NCBI GenBank assembly: GCA_019639135.1
Contig: JAHBSL010000011.1
Span: 62,001 to 126,000 of the forward strand
Direction of reading: 5' to 3'
Source of the DNA: Acidobacteriota bacterium
Lineage (GTDB): Bacteria; Acidobacteriota; Blastocatellia; Pyrinomonadales; Pyrinomonadaceae
DNA: 64,000 nt
The position numbers and the translations under genes are program-made. The notes under the pieces are model-generated. The model searched no databases, was not told the DNA's origin, and was given only the letters and a program-made list of their open reading frames with translations. Shown here one piece after another: positions 1 through 64,000 of this stretch (the stretch's first letter is position 1; the number at the start of each line of letters is the position of its first letter).

Positions 1-2128
1 CGCCGCGGATCATATAGTGCGGTTCTTCAACGGGTTTAACGGCGAGCGAGCTTCCGGGATATACAGATACCTCTGTCGAGGTCCACTCAAAGACGTTACC
101 GATCAGATCCATGACACCCCATTCATTCGGGCAGGATGCAGTACCGACCGGCTTTGGGTCGTTATTCGGTTGATCGAGGACCGCGCACCGGGCCTGGAAC
201 TTGTCGCCCCAGGGATAAAGATCGTTTGCAGCACCGTTCCTCGCCGCGTATTCCCATTCGATCTCGGTAGGCAGGCGATAGGTCACGCCGTCGCGCTCGG
301 AACGCCACTTGGCAAACTCGACCGCATCATCGTAGGAAACAAGTGTGACAGGCAATTTCTCCTGGCCCGGAAGCGGGCGGCCGTTGACCCAGTGTCCGGG
401 GATTTCCTGCTTTTTCGTCGCCTCGACAAATGCCAAATACTCGAGGTTCGTCACCTCGGTCTTGTCCATGAAAAACTTGGCAACCTGCTGCTCATGTTCC
501 GGACGTTCATTTTCCCGGCCATCGTTACGCCCCATCTTGAACGTACCGGCCGGAATCTCGATCATCTCTGTACGGATGACCGGCGGAGCCGAAGGAGAGA
601 CGGAAGGTGAAGGGGTCGGCCGGTTCGTCGCGTTGCCCGGATCCGGCCGAGCCGACGAGAATAATCCCATCATATAGGCCCCGCCAAGGCCGGCTCCTCC
701 GAGAGCGATCAGGAGCACGAACCCAGCCGCACCGATAACCAGAGGCGAGAAAAATCCCCTTTTTTCCCGCTGCGAGCCTATGTTGACGCTCTGCGGCCCC
801 GTGTCCCAAGCCTGCACCGACGTCTTCGCCATATCCGAACTTGAGACTTGCGTCGCCGCCATGTTCTGTGGGGTGTCCGGGCCGACGCCGGTGAATGCGA
901 CCGTCGGTGCCGGAATGCCCTGTCCGGTTCCCGACCGAAGTTCAGCCGTTATCTGCTTCGGGGTGCCATCAACAAGGATATCGCCGATCCAATCCTCAAA
1001 ACCGTCTTTGCTGACCCTGATCCTGTGGTTGCCGGTCTGGATCCCGTTGAGCGTTATCCAGCCGTCCTCGCGAGATTCGCCGACCGGGCGGTTGTCCACC
1101 CAAACCCTCGATTGCGGCGGAACCGTCCGAACATTTATCGATGAGACCGGAAATACGCCGCTTGATGTCGTGTGTATCCCAATGCCGGAGGGATGAACGG
1201 CTTCGCGAAGTTCGGCGATCATCTGCTCGACCGAGCCGGTCCTCTTTTCTTTGTCTTTCTCGAGCGTGTGAAGCACGGCCCGCTCAACATCGGGAGGAAC
1301 GCTAACGCCCATCGAGGCAAAATCCGGCGCCGGGTCGCTGATGTGCTTTTTCATTATCGCCGGGATCGATGAACCCTTGAAAGGCACATCGCCGGCCAGC
1401 ATCTGATAAAGCATCACACCGAGGCTGTAAATGTCCGACCGCGAATCTGGCTCGTCATCAGCCCATTGCTCCGGCGCCATGTAATAAGGCGAACCCATTA
1501 GGCCGGTCGTTTGTGCCTGAATGAATGAACCGAGCAGTTCGCCCGACTTGATCTTTGCGAGGCCGAAATCGAGGATCTTGACAGCATCAGAGATTCTCGG
1601 CCTGTCGCTGCAGATCATGATGTTGAGCGGCTTAAGGTCGCGATGAACGATGCCCTGATGGTGAGCCGCGCCAACGCCCGAGCAGATAGCCGACATAATC
1701 TCAAGCGCTCGCTCGGGCGAGAGCACCTTCTCACGAGTTAAAAGGTCGTGGAGCGATTCGCCGTCCACATATTCCATCACAAGAAACGGAATGGAACCGC
1801 CGATGACGCCGTAGTCTGTAACTGCAACAACGTTCTGGTGGCGGATCGCTGCGGCGGCGAGAGCCTCTTGTCTAAATCTGGTGACAAGCTGCGGATCGTT
1901 ACCGACGAGGTCCGGCAGGATTATCTTGATCGCAAGCTGTGTCTTTAGGTAAGCATGGCGTGCTTTATAAACCACGCCCATACCGCCTTGTCCAAGCCGG
2001 GACTCAAGCTGGTACTTGCCTTCAAGAACCGGTTCGCCCGCAATGGTATGCATCGTCGGCATGCCGTCTTTCGGGCATGTCGCGACATCATCGCGGTAGC
2101 AATTTTTACAGAGTTGACACTCTTTCAT
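1..2128 (-). CDS. Ser/Thr protein kinase with PEGA, membrane and formylglycine-generating-enzyme-like domains (C-terminus beyond window)
   Basis: The reverse strand is open from an ATG at 2128 to the left edge (at least 709 codons), so the C-terminus is missing. Visible in order: a cysteine-rich N-terminus (C4, C7, C10, C18) that could be a small zinc ribbon; a Hanks-type kinase domain with glycine loop LGQGGMGVVYKA (45-56), lysine in LAIK (about 68), HRDLKPLN (about 157) and DFGLAK; a PEGA domain (about 326-383); a membrane helix (about 458-488); and a periplasmic FGE-sulfatase domain beginning EMIEIPAGTFKMG. The likely role is a membrane-spanning signalling kinase with an external sensor or enzyme-like domain. 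FGE domains in such fusions are often non-catalytic, and the part that could show catalytic cysteines is not in view. It lies downstream of leuS on the same strand with a 177-bp gap. Confidence 0.88.
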   Translation of the reverse strand, partial: MKECQLCKNCYRDDVATCPKDGMPTMHTIAGEPVLEGKYQLESRLGQGGMGVVYKARHAYLKTQLAIKIILPDLVGNDPQLVTRFRQEALAAAAIRHQNVVAVTDYGVIGGSIPFLVMEYVDGESLHDLLTREKVLSPERALEIMSAICSGVGAAHHQGIVHRDLKPLNIMICSDRPRISDAVKILDFGLAKIKSGELLGSFIQAQTTGLMGSPYYMAPEQWADDEPDSRSDIYSLGVMLYQMLAGDVPFKGSSIPAIMKKHISDPAPDFASMGVSVPPDVERAVLHTLEKDKEKRTGSVEQMIAELREAVHPSGIGIHTTSSGVFPVSSINVRTVPPQSRVWVDNRPVGESREDGWITLNGIQTGNHRIRVSKDGFEDWIGDILVDGTPKQITAELRSGTGQGIPAPTVAFTGVGPDTPQNMAATQVSSSDMAKTSVQAWDTGPQSVNIGSQREKRGFFSPLVIGAAGFVLLIALGGAGLGGAYMMGLFSSARPDPGNATNRPTPSPSVSPSAPPVIRTEMIEIPAGTFKMGRNDGRENERPEHEQQVAKFFMDKTEVTNLEYLAFVEATKKQEIPGHWVNGRPLPGQEKLPVTLVSYDDAVEFAKWRSERDGVTYRLPTEIEWEYAARNGAANDLYPWGDKFQARCAVLDQPNNDPKPVGTASCPNEWGVMDLIGNVFEWTSTEVSVYPGSSLAVKPVEEPHYMIRG

Positions 2129-2305
2129 TACAGGCGGCTGCCCGCAGCGAAATCTCTAAAGAGCCGCGGACGGCCCGTTTCTCGGCCCTCGCTCTTGTCG
2201 AGCATTCGACCACAAACGAGTTGATTCTAGTTTGTTTAACGAATACAAGCAAGGAAAAGGGTAATCTCCGGGATAGCTCTACAAGTTGCGACATGCCACG
2301 GAGCA

Positions 2306-5083
2306 CTAAGTTTTGACAACGATGTTTACTAGTTTGTCCGGGACAACTACGACCTTTACGACCTCTTTGCCGGCAATGAATTCCCGAGCTTTCGGATCAT
2401 CGAGGGCAGCGGCTTCGAGTTCCGCTCGGTCCTGTCCCGGTTTTGCCGCAAACTTTGATCGCAATTTACCGTTCACCTGAATAACGACCTCGATCTCGTC
2501 ATCCGCAGCCAGTTCTTCGCTGAACTCCGGAAAGCGTGCTCCATTGGTCAGCATTCCGTTATCATTGCCAACGAGCACCGAATAAAGCTCTTCTGCCGTA
2601 TGCGGTGCAAAAGGCGTCAGCATCAGAACGAGGCTCGTCACTCCCTCTTGCACGGCGGAAGCCTCATCGGCAGAAGCATCTTCAGGCTCGATGCCCGATT
2701 CATAGAGCGCATTACAGAGTTCCATCAGCGCCGCGACCGGCGTATTGAACTGAAGCGTGTCCAGGCTTTGATCGATCCGCCTTATGGTCTGGTGTGTTTT
2801 GCGCCTAAGCTTTCTCGCCGCTTCGCTTTGCTCGCCGCCGGAGGCGGCATTTGCGAACGAACCCTGCCATTTATGAACGAAACGCCAGATGCGCTGAAGG
2901 AAGCGGACGGCTCCCTCTATGCCTGCTTCATTCCAGACCAATTCGTTTTCGACCGGTGCCGCAAAAAGCACGAAAAGGCGGGCCGCATCGGCTCCGTAGA
3001 TCTCTACCATCTCGTCCGGATCGACACCGTTTCCTTTCGATTTGGACATCCGCTCGATAGCGAACTTGAGTGGAGAGCGGACACTCTTGTCCGCATCGCC
3101 GGTTCCTCCGGCGAGACTGCCGTTTGCGTCCGTAGCCTCAGCGCCATCCGCGCCCTTTCGCGTCGAAGCGACGCTCATGCGGACAGGAGTGTCCGCGCTC
3201 CGCTTGTATGCCCTAACGATCTTTCCCTTCCCATCCCGTTCGACTTCTACTTGATCGGGCGGAAAATAGATCCGCTTCCCGGTCTCATCATCAAAGAACG
3301 TTTCGCCGACGACCATTCCCTGCGTCAGCAGCCGCGTTACCGGCTCGCTAAACTTGACCAGCCCGAGGTCGCGCATCACCTTGGTCCAGAAACGCGTGTA
3401 GATCAAGTGCATCACGGCATGGTCATCGCCGCCGATGTATTGATCGACCGGCGTCCAATATGCCGCAAGGTCCGGCGAGAATGGAAGTATCTCGTTCGCC
3501 GGGTCTGTGTAGCGGAAAAAGTACCACGAGGAATCGACGAAAGTGTCCATCGTATCCGTCTCACGCCGGCCCGGGCCGCCGCACTTCGGACATTCCGTTT
3601 CGACGAACTCCGTAACTTTTGAGAGCGGCGATTCTCCCGTCCCGGTGATCGGCGCATTCTCCGGAAGCTCGACCGGAAGATCATCAAAATGCACCGGTAC
3701 GGTTCCGCAGCCGTCGCAATAGACTATAGGGATCGGCGAGCCCCAGAAACGCTGCCGCGAGATGCCCCAGTCCCTGAGCTTGTAGGTCGTCGCCGCCTCG
3801 CCAAAGCCGTGCAGGTGCGCATGGTGCGTCATCTCCTGTTTAGCGGCCTCGCTCGTCTTTCCATTCCAGTAATCCGAGTGCACCAGCACTCCGGATTCAG
3901 TGTATGGGTCCTCGAGCGCAAGGGCGTGCATCGTGTGGTGCTCATGGGCGAGGTGCGGCTCTGAGATCACCTGCCTGATCGGCAGGCCGAACTTTTTCGC
4001 AAACTCAAAGTCGCGTTCGTCATGGGCCGGCACGCTCATTACGGCTCCGGTGCCGTATTCCATCATCACGTAGTTCCCGACCCAGACCGGCAACTCTTCA
4101 CCGCTAAAGGGGTTAATTGCCTTTAATCCGGTGTCGATGCCGTCTTTCTCTACCTCGGCCTCGTGATCGGCCGGCTTTGCTTTCTCACGCAGTATCTCTT
4201 CTATCTTCGCGTGGACCTCGGCAGAAAACCCGCTGCCAAATTCTTCTATGATCGGATGCACTGCCGCGAGAACGATCGCGTTCGCACCGTAGATCGTGTC
4301 AATACGCGTTGTGAAGACACGCACCTTGCGGCGGTCTTCGGGCTTCAGGCTTCCGGTCTTTCCGGGAACGCGCACTTCGAAATCGACGAGCGCTCCCTCG
4401 GAACGCCCGATCCAGTCACGCTGCCGCTTGAGGACGTTCGCCGGCCAGCCCGATTCTATGGAGTTCAACCCGTCGAGAAGCTCATCGGCATAGGCGGTCG
4501 TCTTGAAGAACCATTGCTCGAGATCGCGCTTCGTTACCGGATTGCCGCACCGCCAGCATAGCCCTCCGCTTGCTTGCTCATTTGAGAGCGTCGCCTGGTC
4601 GGTCTCGCACCAATTGACCTGCGTCATCTTTTTGTACGCAAGGCCCTTGTCGTACATCTTAAGGAAGAACCACTGATCGAACTTGTAATACTCCGGCCGA
4701 TGGGCCGCGATTTCACGCGACCAGTCATAGCTCAAGCCGAGCCGCTGCAATTGCCCCCGCATCGCCTTGATGTTTTCTTCGGTCCAGTCGCGGGGGTTGA
4801 CCTTGCGTTTAACAGCGGCATCCTCGGCCGGCTGCCCGAACGAATCCCAGCCGATCGGGTGCAGCACATTAAAGCCCTTCAGCCGCTTGTACCACGCGAC
4901 CGCATCGCCGACCGAATAATTCCGGACATGGCCCATATGTAGGTTTCCCGAAGGATACGGCAGCATCTCAAGCTGGTAGAACTTTGGCCGCTCGTCATCG
5001 ATCTGGACCTCAAAAACCTTTCCAACGGCCCATTTGGCCTGCCACTTTTGTTCGATCTTTTTCGGAAAATACTTCTCGTCCAT
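2306..5083 (-). CDS. leuS: Leucyl-tRNA synthetase
   Basis: A 925-residue class I aminoacyl-tRNA synthetase that charges tRNA-Leu. The HIGH signature is HMGH at 49-52 within PYPSGNLHMGHVRNY. The KMSKS loop is RMSKSKGNG at about 678. The editing (CP1) domain shows the TGAVMSVPAHDERD stretch, and the protein ends in a normal anticodon-binding/C-terminal region. Length is somewhat above the usual 800-880 because of an extra segment at about residues 629-669, immediately before the KMSKS loop, encoded by two palindromic repeats (see the repeat entry). The reading frame is intact through it. Start at 5083 (ATG) gives MDEKYFPKKIEQKWQ, the normal LeuRS beginning. Confidence 0.97.
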   Translation of the reverse strand: MDEKYFPKKIEQKWQAKWAVGKVFEVQIDDERPKFYQLEMLPYPSGNLHMGHVRNYSVGDAVAWYKRLKGFNVLHPIGWDSFGQPAEDAAVKRKVNPRDWTEENIKAMRGQLQRLGLSYDWSREIAAHRPEYYKFDQWFFLKMYDKGLAYKKMTQVNWCETDQATLSNEQASGGLCWRCGNPVTKRDLEQWFFKTTAYADELLDGLNSIESGWPANVLKRQRDWIGRSEGALVDFEVRVPGKTGSLKPEDRRKVRVFTTRIDTIYGANAIVLAAVHPIIEEFGSGFSAEVHAKIEEILREKAKPADHEAEVEKDGIDTGLKAINPFSGEELPVWVGNYVMMEYGTGAVMSVPAHDERDFEFAKKFGLPIRQVISEPHLAHEHHTMHALALEDPYTESGVLVHSDYWNGKTSEAAKQEMTHHAHLHGFGEAATTYKLRDWGISRQRFWGSPIPIVYCDGCGTVPVHFDDLPVELPENAPITGTGESPLSKVTEFVETECPKCGGPGRRETDTMDTFVDSSWYFFRYTDPANEILPFSPDLAAYWTPVDQYIGGDDHAVMHLIYTRFWTKVMRDLGLVKFSEPVTRLLTQGMVVGETFFDDETGKRIYFPPDQVEVERDGKGKIVRAYKRSADTPVRMSVASTRKGADGAEATDANGSLAGGTGDADKSVRSPLKFAIERMSKSKGNGVDPDEMVEIYGADAARLFVLFAAPVENELVWNEAGIEGAVRFLQRIWRFVHKWQGSFANAASGGEQSEAARKLRRKTHQTIRRIDQSLDTLQFNTPVAALMELCNALYESGIEPEDASADEASAVQEGVTSLVLMLTPFAPHTAEELYSVLVGNDNGMLTNGARFPEFSEELAADDEIEVVIQVNGKLRSKFAAKPGQDRAELEAAALDDPKAREFIAGKEVVKVVVVPDKLVNIVVKT
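3077..3196. repeat. Paired palindromes inserted in frame in leuS
   Basis: Two near-identical 18-bp palindromes, GCGGACACTCTTGTCCGC (3077-3094) and GCGGACAGGAGTGTCCGC (3179-3196), each have 7-bp arms around 4 nt and flank about 84 bp. That interior contains a further small hairpin (CGCCGG-ttcct-CCGGCG near 3097-3113). On the leuS strand the block encodes a low-complexity Ser/Thr/Ala/Gly/Asp-rich insert (about residues 629-669) that other LeuRS proteins lack at this place. It looks like a mobile or expanding palindromic element tolerated in a surface loop. Confidence 0.75.
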
Positions 5084-5433
5084 ATGGATCCCATGAAGGC
5101 CTCAAGCGTTTTGGTATCCGCAAATGAGGCTGCGTTCGAAGCGAAACAAGCAGTTTAGCGGAAAACGGCAATGCTATCCACTTCTAACCTGCTCTAGCTA
5201 TTTAAGTTATTTTGGTAAGTTACGCCACCACGCTTGCCGGATTTCCGGAAACGGGTGGCTACCTAAGGGCGAGTTTGGCTGCCGCGAAGAACATGCTCGA
5301 ATGATAGTCCAAACGACCTCGAATCGGCAAATTAATATTGTTGTAAGACTGCTTTTGATGCTATTCTATGAGAACCGTTGATTCACGGTTTTTTACACTA
5401 GCGTTTTAATGATGATATTTAGCAGAACGCAGC
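5084..5433. other. Spacer upstream of leuS with possible small transcript and terminator
   Basis: 350 bp without a convincing protein gene between divergent leuS and the small ORF at 5497. The plus strand can fold around 5224-5258: GCCACC pairs with GGTGGC and encloses CCGGA-tt-TCCGG. A possible intrinsic terminator follows at 5373-5394 (AACCGT / ACGGTT, loop TGATTC, then T-rich). Together these could mark a short plus-strand RNA. An 85-codon ORF (5124-5381) has no family resemblance and no ribosome site, so I do not call it. Confidence 0.3.
5373..5394 (+). terminator. Possible Rho-independent terminator/attenuator
   Basis: Stem AACCGT / ACGGTT with a 6-nt loop followed by a run of T. It points rightward, and no plus-strand gene precedes it. 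It either ends an unrecognised small RNA or attenuates transcription into the 5497 gene. The stem is only 6 bp. Confidence 0.35.
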
Positions 5434-5490
5434 CGGTCGCTACCTGACATTGCCGTCTTCGGGCTCGACCGTCTGCCTACCTCGGAGGTA
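5434..5490 (+). promoter_or_regulatory. Structured leader that can hide the Shine-Dalgarno of the 5497 gene
   Basis: CGGTCG (5434-5439) can pair with CGACCG (5466-5471) around an inner CCG-tctt-CGG hairpin. The strong ribosome site GGAGG (5484-5488) lies in AGGTA (5486-5490). That can pair either with TACCT just upstream (5478-5482) or with a second TACCT at 5441-5445. This is the geometry of a translational switch or thermometer; no known class was recognised. Confidence 0.35.
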
Positions 5491-5496
5491 AAGAAG

Positions 5497-5709
5497 ATGG
5501 TCAAGCAAAGCGAAGACAAAGTTGTCTCTAATAATTCCCGTTCACCACGCCCGATCTACCAGCCCGCTGCAGGCCGTTCTTTACGCTCGCTCCGCGACAA
5601 CAATTCAGTTGACGAGATAATCGGCGCCTTGTCCGATTCTTACGAGAACAAGCGGGCACGCCAGGTTGTGGAATGGGTACGCCAGCAGGGCGTCCGCCGT
5701 GCGGCATGA
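5497..5709 (+). CDS. Small basic hypothetical protein (70 aa)
   Basis: A 70-residue ORF of unknown function preceded by an excellent ribosome site (GGAGG at 5484-5488, 8 nt before the ATG). It is rich in Arg, Ser and Asn in the first half and ends with a charged helix (KRARQVVEWVRQQGVRRAA). There is no signal peptide or membrane segment. Its stop codon overlaps the ATG of the HEAT-repeat gene (ATGA at 5706-5709), so the two are probably translationally coupled. The overlap and ribosome site are the main reasons to believe it; no family was recognised. Confidence 0.6.
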   Translation: MVKQSEDKVVSNNSRSPRPIYQPAAGRSLRSLRDNNSVDEIIGALSDSYENKRARQVVEWVRQQGVRRAA

Positions 5710-6632
5710 ACTTCTGCGGGAACGCCTTTCGCCAGAGCCGATCACTTGCGGCTTTTGGCCGCTCGATCATGTTTTCGGCGGCAGTGGTAATTCTCTTTTC
5801 ATTCGCGGCTCTTGCTCAAGGGCTAACGACCCCATTCGAACCCGACCGCCTGAAGCAGATCATCTCCTCTGGGAACTCGGAACAAAAACGCGACGCTCTA
5901 TTCGAGATCAGGAATCGACGCTCGGCCGATGCTTCCGCCCTCGCTGTTCCTGCACTGAAAGACGCAGATGCCATCGTCCGTGCGACGGCAGCCTCATCGG
6001 TAGTTTTTCTGCCCGAGAGCGAGGCCGCGGCTCTTCTTCTCTCGCTGCTTTATGACCGAGAGCCGTTCGTTCGAAAGGAAGCAGCTTACGCACTCGGCAC
6101 GGTCGGAAGCTGGACGGCAACCGAAAGGCTCGCCGAACTGCTTCGCCGAGATAAAGACCGCGAGGTCCGCACAACTGCTGCTATCGCACTTGGGATGATC
6201 GGCGATATAGATTCGCTCGGCCCGCTTTCCGACGTTCTCAAAAAGAAACCAAACGACGAGGATGAAATGCTCCGCCGTGCGGCCGCCCGTTCGCTTGGGC
6301 AGATCGCCGAACTCATCCGCACCGGCCGAACGCGTGTGACGACACCGCAAAGTTTTCTCCCTGAAAAATTCAAGGAAACCGGCGACCCCTTGGCACTCAA
6401 GACGAACCGGATCAGCGCAGATGGCCGCCCTGCTGTCGAATTGCTGATCAAGGTTCTCACCGACACCCGCGAGTCCGACGACACTCGCCGCGAGGCCGCC
6501 TTTGCCCTCGGTGCATTTGGCCGTCCCGAAGCGGTTCCCGCACTCGAACGCAGCATTGCCGCCGCCGATCCCTATCTTGCGGAAACGGCACGCGAAGCTC
6601 TACTGAAGATAAGGGCCGCCGACGAAAACTAG
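5706..6632 (+). CDS. Exported HEAT-repeat protein
   Basis: Start chosen at the ATG overlapping the upstream stop (ATGA); a longer in-frame start at 5673 exists. About 308 residues. An N-terminal signal peptide with hydrophobic core FSAAVVILFSFAALAQG precedes repeated helical units of HEAT/PBS-lyase type. Recognisable copies include ALAVPALKDADAIVRATAASS, FVRKEAAYALGTVGSWTA, EVRTTAAIALGMIGDIDS and ETRREAAFALGAFGRPEA-like segments. Such repeats form a protein-interaction scaffold; no catalytic domain is present. It probably acts in the periplasm. egtB follows 38 bp downstream on the same strand. Confidence 0.82.
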   Translation: MNFCGNAFRQSRSLAAFGRSIMFSAAVVILFSFAALAQGLTTPFEPDRLKQIISSGNSEQKRDALFEIRNRRSADASALAVPALKDADAIVRATAASSVVFLPESEAAALLLSLLYDREPFVRKEAAYALGTVGSWTATERLAELLRRDKDREVRTTAAIALGMIGDIDSLGPLSDVLKKKPNDEDEMLRRAAARSLGQIAELIRTGRTRVTTPQSFLPEKFKETGDPLALKTNRISADGRPAVELLIKVLTDTRESDDTRREAAFALGAFGRPEAVPALERSIAAADPYLAETAREALLKIRAADEN

Positions 6633-6670
6633 TTCTTCCAATATACCGCCGCATTTGTTTTAATAACGGA

Positions 6671-7909
6671 ATGCGTCCTGTCCAGAAACCCGCTGCGAAG
6701 GCTGACGCCCTGCCCGAGCTTTTCAAGGTGGTCCGCGCCCGAACCGTTGAGCTTTGCGAACCGCTTGAGATCGAGGACTACATCCCGCAACCGGTCATCG
6801 ATGTCTCGCCGCCGAAGTGGAACATCGCCCATACGACCTGGTTCTTTGAGGAGATGATCCTCAAGAAATTCGCTGCGGACTACGAGGTTTTCGACCCCGA
6901 TTTCGGCTTTCTCTTCAACAGCTATTACAACACCATCGGCGAACGCACCGCCCGCGACCACCGCGGCGACCTGAGCCGACCGACGGTGAAAAAGGTCTTC
7001 GAGTATCGGGAGTATGTGGACGAAAAGATGCTCGAACTCCTCGCAGCGAACGATAGCGACGAGCTTCGCGAACTCGTTATTCTCGGCTGCAATCATGAGC
7101 AGCAGCACCAGGAGCTATTCCTCACCGATCTGAAGTACACCTTCAGCGTCAACCCGCTCTTCCCCGCATACCGCGATGGCTATGTTCCGGAAGAACAGCC
7201 GGAACCGCAAACTCCCCTCCTGCCTGAGGAGGGGTGGCCGAAGGCCGGGGTGGTGGTAGCGGCGGGCGGCGAGTTCTTAGACATCGAAGGCGGCACTTAC
7301 GAGATCGGCTTCGACGGCGACGGCTTTTGCTTCGATAACGAACTCGCGCGTCATGAAGTGCTTCTCCACGATTTCTCGATCGCAAGCCGGCTGGTCACCA
7401 ACGGCGAGTTTCTCGAATTCATTGATGATGGCGGCTATCGGCGGCACGAACTCTGGTACGCCGAGGGCTGGGATTGGGTCAACCGCGAGCAGATAAGTTC
7501 CCCGCTGTATTGGAATAAACGCGATGGCGAATGGCATTACTTCACATTGGGCGGGCTCAGAAAACTGCCGCCCGAGGCTCCGCTTTGCCACGTCTCATTT
7601 TACGAGGCATCGGCATTTGCCGAGTGGAAAGGTATGAGGCTGCCGACGGAATTTGAATGGGAGGCCGCGAATGAAAAGTTCCGGTGGGGACTGCGTTGGG
7701 AATGGACGAATTCTGCCTATCTGCCCTATCCGGGGTTCAGCAAACCGGGTGGAGCGGTCGGCGAATACAACGGCAAATTCATGATCAACCAGATGGTGCT
7801 TCGCGGCGGCTCGGTAGCCACGCCCGAGGGCCACAGCCGGCCGAGCTACCGAAACTTTTTCCACCCGCACCTGCGTTGGCAGTTCACGGGCATCCGGCTG
7901 GTCAGGTAG
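6671..7909 (+). CDS. egtB: Ergothioneine biosynthesis sulfoxide synthase EgtB
   Basis: A 412-residue non-haem iron enzyme that joins a cysteine-derived sulfur to hercynine using O2. The N-terminal DinB-like four-helix domain carries the iron ligands: H54 (WNIAHTTWFFEE) and the HX3H pair H142/H146 in CNHEQQHQE. The C-terminal half is an FGE-sulfatase fold ending in RGGSVATPEGHSRPSYRNFF and WQFTGIRLVR, as in EgtB. The linker (about residues 180-197) contains a GC-rich palindromic repeat in frame (see repeat entry). egtD follows 91 bp downstream. No EgtA or EgtC gene is nearby, which fits the acidobacterial type reported to use cysteine directly rather than gamma-glutamylcysteine; the donor is inference here. 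Confidence 0.93.
   Translation: MRPVQKPAAKADALPELFKVVRARTVELCEPLEIEDYIPQPVIDVSPPKWNIAHTTWFFEEMILKKFAADYEVFDPDFGFLFNSYYNTIGERTARDHRGDLSRPTVKKVFEYREYVDEKMLELLAANDSDELRELVILGCNHEQQHQELFLTDLKYTFSVNPLFPAYRDGYVPEEQPEPQTPLLPEEGWPKAGVVVAAGGEFLDIEGGTYEIGFDGDGFCFDNELARHEVLLHDFSIASRLVTNGEFLEFIDDGGYRRHELWYAEGWDWVNREQISSPLYWNKRDGEWHYFTLGGLRKLPPEAPLCHVSFYEASAFAEWKGMRLPTEFEWEAANEKFRWGLRWEWTNSAYLPYPGFSKPGGAVGEYNGKFMINQMVLRGGSVATPEGHSRPSYRNFFHPHLRWQFTGIRLVR
7211..7258. repeat. GC-rich palindromic repeat in the egtB linker
   Basis: CCCCTCC-tgcctga-GGAGGGG (7213-7233) is a hairpin. It is followed by GTGGCCGAAGGCCGGGGTGG, which contains a second palindrome (GGCC-gaa-GGCC). The combination resembles intergenic interspersed repeats, yet here it is inside a gene, in frame, encoding the Pro/Gly-rich join between the two EgtB domains. 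Confidence 0.6.
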
Positions 7910-7916
7910 ATCTTTC

Positions 7917-7987
7917 ACCGCAGAGACGCAAAGTCGCGGAGATCCGAACTCGCATACTATTCTCTGCATCTCGGCGTCTCTGCGGTA
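7917..7987. repeat. Imperfect inverted repeat of octamer words between egtB and egtD
   Basis: A left arm starting CACCGCAGAGACGCAAAG and a right arm ending GGCGTCTCTGCGGTAG can pair over about 26 bp with mismatches. The left arm reads as 8-nt words CGCAGAGA, CGCAAAGT, CGCGGAGA. Related words recur at 40741-40823 and inside nrdJ. It fills nearly the whole egtB-egtD gap. Confidence 0.6.
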
Positions 7988-8000
7988 GATAGTTTTTTTT

Positions 8001-8969
8001 ATGAATTCAACAACGTCACCGGAGCTCACGCAGTTTGCCGAAGATGTCCTCGCGGGGCTTTCCGCTTCGCCAAAGCATCTCTCATCGCGTTACTTTTACG
8101 ACGACGAAGGCTCGCGGCTCTTCATGGAGATTATGAAGCTGCCCGAGTATTACCCGACGCGGGCCGAGCTCAGGATCTTTGAAGATCAAAAAGAAGAGAT
8201 CCGAAAGGCATTTTCCGATGGTGCCGATGGCATCGACCTTATCGAACTCGGTGCCGGCGATGGAGCAAAGACTGCCGTCCTTGTCGAGCATTTCCTTGAT
8301 CACGGGCTCGATTTCACCTACAGCCCGATCGATATTTCTCAAGAGGCGAACGATGCCCTCGCCGCCCGCTTCAAGGTGAAATTTCCCGCGCTCGACATCC
8401 GCCCGCATACCGGCGATTACTTCAAAGTACTCGATTCGCTCCGCAGTGTGAACGGCCGCCGAAAGGTGCTGATGTTTCTCGGCTCGAATATCGGCAACTT
8501 CCTGCGTGAAAAAGCTCTCGATTTCTTCAGAAGCCTTCGCTCCGTTATGAACAGCAATGACCGGCTCTTCATCGGCTTTGATATGCAGAAAGACCCGCGG
8601 GTTATTGTCGCCGCCTACGACGACCCGCAGGGCGTGACCGCCGCCTTCAACCTCAATCTGCTTAATCGTATCAATCGCGAGCTCGGTGGCGATTTTGACC
8701 TCTCGAAATTCTCGCATTACGCCCAATATCGGCCGGTGGAATGCGCCGCCCGCTCGTTCCTGATAAGCCGCGAGAGGCAGACGGTTCGGATCGACGCTCT
8801 TGGACGCTCGTTCGAGTTCGATCAATGGGAGCCGATCTTTATGGAGATCTCGCAGAAATACACCCACTCAATGCTCGAGGAACTCTCGGCGGAAAGCGGA
8901 TTCCAGATCGAGACGGAGTTCGCGAACGAAGAAGACTTCTACATCGATTCGCTCTGGCGGCCCGTTTAG
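8001..8969 (+). CDS. egtD: L-histidine N-alpha-methyltransferase EgtD
   Basis: A 322-residue SAM-dependent enzyme that trimethylates histidine to hercynine, the first step of ergothioneine synthesis. It starts MNSTTSPELTQFAEDVLAGLS and shows the family's KHLSSRYFYDDEGSRLF motif, LPEYYPTRAE and the SAM loop IELGAGDGAKT. It also has FLGSNIGNF and GFDMQKDP, and the C-terminal EFANEEDFYIDSLWRP. Length is normal. It lies just downstream of egtB on the same strand, so the two genes give hercynine and its sulfoxide conjugate. The final C-S lyase step (EgtE or substitute) is not in the window. Confidence 0.95.
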   Translation: MNSTTSPELTQFAEDVLAGLSASPKHLSSRYFYDDEGSRLFMEIMKLPEYYPTRAELRIFEDQKEEIRKAFSDGADGIDLIELGAGDGAKTAVLVEHFLDHGLDFTYSPIDISQEANDALAARFKVKFPALDIRPHTGDYFKVLDSLRSVNGRRKVLMFLGSNIGNFLREKALDFFRSLRSVMNSNDRLFIGFDMQKDPRVIVAAYDDPQGVTAAFNLNLLNRINRELGGDFDLSKFSHYAQYRPVECAARSFLISRERQTVRIDALGRSFEFDQWEPIFMEISQKYTHSMLEELSAESGFQIETEFANEEDFYIDSLWRPV

Positions 8970-9043
8970 AGTGCGCGATTCATCGCGTCAGTTCTGAGTG
9001 CACGATTCATCGCGTATGCACGAGCTAAAGCTCGCACTCCGAA
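8968..9043. repeat. Composite short interspersed repeat upstream of birA
   Basis: Two direct copies of GAGTGCRCGATTCATCGCGT (8970-8988 and 8996-9015). The second continues into a hairpin CGAGCT-aa-AGCTCG (9020-9034) and closes with GCACTCC, so GAGTGC...GCACTC also forms outer arms. It fills the egtD-birA gap and argues for the birA start downstream of it. Confidence 0.6.
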
Positions 9044-9048
9044 CATTT

Positions 9049-9810
9049 ATGAACATACGCATCCTTACTTACGATTCTCTAGGCTCGACCAACACCGAGG
9101 CTCTTGAGATGGCCCGCAAAGGCGCCGATGAGGGCCTGTGTATCATCGCCCGCGAACAAACTGCAGGCCGCGGCCGCCACGGAAGAACCTGGGTCTCCGA
9201 ACAGGAAGCCGGACTCTATTTTTCGATCGTTCTTAGGCCGTCGCTCCCGCCTGAGTCACTTCCGCTGATTACGCTCATGGCCGGCGTCTCCGTTCACGAA
9301 ACGCTCTCGGAACTCGGCCTCTCGCCCGATATCAAATGGGTCAACGATGTGCTGATCGATGAAAAGAAGATCTCCGGCATCCTCGCTGAGACTACGATGA
9401 CGGATAAGGGATTGGCGGTCATTCTCGGCATCGGGATAAACATTCGCCGCACCAACTTCCCGCCCGAACTTGCCGACCGGGCGATGTCCATCGAAGACTC
9501 TGTATCACACCCGGAACAAGTCCCGTCGTCCGCCCAGCTCGCGACAACGTTGACCGATGCGATACGGCATTTCTACGCGCAGCTCACGGCCCCCGGCGGC
9601 CCGGAGGTGACGATCGGCGAGTGGCGGTCGCGTTCAAGTTACTATTCAGGCAAGCGGGTCTCTGTTCGTTCGTTTGGCGAAATGCTGACCGGCACCACCG
9701 AAGGCCTCGAGCCAAATGGAGCCTTGCGTCTCAGGAAAAGCGATGGCGATATCGTTGTTATACAGGCAGGCGATGTCGAACAACTTCGGGCCGATGCGGC
9801 GGCCGATTGA
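9049..9810 (+). CDS. birA: Biotin--[acetyl-CoA-carboxylase] ligase (no repressor domain)
   Basis: Attaches biotin to carboxyl-carrier proteins through biotinyl-AMP. I start at the ATG at 9049 (MNIRILTYDSLGSTNTEA) because the longer in-frame start at 8998 lies in the repeat. That gives 253 residues without the N-terminal DNA-binding domain of E. coli BirA, so it is a catalytic-only ligase. The biotin-AMP loop GRGRHGRTW is at about 39-47, with WVNDVLIDEKKISGILAE and GIGINI following. A C-terminal SH3-like part ends GALRLRKSDGDIVVIQAGDVEQLR. Confidence 0.93.
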   Translation: MNIRILTYDSLGSTNTEALEMARKGADEGLCIIAREQTAGRGRHGRTWVSEQEAGLYFSIVLRPSLPPESLPLITLMAGVSVHETLSELGLSPDIKWVNDVLIDEKKISGILAETTMTDKGLAVILGIGINIRRTNFPPELADRAMSIEDSVSHPEQVPSSAQLATTLTDAIRHFYAQLTAPGGPEVTIGEWRSRSSYYSGKRVSVRSFGEMLTGTTEGLEPNGALRLRKSDGDIVVIQAGDVEQLRADAAAD

Positions 9811-9849
9811 ACTTTCCATCCGCAGAGTGTAACTTTGTAGCTTGGTCTT

Positions 9850-10191
9850 ATGAGTAACGAGTTTGAAGCAAAGCCCGAGTTCGATTTTGACGAAGAGTTC
9901 GACGAAGAGTTTGAGGACGCGATGGAGGCGTTCGACGAATTCGAGATCGTCAATGAGGATGTAACGCTCCGAACGGCCGTGATGCAGAAGGAGAATATGA
10001 TCGCCCTTCTCTGCATCAAGAGCGCTCCGGTCGGGGCCGCTATCTGCCGCGTCGATCCACGCGAGGCCTTGCCGGCCATCCAGATCTACGACGACCCGAA
10101 GGCCGCACTGCACTGGTTCTCAAAAAGCCTGCGGACCAGCAGGGTCAATGGCTGGCAGCTCGTTTACGATGGGCTTCCGCTTCAGGGTTGA
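9850..10191 (+). CDS. Hypothetical protein with acidic N-terminus (113 aa)
   Basis: Not recognised. The first 40 residues are extremely acidic and rich in Phe/Asp/Glu (EFDFDEEFDEEFEDAMEAF). They are followed by a compact alpha/beta segment (LRTAVMQKENMIALLCIKSAPVGAAICRV...ALHWFSKSLRTSR). No signal or membrane segment. It lies between birA (40 bp upstream) and coaX on the same strand, so it is probably co-transcribed with cofactor-enzyme genes. The acidic tail might mimic nucleic acid or bind cations; this is speculation. Confidence 0.65.
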   Translation: MSNEFEAKPEFDFDEEFDEEFEDAMEAFDEFEIVNEDVTLRTAVMQKENMIALLCIKSAPVGAAICRVDPREALPAIQIYDDPKAALHWFSKSLRTSRVNGWQLVYDGLPLQG

Positions 10192-10257
10192 TCTGAAAAT
10201 CGGATCTTTCACGCCAGACGGAGATCGGGAACTACTCCTGCTTTCCGTTTTTTGTTT

Positions 10258-11028
10258 ATGCTGCTGGCAATAGACATCGGCAATTCGGCCATCAAATTCG
10301 GCATCTATGACGCGACCGGGATCCTTGACCGCTTTTCGGTAGCTACTTGGCGCGATTATGAACCCGAAGAGCTTTTCTTCGATCGGCTGCGTTTCGTCGC
10401 ACAAAAGTTCGTCCGCGTCGATCGCGTCATCGCTTCATCCGTTGTGCCCGAGGTCAATGCGACGCTGACCCGTACGACCCGCGAGCTTTTCAAGGTCACG
10501 CCGGTCTTCGTTGACGAACGAACAGACTTCGGCTTTACCATCAAGTATTCGCCGCCTTCGCACGTCGGCGCTGACCGCTTGGTTTCCGCCTTCGTCGCGG
10601 TCGAGAAATACAATGCTCCGGTCATTATCTGCAGCTTCGGAACCGCTACGGTCGTTGATGCGGTCAATTCCAAACTTGAATACATCGGCGGCATCATTGC
10701 CCCGGGGCTTGGCATCATGGCCGAAGGCCTACACACGAAAACCTCGCTTTTGCCAAAAGTGACCATCGCCCGGCCCGAGACCCTTATCGGCCAGACGACC
10801 TACGACGCCGTGCTCTCAGGTGTTTATAACGGCTCGGTCGCACTTGCCGAGGGGCTTGTTTCGCGGGTGAGGAAGGAAATGACCGAGCAAGATCGGGCAA
10901 GGCCGAAGGTCATCGCGACCGGCGGCTTCAGCCGCATTCTAGCCGAGGACCTTCCGTCGGTCGATGCCTTTGAGGACGATATGGTGCTCGAAGGGCTTCG
11001 GTTGCTTGCAGATCGAAGCCTCCCGTAA
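10258..11028 (+). CDS. coaX: Type III pantothenate kinase
   Basis: Phosphorylates pantothenate, the first step of coenzyme A synthesis. It is a 256-residue ASKHA-fold enzyme: phosphate-1 motif AIDIGNSAIKFGIYD at the N-terminus, SHVGADRLVSA and SFGTATVVDAV, then GGIIAPGLGIMAEGLHTKTSLLP, all characteristic of CoaX. The start at 10258 (ATG, MLLAIDIGN) is preferred over an in-frame TTG six bases upstream. Length is normal. It ends 5 bp from the convergent amidase gene. Confidence 0.95.
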   Translation: MLLAIDIGNSAIKFGIYDATGILDRFSVATWRDYEPEELFFDRLRFVAQKFVRVDRVIASSVVPEVNATLTRTTRELFKVTPVFVDERTDFGFTIKYSPPSHVGADRLVSAFVAVEKYNAPVIICSFGTATVVDAVNSKLEYIGGIIAPGLGIMAEGLHTKTSLLPKVTIARPETLIGQTTYDAVLSGVYNGSVALAEGLVSRVRKEMTEQDRARPKVIATGGFSRILAEDLPSVDAFEDDMVLEGLRLLADRSLP

Positions 11029-11033
11029 TGATC

Positions 11034-12626
11034 CTATGCAAATGTCGGCAAAAGCTTCGGCTGCCTTCTCGCCTTCGTCGCCTGCTCAAAAGCATAAGCG
11101 ATCCCGATAAGTTTCGCCTCCGTAAATGCCTTCCCAAAGAACGAGATACCCAAAGGCAGTTCCTTCGAAAAGGCTGCGGGCACCGTAATGTTCGGATACC
11201 CGGCAACGGCCGCCAGCGAAGAACTCGAGATATATCCCGAGCCGCAGTCGCCGTTCACCGTGTCGATCATCCAGGTCGGTGCGTTCGATGGGCCGATGAT
11301 CGCGTCCAGCTTGTCGCGGTCCATCACCTGGTCGATTCCCTCGGCTTGCGTTAGCCGCTTGCACGTCTCCAATGCTTCGACATATGCCTCATCGGTCAGC
11401 GGGCCTTTCTTCGCCGCCGCCTCAAAGATGCTCTGGCCAAAGTACGGCATCTCGCGCTTCTCATTATCCTTGTTGAACTGGATCAGGTCATCGAGTGTTT
11501 TGTGGTCGGCATTTCGACCGGCCAGGTATTTTTCAAGATCCGCCTTGAACTCGTAAAGCAGGACCTCAAACTCCGCCGCACCGAATTTGCCGATCGAATC
11601 GATCGTCACATCGACCAGCACAGCACCGGCCTTTTTCATCGCGTCCATCGAGGCGTTGAGCATATCGTCAACATCCTTTCGACGGCCAAAGTAGTTTCGG
11701 GCAACGCCGATCCGTGCTCCCTTGAGTGCTCCGGCATCGAGGAATTTCGTGTAGTCGATCGGCTCCGCCTCCTCGCGGCCGGCCATCGCTTCGTCCGCCT
11801 CGTCAAAGCCGCAGATCGCCGTCAGCACGGCTGCCGCATCGGCGACCGTCCGGGTCATCGGCCCGGCAGTGTCCTGCGAATGTGCGATCGGTATGATGCC
11901 GCTCCGCGAGACCAGCCCGATCGTCGGCTTCAGCCCGACGATGCCGCAAACCGACGAAGGGCAGACGATCGAACCGTCGGTCTCGGTTCCGATCGCGACC
12001 GCCGCGATATTGGCCGAGATTGCCGCACCCGAACCCGACGACGAACCGCACGGATTGCGGTCAAGGATATAAGGATTGCGCGTCTGTCCGCCGCGGCCGC
12101 TCCAGCCGCTGATCGAATCGTTGTCGCGAAAATTAGCCCATTCGCTCAGGTTCGTTTTCCCCAGGATCACCGCACCGGCCTCGCGGAGCCGTGCGGCAAT
12201 GAAAGCATCTTTTTTCGGCGTCGGTGCATTCAGCAGAGCGAGGCTGCCGGCCGTCGTCTTCATCTTGTCGGCCGTGTCGATGTTGTCCTTGAGCACGACC
12301 GGAACTCCGTGGAGCGGCCCGCGGACCTTGCCGCTCTTTCGCTCGCGGTCCATCTGGTCGGCGATCTGAAGCGCGTCCGGGTTCAGCTCGATCATCGAAT
12401 TGACCTGCTTATCAACGGTCGCTGCCCGGCGAAGGTATGCCTGAACAAGCTGCCGCGAGGTCGTCTCGCCCGACCGCATCGCTTCTTGCAGTCCACTTAC
12501 GGTCGCTTCCTCGAGCCGCAATCCCTGCCTTGCGGCAAGAACGCTCGGAGCACCGCCCGCGGCAATCGCCGCTCCAAGGCCCGCACCGATGGCGGTACCC
12601 AAAAACTCACGACGGTCGATCCCCAT
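11034..12626 (-). CDS. Tat-exported amidase (amidase signature family)
   Basis: A 530-residue amidase hydrolysing an unknown amide. The N-terminus MGIDRREFLGTAIGAGLGAAIAAGG has a twin-arginine motif (RREFLG) and hydrophobic stretch, so export by Tat is likely. Amidase-signature features: catalytic Lys in VVLKDNIDTAD (about 111), the Gly/Ser-rich CGSSSGSGAAISANIA (about 190-205) and the downstream EFEVLLYEFKADL region seen in peptide-amidase-like members. The ATG overlaps the stop of the upstream hydrolase gene by one base (TAATG), which implies one operon. Substrate unknown: possibly N-acyl amides or peptide amides given the partner. Confidence 0.9.
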   Translation of the reverse strand: MGIDRREFLGTAIGAGLGAAIAAGGAPSVLAARQGLRLEEATVSGLQEAMRSGETTSRQLVQAYLRRAATVDKQVNSMIELNPDALQIADQMDRERKSGKVRGPLHGVPVVLKDNIDTADKMKTTAGSLALLNAPTPKKDAFIAARLREAGAVILGKTNLSEWANFRDNDSISGWSGRGGQTRNPYILDRNPCGSSSGSGAAISANIAAVAIGTETDGSIVCPSSVCGIVGLKPTIGLVSRSGIIPIAHSQDTAGPMTRTVADAAAVLTAICGFDEADEAMAGREEAEPIDYTKFLDAGALKGARIGVARNYFGRRKDVDDMLNASMDAMKKAGAVLVDVTIDSIGKFGAAEFEVLLYEFKADLEKYLAGRNADHKTLDDLIQFNKDNEKREMPYFGQSIFEAAAKKGPLTDEAYVEALETCKRLTQAEGIDQVMDRDKLDAIIGPSNAPTWMIDTVNGDCGSGYISSSSLAAVAGYPNITVPAAFSKELPLGISFFGKAFTEAKLIGIAYAFEQATKARRQPKLLPTFA

Positions 12627-13747
12627 TATTCTTTCTCCTCTGCTTTTTGCGGATTTGCGATCGGGATATGCTCATTGATCGCAAGCGTTCGTATCTTGTC
12701 GGTGATTCTCGCCTTTTCCGCTTCCTCGGTCAATTGGCGAAGCGGCATACCCGGCGATTCATCCGAGAGGTCAAACGTTGCGTAATGCATCGGCACCAGC
12801 CACTTCGCTCCGATATCGCCGAACGCCTTCACGACATCCGCCGGATTTGTGTGATTTGCTTCCATGAACCAACGCGGCTCGTAGGCTCCGATCGCGATAA
12901 GAAAATAGTCGATGTCCGGGAAAAGCTCTCCCGTCTCGCGGTAATGCCGGCCGTAACCGCTATCGCCGCCGTGATAGATCGAGGCCGAGCGGCTCTTGAC
13001 GACATAGCCGCCCCATAGCCGCCGGTTGGTGTCAAAAAGCCCGCGGCGTGACCAATGCCGCACCGGCAAGAAATAGACCTCGACCGCATCATCGCCGAGC
13101 TCGAATCGCTGAAACCAGCCCGCGACCGCGACCTTGTTCGTCGGCCTGATCCATTCACGGAGCATCTCTTCGCTGCCCATACCGGCGATGAACGTCGATT
13201 CGGGAAACTTCTCTGCGATTGCCCGAAGCGTGGCTTCATCCGTGTGGTCGCGATGGTCGTGCGAGAGGAGAACGTAATCGACCCGCCTAATTTTCTCGAG
13301 CGGCGAGGGCACTTCGACCCATCGTTCGACCAACGGCGGCGTGCCGAAGATCGGGTCTATCAAAATGCCGCGGCCCTCAAGCCGGATGTAGAACGAAGCG
13401 TGCCCGAGCCAAAGAATGCCGTCCTCATCTCCCGCGAGAAATGCCGAAGGGTCGCGAACCTCGGGCCGAAATTTATCGCGTTCGCGCTCCTCGGCAAATT
13501 CGTTCGAGCTTAGCTGCCACTTCAGCAACTCACTAGTCTTTGGCAAAAAGACGAACTCGTCGTTCATGAACCGCCCGCGTTGATCGACCGGCGTTCCCGG
13601 CCAACCGGGCCGCACCGTTTCAAGCTCCGGCACCGAGACCCGGCCCGTCAAAACGGCCACGTCGGAATCGCTCCAGAAAGCCGTCCCGATCAGAACAATC
13701 AGCAGCAAAACAAATACCCCGGCAATGCGAACCACCCACTTTTTCAT
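12626..13747 (-). CDS. Membrane-anchored metallo-beta-lactamase-fold hydrolase, NAPE-PLD/UlaG-like
   Basis: 373 residues. An N-terminal membrane anchor (WVVRIAGVFVLLLIVLIGTAFW) is followed by an MBL fold: DEDGILWLGHASFYIRLEG, metal motif LLSHDHRDHTDEATL (HxHxDH, about 160), and GGDSGYGRHYRETG. The sequence around RRGLFDTNRRLWGGYVV matches the N-acyl-phosphatidylethanolamine phospholipase D-like subfamily (substrate assignment by family only). It is the first gene of a two-gene operon with the amidase; an N-acyl lipid hydrolase plus an amidase is a plausible functional pair, but unproven. Confidence 0.85.
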   Translation of the reverse strand: MKKWVVRIAGVFVLLLIVLIGTAFWSDSDVAVLTGRVSVPELETVRPGWPGTPVDQRGRFMNDEFVFLPKTSELLKWQLSSNEFAEERERDKFRPEVRDPSAFLAGDEDGILWLGHASFYIRLEGRGILIDPIFGTPPLVERWVEVPSPLEKIRRVDYVLLSHDHRDHTDEATLRAIAEKFPESTFIAGMGSEEMLREWIRPTNKVAVAGWFQRFELGDDAVEVYFLPVRHWSRRGLFDTNRRLWGGYVVKSRSASIYHGGDSGYGRHYRETGELFPDIDYFLIAIGAYEPRWFMEANHTNPADVVKAFGDIGAKWLVPMHYATFDLSDESPGMPLRQLTEEAEKARITDKIRTLAINEHIPIANPQKAEEKE

Positions 13748-13834
13748 TACTTAAACTATACGAACCGCCGGGGCATCACTCCAAACCCCGGCCGCAATGC
13801 GGAAACAGGAACCACCTGTGCGATAATCCGAAAA

Positions 13835-15670
13835 GTGAACGGCCGGCCCGCTGATATCCCTCCGCATAAGCTCATCTCCGCACTCCGCGGATACGACCTG
13901 CTTCCCGCGATCGTGTTTTTGCCGACGCGGCGAAAGTGCGACGAATCGGCCTCGGAGGTCGCGGCCGACCGCTCTCAGCGTTCCGACCCGGAAAAGTTCG
14001 AGAAGCGGAAACTGCTATTCGCAGCGTTCTCCGAAATGCACCCCGAAGTGCTCAAGCACAAGCACGTCAAGATACTGGTCCACCACGGCGTTGCCTCACA
14101 CCATGCCGGGCATATTCCGGCATGGAAGCTTCTCGTCGAGAAAATGATGTCGGCCGGATTGCTGAATGCGATCTTTGCCACCTCGACCGTCGCCGCAGGC
14201 GTAGATTTTCCTGCCCGAACGGTCGTCGTCAGCAACGCCGATACCCGCGGCAATGAGGGCTGGCGGCCGCTCTCGGCAAATGAGCTTCAGCAGATGACCG
14301 GGCGTGCCGGCAGGCGCGGAAAGGACAACGTCGGCTTCGTCGTTCTCGCACCGGGTCAGTTTCAGAACCCGCGAAAGATCGCCGAGCTTCTCAAGTCGCC
14401 GCCCGACCCGCTGGAGAGCAAGTTCAAGGCGACCTACACGACGCTGCTCAACCTGCTCGATGCCTTTGGCGGCTTCGGCCCGATCCGCGACATCGCCCAG
14501 AAAAGCTATGCCTTTCAGAAGACCGGCCACCGCATTGAACGGCTTCGGCAAAAGAATCGGGAGATCGAGGACCGGCTATCTGAAGCCGCTCGGCCGCTCG
14601 GACTGAGCTTTGACGACGTCCGCGGTTTTGAGCGATTGGTCAGCACGCGCGAACGGCTCCAGCATCGCCTGCCCGAAACGCGTGCCGAACTGCGAATGGA
14701 ATGGCTGCGGCAAAATGTCTTGCCGGGCCGCATCGTGACGCAGGGCCGTTCGGGCAAACGCTATTTCATGGTCATCAGTGCCTTTGGCGACTCGGTCTCG
14801 GCAATGCGTGATGACGGCTCCGGCCGTACGTTCTCGCTGGCCCGCGTCAATCGCGTTTTCGAAAACACCTACAGGCTGAACGAAGACGCCGTCGAAAGGG
14901 CATTTATGGAAACGCTCGAAGGCAAAAATCCGCCGCTCGAAGAGCCGAAGCCCGACATCGCCCGCGGCAATCTCGACTCGGCCGAGGTCATCACCGCCGG
15001 CATCGAACGGTTCGTCGAAAATGAATCGGCCGCCGAGTTCCTTTGGCTTTCGGTCAAGGAAGCCGCCGAGTTCGAGGAGAACCGCAAGGACATCGAGCGG
15101 CTCGTCGGCCGCATCTGGTCGCCCTTTGAGAATCGTGCCCGTGTGCTCGATCGCTTTGACTTCATCGACTTTGCTGCCGAACGCGTCACCGACGACGGCC
15201 GCTGGCTTGCCGACCTCCGCATCGACCGCCCGCTGCTGATCGGTGAAGCTCTGCGGCGTGGCGTTTTCGACGATATCTCGCCAGCGGCGTGTGCCGGGCT
15301 TGTCGCCTCGATCGCGGCCGATGCCGAACGCAGCTTTGGCGAATTAAACCCCACGACCGAACTTCTGGACTCGGCCAACGCCTTTTTCGATGTTCTCCAT
15401 CGCGTCGGGGACGTCGAATGGGAATACGGCATTGAGCCGACCGAGGACATCAATTACTCCGCCGCTGCTGCTGCTGAGTTCTGGGCACGCGGCCGTGCCT
15501 GGGACGAACTCGTCGTCCGGACAAAGGCCGAGGAAGGCGACCTTTTCCGCCTTCTCTCCCGCACCGGCGAGGCCCTGATGCAGATCGCCGAACTCCGCGA
15601 GGCCAACCCGGCCGCCGCCGGAATTGCCCGCGAAGCCGCCGAGGCCGTCCTCCGCGAACCCATCCGCTAG
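13835..15670 (+). CDS. Ski2/Mtr4-like helicase lacking the first RecA domain
   Basis: About 611 residues from a GTG at 13835; upstream codons of the same frame overlap the divergent hydrolase gene and look non-coding. The protein begins directly in RecA2: motif IV region AIVFLPTRRKCDES (about 24-37), HHGVASHHAGHIPAWK (about 84), motif V FATSTVAAGVDFPARTVV (about 113) and motif VI QMTGRAGRRG (about 154). A long helical C-terminal part follows, as in Ski2-like/DSHCT helicases. Walker A and the DExH box are absent, and the 87-bp gap upstream cannot hold them. It is either a stand-alone regulatory RecA2 protein or a remnant; the long intact C-terminus argues against recent decay. Confidence 0.8.
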   Translation: MNGRPADIPPHKLISALRGYDLLPAIVFLPTRRKCDESASEVAADRSQRSDPEKFEKRKLLFAAFSEMHPEVLKHKHVKILVHHGVASHHAGHIPAWKLLVEKMMSAGLLNAIFATSTVAAGVDFPARTVVVSNADTRGNEGWRPLSANELQQMTGRAGRRGKDNVGFVVLAPGQFQNPRKIAELLKSPPDPLESKFKATYTTLLNLLDAFGGFGPIRDIAQKSYAFQKTGHRIERLRQKNREIEDRLSEAARPLGLSFDDVRGFERLVSTRERLQHRLPETRAELRMEWLRQNVLPGRIVTQGRSGKRYFMVISAFGDSVSAMRDDGSGRTFSLARVNRVFENTYRLNEDAVERAFMETLEGKNPPLEEPKPDIARGNLDSAEVITAGIERFVENESAAEFLWLSVKEAAEFEENRKDIERLVGRIWSPFENRARVLDRFDFIDFAAERVTDDGRWLADLRIDRPLLIGEALRRGVFDDISPAACAGLVASIAADAERSFGELNPTTELLDSANAFFDVLHRVGDVEWEYGIEPTEDINYSAAAAAEFWARGRAWDELVVRTKAEEGDLFRLLSRTGEALMQIAELREANPAAAGIAREAAEAVLREPIR

Positions 15671-15722
15671 AGTTCGGTCGATATTCGCCCGCCAAAATGC
15701 TAGTCTTTGTGATTTGGCATTA

Positions 15723-17000
15723 ATGAAGGAAGACATCAGGGAAACACGGCTGGCCAACGGGCTTACCGTCCTCACCGACCGGATGGAGGGCGTCCGCTCG
15801 GCGACGCTCGGGTTCTTTTTCCGCGTCGGTTCAAGAAGCGAGCCCGCCGAACTCGGCGGCATCTCGCACTTCATCGAGCATGCCGTTTTCAAGGGAACAT
15901 CACGGCGTTCGGCGATAGAGATCGCCCGCGAGCAGGACCGCCTCGGCGGAAACCTCGATGCCTTCACGACCCACGAAGAGACCGGATTTGCCATCAAGGT
16001 CATCGACGATCAACTGCCCGCGGCTTTCGGCCTGATCGCCGAAATGCTGACCGATCCGCGCTTTGACGATGCCGACCTCGAAAGCGAACAGCGTGTCATC
16101 ATCGAGGAAATGAAGATGATCGACGACTCGCCTGAGGAGTATCTCGGCGACATCTTCCACCGTGAGTTCTTTCCCGGCCATTCGCTTGGGCTCTCGATCG
16201 CCGGGACGCCCGAGACCGTCCGCACATTTGGCAGCGACGTGACGCGTGCATATCACGCGGCCGCGTTCGCCCCGGAGAATCTTGTCATCGCGGCAGCCGG
16301 AAACGTCGAGCACGATGCCATCGCCGAACTCGCCGGCCGGCTTGAGTTCCGCCCGGCCAATGGCTCCGGGCCGAGCCTCGTGCCGCTTGCCTCGCCGCAG
16401 GTCGCCGCACCGATCGTCATCGAACACAAGCCGGAGCTCGAGCAGGCACATCTGATCATCGCGACGCCGTTCGTCGATGCCCGCGATGAGCGCCGCTATG
16501 CCGCAGACCTGCTCGCCAACGCCATCGGCGGCGGCACCTCTAGCCGGCTCTGGCAAAAGGTCCGCGAAGAACGCGGGCTTGCCTATAGCGTCGGTGCCTC
16601 GGCTCTGCTTTTTAGCGACTGCGGGATGTTCATGGTCTCCGCCGCGACCTCGCCGGAGCAGGTCGAAGAGGTCGTTGATATCGTGCTTGATGAAATGCGT
16701 TGGATCGTCCGCAATGGCGTTTCGGCCGAAGAGATACGGTTGATGAAAGACCAGACGCGTGCATCCATCCTGCTCGGGCTCGAAGACTCCGCCGGGCGTG
16801 CCGGCTCGCTCGCCAGCATGGAAATGCTCCACGGCTGCCAGATCCCGGTCGAGGCAACGCTGGCAAAGGTCGAGGCCGTTACGGAGGAAGTTGTTAAAGG
16901 CCTCGCCGAAGAGTTCTTCAAAACTGAAAAGATCGCCCTCGCTGCCTTGGGCGACCTTTCCGGTGTCGCGATCACTCGCGATCGTTTTTTGCTCGATTAA
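15723..17000 (+). CDS. M16 family zinc protease (insulinase/processing-peptidase type)
   Basis: 425 residues from the ATG at 15723 (MKEDIRETRLANGLTVLTD); a longer in-frame ORF start lies inside the preceding gene. The inverted zinc motif HFIEH is at 49-53 with the distal glutamate in EQRVIIEEMKMIDDSPEEY (about 126). The second half is the non-catalytic partner domain (YAADLLANAIGGGTSSRLWQKVREERGLAYSV). Single-chain bacterial M16B peptidases of this size act as dimers on peptides or unfolded proteins. No signal peptide, so cytoplasmic. The 3' end overlaps the convergent gene by 4 bp. Confidence 0.93.
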   Translation: MKEDIRETRLANGLTVLTDRMEGVRSATLGFFFRVGSRSEPAELGGISHFIEHAVFKGTSRRSAIEIAREQDRLGGNLDAFTTHEETGFAIKVIDDQLPAAFGLIAEMLTDPRFDDADLESEQRVIIEEMKMIDDSPEEYLGDIFHREFFPGHSLGLSIAGTPETVRTFGSDVTRAYHAAAFAPENLVIAAAGNVEHDAIAELAGRLEFRPANGSGPSLVPLASPQVAAPIVIEHKPELEQAHLIIATPFVDARDERRYAADLLANAIGGGTSSRLWQKVREERGLAYSVGASALLFSDCGMFMVSAATSPEQVEEVVDIVLDEMRWIVRNGVSAEEIRLMKDQTRASILLGLEDSAGRAGSLASMEMLHGCQIPVEATLAKVEAVTEEVVKGLAEEFFKTEKIALAALGDLSGVAITRDRFLLD

Positions 17001-18337
17001 CTTCCGCCTTTCGTACGCGTCACGCTCAGCGAGAATTTTATATTCTCCGCCTGCGATTTCGCCGCGTTCTGGCTGACGATTATTTCATATTCACCGTCCT
17101 CGGCCAGCACTTCGTCAAAGACGATTCCGCCCGGAGCCCCTTCGGTCGTCCCATTCGGCCGGCGGACTATTCCGACCATCACCGGGCCTTCCGCGCCGTT
17201 CCATTCGGCGGCCTCGATCTTGACCGTAACCCGCTCGCCTGCTGTCCCGGTGAACATATACCGCTTTCGGTCGTCGAAAAAGACGAGCGTTCCGGACATC
17301 ACCGCCGACATCATCCCGCCCTTAAGGTCGATCGCCTCGACCGGCAGCACGGCATCGCGATATTCATTGTCCGCCCCGCCCCGTGCGTCGGTTCCGGCAT
17401 TCTTGCCTTCCGATTCGAACCTGATCCGCTCGAAGCCCTTTAGCCCGCGGACGATGACGCGCCCGTTGCTCGGGTCCTTGACCGCAACCGCAAACGGAAC
17501 GCCATCGGCCAATCTCCATTCGACCCGGCCGACCGCCTTCAGCTTATCAAGCCCGAAGCTTAGGATCGGCTCTTCCCAATCGCGGGTCGCATCGGCAACG
17601 TTGAGCTGATAGATCGTCGCGGCATCGAAGTAATGAACCTGAAATCCGCCCGGCCCTTTGCAGAACGTCGAGACGTGCCCGCCTTCCTCGCCGCCTTTCT
17701 CTTCGCAGCCCTTTGTGAGGTCGGTGTAAACGCTCGTGAACTTAGGCGTTCGCTTGGCAGTTTGATCCGCTGCGGCCCCATCAATGTCGATCGTGAAGAT
17801 ATAGGCATCGGCCGAATACTTGTTGGTTCTCGAGGTCCCTTGGGCATACACGCCGGCCATATCGTCCTTGCCGAGAATTCGCATCTCGATCCCTGCCGGG
17901 TGGTTTGTGAAGGTCACATACTCGCGGGACTCGATCTCACTTCTGATGATCTGTTTAACCTTGCCGTAGATCTTCTCAGCCTCGGCGACCGTCATTCCCG
18001 GATGAACTCCCGCCGCCGTCCGGTAGCTTTTATCCCAGACCATTATGTACTCGACCTTCGCTTTTTCGTCGATCCTCGCATCCCGGTCTTCCTCGCCCGC
18101 AAAGATCGTCATAACGATCTCCTCGCCGCTCTTCACAGCGATCAACGCAATGCCCTCGCCGTCGCTCGTTCGCTCAAGCTTCAGCGGAGCGACCGCTTTC
18201 CGCACCTCAGCGACCGTCATCCCGATCTTGACCGCTCCCGCACTTTCTCCCGTGATCACCGCCGACTGTGCCGCCGCCGCAAAAATACTCACCGTTATCA
18301 CCAAGATCCCGAATACGCCCGTTTTTACCGCTTTCAT
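16997..18337 (-). CDS. Exported hypothetical protein (446 aa)
   Basis: Function not recognised. A Sec signal peptide (VFGILVITVSIFAAAAQSA) is followed by two similar segments each containing a GMTVAEV/GMTVAEAEK motif (VKIGMTVAEVRKAVAPL and VHPGMTVAEAEKIYGK). Such motifs recur in small periplasmic beta proteins where they mark a repeated domain. The C-terminal 130 residues look like a beta-sandwich (GTLVFFDDRKRYMFTGTAGERVTVKIEAAEW...EYEIIVSQ), similar to bacterial pre-peptidase-like domains. Envelope location is likely. It is transcribed toward the protease gene. Confidence 0.75.
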   Translation of the reverse strand: MKAVKTGVFGILVITVSIFAAAAQSAVITGESAGAVKIGMTVAEVRKAVAPLKLERTSDGEGIALIAVKSGEEIVMTIFAGEEDRDARIDEKAKVEYIMVWDKSYRTAAGVHPGMTVAEAEKIYGKVKQIIRSEIESREYVTFTNHPAGIEMRILGKDDMAGVYAQGTSRTNKYSADAYIFTIDIDGAAADQTAKRTPKFTSVYTDLTKGCEEKGGEEGGHVSTFCKGPGGFQVHYFDAATIYQLNVADATRDWEEPILSFGLDKLKAVGRVEWRLADGVPFAVAVKDPSNGRVIVRGLKGFERIRFESEGKNAGTDARGGADNEYRDAVLPVEAIDLKGGMMSAVMSGTLVFFDDRKRYMFTGTAGERVTVKIEAAEWNGAEGPVMVGIVRRPNGTTEGAPGGIVFDEVLAEDGEYEIIVSQNAAKSQAENIKFSLSVTRTKGGS

Positions 18338-18471
18338 CTCATCCTCCTTTATTGCTCAGATTTTGCTTTAGCTTTTCCGACCGCTCTCGCGCCCTTGTTT
18401 AACTGAACGGGGCAACCCTTCAGGGCTTGCATTCTATATCAAAAAGAGTAGATTTCCGCTGGAGGATCGTG

Positions 18472-19140
18472 ATGAATACCCGCAAAATATTCTTGAACAC
18501 GCTGATCGCATCTGTTGCATTAAGCGCGGCAATCGGTATCGTCGTTATCCTCGCCGGGAGCTTCGGCGAGTTTGAGGTCCGCGTTCTGATGACCACGCTG
18601 ACCGTCACCGCAACGAGCATTCTCGGTCTCGCCTGCGGTGCATATTACGAGTCGGGCCGCGGCCGCCGGCTTCCGCTTGCCGGCATTGCTCTTTCCGTCA
18701 TATCGGCCCTCGCACTTTTCCTCATTATCTGGAATGTGCTCGATGATAACGAGACCTATATCAAATCGACGGTAACGCTGGTTATCGCGGCCATCGTCGC
18801 CTCGCACCTCTCGCTGCTCTGCCTCGCACTTCTCGACCGCCGATTTGCCTGGAGCTATCCATTCGCCGCGACCTGCGACCTCCTGCTCGCAGCGATCATT
18901 CTTTACTTGATGTGGTTCGAACCGGAAGGCGAGAGCGACCTCGTTTTCCGCACGATGGGCGTTCTTTCGATCCTCATCGCCGCCGTTACGGTCGTAACGC
19001 CCGTCTTTCATCGATTGAGTACCGGCGAGGATGAAGTGGAGAAGATCGACGAAGAGATCGCTGCTCTAAAACAGCGAATCGAAGAACTCGAAAAACGGAA
19101 GATCGAAACCCTCGATGACCAGTCAGAACCCACTACGTAA
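18472..19140 (+). CDS. Multi-pass membrane protein with C-terminal coiled coil
   Basis: 222 residues from the ATG at 18472, preceded by GGAGG at 18461-18465; an upstream in-frame ATG at 18427 is less likely. About six hydrophobic helices (for example LIASVALSAAIGIVVILAG, LAGIALSVISALALFLIIW, VTLVIAAIVASHLSLLCLALL, LLLAAIILYLMWF, VLSILIAAVTVVTPVF) are followed by a heptad-rich tail EKIDEEIAALKQRIEELEKRK. No family recognised; the tail suggests oligomerisation or partner binding on the cytoplasmic side. Confidence 0.75.
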   Translation: MNTRKIFLNTLIASVALSAAIGIVVILAGSFGEFEVRVLMTTLTVTATSILGLACGAYYESGRGRRLPLAGIALSVISALALFLIIWNVLDDNETYIKSTVTLVIAAIVASHLSLLCLALLDRRFAWSYPFAATCDLLLAAIILYLMWFEPEGESDLVFRTMGVLSILIAAVTVVTPVFHRLSTGEDEVEKIDEEIAALKQRIEELEKRKIETLDDQSEPTT

Positions 19141-19156
19141 GCGGGCAGCCAGTTCG

Positions 19157-19588
19157 CTAAATCGCAAGCGGATCGATCAGCTTCAGGCCTTGAAACGATC
19201 TGTAGTCTCGGTCAGTCGTTACCACTGTTGCTCCATGTTCGATCGCAAGAGCTGCAATATGCGCGTCCGCCAATCGTGCACCGGAGATTCCCGTCTCCTC
19301 AACCAACTTGCGAAATATCGCGAGATGCTCGGTGCCTGGATCGATTAGTCTCGAAACCGGGGTAGAAAGTAGCGCGTCTGCAATGTCCATTGCCTCCCGG
19401 GCGGTCAGAACATTTGGCATCACCTTGACCGTAGTCACGATTCGGATCAAGCCCATTATTGTGTGCCACGAGAAACACACCGGAGCGTTGCCGTTCATCG
19501 CAGTTTCAAGCCATCGTGCACATGACGAATGCTGGGGAGCATCCAAATTATAAGCGTAAACAAGAACGTTGATATCGGGAAAAAGCAT
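19157..19588 (-). CDS. vapC: PIN-domain toxin (VapC-like ribonuclease)
   Basis: A 143-residue PIN domain. Acidic residues expected at the metal site are seen in the N-terminal LFPDINVLVYA (D5) and in the C-terminal LADAHIAALAIEHGATVVTTDRDYRSF (D of LADAH and TDRD). VapC-type proteins cleave specific RNAs. It lies 10 bp downstream of a small DNA-binding-type antitoxin on the same strand, the standard antitoxin-toxin order. Confidence 0.88.
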   Translation of the reverse strand: MLFPDINVLVYAYNLDAPQHSSCARWLETAMNGNAPVCFSWHTIMGLIRIVTTVKVMPNVLTAREAMDIADALLSTPVSRLIDPGTEHLAIFRKLVEETGISGARLADAHIAALAIEHGATVVTTDRDYRSFQGLKLIDPLAI

Positions 19589-19598
19589 ATGCTCAGGC

Positions 19599-19874
19599 TT
19601 ATTTCTTTCGGCGGTCTTTTCTTATGAATTCTTCGCTATCGAGCCGTGCTACTAACTCACTCGTTTTGTCGTAATTTATGTGTTCATAAACACCAAGAGA
19701 CTTGGCCATAACCTTAAAGGGCTTTCGTTTTTTCACGGCACGTGCTTCTTGATAATATCTGCCCGAGCGGATGAGATCGTTAACTGCTTCCTTAAAGGAC
19801 TTTCCGCTCCCCGCCTGCATCTCATCTCGGATCGTCTTCACTACATCGTCGTCCAATGTTATCGTCGTTCTCAT
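19599..19874 (-). CDS. vapB: VapB-type antitoxin (ribbon-helix-helix)
   Basis: 91 residues starting MRTTITLDDDVVKTIRDEM, the typical RHH beta-strand and first helix, followed by GSGKSFKEAVNDLIRSGRYYQ. The basic and acidic C-terminus (KKRKPFKVMAKSLGVYEH...LDSEEFIRKDRRKK) is the likely toxin-binding tail. Expected to neutralise the adjacent PIN toxin and repress its own promoter. A perfect 16-bp palindrome lies 40 bp upstream. Confidence 0.85.
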   Translation of the reverse strand: MRTTITLDDDVVKTIRDEMQAGSGKSFKEAVNDLIRSGRYYQEARAVKKRKPFKVMAKSLGVYEHINYDKTSELVARLDSEEFIRKDRRKK

Positions 19875-19914
19875 AGTTCAATTGTAGTGATTTGATGCAT
19901 TGATGTCTATAGAA

Positions 19915-19930
19915 AAGCATCATGATGCTT
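19915..19930. promoter_or_regulatory. Perfect 16-bp palindrome, possible vapBC operator or queC terminator element
   Basis: AAGCATCATGATGCTT is fully self-complementary. It overlaps the queC stop codon and lies about 40 bp upstream of vapB. The word GCATCA recurs nearer vapB (ATGCATCAAA on the vapB strand, near 19889-19898), as for an autoregulatory operator. No loop is present, so it is a weak terminator candidate. Confidence 0.4.
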
Positions 19931-20627
19931 GATAAGATATAGGGTCTTTGATACCGGCTTGTTCGAATCCCCTAAGCCGCAGCGCGCAGGAATCGCACGT
20001 GCCGCAGGCGAGCGTTTCATTACGATAGCAGGACCAGGTGAGGTGAAACGGAGCTCCGAGTTCGATTCCTTTTTTCACGATCTGGGCCTTTGAAAGATGA
20101 ATGATCGGCGTTCGAATTTCAATGTGCGTGTCGGGCTTTGTACCGGTGTTTATCGTTTGCTGAAATGCCTCGTAAAACTCCGGCCGGCAATCCGGATAAC
20201 CGCTCGAATCTTCAGCAACCGCACCGATGTAGATGCTCGTCGCCCCCAGCACCTCCGCCCAGCTCGTCGCGATCGAAAGCATGTTCGCATTGCGAAACGG
20301 CACATAACTCGTCGGTATTTCCGTCGAGTCAAGATCGGCGTCCGTCACGGCAATGCCGGCATCCGTCAACGATGAACCGCCGATCTTTGCGAGGTATTCG
20401 ATCGAAACATCCAGCCGTTTCGCGACGCCAAAATGATCCGCTATATCGTTGAACGCCCGCCGCTCGCGAGCCTCCGTCCGCTGGCCATATGAGATATGAA
20501 GCAACGCGAGTTCGTCGCTCTCAGCGGCAGCGATAGCCGCCGTAACGCACGAATCCATTCCTCCTGAAACGAGGACGACAGCGACGCGGCGAGTGTCGGA
20601 CGCGGGGACGCGGGGATTCGGCATCAT
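19920..20627 (-). CDS. queC: 7-cyano-7-deazaguanine synthase
   Basis: Makes preQ0 from 7-carboxy-7-deazaguanine, ATP and ammonia for queuosine or related deazapurines. 235 residues: PP-loop LVSGGMDSCVTAA (about 16-28), the internal QRTEARERRAF region, VPFRNANMLSIATSWAE, and the zinc-binding C-terminus CYRNETLACGTCDSC. Residues 5-10 (PRVPAS) are encoded by two copies of an 8-bp repeat (20599-20614), so the N-terminus is unusual. The start overlaps the stop of the four-helix-bundle gene (ATGA). queE lies about 1.6 kb upstream on the same strand. Confidence 0.95.
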   Translation of the reverse strand: MMPNPRVPASDTRRVAVVLVSGGMDSCVTAAIAAAESDELALLHISYGQRTEARERRAFNDIADHFGVAKRLDVSIEYLAKIGGSSLTDAGIAVTDADLDSTEIPTSYVPFRNANMLSIATSWAEVLGATSIYIGAVAEDSSGYPDCRPEFYEAFQQTINTGTKPDTHIEIRTPIIHLSKAQIVKKGIELGAPFHLTWSCYRNETLACGTCDSCALRLRGFEQAGIKDPISYQAS

Positions 20628-21010
20628 TTATTTTGCTTTACCGTCCATTTCTCAGGTTCAGAATGCATCTTCGTCAATTGCCCAAGAATTAGGTCGTATC
20701 GTCCATCAAGGTCTGCAAATGTCTCGTCAGAAATATATCGACATCGTAACGAAAACTCGAGCCATACTCTTGTTTCGTCTGACTCGCTTTCTGCGTCTGA
20801 AAGCTTGCTGACAAAATGTGCCGGGTAACGACGCTTCCTCCAAGCCTCTGCAATGTTCGCGCAGACTGCCCGCGACGAACGCCGCATCTGATCGACGAGT
20901 GAGTACTTTTCCTCCGGGGGAAAAGATCTTGATATTTCGAAGATCCGCATCGCACATTCAAACGATGATTGGTAAACTCGCAACTCGCGATAACTCCGAA
21001 TGCTTGGCAT
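20624..21010 (-). CDS. Four-helix bundle protein (S23 / rRNA intervening-sequence family)
   Basis: 128 residues with the family hallmarks RSYRELRVYQSSFECAMRIFEISRSFP, EKYSLVDQMRRSSRAVCANIAEAW and the C-terminal helices. Members occur inside 23S rRNA intervening sequences of some bacteria and as free genes in many others. Their function is unknown, though nucleic-acid binding has been suggested. Here it is free-standing and overlaps queC by 4 bp (translational coupling). Its upstream spacer is a 12-unit octamer array. Confidence 0.85.
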   Translation of the reverse strand: MPSIRSYRELRVYQSSFECAMRIFEISRSFPPEEKYSLVDQMRRSSRAVCANIAEAWRKRRYPAHFVSKLSDAESESDETRVWLEFSLRCRYISDETFADLDGRYDLILGQLTKMHSEPEKWTVKQNK

Positions 21011-21081
21011 TTCGACGATTCACTCCCACGTTCTATTTGCGGGTAATTTTCCAAAGGCTTTGCATTTCTAGCTTCCAGGTC

Positions 21082-21177
21082 TCCGCGTCCCCGCGTCCCC
21101 GCGTCTCCGTGTCCCCGTGTCCCTGCGTCTCCGTGTCCCCGCGTCCCCGCGTCTCCGTGTCCCCGTGTCCCCGCGTC
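21082..21177. repeat. Octamer tandem array, 12 units (YCCGYGTC)
   Basis: Twelve consecutive 8-nt words of the form TCCGCGTC / CCCGCGTC / TCCGTGTC / CCCGTGTC. The first six and last six units form two 48-bp blocks differing at two positions only. It fills the gap between the beta-lactamase-like gene and the four-helix-bundle gene. The same word on the other strand (GACGCGGA) builds the nrdJ insert. Confidence 0.85.
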
Positions 21178-21181
21178 GCTT

Positions 21182-22093
21182 CTACCGCGCCAAACCTTCC
21201 TGCAAAGTTTGCGAGAGTCTCCAGATCAGCTCATTTCCCATGTCGTCCATTATGTATTGCACGACCGGCATGTCATCGACCGTTATCGCCATCGCGATGC
21301 GTCCGCGGCGTGTGTAAACTATGCCGACGTCCGAACGCAGCCGGTCGAGTGAACCTGACTTTGACGCGACCGGAACCGTGTCGAGCGAGTTACGGCCGAT
21401 GCCGTCCTTGTATTGCTGCCGTTTCAGTATCGCGATCATCTCGGCCGATGCTTCCTTCGAGACGACCTCGCCTTTCTCCAGCATCTCAAGCAGCCTGACC
21501 ATATCCCGCGGCGATGAACGCCCGATGCCGAAGAGCTTGTTGACCGGCTCGTCCCATGCCTTTGCGTCACCGCCGCCGCCGATCTTGCGGAGCGAGAGCG
21601 TGTCGTTCAGCCCGAGCTTTGCCATAAAGTCGTTCACCGAGTTGCTCGACACCTTGTCCAAAATGACGTTCGTCGCCGTGTTGTCCGATTGGACTATCAT
21701 CAGCGTCATCGCCGTTTTCACATCTATCTTCGTGCCGTCCGTAAACTCGAAAAGAATGCCCGAACCGCCTACCTTTACTTCCTTGGTTATCTCTATCGGG
21801 TCTGCCCACGCGATCTTGCCCTCTGCGACCTGCCGAAAGACCTCGGTCATTATCGGCAGCTTGATCGTGCTCGCCGTCCGCACCTGCTCATCGGCCCGCA
21901 TTCCGTATTCTTTGCCAGTGTCAAGATTCTTGGCATAGATCCAGACCTTGCCCTTAAAGTCGCCGATCTCAGCCTTGATCCGCTCATCAAGCGAAGGCCC
22001 CGCGGGGCTTCCAGCCGGCTGCGGCCTCGCTTGGGCCATCGCCGCAACCGCAACGAAGGCCAACAACACTGCAACGAAAGTGATCTTTTTCAT
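21182..22093 (-). CDS. Class A beta-lactamase-like serine hydrolase
   Basis: 303 residues with a signal peptide (ITFVAVLLAFVAVAAMAQA). The serine-hydrolase motifs are present: S75-T-I-K78 (TASTIKLP), S136-D-N138 (VQSDNTATN) and K245-S-G247 (VASKSGSLD). The omega loop does not show the canonical ExELN; the nearest match is WDEPVN at 180-185, so the deacylating acid may be D181 or E182 or may be lacking. It could be a true beta-lactamase or a peptidoglycan or ester hydrolase of the same fold. Periplasmic. Resistance cannot be inferred. Confidence 0.85.
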   Translation of the reverse strand: MKKITFVAVLLAFVAVAAMAQARPQPAGSPAGPSLDERIKAEIGDFKGKVWIYAKNLDTGKEYGMRADEQVRTASTIKLPIMTEVFRQVAEGKIAWADPIEITKEVKVGGSGILFEFTDGTKIDVKTAMTLMIVQSDNTATNVILDKVSSNSVNDFMAKLGLNDTLSLRKIGGGGDAKAWDEPVNKLFGIGRSSPRDMVRLLEMLEKGEVVSKEASAEMIAILKRQQYKDGIGRNSLDTVPVASKSGSLDRLRSDVGIVYTRRGRIAMAITVDDMPVVQYIMDDMGNELIWRLSQTLQEGLAR

Positions 22094-22222
22094 ATGAATA
22101 TCTACCGAAGCGTCTCGAAAAAATTGTCAATTGAAAATTGGATCATTGGAAATTGGGAGAACAAAGCGAGTTCCGGCTTTGCGATCGTCCCGCATTCGTT
22201 TTCAAAGTACGTTTCACAACTT

Positions 22223-22253
22223 ACTATTCACTATTCACTATTCACTATTCACT
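22223..22253. repeat. Heptamer tandem repeat (ACTATTC)4
   Basis: Four perfect ACTATTC units plus a partial fifth, directly after the queE stop on the reverse strand. Nearby 22130-22162 holds degenerate AATTGGA-like words. One of several 7-nt tandem arrays in the spacers. Confidence 0.8.
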
Positions 22254-22257
22254 AGGT

Positions 22258-22971
22258 CTAAACCCCGTGAACGTCGGGCCCCCAAATGTATTTGTGAAGC
22301 TGAAGGTTGAGCCGGACCCTGATCCCGCTCGCCGCGACCGCTTCGGCGATCTCAGCCAGATTTTCGACTCCGAAGACCGGCGAGATCAAAATCTCCTTCG
22401 CTCGTTTTTCGAGATGATACTCAGCGATCACTCCCTTCGCAAACTCCCAGTCTGCAAGATCCGCGACCACGAACTTCACCTCATCGCGGTCCGGCCGGAG
22501 CCTCTCGAGGTTTGGCCAATAATTCCGCTCGGCCTCTCCCGACCCGGGACATTTCACGTCGAGTATGACCTTCGCTCGCGGGTCGACCGGCTCGGTCGAG
22601 ACATATCCGCCCGTTTCTATCAGCACCTCATACCCGCGGTCGCAAAGCTCGGCGATGAACGGAAATACATTCTTCTGCGCAAGCGGCTCGCCGCCCGTTA
22701 CCTCAACTAGCGGACAGCCGAATTCCCCAAGCCGCTCGAAGATCTGCTCAAAGCTCATCCGCTCGCCGCCGGTGAAGGTATATTCGCTGTCGCACCAAAC
22801 GCACCGCATCGGGCAGCCCGTCAGCCGCACGAAAGCGCACGGCCGCCCCGCATGCGACGACTCGCCCTGCACCGAAAGAAAGATTTCCGTGATCCGCAAC
22901 TCATTGGCAGCGTTGATCCTGGACGATGCTTTTATACTGCCGTCATTCTCACTGACGGTAACTCCTGCCAT
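22258..22971 (-). CDS. queE: 7-carboxy-7-deazaguanine synthase
   Basis: Radical SAM enzyme converting 6-carboxy-tetrahydropterin to 7-carboxy-7-deazaguanine, one step before QueC. About 237 residues. FLSVQGESSHAGRPCAFVRLTGC leads into the cluster motif CPMRCVWC (CxxxCxxC), and FECPLVEVTGGEPL-like glycine-rich SAM motif and LQLHKYIWGPDVHGV end are typical. The first 25 residues (MAGVTVSENDGSIKAS) are extra, and a shorter start is possible. QueC is about 1.6 kb downstream; QueD and FolE-type genes are not in the window. Confidence 0.94.
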   Translation of the reverse strand: MAGVTVSENDGSIKASSRINAANELRITEIFLSVQGESSHAGRPCAFVRLTGCPMRCVWCDSEYTFTGGERMSFEQIFERLGEFGCPLVEVTGGEPLAQKNVFPFIAELCDRGYEVLIETGGYVSTEPVDPRAKVILDVKCPGSGEAERNYWPNLERLRPDRDEVKFVVADLADWEFAKGVIAEYHLEKRAKEILISPVFGVENLAEIAEAVAASGIRVRLNLQLHKYIWGPDVHGV

Positions 22972-23187
22972 TTCGCTAGTTTGCCATAAGCCGACTCTAG
23001 CACAGAACCCTGAGTCGCCATTCCCGTGTAACTCTTCGGGCCGACCTAAGATTTCACCGTATTGCTCCGCTGCTTGGGTTTCGCTGCAAAAGGTGGACCG
23101 AAAATTCTGTTTACGGCGTTTGCTTGAGATGCTAGACTTTATTATTGAGAAGTCGTTAGATCCTTCACAGAATTTCTTGATTACCCC

Positions 23188-23985
23188 ATGAAGATCCTAC
23201 TTATCAAATGCTCATTTCTGCTTTGCCTTTTCGTTCTTGCAGCCGATGCTCAGGTCAATAGGCACACGCTTCGCGAACGTTTGGTCATCCAAGATTTGTC
23301 ACGAGTTGGCGCCGCTCAGGTGACATACTTGTCCATGATCGACATTGGCCAATACGCACCCTCACTCGCTCGTCTCCATGAGGTCGGTCTGATCGATGCA
23401 GCATTGGCAGGCGGTGAAAAATACGGCTATTCGTTTGCGCTTCATACCGTGATAGGTTCTCCCGGTAATCCACCAAGCTTTTCCATAAGTGCGACGCCGC
23501 GAGTTTATGGGCGACTGGGGGTTCGGTCGTTCTTCTATAGTCCTGAAGGGTTGTTTCGCGGAGGTGATCTTGGCGGGCGGCCCGCGACTGCAAATGACCC
23601 GATCCTTGAAGACGACGCTTGCACGAACGGCGGCCTCCTTTTGAACGAGCAGTGCATCATCCAGACATTGCGGATCATCGGTGGAGCACAGTTGATGTAT
23701 GCAAATACCGAAGGAGCCGGTAACTTTGCGACCCTTAGCACCCTCGGCAACATTGGGTTGTTAGACAGACGCACGGCCAGCGGAGTTCTCCGCGGATATC
23801 TACTGAGCGTTTCTTTCACAAACGCCACACCTACCGAACCGGCGAGATTCACGGTTTTTGCAGTTCCGCAGATATACGGGGCAACGGGGACTCGCTCATT
23901 CAGGATCGATACCGATAATGTACTTCGTGGAGCAGACCGACAGGGCGGCCCGGCCGCCCCGGACGACCCACCCGTAAACTATTAA
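23188..23985 (+). CDS. Secreted protein with two tandem pilin-like globular domains
   Basis: 265 residues. A Sec-type signal (LLIKCSFLLCLFVLAADAQ) is followed by two homologous units. Unit 1 (about 30-135) has DLSRVGAAQVTYLSM...GQYAPSLARLHEVGLIDAALAGGEKYGYSF...RVYGRLGVRSFFYSPEGLFRGG. Unit 2 (about 155-265) has TLRIIGGAQLMYANT...GNFATLSTLGNIGLLDRRTASGVLRGYLLSV...QIYGATGTRSFRIDTDNVLRGA. This pattern matches the globular part of acidobacterial pseudopilin-like proteins, but the N-terminal pilin helix and prepilin cleavage site are absent. Family recognition is by pattern only; function unknown. Confidence 0.72.
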   Translation: MKILLIKCSFLLCLFVLAADAQVNRHTLRERLVIQDLSRVGAAQVTYLSMIDIGQYAPSLARLHEVGLIDAALAGGEKYGYSFALHTVIGSPGNPPSFSISATPRVYGRLGVRSFFYSPEGLFRGGDLGGRPATANDPILEDDACTNGGLLLNEQCIIQTLRIIGGAQLMYANTEGAGNFATLSTLGNIGLLDRRTASGVLRGYLLSVSFTNATPTEPARFTVFAVPQIYGATGTRSFRIDTDNVLRGADRQGGPAAPDDPPVNY

Positions 23986-24000
23986 GCTCTTGTCGTTTTT

Positions 24001-24891
24001 TTAGCCGATCGTTTCAAGCAGATTCTCAAGGTCGGCGACGGTGAGCTTGTACGTCTCATTACAAAAGCCGCAATTCATCACTGCTCCGTTATCCTCCGCC
24101 AGCATCGCCCTCACCTCGTCCTCGCCCAGAGCGGCGATCATCGACGCCGCCTTTTCAAGCGAGCAGGTACACTGAAAACTGACCGGTCGTTCGTCAAGCA
24201 CCTCAAAATCGATCACGCCCAAAGCCACGCGGGCAAGGTCCTCCGGGCCGGCACCTTCTTTCACCAGCTCGGTCACATGCGGAGCCCGGCTGACCGTGTC
24301 CTCGATCATCGTCACGATGTGGTCGTTCGCACCAGGCATCATCTGTATCAGCACACCGCCCGAGGCAGCAACGAACGGCTCCGAATTTTGGAGCAGAACG
24401 CCGAGCAGGACCGCCGAGGGGATCTGCTCGGATTTCGCCAGATAGTAGGCAAAATCCTCGGCGATCTCGCCCGAGACGATCGGTACCGAGCCGACGTAAG
24501 GCTCCGGCCGGAAGCCGATCTCGAAACCGGCCTCGCGGATGACGACGAAAGTCCCTTCGCCAACGATCCCGCTTACGTCAAATTTTCCATTGGCTTTCGG
24601 CGGCGGCTCGGCGATCGGGTTCTTTACGAAACCGCGAACCGTGCCGATCTTTGTCGCCTCGGCCGTGATGCCGCCGACCTCGCCGCTGCAGTCGATCTTT
24701 GCCGTCAACCGGTCAAATTCCTTTATTGTCGAACCGAGCAGCAGCGTCCCCGTAAGCATTCGCCCGAGTGCGGCGGAAACGGTAGGCGAGGTTCCGTGTC
24801 GCCGGATCGCCTCGGCAACTATGCCCGTGGTCACCGCTGAGATGACGCGGACCGTTCCATCGGCCGCCGTCGCATGTATCAACTTGTCCAT
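24001..24891 (-). CDS. hslO: Redox-regulated chaperone Hsp33
   Basis: 296 residues. Holdase chaperone activated by oxidation of its zinc cysteines, which are visible as CxC (FQCTCSLEKAA, about 238) and CxxC (MNCGFCNETY, about 272) near the C-terminus. The N-terminal domain shows VRVISAVTTGIVAEAIRRHGTSPT and LLGSTIKEFDRLTAKIDCSGEVGG, typical of the family. Cytoplasmic. It is convergent with the pilin-like gene. Confidence 0.95.
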   Translation of the reverse strand: MDKLIHATAADGTVRVISAVTTGIVAEAIRRHGTSPTVSAALGRMLTGTLLLGSTIKEFDRLTAKIDCSGEVGGITAEATKIGTVRGFVKNPIAEPPPKANGKFDVSGIVGEGTFVVIREAGFEIGFRPEPYVGSVPIVSGEIAEDFAYYLAKSEQIPSAVLLGVLLQNSEPFVAASGGVLIQMMPGANDHIVTMIEDTVSRAPHVTELVKEGAGPEDLARVALGVIDFEVLDERPVSFQCTCSLEKAASMIAALGEDEVRAMLAEDNGAVMNCGFCNETYKLTVADLENLLETIG

Positions 24892-25020
24892 TAGTTAGAG
24901 TGTCGGAAATGGCCTTTGCCAAAGTCAAACCGGCCGCCGCATGACAAGATTTTTCGGCATCGACGGAACTTAAGCTATTACATTAACTTACGGCCGCAGG
25001 TGTTGCTTTTATTGCAGTTA

Positions 25021-25075
25021 CCACAATATATGGTGTGAAAAAGTTCTTGACATTACTAGATTTCGGGGTTAGGAT
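25021..25075 (+). promoter_or_regulatory. NrdR-like box and sigma70-type promoter of nrdJ
   Basis: CCACAATATATGGTGT (25021-25036) closely matches the NrdR-box pattern (ACACwATATaTwGTGT). It sits directly before TTGACA (25047-25052), a 17-bp spacer and TAGGAT (25070-25075). The leader of about 145 nt before the nrdJ ATG contains GC-rich complementary segments (CCGAAGC near 25118 with GCTTCGG near 25162). Only one NrdR-type box was seen; pairs are more usual. The rest of the 24892-25226 gap shows nothing else clear. Confidence 0.65.
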
Positions 25076-25226
25076 TTGAAGCACTCGGGACGAGTTCCCC
25101 TTTACGGCAATAGACCCGGCCGGCTCCGAAGCCTTTCGATCGATTTTTCCAGCTTCGCCCGCTTCGGATAGAAACTCCGGCCCAAAAGCCTTAAAATCTA
25201 ACTTACGTTAAGAGGAGAAACGGAGA

Positions 25227-27815
25227 ATGAGCACAGCCATTGAGACCGGCACGAGGAGCATTGTCTCTAACGGAAATGGAGCAACGGGAGCGGCACCCGG
25301 CATCGAGGCACGCCCGCTTGGGCTTAACGCCCGGAAGGTCGTCGCCAAGCGATATGCCATCAAGGACGAAAACGGCGAGGCTCTTGAGACCTGGGCAGAC
25401 ATTGTCCGCCGGGTCGTCGGCCACGTCTCACGTGCCGAAAAAGACCCGACGGCCCAGTCGTTGTTCTACCGCGACATGTCGGCCGTGATGCTCCGCCGCG
25501 AGTTCATCCCGAACACTCCGTGCCTCGTCAATGCCGGTAAGCCGAAAGGCCAGCTCGCCGCCTGCTTCGTGCTCAACGTCCCGGATTCGATCGAGGGCAT
25601 CATGGAACACGCCCAGAACGTCGCCGTTATTCACCAGACCGGCGGCGGAACGGGCATGACCTATGAATTCCTGCGGCCGGCAGGTTCGATGGTCAATTCG
25701 ACCCGTGGCGTCGCGAGCGGCCCGGTCTCGTTCATGAACATCGTCAACCAGACGACCGAGGTCGTAAAGCAGGGCGGGGTTCGCCGCGGTGCGAACATGG
25801 GCATACTTGCCGTCACCCATCCGGACATTCTTCGCTTTATCCACGCCAAGAACGACCAAACGAGCCTGACGAATTTCAACATCTCGGTCACGGTGACCGA
25901 TCTTTTCATGGACGCCGTCGATAGCAAGGTCTGGTTCCAAACCGAGTTCAACGGCGAGCCCTGGCAGCAATCGGTCTTCGATCCCGTTACCGGCGAGGAC
26001 TATAAAGTATTTCGCCGGCCGGACGGCTCGACCGTCACTTTTGCCGATAAGGCTTCGTTCGAAGCGGCCGACCTCGAGGGCTGCACCATCGAAGAACCGC
26101 CGATGCCGGGAATGGTCTATGCGCCTGACATCTGGAACCGCATCATCGCCTCGGCACATAAGTACGCCGAGCCCGGCATCATCTTCATCGACGAGGTCAA
26201 CCGCCACAACCACATGATGGCCTCGATGGGGCCGATCTTTGCCTGCAACCCATGCGGCGAGCAGATGCTCCACTTCAACAATTCATGCAACCTCGGTTCG
26301 ATCGACGTAGCGAAGTTCTATGACGAAGAGAACGGCACCGACGACATTGACTCCTCGGTCGAATGGGATCGGCTCGGGCAGGTGACTCGGCTATCGACGC
26401 GGTTTCTCGATAACGTCATCGACGCGGGCTACTTCCCGCTTCCGGCGATCGAGGATGTCGTTAAGCGGACGCGCCCGGTCGGGCTCGGCATAATGGGCTT
26501 TGCCGATCTTTGCCTCAAGCTCGGCATCACCTACGGCAGCGAGCGGTCGCTCGAACTAATGGAACGCGTAATGGGCTTTATCCGCAAAGAGGCATGGAAC
26601 GCTTCGCTCGCCATCGGTGCCGAAAAGGGTGTTTTCCCCGAACTCGAGGCAAACAAAGAGGCTTATGCGAAGTTTCTCTACGACGAGATCGGCATCGCCA
26701 GGGACACGCCGCTCACGCCGCGAAATTATGAGGTGACGACCATCGCCCCGACCGGGACGATCTCGCTTGTCGCCGAAACCTCATCCGGCATCGAGCCAAA
26801 TTTCTCGTGGGCTTACGTCCGGCAGGATACGCTCGGCACGCGGACCTACGTCCACACCGAGGCCGCAAGGGCTCTCGGCGTTGAGGTCGATCAGACCGAT
26901 GAGGAATCGATAAAGCAGGCGGCCGAGTACGTCGTCGAACACGAATCGGAACTCCCGCCGCATTTTATCTCGGCGATGGGCATCCGTTCGGACGAACACG
27001 TTCGCGTGCTCGCCGCGGCCCAGAAGCACACCGATAACTCGATCTCAAAGACCTGCAACGGTGCCCGCGACGACACGCTCGAATCAGTCGATGAGCTTTA
27101 TCACCTCGCCCGCAAGCTCGGCTGCAAGGCCGTCAGCTACTACCGCGACGGCAGCCGCGAAGGGCAGGTGTTGAACGCGATGAAGGTAGAGGAGAAATCC
27201 TCGGACGCGGAGACTGAGGGACGCGGAGACGCGGAGACTGAGGGACGCGGAGACGCGGAGAGTTCAGTTAGTTCGGTTGTCTCGGCGTCTTCACGCGTCG
27301 AGCGGCCGCGTGAGCTTCAGGGCTCGACCTGGCGGATCCCGTTCGATAATCAGAACCTTTACGTTACGGTCAATCACGACGGCGAGAAGGTGCTTGAGGT
27401 CTTTGCGACCGGGCCGATCAGCGAAGGCGTGGGCCTGCTTGCTTCAAAGATGCTCCGCGGCGGTTTCGAGGTCCGCGAGGTCGCCCGTAGCCTCAACAAG
27501 GTGACGGGCACAAACGCCGTTTGGTTCAACGAGCGGCTGTTGACCTCGCCCGAACAGGCCGTGGCCGAGTGCCTAATGCTGACCGACCGGCGGCTCAAGA
27601 ACCTTCCTGCCTCTGAGCGGCAGTTACAGAAACAGCAAGCCGGCGTCGCGGCTGTCTTACCCGGTACCGAAGGCATGCACCTTGAAACCGATGCCGAGGA
27701 TATCTATAGCGAAATGGCGACCCTCATCGGCGAATGCCCTGAGTGCCGCGGCCAGCTCGAACACGCCTCGGGCTGCGACTTCTGCCGCGACTGCGGTTAT
27801 TCAAAATGTAAATGA
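25227..27815 (+). CDS. nrdJ: Adenosylcobalamin-dependent ribonucleotide reductase (class II)
   Basis: 862 residues. Reduces ribonucleotides to deoxyribonucleotides with a B12-generated radical. Family features: [41 protein letters not shown], the finger-loop [20 protein letters not shown] with N-x-C-x-E, the [15 protein letters not shown] loop, and a C-terminal tail with cysteines [21 protein letters not shown] for reduction or zinc binding. Between the catalytic barrel and the C-terminal domain is a repeat-coded low-complexity stretch (residues about 660-680, TEGRGDAE twice). Ribosome site GAGGAG at 25211-25216. Probably repressed by NrdR (box upstream) and dependent on B12 supply. Confidence 0.96.
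27204..27259. repeat. Octamer array inside nrdJ (7 units)
   Basis: Seven 8-nt words GACGCGGA or GACTGAGG in the order A-B-A-A-B-A-A. Three words make a 24-bp, frame-preserving higher unit that encodes TEGRGDAE twice. GACGCGGA is the reverse complement of TCCGCGTC, the word of the 21082-21177 array. Confidence 0.85.
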
Positions 27816-27858
27816 GATGCGGGAACGGCAGCTTAACGCGAACTCACGCTAAGCTGTT

Positions 27859-27982
27859 TTGAACGCGAATCTGATGGATCGGGCGGATACGAGCGGATAT
27901 CTTCTGTTCGTTTCCGCCTAGTTATTTTTGACCTCTTTGTCGGATTCGTCCGATCCGCCCTATCCGCCTGATCCGCGTTCAA
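27859..27982. repeat. 124-bp imperfect palindrome in a convergent gap
   Basis: TTGAACGCGAATCTGATGG at the left pairs with the complement ending GATCCGCGTTCAA at the right. The arms of about 40 bp are built from GGCGGAT-type words (GCGGATAGGGCGGATC). It lies between the 3' ends of nrdJ and the polyferredoxin gene. A small hairpin AGCTTA-...-TAAGCT precedes it at 27830-27855. It may act as a bidirectional terminator or be a mobile palindrome. Confidence 0.6.
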
Positions 27983-27994
27983 CAAACCTATAAA

Positions 27995-29902
27995 CTAACG
28001 CGGTTGCGCTGTCGGAAAACTCCGCCTCCCTCTCAGCGTCGGGTCGGCGGCAAATGCGGCCTCGAAGCGGCGTTCGGCAAGCCCCGCCATGCCGACATTC
28101 TGCAGCCGCTGGCCGAGCATGAATTGGAAGAGCGGATCACGCGGCGTCGCCCGGTCGGCCATTTGTGAGAGTTCGGTTGCGAGTTCGGCATTGCCGCTCG
28201 TAGCGGCCGCACCGGCAATAAAATTGCTCGCTATCGGCAGGTTCGGTCTCTGACGGATCGCTTCCTGCCAGGCTGCGACCGCTTCCTCACGACGCCCGAG
28301 CATCCAGAGCGATTCGCCCTTGTCCTCGAGTGCGATCGAAAGGTCCGGCCGCTCGGCAAGTGCCGCCTCGTGGCTGCGAAGCCCTTCCTCAAACCGCCCC
28401 GACCGGTTAAGGATCGCCCCGCGATAGAAAAGACTAAGTGCCTTTTGCTGACCGCTCTGCCGATCAGCAGCGACTGAGAGAAGCTCAAGCGCTCGTTCCT
28501 TGTTTCCAGCGAGATATTCCATCCAAGCGAGCTTCGGCATCGCATCGGCGTTGGTGAAGAGGCCGATCTCGGCCGCCCGCTGCAGGTGACGCCGGCCCTC
28601 GGCGATATTGCCCTGATCGGCGAGTGAGAGCCACGGCTGCGGGTTCGACTGCAGAAGGGCGAGTTCGTCCGGTACGCGGATGTTTTCAAACGCACGCGTG
28701 CCCGCCGATTCGTGATAGCGGACCCAGCCGCTGTGGGCATTGAGCCCGATCCATGCAGCGGCGAAAGCGATGAAAATGTATCCCGTGAGCATCAGGCTTC
28801 CCTTCGAACGCAGGCTCCAGCGATAAAACACAAGGTTCTCGCGGCGGAACAGATGCAATGTCTTGACTGCCAGAAAAGCAGTAACGATCGCGATACCGAT
28901 CGCCATTAGCATCGGCACGAGTTGATAGACATTCCAAACGGCGAAGTATGCCGCAACGAACGCAGCCGCCGCAAATATCTCCTCAGGCCATGTCAGCGAA
29001 TACTTTGCCGAGGGCTCCGTAGTGACCGCTACCGAGGGCTTGCCGAAGCCGAAATAGAGAGCATCGTTCGGGCATACGCTGACGCAGTCCATACACTTCA
29101 TGCAGCCCGGATCGACGACCATTCCGTATTTTTTGACCTCGGCGTGGACGACCACATTCGACGTACACGTCGCCGTGCAGTGCCCGCATTCGTTGCAGGC
29201 ATCCGTCACGCGAATGCGGCCCGGAGCGAATTTATCCGCCACCGCAAAAAAGCCGCCGTAAGGACAGCCGTAGGTGCAGAAGCCCTTCGAGCCGAGAAAA
29301 TAGACTGTAATGAAACCGCAAATAAAGAGGAACGGTATCGCCACCTCGATCGGGGGAAAGGTCGCCCAAAATTCGGTCGTTATCAGGTGATTGCTAAAGG
29401 GCGGAATGAGCGGCTCGTTCTCCGGCTTCGTTATTGCCCGCAGCACGGTCGGCCAAACGAACATATAAAGGGCGGCGATCAGCGGAACAAAAATAAGCAG
29501 TCGCGAGCGAAAAGGCCGCGGCGTCAGCCCGATCTTTTTCAGCATCCAGGCACAAAGGTCTTGCAAAGCGACGACATGGCACGCCCAGCCACAGACGAAC
29601 CGCCCGAGCACGAGCGTCGCGATAATGGCAAGTGCAAAAAAGATCGCTCCGGCATTAACGGCTCCCTGCTGGAGCGTCCACATCGTCTCCGAAGGCTCGA
29701 TCGGCGAGACCGTGCTGCCTGTATAAAGCCATTGAACGATATGGGCAGCCATAAGGATATGTAGTACGATCAATGCTCCCGCACGCCAGCGGCCCATTCG
29801 CGACTTGGCGATCTCGGGTTTCGCACCGCCCGAGGAAGCGATCACCGGCAGTTCGGCACGCTTTTTCGGGGGGTCTAGTTTTCCTTCGCAACCGGGTTTC
29901 AT
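27995..29902 (-). CDS. Membrane polyferredoxin (NapH/NosR-type) fused to C-terminal TPRs
   Basis: 635 residues. The N-terminal half has several membrane helices (GALIVLHILMAAHIVQWLY, AIFFALAIIATLVLGRFVC, LLIFVPLIAALYMFVW). Cysteine motifs FVCGWACHVVALQDLC and FCTYGCPYGGFF are followed by two 4Fe-4S motifs, CNECGHCTATC (about 234-245) and CMKCMDCVSVCP (about 266-277). More helices follow, then a tetratricopeptide region (about 430-635: NIAEGRRHLQRAAEIGLF, EEGLRSHEAALAERPDLS, EEAVAAWQEAIRQRPNLP). It probably moves electrons at the membrane; the TPRs suggest docking of a partner complex. No partner gene is adjacent. Confidence 0.85.
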   Translation of the reverse strand: MKPGCEGKLDPPKKRAELPVIASSGGAKPEIAKSRMGRWRAGALIVLHILMAAHIVQWLYTGSTVSPIEPSETMWTLQQGAVNAGAIFFALAIIATLVLGRFVCGWACHVVALQDLCAWMLKKIGLTPRPFRSRLLIFVPLIAALYMFVWPTVLRAITKPENEPLIPPFSNHLITTEFWATFPPIEVAIPFLFICGFITVYFLGSKGFCTYGCPYGGFFAVADKFAPGRIRVTDACNECGHCTATCTSNVVVHAEVKKYGMVVDPGCMKCMDCVSVCPNDALYFGFGKPSVAVTTEPSAKYSLTWPEEIFAAAAFVAAYFAVWNVYQLVPMLMAIGIAIVTAFLAVKTLHLFRRENLVFYRWSLRSKGSLMLTGYIFIAFAAAWIGLNAHSGWVRYHESAGTRAFENIRVPDELALLQSNPQPWLSLADQGNIAEGRRHLQRAAEIGLFTNADAMPKLAWMEYLAGNKERALELLSVAADRQSGQQKALSLFYRGAILNRSGRFEEGLRSHEAALAERPDLSIALEDKGESLWMLGRREEAVAAWQEAIRQRPNLPIASNFIAGAAATSGNAELATELSQMADRATPRDPLFQFMLGQRLQNVGMAGLAERRFEAAFAADPTLRGRRSFPTAQPR

Positions 29903-30255
29903 TTTGGAACGGGCGGGGCCATCGGCGTTTTATCTAATGCGACTTCGGTCGATACTTTTCCCTCTATGATTAAATCACATCGGATGCCGGTTCATTTAGC
30001 AACGGGCTTCGAAAGTCATCATTTCTTGTCGGTAAATGAATAAGCTCCAGCGGGCAGCAAAAACTCTTTTGACTCAAAGAATAACAGCTCCAGCATAAGA
30101 CTTGGAATCATTTAAATTCGCTTATTGACCAGGGGTTTGATGTGATATAACGTATAAAGCCAAATTCGCTCAACTTAAGCGCCTCATCCGCTTTGCTGGT
30201 CAGGGGTATAGTTAATCCATAGTTAATCCAAGGTAGAAAGGTTAGGAGAATTTTG
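29903..30255. other. Divergent intergenic region between polyferredoxin and 30256 genes
   Basis: 353 bp without a convincing gene. Seen: TTGACC (30125-30130) followed by TATAAC (30146-30151) with a short 15-bp spacer, a weak promoter candidate. A tandem direct repeat TAGTTAATCCA lies at 30209-30219 and 30220-30230, just upstream of the ribosome site. It might be a regulator site for the 30256 gene. Confidence 0.35.
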
Positions 30256-32388
30256 ATGAAGAAAAAGTTACTGGGTAGCCGGTTCCGTACCGTCTTTACG
30301 GTTCTGGGCATTTGCGCCGTATTCGCTGCGATTTTCGGATTCTCTGAAAATAGCACAGTCGCCGGTCCGGATTCGGAGTCCGGATTGCTTGAGAAGATGA
30401 TCGTGGCCAACGGCAGCGTCGCTCTTGACGTTGACCTCGGGCTGCTTTCCGGGGCCGAGGGCATCTCCCGCACAGAGAACCTTGCTTTTGAGGCCGAAAA
30501 GAACGCATTCTTTGCGATGCTCGTTTTCAACAACGAGATCCGCGGAACGATCCCGAGCATGCTTCCGATCCACCCGCAGCAGAAGGCGAACCTGCCTGCA
30601 AAGCTGCAGGAATCTTACGAACGCCTTGCCATTGAGAGCCTTCCCGCCGGCGGCCAATATGAGTTGATCCTGCGTGATTCGAAGACCGGCTTCCACTTCT
30701 TCAACGTCGATGGGCCGGAATTCGCCTTCGACCCTGAAACGCGTACGATCACGATCACAGCGGGCCGCGTTCTTGTCTCCGATGACCTGGCTGCCGAACT
30801 CGAACGGCCCGACACCGCCGGAAAGAGCATCGGTTCGATCAACATCTCGACCAAGATGCGTACCATCGAGACCGCCCGCATCGTTAACGGCGGCGTTGAG
30901 AGCGGCAAGCTTCCCGCTGGCTACGGCATGGAAGACAATGCCGGAACGGTTCCCGGCCCGGACGTCATCGTTGGTGACGTTTACGGTCTGGCTCAGTTCG
31001 GAAGCGCAAGTAATGGATTCGTCGGCCTAGCCGTCGGAACGAACTCGTGCAACGCCGGTACGGTGGACCTTAACTGGTTCGCTCTGCCGAGCAACGATCA
31101 CCCGGTCATCCCGCAGAATATGTATCGCATGAGCGGCGGTACGAATGGCGAAGTGACCTTTGAGCAGATCGGCCAGTCAAGCATGAAGCACGCCTTTACC
31201 GCTCTGACGCAGAATCTTTGCGGCTTTGGCTGCAACGGCGTCGGTGGCAGCCGCCTTGGCTCCGGATGTTCGGATCCATACTCGGCGAGCCTCAATGCCG
31301 GCCCGAGCCTTGGCTCTCGTGCCTGGGTAAACCCGTTCACCGGCTTTTATCCGCGTGGCGACTCGGCAACACCGCCGAACAACCACTCCGGACACACTCA
31401 CCTTGGACCGGATCACCGCATCCTGACCAAGATCGACGATCTCCGTACGGACATCAATCAGGGAGCCCGTTACTATGCCGAGGCTCAGTATGTTACGCCG
31501 CACGAATATCAGTGGTGCCTCGCGAACCCGACGCAGTGCAACATGTACAACAATATGTCGTATCGCCGCTACACGGTTGGCGGAACGGCAGGCTCGTTCA
31601 CCTTCTCGCCGGCCGAAAATACGGTCCGCCAGAAGCCAGCCGTTTATGCGTGGCCGGAGGCAACGGTCACTGAATACCGGATCGCCGGCGGTGCGGACGG
31701 AGCATTCTTTGTTGCCTACAAGGTAACGCAGATCGCTCAGGGAACCTGGCAGTACGAATATGCCATCTTCAACCACAACCTTGACCGGAGCATCGGCGCT
31801 TTCAGCGTACCGACCGGGCAGGGCGTTTCGGTCACCAACGTCGGCTTCCACGCACCGCCGCAGCATCCGGGCTGGACCGGTGACGGAACGGTCGGCAATG
31901 CCGGCTTTAGTTCGACTCCGTGGGCGGTAAATCAAACGCCCGATTCGGTTAGCTGGGCGACGGAGACCTTTGCTCAGAACCCGAACGCGAACGCCATCCG
32001 CTGGGGTACGATGTATAACTTCCGGTTTACCTCGACCAGTGCCCCGACAACGAAGAACGCCACCATCGGCTTCTTCAAGACGGGCGAACCGATGACGGTT
32101 CCGATCCAGGCTCCGGGAAGTTCGGTCGTCGCTAACGTATCGGTATCAGGCCGTGTAACCGATGCTAACGGCTTCGGCATTCCTCTGGCCCGCGTTACCA
32201 TTACGGATGGGCAGGGTGCGAGCCGTTCGGTCCTGACGACCAGCTTCGGCTACTACACCATCTCTAACGTGGTGTCCGGACAGACCTACACCATCGGTGC
32301 TTCGGCAAAGCGTTATACATTCCCCGCTCCGCAGCAGGTGCCGATCACGACCGACGTCGCAAACCTGAACTTCGTCGGAAACGAATAA
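30256..32388 (+). CDS. Large secreted protein with C-terminal carboxypeptidase-regulatory-like domain
   Basis: About 710 residues from the ATG at 30256, with AGGAGA at 30244-30249. Signal peptide RTVFTVLGICAVFAAIFGF. The long central region (residues 30-620) was not recognised. It is rich in Asn/Gly/Ser and aromatic residues and contains a cysteine-rich patch (NLCGFGCNGVGGSRLGSGCSDPY) and a His-rich GHTHLGPDHR. The last 80 residues (VSGRVTDANGFGIPLARVTITDGQG...SFGYYTISNVVSGQTYTI) form a CarboxypepD-regulatory/SpaA-like beta domain common at the ends of surface proteins. Monocistronic: an intrinsic terminator follows. Probably an abundant extracellular protein; activity unknown. Confidence 0.8.
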   Translation: MKKKLLGSRFRTVFTVLGICAVFAAIFGFSENSTVAGPDSESGLLEKMIVANGSVALDVDLGLLSGAEGISRTENLAFEAEKNAFFAMLVFNNEIRGTIPSMLPIHPQQKANLPAKLQESYERLAIESLPAGGQYELILRDSKTGFHFFNVDGPEFAFDPETRTITITAGRVLVSDDLAAELERPDTAGKSIGSINISTKMRTIETARIVNGGVESGKLPAGYGMEDNAGTVPGPDVIVGDVYGLAQFGSASNGFVGLAVGTNSCNAGTVDLNWFALPSNDHPVIPQNMYRMSGGTNGEVTFEQIGQSSMKHAFTALTQNLCGFGCNGVGGSRLGSGCSDPYSASLNAGPSLGSRAWVNPFTGFYPRGDSATPPNNHSGHTHLGPDHRILTKIDDLRTDINQGARYYAEAQYVTPHEYQWCLANPTQCNMYNNMSYRRYTVGGTAGSFTFSPAENTVRQKPAVYAWPEATVTEYRIAGGADGAFFVAYKVTQIAQGTWQYEYAIFNHNLDRSIGAFSVPTGQGVSVTNVGFHAPPQHPGWTGDGTVGNAGFSSTPWAVNQTPDSVSWATETFAQNPNANAIRWGTMYNFRFTSTSAPTTKNATIGFFKTGEPMTVPIQAPGSSVVANVSVSGRVTDANGFGIPLARVTITDGQGASRSVLTTSFGYYTISNVVSGQTYTIGASAKRYTFPAPQQVPITTDVANLNFVGNE

Positions 32389-32410
32389 ACACGCGTTAGC
32401 GTGATAGAAC

Positions 32411-32445
32411 GAGGCTGTCCGAAAGGGCAGCCTCTTTTCTTTTTC
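32411..32445 (+). terminator. Rho-independent terminator of the 30256 gene
   Basis: GAGGCTG-tCC-gaaa-GGg-CAGCCTC stem followed by TTTTCTTTTT, 22 bp after the stop codon. Confidence 0.9.
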
Positions 32446-32455
32446 CAAAAGCAAA

Positions 32456-32870
32456 GGCCCGCACGTCAGTAAGGGTGGTTCATCCGATGCGGAATGCGGA
32501 ATCCTGTCAAAGCCCGCCCGTGTCAGTAGCCCGACCGTAAGGGAGGGCTCATTGCATGATGAGTGACGAGTAGCAAATCCTTAATCTGGAATTTGGAATG
32601 AGTAAGCCCGCACGTCAGTAAGGGCGGTTCATCCAACGGAGAATGTTGAGCAGCAGAGCACGCGAGCCTCACACAGCCAGAAACCCGACCTGTTCGGAGG
32701 GTGCCCTTTCGAATGCTGAATGATGAATGCGTAATGGGAATTGAAATGAGGTGAATACCCGTGTCTGAGGCCCGACCGTCAGAGAGGGCTAAAACGCGAA
32801 AGCCCGCACGTTAGTAAGGGCGGTTCATCCAACGGAGAATGATGAATGATGAGTGGTGAATCTTGAATCC
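32456..32870. repeat. Cluster of REP-like repeats (AGCCCGCACGTYAGTAAGGGYGG)
   Basis: Three copies of GCCCGCACGTCAGTAAGGG-type units, each followed by (T/C)GGTTCATCC, start near 32457, 32606 and 32802. Copies 2 and 3 share an extended tail (AACGGAGAATG). Between them are inverted-type relatives, AGCCCGACCGTAAGGGAGGGCT (near 32528) and GGCCCGACCGTCAGAGAGGGCT (near 32769), and a degraded form near 32681. Heptamer words (GAATGAT-like) separate copies, for example 32836-32870. The whole 32446-33117 gap (about 670 bp) is repeats plus AT-rich filler, with no gene. Confidence 0.75.
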
Positions 32871-33075
32871 GGCTTCCCTTTTTCTTCTTTTCTTAGTCCG
32901 TGGTTTATTTTCCCAAACCGACCGAACTACGATTTGATCAAACACAAAAGTAAAAAAGAAGAAACAAAAATCCGGCTTTATCCCTTCTCCTTTAGCCTTT
33001 CTCCTTTCATTCGCCCGTCGGGTTTCTGCCCATGTCGCGAGCCAACCTATCCGGAGCTAGACGTAAAACCTCTAA

Positions 33076-33117
33076 CTTCTGGCTTCTGGCTTCTGGCTTC
33101 TGACCACCGACCACCGC
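33076..33117. repeat. Heptamer array abutting the 33118 gene stop
   Basis: CTTCTGG three times, CTTCTGA, then CCACCGA, CCACCGC: six consecutive 7-nt words ending exactly where the haem-protein stop codon begins. Confidence 0.75.
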
Positions 33118-35955
33118 TTACGGAACCCAAGCTGCCGGGACCGGGTAATCGCCATCGATGCCGAAGCCGATGATACCGACTCCGCCGGTGCTTCGGTTAA
33201 CGTACCAGGTGCCGACCGAGGCCCTGAAGACCGCGAAATCGGTCTTGCCGTCGCCGTCGTAATCGCCCGGTGCCGGAATGTCGCCGGTCGCCCCGAACGG
33301 AGCCGCGAAGAAGCTCGAATCCTCGCTCCTGAGCACGTACCAGAAGCCTGTGTCGGGCCGCCAGAATGCAATGTCCGTCTTGCCGTCTCCGGTGAAATCG
33401 GCCGCAACCGGCTTATCGGTCGCGAGCCCGAACTGAGCCGCGATCACGCCCGCCGTCGAGCGGCTTATCCACCATTCGGCACCGGTCGCACCGTTTGGCC
33501 GGAAGACCGCAAGGTCCGCCTTGCCGTCGCCGTCGTAGTCGCCGATCTGCGGAATATCGCCGCTAACGCCAAACGATCGAATGTCCGTGCCGCCCGTGGA
33601 TTTCAGAATGAACCAGGTCGCACTCTCGGCCCTAAAGACCGTCGGGTCGGCCTTGCCGTCGCCGTCAAAATCGCCCGCGACCGGAATGTCCGTCGCCGAA
33701 CCGAACGGGAAGGAATAGAATGTGAGATCGTCGCTGCGGAGGACGAACCACGAACCCGCCGAGGGCCGATAGACCGCCACGTCCGTCTTGCCGTCGCCAG
33801 TGTAGTCCGCCGGGACGATCTTGTCCGTCGGGTCGCCGAACTGGAACGCACGGTTCTGGCTATCCGAGCTACGCAGATACCACCACTGCCCGAGGGCGGT
33901 CCGATAGATCGAAATATCCGTTTTCCGGTCGCCGTCAAAATCTACGAACGTCGCTCCGGCAGGCGTTGCCGCTTCGCCAAAGACCGTAAAGGTAAAGAGA
34001 CGCGAGACGGAAAATCCGTTCGCCGCACCGGCATCGGGAACGTACCATCGGCCAAAGAATGTCTGACCGATTAGCGATGGATTGTTCGGGATCGCAAGGC
34101 TGACCGAACCTCGGCCGGTTCCGGAAAGCGTCACGGTCGAGCGTGCAAACGACCCCGCGGACGGGATCGAAGTCCCAACGCCCGGATCGGCCGAATCTAT
34201 CACTACCACGGCATTGGCTCCGGCCGCACCGTCCTCGATGGCGACCGTAAAGCTCGGGTTGCCGACAAGCGGCGGCTCAATGGCGATGGCACGCGGGACG
34301 AGGGCACCGCCGCCCGGGCGGCCCGTTCCGGTGATCTGCGGTACGCGGTTCGACTCGGTATAAAGCTGCGGCCGGTCAAAGGGCGGGAGTTCGTCGCGAA
34401 CACGCGGATCGGTCAGCGGCCGCTTCATAAAGGCGACAAGCTGCGCCCGCTCCTGCGGTGTCATACCCATCGGCCTGATCACGCCGCGGTCGATGTTCGG
34501 GGCATCAAAGTCGCCGCCGCGGTTGTAGAAAGCAACTACATCCTCGAGCGTCGCGAACTTGCCGTTGTGCATGAACGGAGCATGAAGTTCGACGTTACGC
34601 AGGTTCGGCGTCTTGAACTGCCCGTCGTTGTCCGGGTTGTTAGTAAATGCGCCGCGGCCGCGGTCCTCGGCCGGCGGGCGAACACCGATATTGTGGAAAA
34701 GATGGTCGGCAAGAAGCGGCCCGTCGTGGCACTGAATACAAGTATTACCGGCAAAGAACTGTGCTCCGGCCGCCTCTTCTGCCGTCAGCCCGCCGCCGCC
34801 CGTTGCCCATTTATCGAACGGTGTTCGGTCGGAGAAAAGCTGCCGCTCATGGGTCGCGATCGCAAGGGCGATCCGTGCCGGCGTGACCTCCGGCGTTCCG
34901 AACGCTTCTTCAAAAAGCTGCGGATACGTCCGCCCGTCGATCCAATTGACCAGCGATTGCGGCACATTGGACGCAAGTGCGAGCGGCCTCGAGTTCGCGA
35001 TACGATCGGCTGCCTGCACCCAATTCCGGCCGCCGTGTGCCATTTCAACATCGGATAGCGGCGGCCCTAAAACTTGGCTCTCAAGTGCTCCGCCTTCCTG
35101 CAAGATCACCTGGTTAGTCAGCGGATCGCGGAAGGTGTCGCTCGCCCGGCCGTCCCAGAAAAGCCCGCCGTTCGCGTAGCCCGCGTTGAGATATGACGGC
35201 GATTTGCGCCCCGTCACCTGCAGGCGGAAGCCGAAAAACGGAGCTTCGACGTAGGTACCGTCGGCATTGTTTTTTGGAACGCCCGGCGAGCCGAAGATAT
35301 CATCGAGCGATGGCAGCGGTGCTCCCGGAACATCCGGAACGCCGTTCGGGCCCGGATTGCGAGCCGCGTTGCTGCCGAAAACGGTTCGCGGGTCCGAGCC
35401 GCCGGTCGCGGGACGGTGGCAGGTGCCGCAAGAGACCGTCTTGGTCGAGGACATCTGCTCGTCCCAGAAGAGTGCCTTGCCGAGCGAGGCCTTGGTCGCC
35501 GTTATCGGATTGCCGGCCGGGACCGGCGGAGGCTCAAGCGGGCTGTAAAATATGCTCGGTGCGTTCGGTGCCGTCGCTCGCGTTCCCTGGTCGGAGGCGC
35601 TCATGTTGCTGACCGTTCCGCCGTTTTCGGCTCGCACCCAGTAAAAATACTGCTGGCCCACGACCGCCGTCGGATCAAAGAAAAGGTTCGACGCCGATGT
35701 CCCCACCTCGGTCGCCGAGCCGGGGTTGTCGGCCGTATTGCGGTAGATGCGGTAAAGCGTCGCTCCGCGAACCGTATCCCAATTGATGCCGACCTTGCTT
35801 GTGTAGTCGCCATCCGAGGCCGTAACACCGGTAGGCGGCTGGAGCGAACCGGAGACGCCCTGTCCCGAAACGGGCGAGATCGTGCTCCGCATTGCAAAAA
35901 AGAAAACAGCAAGACATACGAACGCAAAAACAGCGAAAAGCTTTATTCGATTCAT
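33118..35955 (-). CDS. Secreted FN3 - dihaem cytochrome c peroxidase/MauG - FG-GAP protein, copy 1
   Basis: 945 residues. Signal peptide (LFAVFAFVCLAVFFFAM) and an FN3-like domain (about 38-128, PPTGVTASDGDYTSKVGINWD...YFYWVRAENGG). Next is a dihaem peroxidase domain (about 145-520) with haem c sites C176-GTCH and C406-IQCH and the family stretches LGKALFWDEQMSS, SPSYLNAGYANGGLFWDGRA, LAIATHERQLFSDRTPFD and TPNLRNVELHAPFMHNG. A linker beta region follows, then six FG-GAP/VCBS repeats (about 670-945), each with DxDGDGKxDxAVxR calcium-type loops, expected to form a propeller. Extracytoplasmic; likely oxidises or reduces a partner on the cell surface. A paralogue lies immediately upstream on the same strand. 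Confidence 0.88.
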   Translation of the reverse strand: MNRIKLFAVFAFVCLAVFFFAMRSTISPVSGQGVSGSLQPPTGVTASDGDYTSKVGINWDTVRGATLYRIYRNTADNPGSATEVGTSASNLFFDPTAVVGQQYFYWVRAENGGTVSNMSASDQGTRATAPNAPSIFYSPLEPPPVPAGNPITATKASLGKALFWDEQMSSTKTVSCGTCHRPATGGSDPRTVFGSNAARNPGPNGVPDVPGAPLPSLDDIFGSPGVPKNNADGTYVEAPFFGFRLQVTGRKSPSYLNAGYANGGLFWDGRASDTFRDPLTNQVILQEGGALESQVLGPPLSDVEMAHGGRNWVQAADRIANSRPLALASNVPQSLVNWIDGRTYPQLFEEAFGTPEVTPARIALAIATHERQLFSDRTPFDKWATGGGGLTAEEAAGAQFFAGNTCIQCHDGPLLADHLFHNIGVRPPAEDRGRGAFTNNPDNDGQFKTPNLRNVELHAPFMHNGKFATLEDVVAFYNRGGDFDAPNIDRGVIRPMGMTPQERAQLVAFMKRPLTDPRVRDELPPFDRPQLYTESNRVPQITGTGRPGGGALVPRAIAIEPPLVGNPSFTVAIEDGAAGANAVVVIDSADPGVGTSIPSAGSFARSTVTLSGTGRGSVSLAIPNNPSLIGQTFFGRWYVPDAGAANGFSVSRLFTFTVFGEAATPAGATFVDFDGDRKTDISIYRTALGQWWYLRSSDSQNRAFQFGDPTDKIVPADYTGDGKTDVAVYRPSAGSWFVLRSDDLTFYSFPFGSATDIPVAGDFDGDGKADPTVFRAESATWFILKSTGGTDIRSFGVSGDIPQIGDYDGDGKADLAVFRPNGATGAEWWISRSTAGVIAAQFGLATDKPVAADFTGDGKTDIAFWRPDTGFWYVLRSEDSSFFAAPFGATGDIPAPGDYDGDGKTDFAVFRASVGTWYVNRSTGGVGIIGFGIDGDYPVPAAWVP

Positions 35956-36126
35956 TAAGAACGGGTCCTCAAGTTTTACAAATATACGGCGAGGCCAAGG
36001 CGTGCCGGAATGTTAAATGGAATGCAAGGATTTCCGACAAAAATTATAGCATCGAAGCCGTTGCTGCTCAATTACTTGTGCAATCTCGCCCGTACGAAGG
36101 CACTTTCGGCGGCCTTCCGTCCGAGG

Positions 36127-38949
36127 CTAAGGAATACGATATCCCGGCACCGGCTCGTCACCGTTGATCCCGAAATTGTAAATACCGATTCCGGATGTGC
36201 TGCGGTTGATGTACCAGGTTCCCGTCGACGGTCGGAAGATCGCAAGGTCCGCCTTTCCGTCGCCGTCGTAATCGCCTGGCGCAGGAATGTCTCCCTCTGC
36301 TCCCCAAGGAGCCGCGTAAAAGCTCAGGTCCTCGCTGCGGAGAATGTACCAAACACCTGTTTCCGGCCGGTAGAAAGCCACATCTGTTTTCCCGTCGCCG
36401 GTAAAATCGGCGGCGACAGGCTTGTCGCTTGCAAGGCCGAACTGCGTTGCAAAAATGCCGTCCGAACTGCCCTCGATCCACCACTCGGCTCCATCCGCGC
36501 CGTTAGGACGGAAAACCGCCAGATCATCGATGCCGTCGCCGTCAAAGTCGCCGATCTGGGGAATGTCGCCCGCGGTGCCAAATTGCTTGAAGATCGCTCC
36601 ACCCGATGATCGAAGGATGTACCAGGTCGCGTTGGCCGACCGAAAGATCCCGTGGTCATGTATCCCGTCGCCGTCAAAGTCACCCACTGCCGGAATATCG
36701 CCCGCTTGCCCCCATCCGAAGGCATAATATGTCAGATCGTCGCTCCTTAGCACGCTCCAAACGCCCGCACTCGGATCCCACGTTGCGAGGTCCGTTTTCC
36801 CGTCGCCTGTGAAATCGCCCGGCACCAGCTTCACACTCTCCGACCCAAACTCAAATGCCCTGTTCTGGTCGTCGGAACTTCGCAGATACCACCATTGCGA
36901 GGCCGACCTACGATAGATAGAAATGTCAGTCCGGCGGTCGCCGTCCATATCGACGAATGCCGCGGCACGCCTGAGCGGTTGATCGCCAAAGATGCGAAAT
37001 GTGATCCGTCGCGAGACCGAAAATCCGTGCTGCGCATTCGGGTCGGTCACATACCATCGGCCGTAGAAAACGCGGTTCACGAGCGATTGGTCGTTCGAGA
37101 TGGGAAAACTGATCGAGCCTCGGCCGTTTGCGTTCAGCGTCGTGATCTCGCTGCCGAGCGAACCCGAAACCGGCATACTCAAAGCTATTCCAGGGTCGCG
37201 ATCATCAAGAACGAGTCTCGCCTGAGCTCCCGGGTTTCCGTCCTCGACCGCCACGGTGAAGCTGCTGTTGCCGAGAAAAGGCGGTTCGAGGGCGATCGCC
37301 TTAGGGACCTTCCCGCCGAGCCCTTGCCGGCCCTCACCAACGACCGTCGGAACCCGGTTCGATTCGGTGTAGAGCTTTGGCCGGTCAAAGGGCGGGAGTT
37401 CATCGCGAACGCGGATATCGGTCATCGGCCGCTTCATAAAGGCCACAAGGTTCGCCTTCTCCTGGCTGGTCATTTGCAGGTTTCTGATCAACTGCCGGTC
37501 AATATTCGGCGCATCGTGATCACCGCCGCGGTTGTAAAATTCGACCACCTCCTCGAGTGTTTGAAACTGCCCGTTGCGCATGTACGGCCCGCGAAGCTCG
37601 ACGTTTCGCAGCGTCGGCGTTCGGAAGGCACCGTCATCGGCCGGATTGTTCGTTATCGCTCCGCGGCCGCGGTCCTCGAACTGCGGTCGGACGCCGATGT
37701 TGTGAAACTCATTATCGGCAAGAAGCGATCCGGTGTGGCAATCGATACAGCGTTTATTGACGAACAGCGAAAGGCCGTTCATCTCTTGCGGGGTGAGCTG
37801 CTCGATGCTCGCACCCCATCTGTCGAGAGGCGTTTGATCCGAAAAAAGCTGCCGCTCATGGGTCGCGATCGCCATCGCTATCCTGGCCGGGGTAACCTCG
37901 GGAGTCCCGAATGCTTCGTCAAAGAGCTCGGGGTAACTTCGTCCGCCGATCCAGTTCCGGAGCGAGTTCGGAACATCCTCGGCAAGCATCAGCGGCTTTG
38001 CCGCGGCTATCCGGGTGGCGACCTGCGGCCAGTCCCTTCCGCCGTGGGCCATCTCAATATCTGAGACCGGCGGGCCAAGCACCTGGCTCTCAAGGCTGGC
38101 ACCCGCGGCGATCAGCACTTCATTCGTTAACGGATCGCGAAACTCGCCCGTTGCCCGCCCGTCCCAGAAAAGGCCGTTCGGCGTGTATCCGGCGTTCAAA
38201 TAGCTCGGGGATCTCCGCTTCGTTACCTGAGGTCGAAAGGCGAAGAGCGGCGAGTCAGCATAGGTTCCGTCAGCGTTATTCTTAGGAACTCCGGGTGAAC
38301 CAAAGACGTCGTCGAAAGTATTCGGTGTGCCGTCGGGGCCGGGGTTTCGCGAGGCCGCATTTCCGAAGAGCGTCCTCGGATCGCGGCCGCCTGCCTCCGG
38401 GCGATGGCAAGTGCCGCAAGAGACCGTATTGGTCGAGGAAAGCTGCTCGTCCCAAAAGAGCGCCTTTCCGAGCGATGCCTTTGCGGCTGTCACCGAGTTG
38501 CCGGAGGGCGACGGAGGCGGATCAAGCGGTGGAAAAGGACCGGGAAAAACGTTACCGTTCGCCCGGCGGCCCGAGGCCGGTTCGCTGAATGAACTGGAAG
38601 TAACCGAATTCTCGGCACGGACCCAATAAAAATAGGACTGCCCGGCGACCGCGGTCTGGTCAAAGTAGTAGTTACCCGACGAGGTGCCGACATCGGTCGC
38701 CGAATTCGGGTCGTTGGCTGTATTGCGATAGATCCGGTAAAGGGTTGCTCCGCGAACGGTGTCCCAGTAAACTCCGACCTTCGTCGCATATAAATTGACG
38801 GTCGAACGGACACCGGTCGGAGCGTCGATCGATCCATTTGAGTAACGTCCGTTGGCCTGCGAGACCTCGGACCGGCCCGAAAAAACCACGACGGCGAACG
38901 CGGCAAACGCAAAAAGAACAAAGATCTTCAAAGCTCGGGGGGTTGGCAT
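36127..38949 (-). CDS. Secreted FN3 - dihaem cytochrome c peroxidase/MauG - FG-GAP protein, copy 2
   Basis: 940 residues, the same architecture as the downstream gene and clearly paralogous over the full length. Signal peptide (IFVLFAFAAFAVVVFSG), FN3 domain (about 43-130), haem c sites C178-GTCH and CIDCH (about 405), RSPSYLNAGYTPNGLFWDGRA, and six C-terminal FG-GAP repeats (DMDGDRRTD, DFTGDGKTD, DFDGDGIHD, DFDGDGIDD, DFTGDGKTD, DYDGDGKAD). The catalytic-domain motifs are intact in both copies, so neither looks like a pseudogene. The 171-bp gap to copy 1 shows no terminator, so co-transcription is possible. Confidence 0.88.
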   Translation of the reverse strand: MPTPRALKIFVLFAFAAFAVVVFSGRSEVSQANGRYSNGSIDAPTGVRSTVNLYATKVGVYWDTVRGATLYRIYRNTANDPNSATDVGTSSGNYYFDQTAVAGQSYFYWVRAENSVTSSSFSEPASGRRANGNVFPGPFPPLDPPPSPSGNSVTAAKASLGKALFWDEQLSSTNTVSCGTCHRPEAGGRDPRTLFGNAASRNPGPDGTPNTFDDVFGSPGVPKNNADGTYADSPLFAFRPQVTKRRSPSYLNAGYTPNGLFWDGRATGEFRDPLTNEVLIAAGASLESQVLGPPVSDIEMAHGGRDWPQVATRIAAAKPLMLAEDVPNSLRNWIGGRSYPELFDEAFGTPEVTPARIAMAIATHERQLFSDQTPLDRWGASIEQLTPQEMNGLSLFVNKRCIDCHTGSLLADNEFHNIGVRPQFEDRGRGAITNNPADDGAFRTPTLRNVELRGPYMRNGQFQTLEEVVEFYNRGGDHDAPNIDRQLIRNLQMTSQEKANLVAFMKRPMTDIRVRDELPPFDRPKLYTESNRVPTVVGEGRQGLGGKVPKAIALEPPFLGNSSFTVAVEDGNPGAQARLVLDDRDPGIALSMPVSGSLGSEITTLNANGRGSISFPISNDQSLVNRVFYGRWYVTDPNAQHGFSVSRRITFRIFGDQPLRRAAAFVDMDGDRRTDISIYRRSASQWWYLRSSDDQNRAFEFGSESVKLVPGDFTGDGKTDLATWDPSAGVWSVLRSDDLTYYAFGWGQAGDIPAVGDFDGDGIHDHGIFRSANATWYILRSSGGAIFKQFGTAGDIPQIGDFDGDGIDDLAVFRPNGADGAEWWIEGSSDGIFATQFGLASDKPVAADFTGDGKTDVAFYRPETGVWYILRSEDLSFYAAPWGAEGDIPAPGDYDGDGKADLAIFRPSTGTWYINRSTSGIGIYNFGINGDEPVPGYRIP

Positions 38950-39119
38950 ATCAAAAAATAGTGCTTGCTCGCGCGCGAGGCGGCGGCGTCAGATTAGAAA
39001 CAGTTAATTATGGGCAACTCCCAAGACAATATCACTTGATTGGCGATCGCTCAATCTTTTTTTACACCCCCGGGCGAAGAATTGGTTCGCTTTGTGATGG
39101 TGAGTTAATATAAGCCGAG

Positions 39120-40688
39120 ATGATGAAACCGCGATCTATTAGAAATCTTCTGCTCCCGTTCTTGTTCGTGATAACGCTGTCAGGGGCGATCTGTGAAGCA
39201 CCCGCTCAGGCTCCGGTCACGAAAACCGTCTCGTCCGCTCCCGCAAGGTCGGCCGAGCTTGCTGCGCTTGAAAGCTCGATCCAGGCCGTTCTTTCGCGGC
39301 CCGAGTATCGACGCGGGCAGATCGGCTTCAAGGCCGTTTCGGCAAAGGACGGGCGAGTGATATTCGAGCACAATCCGGAAAAGTACTTCATGCCGGCCTC
39401 GAACATGAAGAACTTCACCGTTGCGGCCGCCCTTGAAAAGCTTACGCCGGATTTCCGCTTCGTCACCTCCGTTTATTCGCGCGAAGCCGCCCGCGACGGC
39501 ACCATTGCCGGGCCGCTTCGGATCTACGGCCGCGGCGACGTCTCGCTCTCATACACCACTCACAACGGCGACTACTTCAAAGGCATCGACCGCGTTGCCG
39601 ATGCCATCATCGCCGCCGGCGTCAAGAAGATCGAAGGCGACATCATCGGCGACGAGACGTACTTTTCCGGAAGCCCGCTCCCGACCGGATGGGAATGGGA
39701 CGACCTGCAGTTCTATTACGGAGCCGAGGTCTCGGCACTGCCGGTAAATGACAACGTCGTCGCCCTAAGCGTAAAGCCCGGCCCCGTCGGCTATTCCTGC
39801 AGTGCACAGATGACGCCGGTCAATTTGGTCGTGCGGGTAGTGAACATCTGCATTACCGTACCGGCGGGATCGCCCCGAACGCTTCGTATCCACAAGAAGC
39901 TCGACCAGAACATCATCGAGATAAGCGGCGAGCTTCCGGTCGGCAATGAAGGCTTTTCGGGCAGCGTCGCAGTCTCGCGGCCGGCCGAGATGTTCGTTTC
40001 CCTGCTCAAGCAAAGGCTACAGGAAAAAGGCGTCGAGGTAACGGGCCGCACCTACGCCATGAACGACAAGGCGAGGATACCGACCGACATCGCGTTTGAA
40101 CTCGCGAAGGTCGAGTCGCCCCCGCTTTCGCAGATCGCGGCGATGACGATGAAGCCGAGCCAGAATATGTACACCGAAGTGCTGCTCTGGACGCTCGGCG
40201 AAGAGGTCGGGCGAAAAATGCCGCAAGCGAACGGCAACCGCTCGCGAACCAGCAGCGAACTCGGCATTATCGCCGTCCGCGACTTTATGAAGCAGGCCGG
40301 TGCGGCCGATGACAGCTTTATGCAATATGACGGCAGCGGGCTCTCGCGGCACAACCTCGTCTCGCCGGATTCCGTAATCGCCATCTATGATTACATGGGC
40401 AAGCGGAGCAGCTTTGCCAAAGCGTGGCGAGACAGCCTGACCATCGGCGGCGTGGACGGCACGCTCCGTAATCGCTTCAAGGGAACCCGCGGCGAGGGCA
40501 ACGTCCGCGGAAAGACCGGCACAATCAATCAGGTCTCGGCACTCTCGGGTTACCTCACGACGAACGGCGGCGAAGAGGTGATCTTCTCGGCCTTGGTGAA
40601 CGGTATTCCCGAAACACGAACTCGGGTAGCGCTGATCGATGAACTTGTGATGATGCTCGTAAACTTCAACGGCCGCGTGGCGGATTGA
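39120..40688 (+). CDS. dacB: D-alanyl-D-alanine carboxypeptidase/endopeptidase, PBP4 family (S13)
   Basis: 522 residues. Trims peptidoglycan peptides in the periplasm. Signal peptide (LLPFLFVITLSGAIC); a cysteine at its end (SGAIC25) might make it a lipoprotein. Catalytic motifs: S94-N-M-K97 (FMPASNMKNFT), SxN in DGSGLSRHN (about 406) and KTG in GKTGTINQVSALSGYL (about 464). The long insertion between motifs, including DIIGDETYFSG and GWEWDDLQFYYGAEVSAL, is typical of PBP4. Two adjacent ATGs (39120, 39123) could serve as start. Confidence 0.93.
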   Translation: MMKPRSIRNLLLPFLFVITLSGAICEAPAQAPVTKTVSSAPARSAELAALESSIQAVLSRPEYRRGQIGFKAVSAKDGRVIFEHNPEKYFMPASNMKNFTVAAALEKLTPDFRFVTSVYSREAARDGTIAGPLRIYGRGDVSLSYTTHNGDYFKGIDRVADAIIAAGVKKIEGDIIGDETYFSGSPLPTGWEWDDLQFYYGAEVSALPVNDNVVALSVKPGPVGYSCSAQMTPVNLVVRVVNICITVPAGSPRTLRIHKKLDQNIIEISGELPVGNEGFSGSVAVSRPAEMFVSLLKQRLQEKGVEVTGRTYAMNDKARIPTDIAFELAKVESPPLSQIAAMTMKPSQNMYTEVLLWTLGEEVGRKMPQANGNRSRTSSELGIIAVRDFMKQAGAADDSFMQYDGSGLSRHNLVSPDSVIAIYDYMGKRSSFAKAWRDSLTIGGVDGTLRNRFKGTRGEGNVRGKTGTINQVSALSGYLTTNGGEEVIFSALVNGIPETRTRVALIDELVMMLVNFNGRVAD

Positions 40689-40740
40689 TTCCGGGAAAGA
40701 ACCAGGAAGATAAGACCAAAGAATCGAGGGAAAATTCACT

Positions 40741-40823
40741 GCGATCTCTGCGATAACCTCAGCGGGCTCTGCGTTGAAAAATGCATTGAAACGCGGAGTT
40801 CGCTGAGACTTTCGCCGAGACCG
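40741..40823. repeat. Imperfect inverted repeat of octamer words
   Basis: GCGATCTCTGCGATAACCTC at the left and a right arm ending TTCGCCGAGACCGC are complementary over about 36 bp with mismatches, around ATGCATTGAA. Both arms contain CGCTGAG/CGCGGAG-type 8-nt words, as at 7917-7987. It sits between the convergent dacB and RRM genes. Confidence 0.55.
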
Positions 40824-40902
40824 CAAAGCTCGGATGATTTTTGCTATCGGGCCGATTCCCGATCGGAGATGCGTTAAACGGCCACAAAATGCGTTGGGCG
40901 AA

Positions 40903-41214
40903 TCAATATCCGCCGCCGCCGAAGTTGCCGCGGTTTCCACGATAGCCGCCTCCGCCGCCGCGGTCCTCACGCGGGCGTGCTTCGCTGACGACCATGTTGC
41001 GGCCGTCATACTCCGTGCCGTTAAATTGAGCGATCGCGTTGGTCGCGTCGTCTTCGGTAGCCATCTCGACAAAGCCGAAACCGCGTGAGCGGCCAGTCTC
41101 GCGGTCCATCACTACGTTAGCCGATTCGACCGCACCGGCGGTCGCGAAATGTTCATGAAGGTCATCGCTGGTAACACGAAAAGAAAGGTTTCCGACGTAA
41201 AGTTTTCTACTCAT
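40903..41214 (-). CDS. RNA-binding protein with one RRM and Gly-rich tail
   Basis: 103 residues. A single RRM with RNP2 LYVGNLSF and RNP1 SRGFGFVEM, followed by an Arg/Gly tail (REDRGGGGGYRGNRGNFGGGGY). This is the bacterial/cyanobacterial Rbp type, often cold-induced, binding single-stranded RNA in the cytoplasm. An unusually long gene-free leader lies upstream (about 330 bp), which may indicate 5'-UTR control. Ribosome site GAGGAAA just before ATG. Confidence 0.93.
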   Translation of the reverse strand: MSRKLYVGNLSFRVTSDDLHEHFATAGAVESANVVMDRETGRSRGFGFVEMATEDDATNAIAQFNGTEYDGRNMVVSEARPREDRGGGGGYRGNRGNFGGGGY

Positions 41215-41545
41215 TTTCCTCGAAAGATATTTGCGAAGCAGAAAAGGCAGGTAGGCGAGAAGGCCGAGGCTCGGGTCTCACAGCAGCGACGCAGCCATGC
41301 CGTTAGATTCAAACGCTTCAATTTCCAAATGACGAACTCTCAAAACCGAACCGAAAGGCGTCGCTTCTAAACTGACCGGACGGGCGCATCTGCCAAGATA
41401 CATAAAGAGAGCAAAAACAAAATGAAGAATATCGGTTTTAGAGATTTTCCGCAAGGATTTTCTTCCGCCGCATAGCGGGCACACAATTTGTGAAACCTCA
41501 GTTGCAGAATGGATATGAGCTTTCGGCGGATTGTAAGGCAGGTAG
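41215..41545 (-). other. Long gene-free region upstream of the RRM gene
   Basis: 331 bp between the stop of the upstream metalloprotease-like gene and the RRM ATG. No ORF is convincing and no terminator was identified. It may be a promoter plus long 5' leader for the RNA-binding protein, as known for cold-shock genes; I see no classical cold-box. Confidence 0.3.
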
Positions 41546-42328
41546 CTACCTTTTCTCGCTTAGAGGTCCATTCACCTTGTCCGAGTCAAAAGGGCTACCG
41601 GTTGTCTCGATGAATTTCGCCGACTGCTTGAAGTACGCCTTCACATTCGTCTTTAGATACTTCGACCATGCGGGCTTTCGCTCCGAACGGAATAGGGCAA
41701 AGAGGGCTAGGGCATAGCCATAAGCTTCTTCGGTCAGGTATCCGGCACCGCCTGCCCGCCAACCCTGGTACTGAGCATTCGTCCACTGCTCGAACACAAA
41801 GCTTGAATTTGCACTAAACACCCCGAAACCGTATGCAACGGTTAACAAGTCGGTCAGTGGTTCATGCCCTTCGAAGTCCTCATTGATTCGCCCTTCGCCG
41901 AGCAGAATCACGTGGCCAAGCTCATGGGCGATGGTCGCGACCATCATTTCCGGATTGCCGGCCTGATCCATGTTTAGCGAGATGGTGTGCTTTCCGCTCG
42001 GCTTCATACTGTAGATCCCCAGCGGGTGCGACTCGCCGGACTCAGGCGAAGCAAGCGGATGAATGCGCCCGGTCGATTCGCCTTCGAAAAAGCACACCTC
42101 GATCAATTCCGGGTCCACCTCCATGTACTCGCAAACGCGGTCCACCATCTTTCTTATCGAGCGGCGGCTACCGTCGTAAGGATCAGGGAAGAAATGCTCT
42201 TCGGGGAGGAAGACGGGAACACTACGAACAACCTCCGGAGTTAACTCCTCGATCAACCACCGGAACGACTCATCGACCCACTGTCTCGATTCGTCGTCAA
42301 GAGGGCATTTTGGTGTGGTCCAAAACAT
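41546..42328 (-). CDS. Putative zinc metallopeptidase-like protein (HELGH)
   Basis: 260 residues, cytoplasmic (no signal). The motif MMVATIAHELGHVILLG (HExxH, about 130-140), followed by HEPLTDLLTVAYGFGVFSANSSF, suggests a zincin-like site with a downstream His/Asp as third ligand. The C-terminal part (LTEEAYGYALALFALFRSERKPAWSKYL) is helical. No known family was recognised with confidence. Similar HELGH proteins of this size are scattered in bacteria as uncharacterised genes. It lies 3 bp downstream of mpl, which suggests co-expression with cell-wall recycling. Confidence 0.7.
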   Translation of the reverse strand: MFWTTPKCPLDDESRQWVDESFRWLIEELTPEVVRSVPVFLPEEHFFPDPYDGSRRSIRKMVDRVCEYMEVDPELIEVCFFEGESTGRIHPLASPESGESHPLGIYSMKPSGKHTISLNMDQAGNPEMMVATIAHELGHVILLGEGRINEDFEGHEPLTDLLTVAYGFGVFSANSSFVFEQWTNAQYQGWRAGGAGYLTEEAYGYALALFALFRSERKPAWSKYLKTNVKAYFKQSAKFIETTGSPFDSDKVNGPLSEKR

Positions 42329-42331
42329 AAT

Positions 42332-43744
42332 CTAGTCCCGATCTCCCAGCACTTTTAACAATTTATCGTGAATCCCGCCAAAGCCGCCGTTGGACATTAC
42401 GGCGATCACGTCGCCGTCTTTCATCTCGGGTGTCAGGTGTTCGACGATCGCATCGGCATCCGGGTATGCGAACGCCTGCTTGCCTTGAAGCTCGATGTCC
42501 TTGACGAGTTCGCCGACGTCGAGCACCTTCCCGAGCTCACTCGCTTTTGAGGTGTTGTAAACGCCCGCGATTATCACCTGATCGGCATACGAGAAGGCCT
42601 TCGAATACGGCTCTTGAAAAACGGCTAGCCGCGAGGACCACGAACGCGGCTCGAAGACGGCGATCAAGCGGCGGCCGTCGTATTTCATCCTAAGCGCCTT
42701 CAGCGTCTCTTCGACCGCGGTCGGGTGATGTGCAAAATCGTCGATGACGGTCACGCCCGCGACCGTTCCGCGGACCTCCATTCGGCGTTTGACGGACTTG
42801 AAAGTATCGAACGCGTGCTGTATCTGCTCTTTCGTTATGCCCCATGCATCGGCGGCGATGATCACCGCGAGGCAATTGCGGACGTTGAATTCGCCGATCA
42901 GTTGCGTCTCAAATTCGCCCCAGCTATGTCCATCTTTAAAGACCGTGAAACGTGTGGCGTCGCCGGTGAAATCGATATACCTTGCCTGCCATTTCGCATC
43001 GTCGGAAAGCCCGAAGGTCTCGATCTGCGTAAAGAGCCGCCCATGCATTTCGTCAAGCACTTCCCTTACGACGGGCGAATCGATGCCGCAGATCAGGCGG
43101 CCGTTGCCGGGCACGAGGTTCATCAGCCGCGAGAACTGGAACTTGATCTCCTGCAGGTCGCGGTAGATGTCCGCGTGGTCAAATTCGATGTTGTTGACTA
43201 TCGCGATCTCCGGCAGGTAATGCATGAACTTCGGTTTCTTATCGAAGTAAGCAGTGTCATACTCGTCGCCTTCAATGACGAAAAAGTCGCTGTCCGTGAC
43301 CCGAAAGCTCGCCCCGAAATTCTGCACGACGCCGCCGACCAAAAAGCTCGGGTCAAGCCCGCCGGCCTCAGCGACCCAGGTCGCGATGCTCGTCGTCGTT
43401 GTCTTGCCGTGAGTTCCGGCAACCACCAGCGAACAACGCCCGCGGATGAAAAGCTCCTTGACGATCTCCGCCTGCGAGCGATAGACGAGCTTGCGGTTGA
43501 GCACTTCTTCAAGCTCCGGATTGCCCCGCGAAATCGCATTGCCGACCACGACACAGTCCGCACCGATGTCTGCATTCTCAGCCCGGTATCCATTCAGTAT
43601 CTCTATGCCGAGCGCCTCAAGCTGCGTGGACATCGGCGGATAAACATTCTGGTCCGAACCCGTAACCCGATGCCCGCCCGCCTGCAGCATCCCCGCCAGC
43701 GAAGCCATCGCCGTCCCGCAAATTCCGATAAGATGATAATGCAT
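42332..43744 (-). CDS. mpl: UDP-N-acetylmuramate:L-alanyl-gamma-D-glutamyl-meso-diaminopimelate ligase
   Basis: 470 residues from the ATG at 43744 (MHYHLIGICGTAMASLAGML); the longer ORF start is not supported. A Mur-ligase-family enzyme that reattaches recycled murein tripeptide to UDP-MurNAc. Nucleotide-fold N-terminus, ATP loop VVAGTHGKTTTTSIATW, FVIEGDEYDTAYFDKKPKFMHYLPEIAIVNNIEFDHADIY (typical Mpl), and the C-terminal VIDDFAHHPTAVEETLKALR with VFEPRSWSSR. Indicates peptidoglycan recycling. Confidence 0.94.
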   Translation of the reverse strand: MHYHLIGICGTAMASLAGMLQAGGHRVTGSDQNVYPPMSTQLEALGIEILNGYRAENADIGADCVVVGNAISRGNPELEEVLNRKLVYRSQAEIVKELFIRGRCSLVVAGTHGKTTTTSIATWVAEAGGLDPSFLVGGVVQNFGASFRVTDSDFFVIEGDEYDTAYFDKKPKFMHYLPEIAIVNNIEFDHADIYRDLQEIKFQFSRLMNLVPGNGRLICGIDSPVVREVLDEMHGRLFTQIETFGLSDDAKWQARYIDFTGDATRFTVFKDGHSWGEFETQLIGEFNVRNCLAVIIAADAWGITKEQIQHAFDTFKSVKRRMEVRGTVAGVTVIDDFAHHPTAVEETLKALRMKYDGRRLIAVFEPRSWSSRLAVFQEPYSKAFSYADQVIIAGVYNTSKASELGKVLDVGELVKDIELQGKQAFAYPDADAIVEHLTPEMKDGDVIAVMSNGGFGGIHDKLLKVLGDRD

Positions 43745-43821
43745 AGATGTCGAGCCATTTGATTTTCCGCGACCCTCACGGAAATTGCAAAATGCCCTCG
43801 CCTCGGCTAGCTTATTCGGCA

Positions 43822-44973
43822 ATGCAAAACGCAGAAACGATCATCATCGGCGGCGGCGTTGTTGGGGCGAGTGTGGCTTATCATCTTGCCGAACGCGGGG
43901 CGAGGGATGTGCTGATCCTCGAACGGGAGGCGGAGCAGGGCCGCGGTTCTACGGGGGCGGCGACCGGCGGCGTTCGGGCGCAGTTCGAGACCGAGATCAA
44001 CATTCAGATGTCGGTTTACTCGATCGATTTTTTCGAGGACTGGGATCACGACTGCGGATATGAACCTCGGGGCTATCTCTTCTTCGCCACCGAACCCGAG
44101 CATTTCGAGTATCTCAAGCGAAATGTCGAGCTTCAGCGTCAGCTCGGCGTCAAAGGCGTCGAGACCGTCGTGCCGGAAGCGATCCGCGAGATGATCCCGG
44201 GAATGAACTGCGCCGATATCCTCGGCGGGAGCTTCGGCCGGCAGGATGGCTTCATCGATCCGCTCGCCGTTATGCAAGGCTTTACCGAGCGTGCTCTTGC
44301 CTGCGGAGCGAGGCTCGAAACGGGAAAGCGCGTTCTCAGAATTCTCACTAAGGACGGTCGAGTTTCCGGTGTTGAAACCGAAACAGGCCGGATCGATTGT
44401 GACCGGGTCGTCATCTGCACCGGAGCCTGGGCCGCCGAGCTTGCCGCCACGGCCGGCATCTCGCTCCCGGTCGAGCCGCTCCGCCGGCAGATCGTCTGGG
44501 CTCGTTCGCCCGAGCCTCTTCCTCCCGGCCTTCCGATGGTCATCGACCTCGGAACCGGATTTCACTTCCGCCCTGCAAAGAACTCCCGGCACGAACTTAT
44601 GTTCGCCTATCCCGACCCCAACGAGCGGCCATCCTTCAGCCGCGAACTCGACGATGCGTTCGTCGAGAAGATCCGCGAGCGTGCCCGCCATCGTGCTCCG
44701 TGGCTTTATGAGACCGAGGTCGTCCGCGAGAAATGCCGCGTCGGGCTTTATGAGAACACACCCGACCATCACGCAATTCTCGGCGGCTGCGAGGTCGAAG
44801 GCCTCTATTTCGCCAATGGCTTTTCGGGCCATGGCGTAATGCACTCGCCCGCAACCGGTCGTGCCCTTGCCGAGATCATTCTCGACGGGCAAGCGAGCTT
44901 TCTCGACGTCTCAATGCTCTCGCTCGACCGCTTCGCCCGCGGCGAACTGCTCCACGAAACGGCCTTCATCTAG
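43822..44973 (+). CDS. FAD-dependent amino-acid/sarcosine-type oxidoreductase (DAO family)
   Basis: 383 residues from the ATG at 43822. A Rossmann FAD motif TIIIGGGVVGASVAYHLAERGA is at the N-terminus, with GRGSTGAATGGVRAQFETEIN nearby, the mid-domain GRIDCDRVVICTGAWAAELA and the C-terminal GLYFANGFSGHGVMHSPATGRALAE. This is the D-amino-acid oxidase/sarcosine oxidase beta-subunit fold. Substrate is unknown (glycine, sarcosine, proline-like). It starts 77 bp from the divergent mpl gene. Confidence 0.9.
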   Translation: MQNAETIIIGGGVVGASVAYHLAERGARDVLILEREAEQGRGSTGAATGGVRAQFETEINIQMSVYSIDFFEDWDHDCGYEPRGYLFFATEPEHFEYLKRNVELQRQLGVKGVETVVPEAIREMIPGMNCADILGGSFGRQDGFIDPLAVMQGFTERALACGARLETGKRVLRILTKDGRVSGVETETGRIDCDRVVICTGAWAAELAATAGISLPVEPLRRQIVWARSPEPLPPGLPMVIDLGTGFHFRPAKNSRHELMFAYPDPNERPSFSRELDDAFVEKIRERARHRAPWLYETEVVREKCRVGLYENTPDHHAILGGCEVEGLYFANGFSGHGVMHSPATGRALAEIILDGQASFLDVSMLSLDRFARGELLHETAFI

Positions 44974-44984
44974 AAGGTGGAAAA

Positions 44985-45088
44985 GTTTAAAAGTTTAAAA
45001 GTGAAAATGTGGGAAAGTTTAAATGTGAAAATGTGGGAAAGTTTAAATGTGAAAATGTGGGAAAGTTTAAATGTGAAAAAGTTTAAAT
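44985..45088. repeat. AT-rich octamer array, 13 units
   Basis: Thirteen uninterrupted 8-nt words: GTTTAAAA twice, then GTGAAAAT-GTGGGAAA-GTTTAAAT three times (a 24-bp higher unit), then GTGAAAAA-GTTTAAAT. It begins 11 bp after the FAD oxidoreductase stop. Confidence 0.9.
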
Positions 45089-45126
45089 GATTGATAGCAA
45101 CGCAATGATCGGCAGCGTCCGACTTC

Positions 45127-45259
45127 TCCGCGTCCCCGCGTCTCCTCTTCCCCGCGTCCCCGCGTCCCCCTTCCCCGCGTCTCCTCTTCCCCGCGTCCCC
45201 CTCCCCGCGTCTCCTCTTCTCCCCTTCTCCTCTTCTCCCCTTCTCCCCTTCTCCGCCCC
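45127..45259. repeat. CT-rich octamer array
   Basis: About 16 mostly contiguous 8-nt words, TCCGCGTC/CCCGCGTC alternating with TCCTCTTC and, toward the right, TCCCCTTC, with two short phase slips. It ends 19 bp before the histone-deacetylase-family gene and leaves little room for a normal promoter. Together with the AT-rich array it fills almost the whole 44974-45278 gap. Confidence 0.85.
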
Positions 45260-45278
45260 GCTGCGGTAAAGTATCCCT

Positions 45279-46226
45279 ATGACAACGGCGATCGTTCATC
45301 ACCCCATTTTTGAAAAGCACGACACCGGCCCCGGCCATCCGGAAATGCCGGAGCGCTACCGTGTCGTCGTCGATGCCCTCAAAGCCGACGAGCAGCTTTG
45401 GAACCCCCTCAAAGAGATCACGCCTGAGAAAGCTTCGCAGGGTGTGGTCCAGGCCGCCCACACGAAAGAGCATTTCAAACGTGTCGAGGGCGCCTTCGCC
45501 AATGGGCTCGACCGGCTCGATGCCGATACGACCATCTCGATGCAGTCTTTCGATGCCTCGCTCTTTGCCGCGGGCGGTGCCATCGCCGCTGTCGATGCCG
45601 TAATGCAGGGCGAAGCTCGCAACGCCTTCGTCGCGGTCCGTCCGCCCGGCCACCATGCGACCGCCGAGCGCTCGATGGGCTTTTGCATTTTCAACAACGT
45701 CGCCGTCGCCGCCCGCTATGCACAAAATCGCTATAAAGAGATCGACCGCGTCGCCATCGTCGATTGGGACGTTCACCACGGCAATGGAACTCAGGGCATC
45801 TTCTACACCGACCCGACCGTCTTCTTTTTCTCGATGCACCAGTATCCGTGGTATCCCGGCACCGGTGCCCGCGGAGAGACCGGCCACGGCAAAGGTCTCG
45901 GCTCTACGCTCAACGTACCCGTAAAGGCATTCACTAAGGCAAAGGACCAGCTTTCGGCGTTCGATGCCGCGATCGGCGAGATTGCATCAAAGATGAAGCC
46001 CGATATGATCTTCCTTTCCGCCGGATTCGATGCTCACCTGACCGATCCGCTCGGGCAACTTCAGCTTGAAGACCCGGATTACGTCGCGATGACCCGGACG
46101 ATGATGGAGTGGGCAGACGAGGCTTGCGGCGGCCGTCTCGTCTCCTGCCTTGAGGGCGGCTATAACCTCGAAACGCTTGGGACCACCGTTCGCGAGCACG
46201 TCGCAACGCTTTCCGGGCAAATTTGA
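45279..46226 (+). CDS. Histone deacetylase/acetoin-utilisation family deacetylase
   Basis: 315 residues. Zinc-dependent amidohydrolase of the HDAC superfamily: [11 protein letters not shown] near the N-terminus, catalytic [25 protein letters not shown], the metal site [33 protein letters not shown] and [11 protein letters not shown]. In bacteria such enzymes deacetylate polyamines, small molecules or acetyl-lysine; the substrate cannot be told. The start ATG at 45279 follows a CT-rich repeat array with no clear ribosome site. Confidence 0.94.
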
Positions 46227-46299
46227 TTAACGCCGCGGGTGGATGTGTGGTAACATTCCCCCATCCCAAAGAGATTTTTCCCCCGGAGCAGTGACGTTT

Positions 46300-46581
46300 A
46301 TGCCGGATGTCGAAACTATTTGCGTCCAATGTAAAGAGACCTTTCTTTTCACCGAAAAGGAACAGGAGATCTTTTATCAGCGGAACATGATGCCGCCGCA
46401 GCGCTGCCCTCGCTGCCGTTCGAAGAAGGCCGCAGCGAGCGAGGATGCCCCAAAGCGGTACGAGATTGTCTGCGATAACTGCGGCAAGCACGACCAGGTG
46501 CCGTTCCAGCCTAAGGTCGGCCGCACCGTCTTTTGCCGTGAGTGCCATGAGGCAAGCCGCTCGCGGGCACGCTTTGCCTAA
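46300..46581 (+). CDS. Small zinc-ribbon protein
   Basis: 93 residues from ATG at 46300 (an in-frame GTG at 46291 is possible). Three or four paired cysteines: CVQC (8-11), CPRC (about 41), CDNC and CREC, in the pattern of a double zinc ribbon. The segment QEIFYQRNMMPPQRCPRCRSKK is typical of the bacterial CxxC-zinc-ribbon family often annotated as a zinc-ribbon domain protein. Probably binds nucleic acid or protein; function unknown. Same strand as, and 42 bp before, the enoyl-CoA hydratase. Confidence 0.82.
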   Translation: MPDVETICVQCKETFLFTEKEQEIFYQRNMMPPQRCPRCRSKKAAASEDAPKRYEIVCDNCGKHDQVPFQPKVGRTVFCRECHEASRSRARFA

Positions 46582-46623
46582 AGCCTAAATCAAATTGAAC
46601 TTAGAAGGTGAGACCCGATCCTT

Positions 46624-47418
46624 ATGAGCTTTGAAAACGTTACCTACGAACTCAACGGCCACGTTGCCACAATCAAACTTAACCGTCCCGATGCACTCAA
46701 TGCTCTTTCTTCGGGACTCGGACGCGACCTCAAGGCCGCGATAATTCAGGCGACCAATGAAGGCGCCCGCTGCATAGTGTTGACCGGCGAGGGCCGAGCG
46801 TTCTGTGCCGGCGGCGACCTCCGCGAGATGCAGCAGATCGGCCAGGCCGAGGGCCGCATCGAGGCATTTCTCGACGCTCCGCTGAAAGCACTTCACGAGT
46901 TGATCAAGCTGATCCGAAATACGCCGGTTCCTTTCGTTGCGGCCGTTAACGGCGTTTGCGCCGGTGCGGGTGTCAATCTCGCTCTCGCCTGCGACATCGT
47001 GTTCGCCGCCGATGACGCCGCCTTCCGCCAGGCATTTGTCCGCATCGGGCTCTCGCCGGATTGCGGCGGCACGTTCTTCCTGCCGCGTGCCGTCGGTGAG
47101 AAGATCGCAACCGAACTCTTCATGACCGGCGATTCGCTTTCGGCCGAGCGGGCAGCCCAACTCGGCATGGTCAATCGTCTTGTCCCGGCCGCCGAACTCG
47201 TCCAACAGGCCCGGGAATTCGGGGCAAAGCTCGCCGCCGGCCCGACCGGAGCACTCGGCCGCATCAAGCGGATGATGAACGCCACATTCTCGAACAGCCT
47301 GTTCCAGCAGCTTTCGCTCGAGGCCGAATGCCAGCTCGAATCGGGCCAGTCCGCCGACTTTCGCGAGGGCGTCGCCGCGTTCTTCGAAAAGCGTCCCCCG
47401 AACTTTACCGGGCACTAA
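46624..47418 (+). CDS. Enoyl-CoA hydratase/isomerase family protein
   Basis: 264 residues of crotonase fold, acting on CoA thioesters. Seen: IKLNRPDALNALSSGL, the oxyanion segment LTGEGRAFCAGGDLREM, VPFVAAVNGVCAGAGVNLALACDIVFAADDAAF and FVRIGLSPDCGGTFFLPRAVG. The usual second catalytic Glu position reads S/P-DCGGT, so D in SPDCGG may be the acid, as in many PaaG-like members. Ends FEKRPPNFTGH, as in PaaG/enoyl-CoA isomerase types. An intrinsic terminator follows. Confidence 0.92.
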   Translation: MSFENVTYELNGHVATIKLNRPDALNALSSGLGRDLKAAIIQATNEGARCIVLTGEGRAFCAGGDLREMQQIGQAEGRIEAFLDAPLKALHELIKLIRNTPVPFVAAVNGVCAGAGVNLALACDIVFAADDAAFRQAFVRIGLSPDCGGTFFLPRAVGEKIATELFMTGDSLSAERAAQLGMVNRLVPAAELVQQAREFGAKLAAGPTGALGRIKRMMNATFSNSLFQQLSLEAECQLESGQSADFREGVAAFFEKRPPNFTGH

Positions 47419-47452
47419 AAGTACTCGCAACTTGTTGAAATGCAACACCTTA

Positions 47453-47476
47453 AAGCCGGGCCGCACCCGGCTTTTT
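47453..47476 (+). terminator. Rho-independent terminator
   Basis: AGCCGGG-ccgca-CCCGGCT followed by TTTT, 35 bp after the enoyl-CoA hydratase stop. Confidence 0.9.
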
Positions 47477-47540
47477 GCTTGCCCAATGCCAATCTTACCC
47501 GTCTGATCTCCTTAATTATTCGTAAACCTGGCCGCTTCAA

Positions 47541-47593
47541 TTGACACTGCGGGGAAAAGAAATTATTCTTACTGCAACTGAAAATCATTTTCA
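47541..47593 (+). promoter_or_regulatory. Promoter with Fur-type box ahead of the TonB receptor gene
   Basis: TTGACA (47541-47546), 17-bp spacer, TATTCT (47564-47569). Then TGAAAATCATTTTCA (47579-47593), a perfect 7-1-7 inverted repeat closely matching the Fur consensus half-site TGATAAT. The box covers the expected transcription start and sits 14 bp before the ATG, a position suited to repression. GGAG (47598-47601) follows. Confidence 0.75.
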
Positions 47594-47606
47594 TTAAGGA
47601 GTAGCC

Positions 47607-50087
47607 ATGAATTTCTTATCAAGTCTTCCAACCAGGCCCTATCTGAACCGACGCAATTTTACCGCCCGTTTAATGACCGCTCTTTTCATCCTTGTTTCAT
47701 TGGCCGCTGTCGCTTTCAGCCAAACCTCATCTATAGATGGTTCGATTCGTGTTGTTGACCCGAACGGCTCGCCGGTCGCCGGTGCCGCTGTGTTTGCCAC
47801 TAACACCGCTGGAAACACTCGAACAAACTCCCTCACGGATGCCGACGGCCGCTTCTTTTTCTCCGGAATTAGCGGCGAAGCGATCATTGTCGTTTCCGCC
47901 GAAGGCTTTGCCCGCACCGAGAGGCGCGTTGACCTCCCGGCGGAAGCGGGCATCGAGATCACTCTCTATCCGCAGCCGGTCGCTGCCGAAGTTATGGTCG
48001 CTTCGTCGTATCTCGCCGGAACCGCCGCGAGCCTCGATGAAGTTCCGGGAGCGGTGGAACGGCTCGACCGCCAGACGCTCGGGTCCGCCCGCGTTTTCGA
48101 TTTCTCCGAGGCTTTAAGAAAGATCTCGGGCATCAACGTCCGCGATGAAGAGGGCTTCGGGCTCCGGCCGAACATCGGCATCCGCGGCACGAACCCGACC
48201 CGCTCGACCAAGGTGCTCTTACTCGAGGACGGCCTGCCGCTCGCCTATGCTCCCTACGGCGACAACTCTTCCTACTATCATCCGCCGATCGAGCGTTACG
48301 CCGAGGTAGAGGTGCTAAAGGGTTCAAGCCAGATCGTTTACGGCCCGCAGACCATCGCCGGCGTGATCAACTACATCACTCCGAACCCGACCGAAAAGCC
48401 GAGCTTCGGCATCAAATTAATGGGCGGCAACCGCAATTATTTCAACGGGAGCGTCTTCGGCAGCGGGACGATCAAGAGCACCGGCATTTTCGCCAATTAC
48501 GCCCGCAGGCAGGGCGACGGGGCACGCGAGAACATCAATTCCAAGCTCGACGATACGTCGGTCAAGATCGTCCAGACGCTTAATAGCCGTAATGCTCTGA
48601 CATTCAAATTCAGCCACTATGGCGAGGATTCGAACATCACCTACTCGGGCCTGACCGAAGCGGAATACGCAGCCAACCCGCGGCAGAATCCTTTCCGCAA
48701 CGACTTTTTCTACGGCGATCGATTCGGTACTTCGCTTTCGCACTCGGCCGTTCTCTCGCCGGCGGTTACGCTTACAACGAACGCCTATTACAACTTCTTC
48801 CGACGGCATTGGTGGCGGCAGTCCTCGAATTCCGGCCAGCGGCCAAACCGGCTGAACGTTGACCCGGATTGCCTCTCGATGGCCGACCTCAACACCACCT
48901 GCGGCAATGAAGGGCGTCTCCGCAAATACGACACCTACGGCATTGCCCCGCAGCTTGCTTATCAGTACAGTGCGGGTGCACGCTTCCGCGGCGAACTTCA
49001 GATCGGCGGAAGGCTCCATTGGGAAGAGCAGAACCGCCGCCAGCTCAACGGCGACACGCCGACGAGCCGTGACGGCATTCCGGTCGAGATAAACATCCGC
49101 CGCAACTTCGCGTCGTCCGCCTTCGTCCAGAACCGGTTCGTCTTCGGCAAGTTTTCCGTAACTCCGGGCGTCCGGTTCGAACGGATCGAGATCGAGCGGC
49201 GCAACCTGCTGACGAATCCGATCTCCGAAGGCCGGACCACGGTCACCGAGGCAATTCCCGGAATCGGTTTTGCCTATTCGGGCCTGCCGCGGACCACCGT
49301 CTTCGCCGGTGTTCATCGCGGATTTTCGCCCCCGCGAGCGGAGGACATAGTAAGCAATTCGGGCGGCGTTCTCGAACTCGACCCCGAAAGAAGCTGGAAC
49401 TACGAGGCCGGAATACGTGCCAACCCGATCCGCGGGCTTCGGTTTGAGGGCACGTTCTTCCGGCTCGATTACGAAAACCAGATCGTTCCGGCGAGCATTG
49501 CCGGCGGCATCGGTGCCGCATTGACCAACGGCGGCGAGACGCTCCAGCAGGGTCTGGAATTCAGCGGCCGGCTCGACACCGATGCGTTCTTCGCCTCGCT
49601 CCACAACGTCTTTATCCGCACCGCTTTCACCTGGCTGCCGACGGCCGAGTTTCGCGGCACTCGGCTCAGCTCGATAACGAACACCGGCATCTTGAATTCG
49701 TTTTGCCCGCCATCGCGGCGGCTCGGCTCGACGCAGTGCTCGATCACCGGTAACCGGCTTCCCTATACGCCTGAGACGACCGCAACGACCAGCCTCGGAT
49801 ACTCGCACGCTAAAGGCTTTCAGGCATTCATCGAGAATGTTTACGTCAGCGACCAGTTTGGTGATGACCTGAATGCATTCGCCCCGACGGCAAATGGCCA
49901 GATCGGCCCTATAGGCGCTCAAACCTTTTGGAACGCGACCGCTAACTATAAGGTCGAGCGTTGGAAGACGACATTTTTCGTAACGGCGAAGAACCTTGGC
50001 GACAAAACGCTGATCGTTGACCGCACACGCGGCATTCTGCCATCAAGCCCTCGGCTCGTTCAGGCTGGTATCAACATCAACTTTTAA
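47607..50087 (+). CDS. TonB-dependent receptor with N-terminal regulatory-like domain
   Basis: 826 residues. Signal sequence (LMTALFILVSLAAVAFS), then a CarboxypepD-regulatory-like domain (about 47-125, IDGSIRVVDPNGSPVAGAAVFA). The plug domain (about 140-260) shows GAVERLDRQTLGSARVFDFSEALRKISGINVRDEEGFGLRPNIGIRGTNPTRSTK... and VEVLKGSSQIVYGPQTIAGVINY. A 22-strand-type barrel ends in a terminal aromatic strand (VQAGININF). It resembles FecA/iron-siderophore receptors in the plug (RGTNPTRS...LLEDGLPLAYAPYGDNSSYYHP). The Fur-type box upstream supports ferric substrate uptake. Outer membrane; heads a cluster with an ABC importer. Confidence 0.93.
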   Translation: MNFLSSLPTRPYLNRRNFTARLMTALFILVSLAAVAFSQTSSIDGSIRVVDPNGSPVAGAAVFATNTAGNTRTNSLTDADGRFFFSGISGEAIIVVSAEGFARTERRVDLPAEAGIEITLYPQPVAAEVMVASSYLAGTAASLDEVPGAVERLDRQTLGSARVFDFSEALRKISGINVRDEEGFGLRPNIGIRGTNPTRSTKVLLLEDGLPLAYAPYGDNSSYYHPPIERYAEVEVLKGSSQIVYGPQTIAGVINYITPNPTEKPSFGIKLMGGNRNYFNGSVFGSGTIKSTGIFANYARRQGDGARENINSKLDDTSVKIVQTLNSRNALTFKFSHYGEDSNITYSGLTEAEYAANPRQNPFRNDFFYGDRFGTSLSHSAVLSPAVTLTTNAYYNFFRRHWWRQSSNSGQRPNRLNVDPDCLSMADLNTTCGNEGRLRKYDTYGIAPQLAYQYSAGARFRGELQIGGRLHWEEQNRRQLNGDTPTSRDGIPVEINIRRNFASSAFVQNRFVFGKFSVTPGVRFERIEIERRNLLTNPISEGRTTVTEAIPGIGFAYSGLPRTTVFAGVHRGFSPPRAEDIVSNSGGVLELDPERSWNYEAGIRANPIRGLRFEGTFFRLDYENQIVPASIAGGIGAALTNGGETLQQGLEFSGRLDTDAFFASLHNVFIRTAFTWLPTAEFRGTRLSSITNTGILNSFCPPSRRLGSTQCSITGNRLPYTPETTATTSLGYSHAKGFQAFIENVYVSDQFGDDLNAFAPTANGQIGPIGAQTFWNATANYKVERWKTTFFVTAKNLGDKTLIVDRTRGILPSSPRLVQAGININF

Positions 50088-50096
50088 GGAGGAACG

Positions 50097-50345
50097 GTGC
50101 TTTATATGAATGACAGCGGACGAACGCGCCTTGAGATCTGGAATTGCCGCGGCTGCGGCGTCGTGCACATCGCGGCCGGCAATGTCCGGCTTGACCTGAA
50201 CCGCGAGGAATTCGAAGCCTTTGCGGAAGCTGTGGTCGGCATCTACTGCGGCCAACTTGCGACCGAGGCAGTCCCTCTCGAACGCTCAAACGACGGCAGA
50301 ATGGATATTTTCCGCGGTGCCCTGACGAGCAGCGAGGTGCATTAG
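50097..50345 (+). CDS. Small CxxC protein linked to TonB receptor (82 aa)
   Basis: 82 residues. AAGGAGG (50086-50092) overlaps the preceding stop codon; start is GTG 50097 or ATG 50106. Contains WNCRGCGVVHIAAGNVRLDLNREEFEAFAEAVVGIYCG: a CxxC plus a later Cys and His that could bind one metal or a haem-like ligand. No signal peptide, so cytoplasmic. Function not recognised; its place between receptor and importer suggests a role in metal handling or regulation. Confidence 0.75.
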   Translation: MLYMNDSGRTRLEIWNCRGCGVVHIAAGNVRLDLNREEFEAFAEAVVGIYCGQLATEAVPLERSNDGRMDIFRGALTSSEVH

Positions 50346-50392
50346 CCGCGATGGAAATCGCCTTTCCCTAAATGATAGAGTTTAGAAAAATT

Positions 50393-51298
50393 ATGTATAG
50401 AAACATCCTGCTATTTTTTGCGGCGGCGACTGTGGCCGCTGTTTCGATCGGATGCGGAGGAACGACACAGTCGCCCTCGAACACGGCAAACGGCAACTCC
50501 GTCTCCGGGCAAAAGCTCGTCGTTGCGCTCAAGCCGGACAAAAACCCGGACCAGATGATCGCCGAACGCGATGCCGCCGCGAAGTTCCTTTCGGAAAAGC
50601 TCGGCCGTCCGGTCGAGGTCATCATTCCGCTTTCGGCCGCCGTCATTAACGAGGGCTTCTCTAACGGCACCATCGATCTCGGCTACCTGAGCGGCACCGA
50701 CCTGATCAACGCCAAGGACGCCGAGCTTCTCCTCGTCGGCGAGATCAACGGCAAAACGACCTACAAGAGCTACTGGCTTTCGCTGAAGGAAAAACCCTAT
50801 TCGAGCGTTAACGACCTCAAGGGTAAGCCGATCGCCTTCGCCAGCCGGACGAGCACCTCGGGCTATGTGATGCCGCTTTGGGACCTTCGCCAGAAAGGGC
50901 TTATCTCCGAAAAGGCCGATCCTGAAGAGTTCTTTGGTGCGGGCAATGTCTTTTTCGGAACGGGCTACGTCTCTGCGGTGGAACGCGTCCTCAGCGGCGA
51001 GGCCGAGGCAGCGGCGGTCAGTTATTACGTCCTTGATGAGAACAAGCACCTCACCGACGAGCAGCGGTCGAAGCTAAAGAAAGTGGCCGAACAGGGCGAC
51101 GTTCCGACTCACATCATCTCCATTCGCAAGAGCCTTACCGGCCCGGAACGCGACAAGCTCAAGGCCGCCTTGCTCGCCATGAACGAAGGTGCAAACACCG
51201 AGCTTCGCGACAAGCTATTCACGTCAAAGCTGGTCGAGGCCGAGCAGGAAGCTCACCTCAAGCCGCTCCGCGACGCTCTCGCAATGCTTCCGAAATAG
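50393..51298 (+). CDS. PhnD-type ABC substrate-binding lipoprotein
   Basis: About 301 residues from the ATG at 50393; an in-frame ATG at 50372 adds seven residues. Lipobox VSIGC followed by a Ser/Asn/Gly linker, so a lipid-anchored periplasmic protein. The body matches the phosphate/phosphite/phosphonate-binding PhnD fold: LVVALKPDKNPDQMIAERDAAAKFLSEKLGRPVEV, GTIDLGYLSGTDLINA, KGKPIAFASRTSTSGYVMPLWDLR and VSAVERVLSGEAEAAAVSYYVLDE. Ligand unknown: PhnD-like proteins can bind other oxyanions or metal chelates. Followed directly by its ATPase and permease genes. Confidence 0.9.
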   Translation: MYRNILLFFAAATVAAVSIGCGGTTQSPSNTANGNSVSGQKLVVALKPDKNPDQMIAERDAAAKFLSEKLGRPVEVIIPLSAAVINEGFSNGTIDLGYLSGTDLINAKDAELLLVGEINGKTTYKSYWLSLKEKPYSSVNDLKGKPIAFASRTSTSGYVMPLWDLRQKGLISEKADPEEFFGAGNVFFGTGYVSAVERVLSGEAEAAAVSYYVLDENKHLTDEQRSKLKKVAEQGDVPTHIISIRKSLTGPERDKLKAALLAMNEGANTELRDKLFTSKLVEAEQEAHLKPLRDALAMLPK

Positions 51299-51997
51299 AT
51301 GGCGGAAACCGCTCCGAATAAAAACCGAACGGCCGTCCGGGTAGAGGGATTGACCCTTGACCGCGACGGCAGAAGGCTATTTTCCGATATGTCCTGGTCG
51401 CTCGCGGCGGGCGAATTTCTCGCCGTCACCGGGCCTTCGGGTGTCGGTAAATCGAGCCTCGTTTCGGCACTTGCCGGAATGCTCGAACCAACCGCCGGAA
51501 CTATCGAGCGGCCTGCCGCAGCAGCTTCCGCCGGCATGGTCTTCCAGGACCTTAGGCTAACAAAAGAGCTAAGCGTCTTGACCAATGTGCTTTGCGGGCG
51601 GCTTGGCCGGTTCCCGTGGTGGCGGACGCTTTTCGGGTTTCCTGCCGAGGAAAAACGGGCGGCATTTGCCAAGCTTGAAGAGCTTGAGATCGGCCACCTC
51701 TGCCACAAACCCGTCCGCAACATCTCCGGCGGCGAGCAGCAGCGGACGGCCATCGCCCGCGTGCTCTTTCAGGGACCGGATGTCATCTTTGCCGATGAGC
51801 CGACCTCAAACCTCGACCTCGCACTCTCCGAACGCGTGATGGCAATGCTCCGCCGCGAGTGCGGGTCCGCGGGCCGCTCAGCCATCTGCATTTTGCACGA
51901 TACGGAATTCGTCGGCCGTTTTGCCGACCTCGAGCTTCGGCTCGGGCGCGATCTTCCCAACGGGTGGGAATTGAGGAGGATCGCGGAAGCGGAATGA
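51299..51997 (+). CDS. PhnC-type ABC transporter ATP-binding protein
   Basis: 232 residues beginning immediately after the stop of the binding-protein gene (TAG-ATG). Walker A GPSGVGKSSL, Q-loop VFQDLRL, signature ISGGEQQRTAIAR, Walker B VIFADEPTSNLD and the H-loop ILHDTEF are all present. Closest in layout to PhnC (RLGRFPWWRTLFGFPAEEKRAAFAKLEELEIGHL). Its TGA overlaps the permease ATG (ATGA), so the three genes are one operon. Confidence 0.93.
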   Translation: MAETAPNKNRTAVRVEGLTLDRDGRRLFSDMSWSLAAGEFLAVTGPSGVGKSSLVSALAGMLEPTAGTIERPAAAASAGMVFQDLRLTKELSVLTNVLCGRLGRFPWWRTLFGFPAEEKRAAFAKLEELEIGHLCHKPVRNISGGEQQRTAIARVLFQGPDVIFADEPTSNLDLALSERVMAMLRRECGSAGRSAICILHDTEFVGRFADLELRLGRDLPNGWELRRIAEAE

Positions 51998-52797
51998 CCG
52001 GCGCACCTCCAAAACTCTCGTGGCGTGAACGCTTTACGGCGTTTCGGGCGACGCTGCTGCTCTTTGCCGTCGCTGTGATCATCTCGCTGCCGGCACTCCG
52101 CGGTTCGGGCCGCGACCTTGGCTATCTTGAGAACCTTCGCCGCTTTGCCTCGCAGTTCTTCCCGCCCGATCTGTCGGTAACGCCGCAGGTCATTGCAGCC
52201 CTTGGCGAGACCATTCAGATCGCCGTGATGGCGACCGTTATCGCTGTACTTATTGCACTGCCGCTTGCCGCCGCGGGCTCGCAGACGGTCGCCCCAAAGT
52301 GGCTCAATATCGGCACGCGAATGGTGCTCAATGTTATCCGCACGCTGCCCTCGCTCATCTGGGCACTCGTCGCGGTCGCGGTGGTCGGGCCAAATCCGCT
52401 CGCCGGCGTCATCGGCCTGACGTTTTACAGCATCGGATATCTCGGCAAGTTCTTTAGTGACGCCTTCGAATCGGTCGATACCTCGGTGACCAATGGGCTC
52501 CGGTCGCTCGGAGCTAATCCGGTGCAGGCGTTCCAATACGGAATGCTCCCGCAGCTCAAGCCGCTCGTGATGAGCCACGCCCTATGGATGCTTGAATACA
52601 ACATCCGCTCGGCCGCAATCATCGGCTACGTCGGGGCAGGCGGCATCGGGCTCCTGCTCCATACCTATCAGGAATTCGGGCAGTGGGATCGCTTTGCGAC
52701 CGTTCTGCTTTTTATCCTCATCCTCGTTACAACGCTCGATTTTTTCGGTGAGTGGCTCCGCGGAAAGATCGTCCGCACGGATCAAAAGATCACCTGA
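51994..52797 (+). CDS. PhnE-type ABC transporter permease
   Basis: 267 residues from the ATG overlapping the ATPase stop. Several membrane helices (ATLLLFAVAVIISLPAL, IAVMATVIAVLIALPLAAAGS, LIWALVAVAVVGPNPLAGVIGLTFY, FATVLLFILILVTTLDFFG). The EAA loop reads VTNGLRSLGANPVQAFQYGMLPQ, and MLEYNIRSAAIIGYVGAGGIGLLL is typical of PhnE. Completes the importer. Confidence 0.93.
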   Translation: MTGAPPKLSWRERFTAFRATLLLFAVAVIISLPALRGSGRDLGYLENLRRFASQFFPPDLSVTPQVIAALGETIQIAVMATVIAVLIALPLAAAGSQTVAPKWLNIGTRMVLNVIRTLPSLIWALVAVAVVGPNPLAGVIGLTFYSIGYLGKFFSDAFESVDTSVTNGLRSLGANPVQAFQYGMLPQLKPLVMSHALWMLEYNIRSAAIIGYVGAGGIGLLLHTYQEFGQWDRFATVLLFILILVTTLDFFGEWLRGKIVRTDQKIT

Positions 52798-52890
52798 AAT
52801 AACTGCCCGTTGATTCTCACTTCACGGCATTTTCGCGTCTATAAAGTAGAGAGTGGAATTTTGGACGCCGTTGCTCCAATATAGCGTTTT

Positions 52891-54189
52891 ATGCAGCCGC
52901 TGACGTACGGACAACTTATTCGCGGCAAACGTGATTTTCGCCACTTGCTGGCGGGGCAATTTGTCTCTGAACTCGGCAGTTGGTTCAATTTCATCGCGGT
53001 GCTCGGTCTTGTCCGCGTGATGTCGGATGCTTCGCCGATCGCGGCGGGCATTATCTTCGTCTGCCGGCTGGCCCCGCTCGCACTTCTCGCCCCGATCGCC
53101 GGCGGGCTTGCGGACCGCTTTTCGCGGCGGCAAATAATGCTCTGGACCGACCTCGCCCGTGCTGCGGTCGCCCTGCTTCCACTCTTGATCGTCAGCCGCG
53201 ACGACCTCTGGGTCGCCTACATCGCTACCGTTCTGCTCTCGGCGTTCAGCAGTTTCTTTGACGGAGCAAAGAACGCCGCGACGCCTAACCTGACCGGCAG
53301 CGACGGTCTGCTCGCCGGCATGGCATTGATGTTCTCGACCCGCTTTTTGCTGATGGCGGTCGGCTCGGCACTCGGCGGTTGGGCGGCGGCGGTCTTCGGT
53401 TACGAGATCTCGTTCATCATCAACGCCGTTTCGTTTCTCGTCTCGGCCTACACGGTCTGGCTGATCCCGGAAGATGCCGTCCGCGAGGCCGCGACCGCCG
53501 AACGCAAACCCGAAACCACCTTCATCGGCGAGATCCGCGAAGGTTTGGTCTATACGGTAAAGAACCATTTCGCGTTGACGATACTCTTGCTCAATGTCAT
53601 CTGGGCGACCGGCGGCGGTGCGATCAATATCGTCTTTGAGCGGATGGGCGGCGTTTACTTTGCCGAAAAGGACGCATGGAACCCTGACATGGCCGTCGGC
53701 CTGCTCTGGACCGCGGCCGGGCTCGGGCTCTTTCTTGGGATGATGCTCGCTCACCGGGCAAGCATTTATTTCGACCGCAAGGGCACGAACCGGCAGTTTA
53801 TCGGCTGGGCGTTGATAATCCACGGCGTGCTCTTCGCCATCGGCGGTTTGATGCCGGCCTTCTGGCTGCTGCTGTTTTTTACGTTCATTTCGCGGGCGAT
53901 AATCGGCGTCGAATATGCCGTGCAGGAGACAATGTTCCAGCGAAGCCTGCCGGACTACATCCGCGGCCGCATCTCAACGCTCGACCGTGGAGCGGAGCTG
54001 ACCATGTACGGCCTAACGACCTATCTCGCGAGCCTCGCCGTCTATGCAATCTCGCCGCAAACTCTGACGGTGATATCCGGCTTGCTCGCGGGCTCGGCGG
54101 GCATCGTCTGGTTTCTGCGAATGCGTCCAAACGCCGGCGGCCCCGAGGTCGAGATGCTCACCGCCTCGCCCCCGCCTGTCAGGCCCTAA
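52891..54189 (+). CDS. MFS transporter (EntS/MFS_3-type exporter)
   Basis: 432 residues, about 12 membrane helices. N-terminus RDFRHLLAGQFVSELGSWFNFIAVLGLV, loop LADRFSRRQIMLWTDLARA and DGAKNAATPNLTG match the MFS_3 group, which includes the enterobactin exporter EntS and macrolide efflux pumps. It lies 93 bp after the PhnE-type gene on the same strand, so it may belong to the Fur-linked cluster and export a metallophore, or may be unrelated. Confidence 0.88.
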   Translation: MQPLTYGQLIRGKRDFRHLLAGQFVSELGSWFNFIAVLGLVRVMSDASPIAAGIIFVCRLAPLALLAPIAGGLADRFSRRQIMLWTDLARAAVALLPLLIVSRDDLWVAYIATVLLSAFSSFFDGAKNAATPNLTGSDGLLAGMALMFSTRFLLMAVGSALGGWAAAVFGYEISFIINAVSFLVSAYTVWLIPEDAVREAATAERKPETTFIGEIREGLVYTVKNHFALTILLLNVIWATGGGAINIVFERMGGVYFAEKDAWNPDMAVGLLWTAAGLGLFLGMMLAHRASIYFDRKGTNRQFIGWALIIHGVLFAIGGLMPAFWLLLFFTFISRAIIGVEYAVQETMFQRSLPDYIRGRISTLDRGAELTMYGLTTYLASLAVYAISPQTLTVISGLLAGSAGIVWFLRMRPNAGGPEVEMLTASPPPVRP

Positions 54190-54245
54190 GCCGAAACACA
54201 CCGTCGGCTTGCCTGTTTCTTTCCTGAGGTATAGATTGTCGTCTT

Positions 54246-55415
54246 GTGCTCGAACGGATCAGGACAATTAGTGGCTGGACCGGGATCGCGATCTCGGTCG
54301 CGGGCGTCGCCGCTTTTACGCTGATCCTCCTGCCGTTTCGCCCGAGCCTGAATTCGACCGAGGTCGCGTTGGGACTGCTTCTGGTCGTCCTTGCGGCTTC
54401 GACCTTTTTTGGCAGCCGTTCGGGCCTTGCCGCATCCGTTTTTTGCATCCTGAGCTTCAATTTCTTTTTCCTCCCGCCCTATTACACCTTCAACATCGCG
54501 GGCGTCGAGAACTGGGTCGCTTTCGGGGCTTTTCTGATAACCGCTCTTGTCGCCGGCCAACTCTCGGGTTATGCCCTACGCCAGGCACGCGAATCAGAGC
54601 AGCGGAGGCTCAAGATCGAGCGGCTTTACAAGGAGCTTTCGGAAGCTTTTGAACAAGCCAGCGAAGCGGAAGCCCTCCGCCGGAGCGAAAAGCTGAAATC
54701 ATCACTGCTTGACGCCGTCACCCACGACCTCCGCACACCGCTCACCTCGATCAAAGCCGCCGTAACGACGCTACTCGACGAACCCGAATCCGGTGGCCTG
54801 CGGGACGAAGATCGTTCAGAATTGCTGGAGATCGTAAACGAAGAGACCGATCGGCTGAATGACTTCATTGAAAAGCTCGTCGGGCTCGCCCGGCTCGAGG
54901 CAGGTGAGTTCGGGCAGCCGCCGGTTCCCGGTTCGGTCGAGGAGATCATACAGAACGCAGTTGATCGTGCCTCTCGACGGCTGGGACAAAGGCGCGTTGA
55001 AGTTGTGATCCCGGCAGATCTCCCACCGGTCGCCGTAAACTCGATATCGGTTTCGGAGGCCGTCTTTACCGTCATCGATAATGCTGCGAAATTCTCCGGC
55101 CCGGAATCGGTGGTCCGTATATCCGCGGAGGTTCTCGGCCCGGCCATTGAGATCAGCATTGAGGACCAGGGACCGGGCCTCCCAAAGGAGCTTGGTGATC
55201 GGATCTTTGAGAAGTTCGTTCGGGCCGATGCGGGACATTCCGGCCGCGGGGCAGGGCTCGGCCTCGGACTGGCCTTCGCCCGCGGCATTCTGGAAACGCA
55301 GCACGGCAGCATCCGTTTCGATCACCCGAACGAGGGCTTTATGACACGATTTGTGATAACACTCCCTGTAGCTTCGCCGCCGGACGAGGCATTGAGGCAA
55401 ACCCGAGAAGTATGA
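54246..55415 (+). CDS. KdpD-like sensor histidine kinase (short form)
   Basis: 389 residues from GTG at 54246. An N-terminal DUF4118-type block of four membrane helices (ISVAGVAAFTLILLPF, VALGLLLVVLAASTFF, ASVFCILSFNFFFLPPYYTF, WVAFGAFLITALVAG) as in KdpD, without the large cytoplasmic KdpD/USP region. A coiled linker leads to HisKA with H160 in DAVTHDLRTPLTS. The ATPase domain has N box VIDNAAKFSGPE, G1 EDQGPGLP and G2 GAGLGLGLAFARGI. Overlaps the response-regulator gene by 4 bp. It probably senses potassium or turgor, judging from KdpD homology and the kup neighbour. Confidence 0.9.
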   Translation: MLERIRTISGWTGIAISVAGVAAFTLILLPFRPSLNSTEVALGLLLVVLAASTFFGSRSGLAASVFCILSFNFFFLPPYYTFNIAGVENWVAFGAFLITALVAGQLSGYALRQARESEQRRLKIERLYKELSEAFEQASEAEALRRSEKLKSSLLDAVTHDLRTPLTSIKAAVTTLLDEPESGGLRDEDRSELLEIVNEETDRLNDFIEKLVGLARLEAGEFGQPPVPGSVEEIIQNAVDRASRRLGQRRVEVVIPADLPPVAVNSISVSEAVFTVIDNAAKFSGPESVVRISAEVLGPAIEISIEDQGPGLPKELGDRIFEKFVRADAGHSGRGAGLGLGLAFARGILETQHGSIRFDHPNEGFMTRFVITLPVASPPDEALRQTREV

Positions 55416-56095
55416 GCGAAAAACGCATCCTGGTCATCGACGATGAGTATCAGATCGTGCGTGTTTTGAAGCGCAGCTTTGATGCGCATCGCTACAGCGT
55501 TCGGACCGCATCCGACGGCGAGGCCGGGATCGAGCTTTTCCACGACTTCAAGCCCGATCTCGTGATCACAGATCTCTCGATGCCCGGAATGGACGGCATC
55601 GAGGTCTGCCGGGCTATCCGCCGCGAATCCGAAGTTCCGATCATCGTCCTCTCAGTTCGCGGCGAGGAGAGCTCTAAGGTACGGGCTCTCGATGCCGGTG
55701 CCGACGATTACATCACAAAACCGTTCAGCATCAACGAGCTGCATGCAAGGGTCCGGGCGGCACTTCGGCGGGCTCCGGCTTCGACCGATGACGTTATCAG
55801 ATCGGGCGACTTTCGGCTGAACACATCGGAACGGGTTATCTATTTGAACAGCGAGCCGCTCCATCTGACACCTAAGGAATTCGCTCTCCTTGAATTCATG
55901 ATCCGCAACAGCGGCCGCGTGCTGACTCATCGAGCTCTGCTGGGTAAGGTCTGGGGCGGCGAAAGCACGGAACAGACCGAGTATCTGCGCGTGTTCATCG
56001 GCAATATTCGAAAAAAGATCGAGCCCGACCCGGCCGAGCCCCGCTACATTCTCACCGAACCCTGGGTCGGCTACCGCTTTAATCCCAAAGGCTGA
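55412..56095 (+). CDS. KdpE-like OmpR-family response regulator
   Basis: 227 residues. Receiver with acidic pocket VIDDE (9-13), phosphorylation site D54 (LVITDLSMPG), and K in DDYITKPF. C-terminal winged helix with LHLTPKEFALLEFMIRNSGRVLTHRALLGKVWG and YLRVFIGNIRKKIEPDP...TEPWVGYRF, typical of KdpE. Start overlaps the kinase stop (ATGA). Likely target: kup or another potassium gene. Confidence 0.93.
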   Translation: MSEKRILVIDDEYQIVRVLKRSFDAHRYSVRTASDGEAGIELFHDFKPDLVITDLSMPGMDGIEVCRAIRRESEVPIIVLSVRGEESSKVRALDAGADDYITKPFSINELHARVRAALRRAPASTDDVIRSGDFRLNTSERVIYLNSEPLHLTPKEFALLEFMIRNSGRVLTHRALLGKVWGGESTEQTEYLRVFIGNIRKKIEPDPAEPRYILTEPWVGYRFNPKG

Positions 56096-56184
56096 CCTTT
56101 ACGAAAGTTTTATTTATTATTTAGCTCCGCCTTATTCCGTTCACTTTAGGCTTTTAATAGCGGTCAAAGATCGCGTCAAAGCCA

Positions 56185-56472
56185 ATGAACGTCTCTGAAG
56201 AAAAGCTCATTTCCGCCCCCGCTCGCGAGCGAACTCGCTCAGCCGAGTGCCGGCTCTCGCGTTGGCGTAACCTTGCACACGCAGCGTTCATTCTTAGCCT
56301 GGTCTTGTTTCTGGCCGGAACGGCGATGTCGATTCTTACAGCCGCTTCGGTCCTCGAAAGCGGTGTTGCCGAAGCAAGTTTGACGGTCAGTTTCCTTCTT
56401 CTATCGCTCGCATGCTCATTTATTGGAGCACATGCGCTCGACCGCATCGACGAGATCCAGCGGATACTCTAG
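56185..56472 (+). CDS. Small two-helix membrane protein (95 aa)
   Basis: Unknown function. A charged 25-residue N-terminus is followed by two hydrophobic helices (LAHAAFILSLVLFLAGTAMSIL and ASLTVSFLLLSLACSFIGAHAL) and a short basic/acidic tail. It lies between the two-component genes and kup on the same strand; it might be an accessory subunit, but this rests on position alone. Confidence 0.6.
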   Translation: MNVSEEKLISAPARERTRSAECRLSRWRNLAHAAFILSLVLFLAGTAMSILTAASVLESGVAEASLTVSFLLLSLACSFIGAHALDRIDEIQRIL

Positions 56473-56539
56473 ATGCCGCCCTTTATGAAATCTTTACGCT
56501 TCACGGGCGACACTGTTAATTGATGAACTAAATGATCAT

Positions 56540-58477
56540 ATGAGCTCAAACAACCCCACTCAGGAAATCCACACAACCGTAAGCGACATAAGGATAGAGC
56601 GGGAGCCCCCGAAAGGCCGCTATCTTGCGCTTCTTTCACTCGCGGCTCTCGGTGTGGTTTATGGCGATATCGGCACATCGCCGCTATATGCGATCCGCGA
56701 ATGTTTTCACGGACCGCATGCCGTCGCTCTAACTCGCGATAATGTCTTGGGCGTCCTTTCGCTCATATTCTGGTCGCTCGTCATCGTCATCTGCGTGAAA
56801 TATCTTTCCTTCGTTCTGCGAGCCGATAACCGCGGCGAAGGCGGCATTCTTTCGCTTTCGGCCCTCGCGACTCCGATCTCGCCTTCGGGAAGGACCGAAC
56901 GCTGGGGCCTTCTCGCCCTAGGAGTTTTCGGTGCCGCTCTACTTTACGGCGACGGCGTGCTGACACCTGCGATCTCGATCCTCGGAGCTATGGAGGGCCT
57001 GACCGTCGCGACCCCGACGCTAACGCCCTTTGTCGTGCCGGTTACGATCGCCATCATCGTCGGTCTTTTTCTGATCCAGCACCGCGGAACCACCGGCGTC
57101 GGACGGATCTTCGGGCCGATGACGCTTTTGTGGTTTTTTGTCCTCGGCACACTAGGAATTGTCCAGTTAGTTCAGGTGCCCGAGGTTCTGGCTGCGGTCA
57201 ATCCGGCCCATGCGGTCGGCTTTTTCGCCCGCGACGGTCTCCACGGGTTCGTCATTCTCGGCTCTGTGTTTCTTGTCGTCACAGGCGGCGAAGCTCTTTA
57301 CGCGGATATGGGCCATTTCGGAACGCGGCCGATCCGACTTGCGTGGTTCACCGTGGCACTTCCCGGGCTCTTGCTCAACTACTTTGGCCAGGGTGCGCTC
57401 CTGCTTGAGGACCCTTCCGCTGCGGTAAATCCGTTTTACAGGCTCGCTCCGGAATGGGCACTTTATCCGATGATCTTTCTTGCGACATGTGCCGCGATCA
57501 TCGCCTCGCAGGCGATAATCTCAGGGGCCTTCTCGCTGACGATGCAGGCGGTCCAGCTCGGCCTGCTCCCGCGGATGAACATTACCCATACCTCAAGCCG
57601 CGAGATCGGCCAGATCTATCTTCCCGGCGTCAACTGGGCGTTGATGATCGGCTGCATCGCTGTCGTAGCGGCCTTCCAGACGTCGAGCAACCTTGCCTCG
57701 GCATACGGTATTGCTGTTACCTCGACGATGGTCATTACGACAGTGCTTTTCTATTTTGTCGCCCGCCATCGATGGAACTGGGGCCAGCTGCCCACGCTCG
57801 CACTTTGCGGAGTTTTTCTGCTTGTTGATCTCGCATTCTTCGGAGCCAACATAATCAAGGTTCTTGACGGCGGCTGGTTCCCGCTTGCATTGGCGACGGT
57901 CATCTACACCGTGATGCTTACGTGGAAGAAAGGCCGGCGCATTCTTCTCAAGCGGATACAGGACGAGACCGAAGACCTTGAGGAGTTTCTTTACCGCATC
58001 GAACACCAGAAGATCCATCGAGTTCCGGGCATCGCCGTCTTCATGAACGGCAATGCAACGCGGACCCCGGCAGCATTGATGCACAACCTTGAACACAACA
58101 AGGTCCTGCACGAAAAGACCATTTTCGTTACGGTAAAAACGCTTCCGTTCCCTTATGTTGATTCGAGCGAGCGTGCGGTCGTCGAGCCGCTCGGAAACGG
58201 ATTCACACGTGTCCGGCTGATGTACGGCTATATGGAGGAGCCGAACGTCCCGCGGGAACTCGCAGCAAACATCGATCTCGGACGTGGATATTCGATCGAG
58301 AATGCGACCTATTTCTTCGGGCGGGAAACCATTATTTCATCCGAGAAGCACTCGGGAATGACGAGCTGGCGTGAACGGCTCTTCGCTTTCCTGTCACGTA
58401 ACGCACGGAGCGCGACCAGCTATTTCAAGATCCCGCCGGGCCGTGTCGTAGAGCTTGGCGAGCAGGTCGAGATCTAG
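56540..58477 (+). CDS. kup: Potassium uptake protein Kup
   Basis: 645 residues. A proton-coupled potassium transporter of the KUP/HAK/KT family: LAALGVVYGDIGTSPLYAIRECF, the NRGEGGILSLSALA loop, LGAMEGLTVATPTLTPFVVP and GGEALYADMGHFGTRPIRLAWF. Then LNYFGQGALLLEDPSA, twelve membrane helices, and a C-terminal cytoplasmic domain (residues about 470-645) ending RVVELGEQVEI. Neighbouring KdpDE-like genes suggest potassium-responsive control. The stop overlaps the convergent gene by 4 bp. Confidence 0.96.
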   Translation: MSSNNPTQEIHTTVSDIRIEREPPKGRYLALLSLAALGVVYGDIGTSPLYAIRECFHGPHAVALTRDNVLGVLSLIFWSLVIVICVKYLSFVLRADNRGEGGILSLSALATPISPSGRTERWGLLALGVFGAALLYGDGVLTPAISILGAMEGLTVATPTLTPFVVPVTIAIIVGLFLIQHRGTTGVGRIFGPMTLLWFFVLGTLGIVQLVQVPEVLAAVNPAHAVGFFARDGLHGFVILGSVFLVVTGGEALYADMGHFGTRPIRLAWFTVALPGLLLNYFGQGALLLEDPSAAVNPFYRLAPEWALYPMIFLATCAAIIASQAIISGAFSLTMQAVQLGLLPRMNITHTSSREIGQIYLPGVNWALMIGCIAVVAAFQTSSNLASAYGIAVTSTMVITTVLFYFVARHRWNWGQLPTLALCGVFLLVDLAFFGANIIKVLDGGWFPLALATVIYTVMLTWKKGRRILLKRIQDETEDLEEFLYRIEHQKIHRVPGIAVFMNGNATRTPAALMHNLEHNKVLHEKTIFVTVKTLPFPYVDSSERAVVEPLGNGFTRVRLMYGYMEEPNVPRELAANIDLGRGYSIENATYFFGRETIISSEKHSGMTSWRERLFAFLSRNARSATSYFKIPPGRVVELGEQVEI

Positions 58478-59406
58478 GCCGTGATGATGACGGCTTTTGT
58501 GCCGGTGAGTTCGGAAAAGTCCTTGGTGTAAACGGCCTCGACCTTGCGGATCGGGTTGAGGGTATCGACGATATCCTGAGCGGTGACAAAGCCCGTTTCT
58601 ACGTGGGCGATCGCCCATTTGCGGATGTGCCCGGCCGAGCCGAGAAAGCTCGCCAGGAGCTGCAGATACTGCGACTTGGTCTCGACCGGCATACCGAGCG
58701 AGCCCGACCGCATCGCATCGATCTCCGGCCAGAAATCGCTGCCCTCGCGGAGCCATTCCTCTTTCCACATCAGGTCGTCGGTATATCCGGTCCGGGTGGC
58801 GGTGCGTGCCGGCGGAAGCCGGAGAAATAGCAGGTCAGTACGGGTCTCGGCGATGAATTCCTTGACACGCTGGTTCTGGCATGTGTTGGTCTGGCCGTTA
58901 TTGACCGGCGACGGGAGCGAGTTCCAAAAGCGGCGGAAAGCGTTCGAGAGCGGCTGCCGCAGTTCGCCGTTGTCATCATTGAAAGATCGGGCGTAATCGC
59001 CGACCGCCATCACCAGGCTCGACGCGATCGCGAATGAAAAGGGCGATTCGAGCCGGTCGATGTTCCGCCTTGCATTATCGAACCACCACGAATCCGTCTC
59101 GCTGAACCAGGTCCGAAGTGCCGGATTCCTGAGCCGGTGGCCCGGAATGTAGATGTCCTCAAGCACCGTATTCAGGTCTTCATCCGAGAGCCGCTCGTTG
59201 TTGTTCTGTATCGCCGCGACCGAACGCGTCCACGCCGAACGGAGCACGTCGTTCGTCGCAACGCGAGCGCCGTGCCGCTTAAGGTAAGTGCCGAGCAGCG
59301 GATCGGCGGCAAAAAGCATCGCCACCGAGCCGAATTTCAGCCGACGAAGGACGTTGAGGTCAAAGCCAAGCCAGCCCGCCGGAAGTGTTTTCGTGTGGAG
59401 CATCAT
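58474..59406 (-). CDS. Uncharacterised protein, possibly degenerate D12-class DNA methyltransferase
   Basis: 310 residues, no signal peptide. The N-terminal stretch LKFGSVAMLFAADPLLGTYLKRHGARVATNDVLRSA is reminiscent of the SAM-binding and ND motif of D12-type adenine methylases. DLLFLRLPPARTATRTGYTDDLMW stands where the catalytic DPPY would be expected. If the comparison is right, the catalytic motif is lost (LPPA instead of DPPY), so it would not methylate. The rest (NIDRLESPFSFAIASSLVMAVGDYARSF, FRRFWNSLPSP) fits a helical recognition region. The family call is weak. Confidence 0.55.
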   Translation of the reverse strand: MMLHTKTLPAGWLGFDLNVLRRLKFGSVAMLFAADPLLGTYLKRHGARVATNDVLRSAWTRSVAAIQNNNERLSDEDLNTVLEDIYIPGHRLRNPALRTWFSETDSWWFDNARRNIDRLESPFSFAIASSLVMAVGDYARSFNDDNGELRQPLSNAFRRFWNSLPSPVNNGQTNTCQNQRVKEFIAETRTDLLFLRLPPARTATRTGYTDDLMWKEEWLREGSDFWPEIDAMRSGSLGMPVETKSQYLQLLASFLGSAGHIRKWAIAHVETGFVTAQDIVDTLNPIRKVEAVYTKDFSELTGTKAVIITA

Positions 59407-59450
59407 CAGCTACGTTAGCACCTTTCAACCTTAGTGGGCAGTGCCGCGTC

Positions 59451-59867
59451 TCATTTTGCGAAAACCTGCGAAAGGTCATTGAACCCTTTGAATTCTAAGG
59501 CATTCCCGCTCGGGTCCATAAAGAACATCGTCGCCTGCTCGCCGACCTCGCCCTCAAATCGGATCTTCGGTTCGATGACAAATTCGACGCCTTTCGACCG
59601 CAACCGTTCGGCCAGTTCGCGCCAGTCTGCCATCGGCAAAACTATCCCAAAGTGCGGCACCGGTACATGGTCGGCATCGACCTCATTTCGCACAGCAACT
59701 CCGCCGCCAGCCGGCGAGAGATGCGTCACGATCTGATGCCCGTAAAGGTCAAAGTCGATCCACGTCTCCGAACTTCTGCCCTCGGGACAGCCGAGAACAC
59801 CGCCGTAAAACTCGCGTGCGGCCGAAAGGTCATCGACCGGAAATGCCAGATGAAAGATCGTTGCCAT
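59451..59867 (-). CDS. Glyoxalase/bleomycin-resistance/dioxygenase superfamily protein
   Basis: 138 residues from the ATG at 59867 ([27 protein letters not shown]); the longer ORF upstream is not supported. A VOC-fold protein with candidate metal ligands H6 (IFHLAFPV), the His of [10 protein letters not shown] and E in GNALEFKGF. Resembles the group annotated as VOC-family glyoxalase. Cytoplasmic; substrate unknown. Same strand as the DinB-like gene, 17 bp downstream of it. Confidence 0.88.
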
Positions 59868-59884
59868 AACTGTGTTTCCGCTGG

Positions 59885-60361
59885 TCAGACGCGTTTCGCC
59901 ATCTGCCGGATCGCCCCAAAGTGGTATGCCGAATGCGCGATTATCGCGATCGCCTCGCCGATCCGGTCTGGCTTCCATTCCCCGACCGCCGCCAGCCGCT
60001 CAGTCGCCGACCGGTACGAACGCTCGACGCTTGAACGAAGAGCCGCCCATTCGTCCTCATTCACCGTCTCGATCAGCCAACTGTCCTCCCAGTTGACCGG
60101 CGCCGTCCGCCCTTCGATGAACTCGATCAATCGATCGACGTAGAACTTGAGATGCTCGGTATGGGCCGCGATCGTCGAACCCTCAAAGCGTTGCGATGCC
60201 TGCTCTGCGCTGATCGACCCAAGCGTAGAAAAAACGCCGATGCCGCGGTCAAGGTAAATGCTGCCCTCGCCGTCGGGCGACCCCTCAAAGGTCTCGCGGA
60301 GCACAAGCAGGACGTCGCGGACAAGGTCCTCACCGCTGATATTGTATTTTGCCTCGTTCAT
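59885..60361 (-). CDS. DinB-like/YfiT four-helix metal-binding protein
   Basis: 158 residues. The DinB-fold hallmarks are the mid-helix histidine in [24 protein letters not shown] and the C-terminal pair in [18 protein letters not shown] (HxxxH). Members bind a metal and act as thiol-dependent transferases in low-molecular-weight thiol metabolism; the exact reaction is unknown here. Probably co-transcribed with the VOC gene. Confidence 0.85.
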
Positions 60362-60384
60362 TTATACTTATTCCTTCAACCGCC

Positions 60385-61560
60385 GTGAACGAAAGGATCA
60401 CAGAATTCATCAAGGCTTTCGCCGATGCTCTCGAGGCAGGCACCTTCGTCAAGCTTACACTCGGGAATTATAAGGGCACGGACGAACATCTGCAAAAGAT
60501 ATTCCTCCGCCGGTTAACCACCCGCAAGGGCGAGCGGATGCTTTTTCAGTATCGCTACGATATGCGCGACGTGGTTAAGAACTACGAACTCGGCGAGGCC
60601 CGGGAACGGCTCGAAAAATATCTCGGCTCGGGCTTTCGAAATTCGCACCTCTTTACCACCGAGAACGATTTTCAGCTCGATATCGGCAAGCGAAACGCCA
60701 GGCTGAACAAGGGCAAGCCGACCTTCCGGACTCTTCCGCAAAAGCACCACGACCGCGAGAAACATCACCTCATCGATCCCGGCTCTGAATACCTGCGGGC
60801 ACTTGGCATCTCGTCGGAGGACGGCAAGATCCGCTCCGATCAACGCGATAAATGGAAGCAGATAAATAAATTCGTCGAGGTGGTCGATGGGCTTGTCGAG
60901 CGTTCGGACTTGAAAGCCAAAGGCGAGATCTCGGCCGTCGATATGGGCTGCGGAAAGGGCTATCTGACCTTTGCACTATACGACCATCTGGTCAACAACC
61001 GCGGCATTGCGGCCGCCATAACCGGCATCGATCGGCGTGCAGACCTGATGGAAACCTGCGCGAGCATTGCCAAGGCCTGTGATTTCGAGGGTTTGAGTTT
61101 CCGTGTCGGCGATATCGCTGGTGCCGAGATCGGCCGGCCGGATATCCTCATCGCCCTTCACGCCTGCGATACGGCGACCGACGATGCCCTTGCCCGGGGC
61201 GTCGCGGCCGGGGCGAGCATCATCGTCGCGGCACCGTGCTGCCACCAGCAGGTACGGAAGCAGCTCCAACCGCCCGCGGAACTTGCCGAGATCCTAAAGC
61301 ACCCGGTATTGCTTGAAAGGACCGCCGAAACTCTGACCGACGGCCTCCGTTCGATGCTCCTTGAGAGCCGGGGCTATGCGACCAAGCTGTTCGAGTTCGT
61401 CGCGACAGAGCACACGCCGAAGAACAACATGCTGGTCGCCGTAAAGGAACACGAGGCTGACGTCGAAAAGGCGAACGCCGCACGCGAGCTAATGGCCCGC
61501 TACGGCATCAACGAGCAACGCCTTGCAGCCGAGCTTTCCGCACAGGCTATTTCAGCTTAA
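60385..61560 (+). CDS. SAM-dependent methyltransferase (Methyltransf_32-like)
   Basis: About 391 residues from the GTG at 60385 (VNERITEFIKAFADAL); a TTG start further upstream is less likely. An N-terminal helical domain includes FLRRLTTRKGERMLFQYRYDMRDVVKNYEL. A Rossmann methyltransferase domain follows with motif I ISAVDMGCGKGYLTFALYDHL, ITGIDRRADLMETC, and the segment DILIALHACDTATDDALARG...IIVAAPCCHQQVRKQL. The APCCHQ signature is that of the GSTCD/METTL-like group acting on RNA or protein of unknown identity. Its 3' end overlaps the convergent gene by 14 bp. Confidence 0.88.
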   Translation: MNERITEFIKAFADALEAGTFVKLTLGNYKGTDEHLQKIFLRRLTTRKGERMLFQYRYDMRDVVKNYELGEARERLEKYLGSGFRNSHLFTTENDFQLDIGKRNARLNKGKPTFRTLPQKHHDREKHHLIDPGSEYLRALGISSEDGKIRSDQRDKWKQINKFVEVVDGLVERSDLKAKGEISAVDMGCGKGYLTFALYDHLVNNRGIAAAITGIDRRADLMETCASIAKACDFEGLSFRVGDIAGAEIGRPDILIALHACDTATDDALARGVAAGASIIVAAPCCHQQVRKQLQPPAELAEILKHPVLLERTAETLTDGLRSMLLESRGYATKLFEFVATEHTPKNNMLVAVKEHEADVEKANAARELMARYGINEQRLAAELSAQAISA

Positions 61561-62086
61561 AGGAAGGAAAAACCACCTCATCTATCGGCCGCTCGGCACC
61601 TGCCAAGGTCAGGCAAAAGAAGGCATAGATCTCCCGCCCGCGGTTGCCGATCCAAAAGCGTCCCCGGACCTCGCCTGCGGTGAACGACTGGTCATAGCCT
61701 GGCATACCCGCGTACGTTATCTTCTTCTCGGAGCCGAGCTCGAGCTTTGAGGCATCTACAAGTCCGGTCTTGTCGTCCTTGATCGAACCCATTATTCCAT
61801 CGCGAAACCCGCGAAAGAACGTCAGCCGGTCCGCCGCCGCATTATCCTTACTGATATCGATATCGGTTTGGCGGGCAAAAACAACAACGCCCTGCTTGTT
61901 TGCTGCAGTAAAGATCGGATAACCCTCGGCCGTATCCATTTCGGGCTCAGCGGGCATTGCAACTGAGACCTTTCCGTCAAGCAGGTCATAGACCTTCCAG
62001 CCCACGGGCAGTTCGGCTTGAGCATTTACAAGAGAGAAACTTACCAGAAGCATCGCCAGAATGGCGAAAAGATGTGATTTTTTCAT
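61547..62086 (-). CDS. Secreted hypothetical protein (179 aa)
   Basis: Starts at the ATG at 62086. Signal peptide (LFAILAMLLVSFSLVNAQA). The mature protein (WKVYDLLDGKVSVAMPAEPEMDTAEGYPIFTAANKQGVVVFARQTDI...GRFWIGNRGREIYAFFCLT) resembles small periplasmic proteins with PsbP/LpqN-like alpha-beta folds, seen mainly in the FxVxxPxxP start. No specific function. Confidence 0.72.
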   Translation of the reverse strand: MKKSHLFAILAMLLVSFSLVNAQAELPVGWKVYDLLDGKVSVAMPAEPEMDTAEGYPIFTAANKQGVVVFARQTDIDISKDNAAADRLTFFRGFRDGIMGSIKDDKTGLVDASKLELGSEKKITYAGMPGYDQSFTAGEVRGRFWIGNRGREIYAFFCLTLAGAERPIDEVVFPSFKLK

Positions 62087-62156
62087 TTTATGTGCGGGCG
62101 AGCCTCTTGCTCCGCCGTATGCGGATGATAGCCGAAACCAAACTCCCACGCAATAG

Positions 62157-62184
62157 AAAAGACCCGGGCCTTCGACCGGGCCTT
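62157..62184 (-). terminator. Rho-independent terminator (reverse strand)
   Basis: On the reverse strand AAGGCCCGG and CCGGGTCTT pair around TCGAAGGC, followed by TTTC. It ends the 62209-62838 transcript. Confidence 0.75.
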
Positions 62185-62208
62185 CCTTAACCATCGTCAG
62201 TCGGCAGA

Positions 62209-62838
62209 TCAAAACTTAAAGCCGAAAACGTTGGCGTTGCCGATGTTGAATCCTTCGACAAAAGCATCCGTTTCAAATACCGTGTTCAATGCACCGGCCG
62301 CTTCCTGGCGAAGCGTTACGCCAACGCCCGTGATCGAGATGAACTGACCGCTCGCCGAGACCTGTGCATTGCTCAAGTTGAGGTTGAAAAGCGGAATGCG
62401 ACCGACCACCGAGCCATTGGCCGATGCGAGACCGGTGATGATGGGCTGAGCACCGGTCGTATCGATCGCAAACCTTTCGATCTTCACCGCTGCGGAGCCT
62501 CGCTCAAATATGAGGCCGCTCGAGTGAAGGATCTCGCCGCGGAGCGTTTGGGCGTCGAGCGTCGCTCCAGTTATCGGAAAGGTCGCGACGCCGCGGCGAA
62601 TACGGATCCGCGACGAAGACATCACCTCAATATTCAACGACTGGGCCGCGAGGATAAAGCCGTTGCTAAGCCGGACATTCGTCAATCCGGTAGCGAGATT
62701 GATCTGGCCATCGAAGTTCCCTACTGCTTCGTGCTTGGTGGTCGAGTTCGGGTCAAAACCCTCCTCAGTTTTCTGCGCTGTCACCGTCGTGATGGCAAAC
62801 AGGAAAGTAAAAAAGGCAAGAAATGTTTTTCTGATCAT
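62209..62838 (-). CDS. Secreted hypothetical protein (209 aa)
   Basis: Signal peptide (TFLAFFTFLFAITTVTAQ). The mature part is a beta-rich sequence of alternating hydrophobic residues (INLATGLTNVRLSNGFILAAQSLNIEVMSSSRIRIRRGVATFPITGATLDAQTLRGEILHSSGLIFERG). Such a sequence is expected for an OmpA-unrelated beta-sandwich or surface protein. No family recognised. Followed by an intrinsic terminator. Confidence 0.75.
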   Translation of the reverse strand: MIRKTFLAFFTFLFAITTVTAQKTEEGFDPNSTTKHEAVGNFDGQINLATGLTNVRLSNGFILAAQSLNIEVMSSSRIRIRRGVATFPITGATLDAQTLRGEILHSSGLIFERGSAAVKIERFAIDTTGAQPIITGLASANGSVVGRIPLFNLNLSNAQVSASGQFISITGVGVTLRQEAAGALNTVFETDAFVEGFNIGNANVFGFKF

Positions 62839-63039
62839 ATGTTCCCCCTTGAAATTGTTGTATTTACGTTCTCAAAGAAATTCGCCGAAACCTCATACTC
62901 GGATTCACGGTTTCGGGGTGATTTTTTCGAGTAGCCGGAAATTCGGCAGCCATTCGGCGGGTGTCGGGTTTTCTTTGACAAATCGGTCCATCCGCAGGTA
63001 TTCTTAGTGTTTGTCTTTATTATTAGGCAGGTAACCGTA

Positions 63040-63258
63040 ATGAAAGCTGAAATACATCCTAAGTACGACGAGATCACGGTCTCATGCGCATGCGGCCACT
63101 CGTTCCAGACGCGGTCAACGATGGGCGAGGAGCTCCACATCGAAATTTGCTCGGAGTGCCACCCGTTCTTCACCGGCAAGCAGAAGCTCGTCGATACCGC
63201 CGGACGCGTTGACCGCTTTAATAAGCGCTACGCTCGCGGGGCACAGGCCGCGAAGTAA
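63040..63258 (+). CDS. rpmE: 50S ribosomal protein bL31 (zinc-binding form)
   Basis: 72 residues from the ATG at 63040 ([27 protein letters not shown]). Cysteines CAC (about 16-18) and CSEC (about 37-40) form the zinc site of the C+ type, and [24 protein letters not shown] is the conserved core. The next gene, DUF1385/yqhQ, commonly follows rpmE in bacteria. A structured RNA element lies in the 174-bp gap. Confidence 0.97.
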
Positions 63259-63317
63259 TTGGTAAAGGTAAAGCTCTGAAAAGCGCGAGAAAACACCTTT
63301 ATTAGAACAACATCGAC

Positions 63318-63416
63318 CGACGCCCGTTCGCGCCGAACGCTTCTTGTATGGCAGAGCACCATACAAAGGCAGGTGAAAACGAACAGGGCGTCGTTCTCAT
63401 TTAGGGCAGAGCACCG
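63318..63416 (+). ncRNA. Candidate structured RNA element between rpmE and yqhQ
   Basis: Outer helix: CGACGCCC-GTTCG (63318-63330) pairs with CGAAC-a-GGGCGTCG (63380-63393), 13 bp with one bulged A. Inner hairpin: TTGTATGG (63344-63351) with CCATACAA (63359-63366), loop CAGAGCA. The loop lies in GGCAGAGCACC, which is repeated exactly at 63405-63415 just before the yqhQ ribosome site GGAGGAG (63420-63426). Probably a cis-regulatory leader of yqhQ; it matches no RNA class I recognise. Confidence 0.55.
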
Positions 63417-63432
63417 TCCGGAGGAGAGCAGC

Positions 63433-64000
63433 ATGAAGAGCAAAAGAGCGTTCGAACGAAGATTGACGCGTTTTATCCATACGGTCTTTGCCGTTGAGCG
63501 AGACCTGATCGTCGGCGGCCAGGCCGTGATGGAAGGCGTAATGATGCGAACGCCGTCGGCATATGCCATCGCCTGCCGCAAGCAGGATGGCTCGATCGTG
63601 ACGACCGCCGAGACGCTGCCGAAATGGAGCGACAAATACAAGTGGCTCAATATTCCCGTGCTCCGTGGCGGTGCGACGCTGATCCAGACGATGGCCCTCG
63701 GCATCAAGGCCTTGAATTTCTCGGCAAAGGTCTTCGAGGACGACCAGCGTGCTCAGGAAGAACCGACCAGGGAAAAGGCGTTCGAACTCGAAGCCGCACT
63801 GGTCGAGGGAACAACGGACGAGAACTTTACCAAGGCACGTACCAAGGTGGTGATGCCGAAACAGAATGCCAAAGCGAGTAAAGGCAGTTCGGCAAGCACC
63901 ATCGGCTCGCTGATCTTCGCCCTCGGCTTCAATATCCTGCTTTTCGTTGTTGCTCCGCTGTTGCTTACGAACGTCGCTTTCATCGCCTTCGGCTGGGCCG
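63433..64000 (+). CDS. yqhQ: DUF1385/YqhQ family membrane protein (C-terminus beyond window)
   Basis: At least 189 residues, open at the right edge. Start ATG at 63433 with GGAGGAG at 63420-63426. The family core is DLIVGGQAVMEGVMMRTPSAYAIACRKQDGSIV...WLNIPVLRGGATLIQTMALGIKALNFSA. It is followed by an acidic/basic linker and a first membrane helix (IGSLIFALGFNILLFVVAPLLL). Function unproven. The rpmE-yqhQ order is widely conserved, usually with prfA and prmC next. Confidence 0.9.
   Translation, partial: MKSKRAFERRLTRFIHTVFAVERDLIVGGQAVMEGVMMRTPSAYAIACRKQDGSIVTTAETLPKWSDKYKWLNIPVLRGGATLIQTMALGIKALNFSAKVFEDDQRAQEEPTREKAFELEAALVEGTTDENFTKARTKVVMPKQNAKASKGSSASTIGSLIFALGFNILLFVVAPLLLTNVAFIAFGWA

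Follow-up and report, generated by a model that had tools for sequence, protein, structure and literature searches.

What does a phosphonate-type (PhnDCE) importer carry when its genes stand in one run behind a Fur-type box and a TonB-dependent receptor? Such a locus lies in the window, the 64,000-nucleotide stretch of acidobacterial DNA analyzed here, which comes from a genome that is 98% complete and 4.09 Mb in size. The sequence-only reading offered two options: either the importer carries an iron chelate, or the uptake of phosphonate or phosphate is linked to that of iron. An iron role of the locus now seems very likely, and the operon is quite probably a Fur-repressed iron importer whose PhnD-type protein would bind Fe3+ through Y131, Y199, H247, an acidic side chain and an anion.

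The run of genes and its Fur-type box

The box, TGAAAATCATTTTCA, is at 47579-47593 on the forward strand. It is a perfect 7-1-7 palindrome, ends 13 bases upstream of the receptor ATG at 47607, and is the sole match with at most two mismatches within the window. It stands shortly after the -10-like hexamer of a promoter-like TTGACA-17-TATTCT on the same strand (47541-47569), and pairs of that kind are not enriched over shuffles (2 seen, shuffle mean 1.9). The genes after the box are all on the forward strand. The TonB-dependent receptor (47607-50087) has CarboxypepD_reg and Plug domains (Plug 6.6e-18) and is followed by an 82-aa CxxC protein (50097-50345, with a GTG start or alternatively an ATG at 50106). 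The importer consists of a PhnD-type binding protein (50372-51298; PF12974 at 2.2e-44, with an additional in-frame ATG at 50393), a PhnC-type ABC ATPase (51299-51997) and a PhnE-type permease (51994-52797) that matches TIGR01097 with 248.5 bits, above the cut-off of 216.7. The perfect 15-base palindrome ahead of a receptor, a CxxC protein and PhnDCE genes, as first described from the letters alone, was thus borne out by locating the box, the reading frames and the domain matches.

The gaps along the run are 9, 26 and 0 bases, followed by a 4-base overlap between the PhnC-type and PhnE-type genes, and this tight spacing makes it likely that the receptor, CxxC and PhnDCE genes are co-transcribed. 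An MFS gene follows after a gap of 93 bases and an enoyl-CoA hydratase gene lies upstream; both were excluded from the unit because they frame the spot in relatives of the same genus regardless of what stands between them. Elsewhere in the window, the stretch between two genes at 44970-45270 consists of low-complexity repeats that read KRRRGEG and FTFKLSHI on the minus strand.

The best PDB match of the receptor is FecA, the ferric citrate receptor, at 6.8e-28 and covering residues 122-682, and this match is far stronger than those to PhuR or BtuB. The receptor beta-barrel model passes in three relatives (L062, L063 and L065) and is unlisted for the window receptor itself.

The whole genome has 35 sites that match the box with at most two mismatches, against 9 for a reversed control pattern, and the majority of the 35 fall within genes. 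Intergenic boxes precede the window receptor, its paralogue (57% identical), a heme oxygenase and FeoB. Others precede a few genes that have no recognized part in iron biology: an M50 peptidase, a glucose/sorbosone dehydrogenase, an AMIN-like/alanyl-tRNA synthetase pair, an FMO-like protein and one protein that Pfam does not match. Three Fur-family proteins were found in this genome. A one-mismatch box stands ahead of a 549-aa protein for which Pfam gives no match (L036, 5356-5370; G000 C10). Separately, TGTAGATTATTTTCA has four identical copies, on G000 C1, C13, C39 and C40, of which three lie within 365-aa ORFs; the copies are probably a repeated mobile gene.

The locus in related genomes

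Relatives give the box more weight. The 22 related loci (317 kb) hold 20 boxes with at most two mismatches, where mononucleotide shuffles predict 0.6, and a box at this threshold stands at the operon head in all 16 related loci that carry a homologue of the CxxC protein. The half-sites vary among these boxes (TGAAAATGACTTTCA, TGAAAATCGTTTTCA and others).

The CxxC protein has the conserved pattern W-x-C-x-x-C...V-H...EF..F. The window protein has no Pfam match, and two of its relatives (L029 and L030) resemble DUF6686 (PF20391) with E-values of 5.5e-4 and 2.4e-3 and scores of 20.4 and 18.3 bits, under the cut-off of 23.9. A literature search for "DUF6686" returned no match. The predicted structure has low confidence (pLDDT 63.6). 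The gene is sparse: surveys gave a match in 12 of 60 relatives and, across the phylum, in 13 of 347 genomes, and no relative was found on plasmids.

The contents of the locus change from relative to relative. At the same chromosomal spot in the same genus, receptor-CxxC-PhnDCE (L024, L025) is found in some genomes, CxxC-PhnDCE in another (L026) and the CxxC gene alone in a further one (L027). Other genomes have heme oxygenase with receptor and CxxC at this spot (L028, L029 and L034, with PepSY_TM added in the last two), heme oxygenase-CxxC (L030), or CxxC-PepSY_TM with the receptor present or absent (L031, L032, L033). In other genera, the CxxC gene is accompanied by two receptors and a heme oxygenase (L066), by PepSY_TM (L068), or by a Peripla_BP_2 importer (L067, L069, L070). 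The locus is an exchangeable cassette, with the importer slot filled elsewhere by a Peripla_BP_2 importer, PepSY_TM or heme oxygenase. Because the modules exchanged are those of iron and heme, PhnDCE most likely serves in iron import, as the inner-membrane arm, and not in phosphorus scavenging. The sequence-only reading had proposed a survey of whether the 82-aa gene always sits with this receptor, and it does not: a receptor adjoins it in 12 of 17 loci, the window counted, and one locus with both receptor and importer (L056) has no CxxC match. The CxxC gene is nonetheless found in a box-led locus every time, even where no receptor is adjacent.

A scan of named genomes found 11 further loci of the window's PhnD clade, of which 9 are from Acidobacteriota and the other 2 from Verrucomicrobia, which makes 12 with the window; duplicate views of the same genomes (L055/L024, L056/L147, L057/L026 and L059/L025) were counted once. 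A receptor lies within 1.5 kb of the importer in 7 of the 12 (the window, L055, L056, L059, L062, L063 and L065), and none stands beside it in 4 (L057, L058, L061 and L064). The remaining locus, L060, has a 45-aa C-terminal receptor remnant directly before PhnD (1135-1269), possibly the result of receptor loss or of misassembly. The remnant stands behind two small genes that resemble a toxin-antitoxin pair.

No box with at most two mismatches was found in L056, L058, L062 or L063, and none was found in L064. The sequences of L056 and L062 begin within the receptor gene, with the promoter region outside them, and L063 has a 3-mismatch box immediately ahead of its receptor. An exact box lies directly ahead of the lone PhnDCE of L061, and a box precedes the CxxC-PhnDCE of L057 (the same genome as L026). 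Separation of receptor and importer in relatives had been named as something that would speak against a joint system. It was found in part: 4 of 12 loci have no adjacent receptor, yet two of these four, L057 and L061, are box-led. With boxes before all 16 CxxC loci, the heme oxygenase, feoB and a lone PhnDCE, the proposed iron control of the operon gains strong support from comparison, as does an iron cargo, and the box is a credible iron signal to which Fur would bind.

One of the Verrucomicrobia, L065, has ExbB-ExbD divergent from receptor-PhnD-PhnC-PhnE. Between the divergent units are two copies, one of them mismatched, of a different palindrome, TGAGACNNNGTCTCA. Its genome contains 4 such sites against 1 for the control; two are at the locus and one is ahead of FeoB. 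A palindrome shared with feoB is independent support for an iron role, from another phylum and another operator sequence. In Verrucomicrobium G378, a palindrome TGAGATCGCGTCTCA lies ahead of feoB (L144) and is possibly the Fur box of that genome.

The binding pocket and its likeness to transferrin

The pocket was read by alignment to PtxB, with the pocket residues given in the available text of PMC5700983 as reference. In all 12 clade members the STS motif (161-163), the hinge Y131 and the lobe-1 D56 are kept, the His of STS-H is replaced by Tyr (Y199), and the capping Tyr is replaced by His (H247). The position of PtxB Tyr49 is Ala or Gly.

The Tyr/His pair is not confined to the window clade. 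Five Roseobacter-group plasmids (L102, L104-L107), the nearest plasmid homologues examined, share it, with SES in place of STS. All five carry a di-haem peroxidase-PhnD-PhnC-PhnE operon with a divergent MntR-annotated gene for a repressor of the Fe/Mn type, and the one such protein tested, that of L102, has iron-dependent-repressor domains. The acidobacterial sequences of this sister branch number 3 with SES and 3 with SSS, and a CCP_MauG gene lies upstream in 5 of the 6, the sixth having too little sequence. For L133, the sequence present upstream is only 515 bases long and does not show the neighbor. L118, L119 and L120 have the SSS motif, an Asp at the STS-H position and the cap His, and stand directly behind CCP_MauG genes. 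Altogether, 18 of 23 cap-His loci adjoin a di-haem peroxidase or a receptor, with the L060 remnant counted as one, and in the same scan 0 of 12 STS-H control loci do. None of these controls has a receptor within 1.5 kb, and two of them have less than 600 bases on one side. From the control set of 30 loci, 13 without a PhnD ORF by BLAST were dropped before residues were counted, and 17 were retained. A 37-sequence tree supports the window clade at 100/100 and places the cap-His groups together on one side of an 88/82 branch, with a long-branch warning.

The structure of the PhnD-type protein was predicted with a pLDDT of 81.6. Among the structural matches listed are ArrX, AioX, PtxB, PhnD and HtxB at Z 20.5-24.7 and transferrin lobes at Z 19.8-20.7 (246-254 residues, rmsd 3.1-3.8), these Z-scores being a re-comparison of matches from Foldseek's own ranking. 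Alignment with hhalign to the lobes of chicken ovotransferrin places Y131 opposite the iron ligand Y92 and the start of the STSG helix opposite the anion-site GRSAG. The second half aligns only around VPTH/VAAH and weakly, with H247 on H250 (probability 12.9%, E 0.0022; canonical control 0.07%, E 0.67). Y199 was matched to Y191 by motif and spacing only (GY, with the following strand ending 17 residues later) and was not aligned by the program. The position of the transferrin Asp ligand, aligned by eye, is S107, which is not acidic; D56, D60 and D110 are invariant and could stand in for it. Transferrin binds iron through Asp, Tyr, Tyr and His, and the Tyr, Tyr and His beside the oxyanion site appear to correspond to three of these four ligands. 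This match suggests that the PhnD-type protein binds Fe3+ directly with a synergistic anion.

A transferrin signal specific to the clade was considered and rejected. Profiles against insect transferrin/melanotransferrin gave 3.5e-4 for the window clade, 5.7e-8 for all cap-His PhnDs and 3.6e-6 for the SES/SSS set, and a control profile of canonical STS-H proteins matches equally well or better (2.7e-8). The PF00405 Transferrin model matched no PhnD in 24 genomes or records, nor any among 18 proteins. Since canonical PhnDs match transferrins equally, PF00405 is silent and the Asp is not conserved in place, the kinship of fold between PhnD and transferrin is a general one, and the feature particular to the clade is the Tyr/His swap only, within what appear to be iron-regulon loci. 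A tentative extension, about which we are more doubtful than confident, is that this PhnD branch became a bacterial transferrin-like Fe3+ carrier through the exchange of His for Tyr and Tyr for His. It would hold Fe3+ and a synergistic anion at the former phosphonate site and pass iron from TonB receptors into a PhnCE channel, with the SES/SSS sister branch as a second metal carrier. If so, PhnD-type proteins would show a route from an oxyanion binder to a transferrin site.

Cargo, mechanism and known systems

In the mechanism that we propose, Fur would leave the box when iron is low, and one transcript would be made. A ferric chelate, at a best guess a citrate-like one, would cross the outer membrane through the FecA-like receptor. 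In the periplasm, the PhnD-type protein would receive the iron or the chelate, and PhnC and PhnE would move the cargo through the inner membrane. In other systems the equivalent inner-membrane job is done by FecBCDE, HmuTUV and FbpABC. The CxxC protein may be a small helper that accompanies Fur-led receptor loci. Within the binding protein, the ligands of Fe3+ would be Y131, Y199, H247 and the side chain of an acidic residue, and the STS site would hold a synergistic anion, in the manner of transferrin and FbpA.

The cargo could instead be an intact ferric chelate, such as ferric citrate or a siderophore bearing carboxylate or phosphate, with the STS motif gripping an oxyanion of the chelator and no direct bonds between protein and iron. 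The STS motif, invariant in 12 of 12, fits this account, as does the room that may be created where Tyr49 of PtxB becomes Ala or Gly, and so does a receptor closest to FecA. It leaves unexplained the invariant His-to-Tyr and Tyr-to-His changes, which are also common to the SES branch with no receptor nearby. We regard this account of the pocket as a serious possibility, if a somewhat doubtful one, and consider ferric chelate and bare Fe3+ similarly likely as what is carried. A Fur-regulated cargo of heme, or of a different TonB substrate such as cobalamin, is unlikely. Heme oxygenase, other receptors and Peripla_BP_2 importers do fill the same type of cassette in relatives, but the window receptor is much closer to FecA than to PhuR or BtuB, and the cassettes that bear PhnDCE (L024-L026) have no heme oxygenase inside, with one elsewhere in the window genome (L097).

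The linked uptake of iron and phosphorus, in which phosphonate or phosphate would be imported under low iron, for instance in iron-bound form, draws on membership in the PhnDCE family and on a published model for acidophiles. The available text of PMC2631029 proposes a "metalophosphate/phosphonate uptake module" in which Fur-linked iron receptors cluster with phosphate/phosphonate genes. The PhnD-type protein, the one PF12974 protein found in the window genome, scores 115.8 on TIGR01098, over 112.05, and 75.9 on the PhnD equivalog TIGR03431, under 261.1; the PhnC-type protein scores 149.4 on TIGR02315, under 266.1. A search for PhnJ alone of the C-P lyase found it in none of 13 clade genomes, which are 12 distinct ones because G019 and L056 are the same MAG, and the E. 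coli control was positive. The loss of the STS-H His and the change of the cap residue in 12 of 12 also count against this link, as does the exchange of the CxxC-linked cassette with heme and iron modules. On the strength of the missing PhnJ and the two replaced residues, an iron cargo, one of the two options offered at the outset, is favored, and the phosphorus-iron link seems very improbable. An anion cargo is possible because the oxyanion STS site is intact; phosphonate itself is unlikely.

On sight, PhnDCE systems are labeled phosphonate transporters and tallied as phosphorus genes. Two pocket residues identify the iron-regulon PhnD branch, which occurs in two phyla, and make it possible to correct such labels. 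A small uncharacterized CxxC family is now tied to Fur-led receptor loci. If Fe3+ is bound directly, a family known for oxyanions would include a bacterial import protein whose site is transferrin-like, and the origin of the transferrin iron site would become approachable by mutagenesis.

Among titles and abstract openings, no paper was found that describes PhnDCE under Fur control together with a TonB receptor, or a transferrin-like PhnD. The acidophile clusters of PMC2631029 contain phosphatases, C-P lyase genes and an MFS transporter, and the text available describes no PhnDCE with an altered pocket. With the PhnDCE/PtxABC importers (PF12974, TIGR01097), the window system has in common the binding-protein fold, the PhnC-type ATPase, PhnE, the STS motif and the hinge Tyr; it differs in having Tyr for the STS-H His, His for the cap Tyr, a Fur-led TonB receptor and no PhnJ in the genome. 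With FecABCDE, HmuRTUV and other pairings of a TonB receptor and an iron importer, it shares the Fur box, the FecA-like receptor, the binding protein and the ABC importer in one run, whereas its inner-membrane arm is of PhnDCE type and theirs is a Peripla_BP_2 protein with a FecCD-type permease. FbpABC and transferrin-type proteins share the two-lobed fold and Tyr/Tyr/His beside an oxyanion site; compared with transferrin, the window PhnD has the Asp ligand replaced and lies outside PF00405, and its binding of Fe3+ is a prediction. The general plan of the locus, a receptor operon led by Fur, is ordinary; its inner-membrane arm is unusual, and its mechanism may be important.
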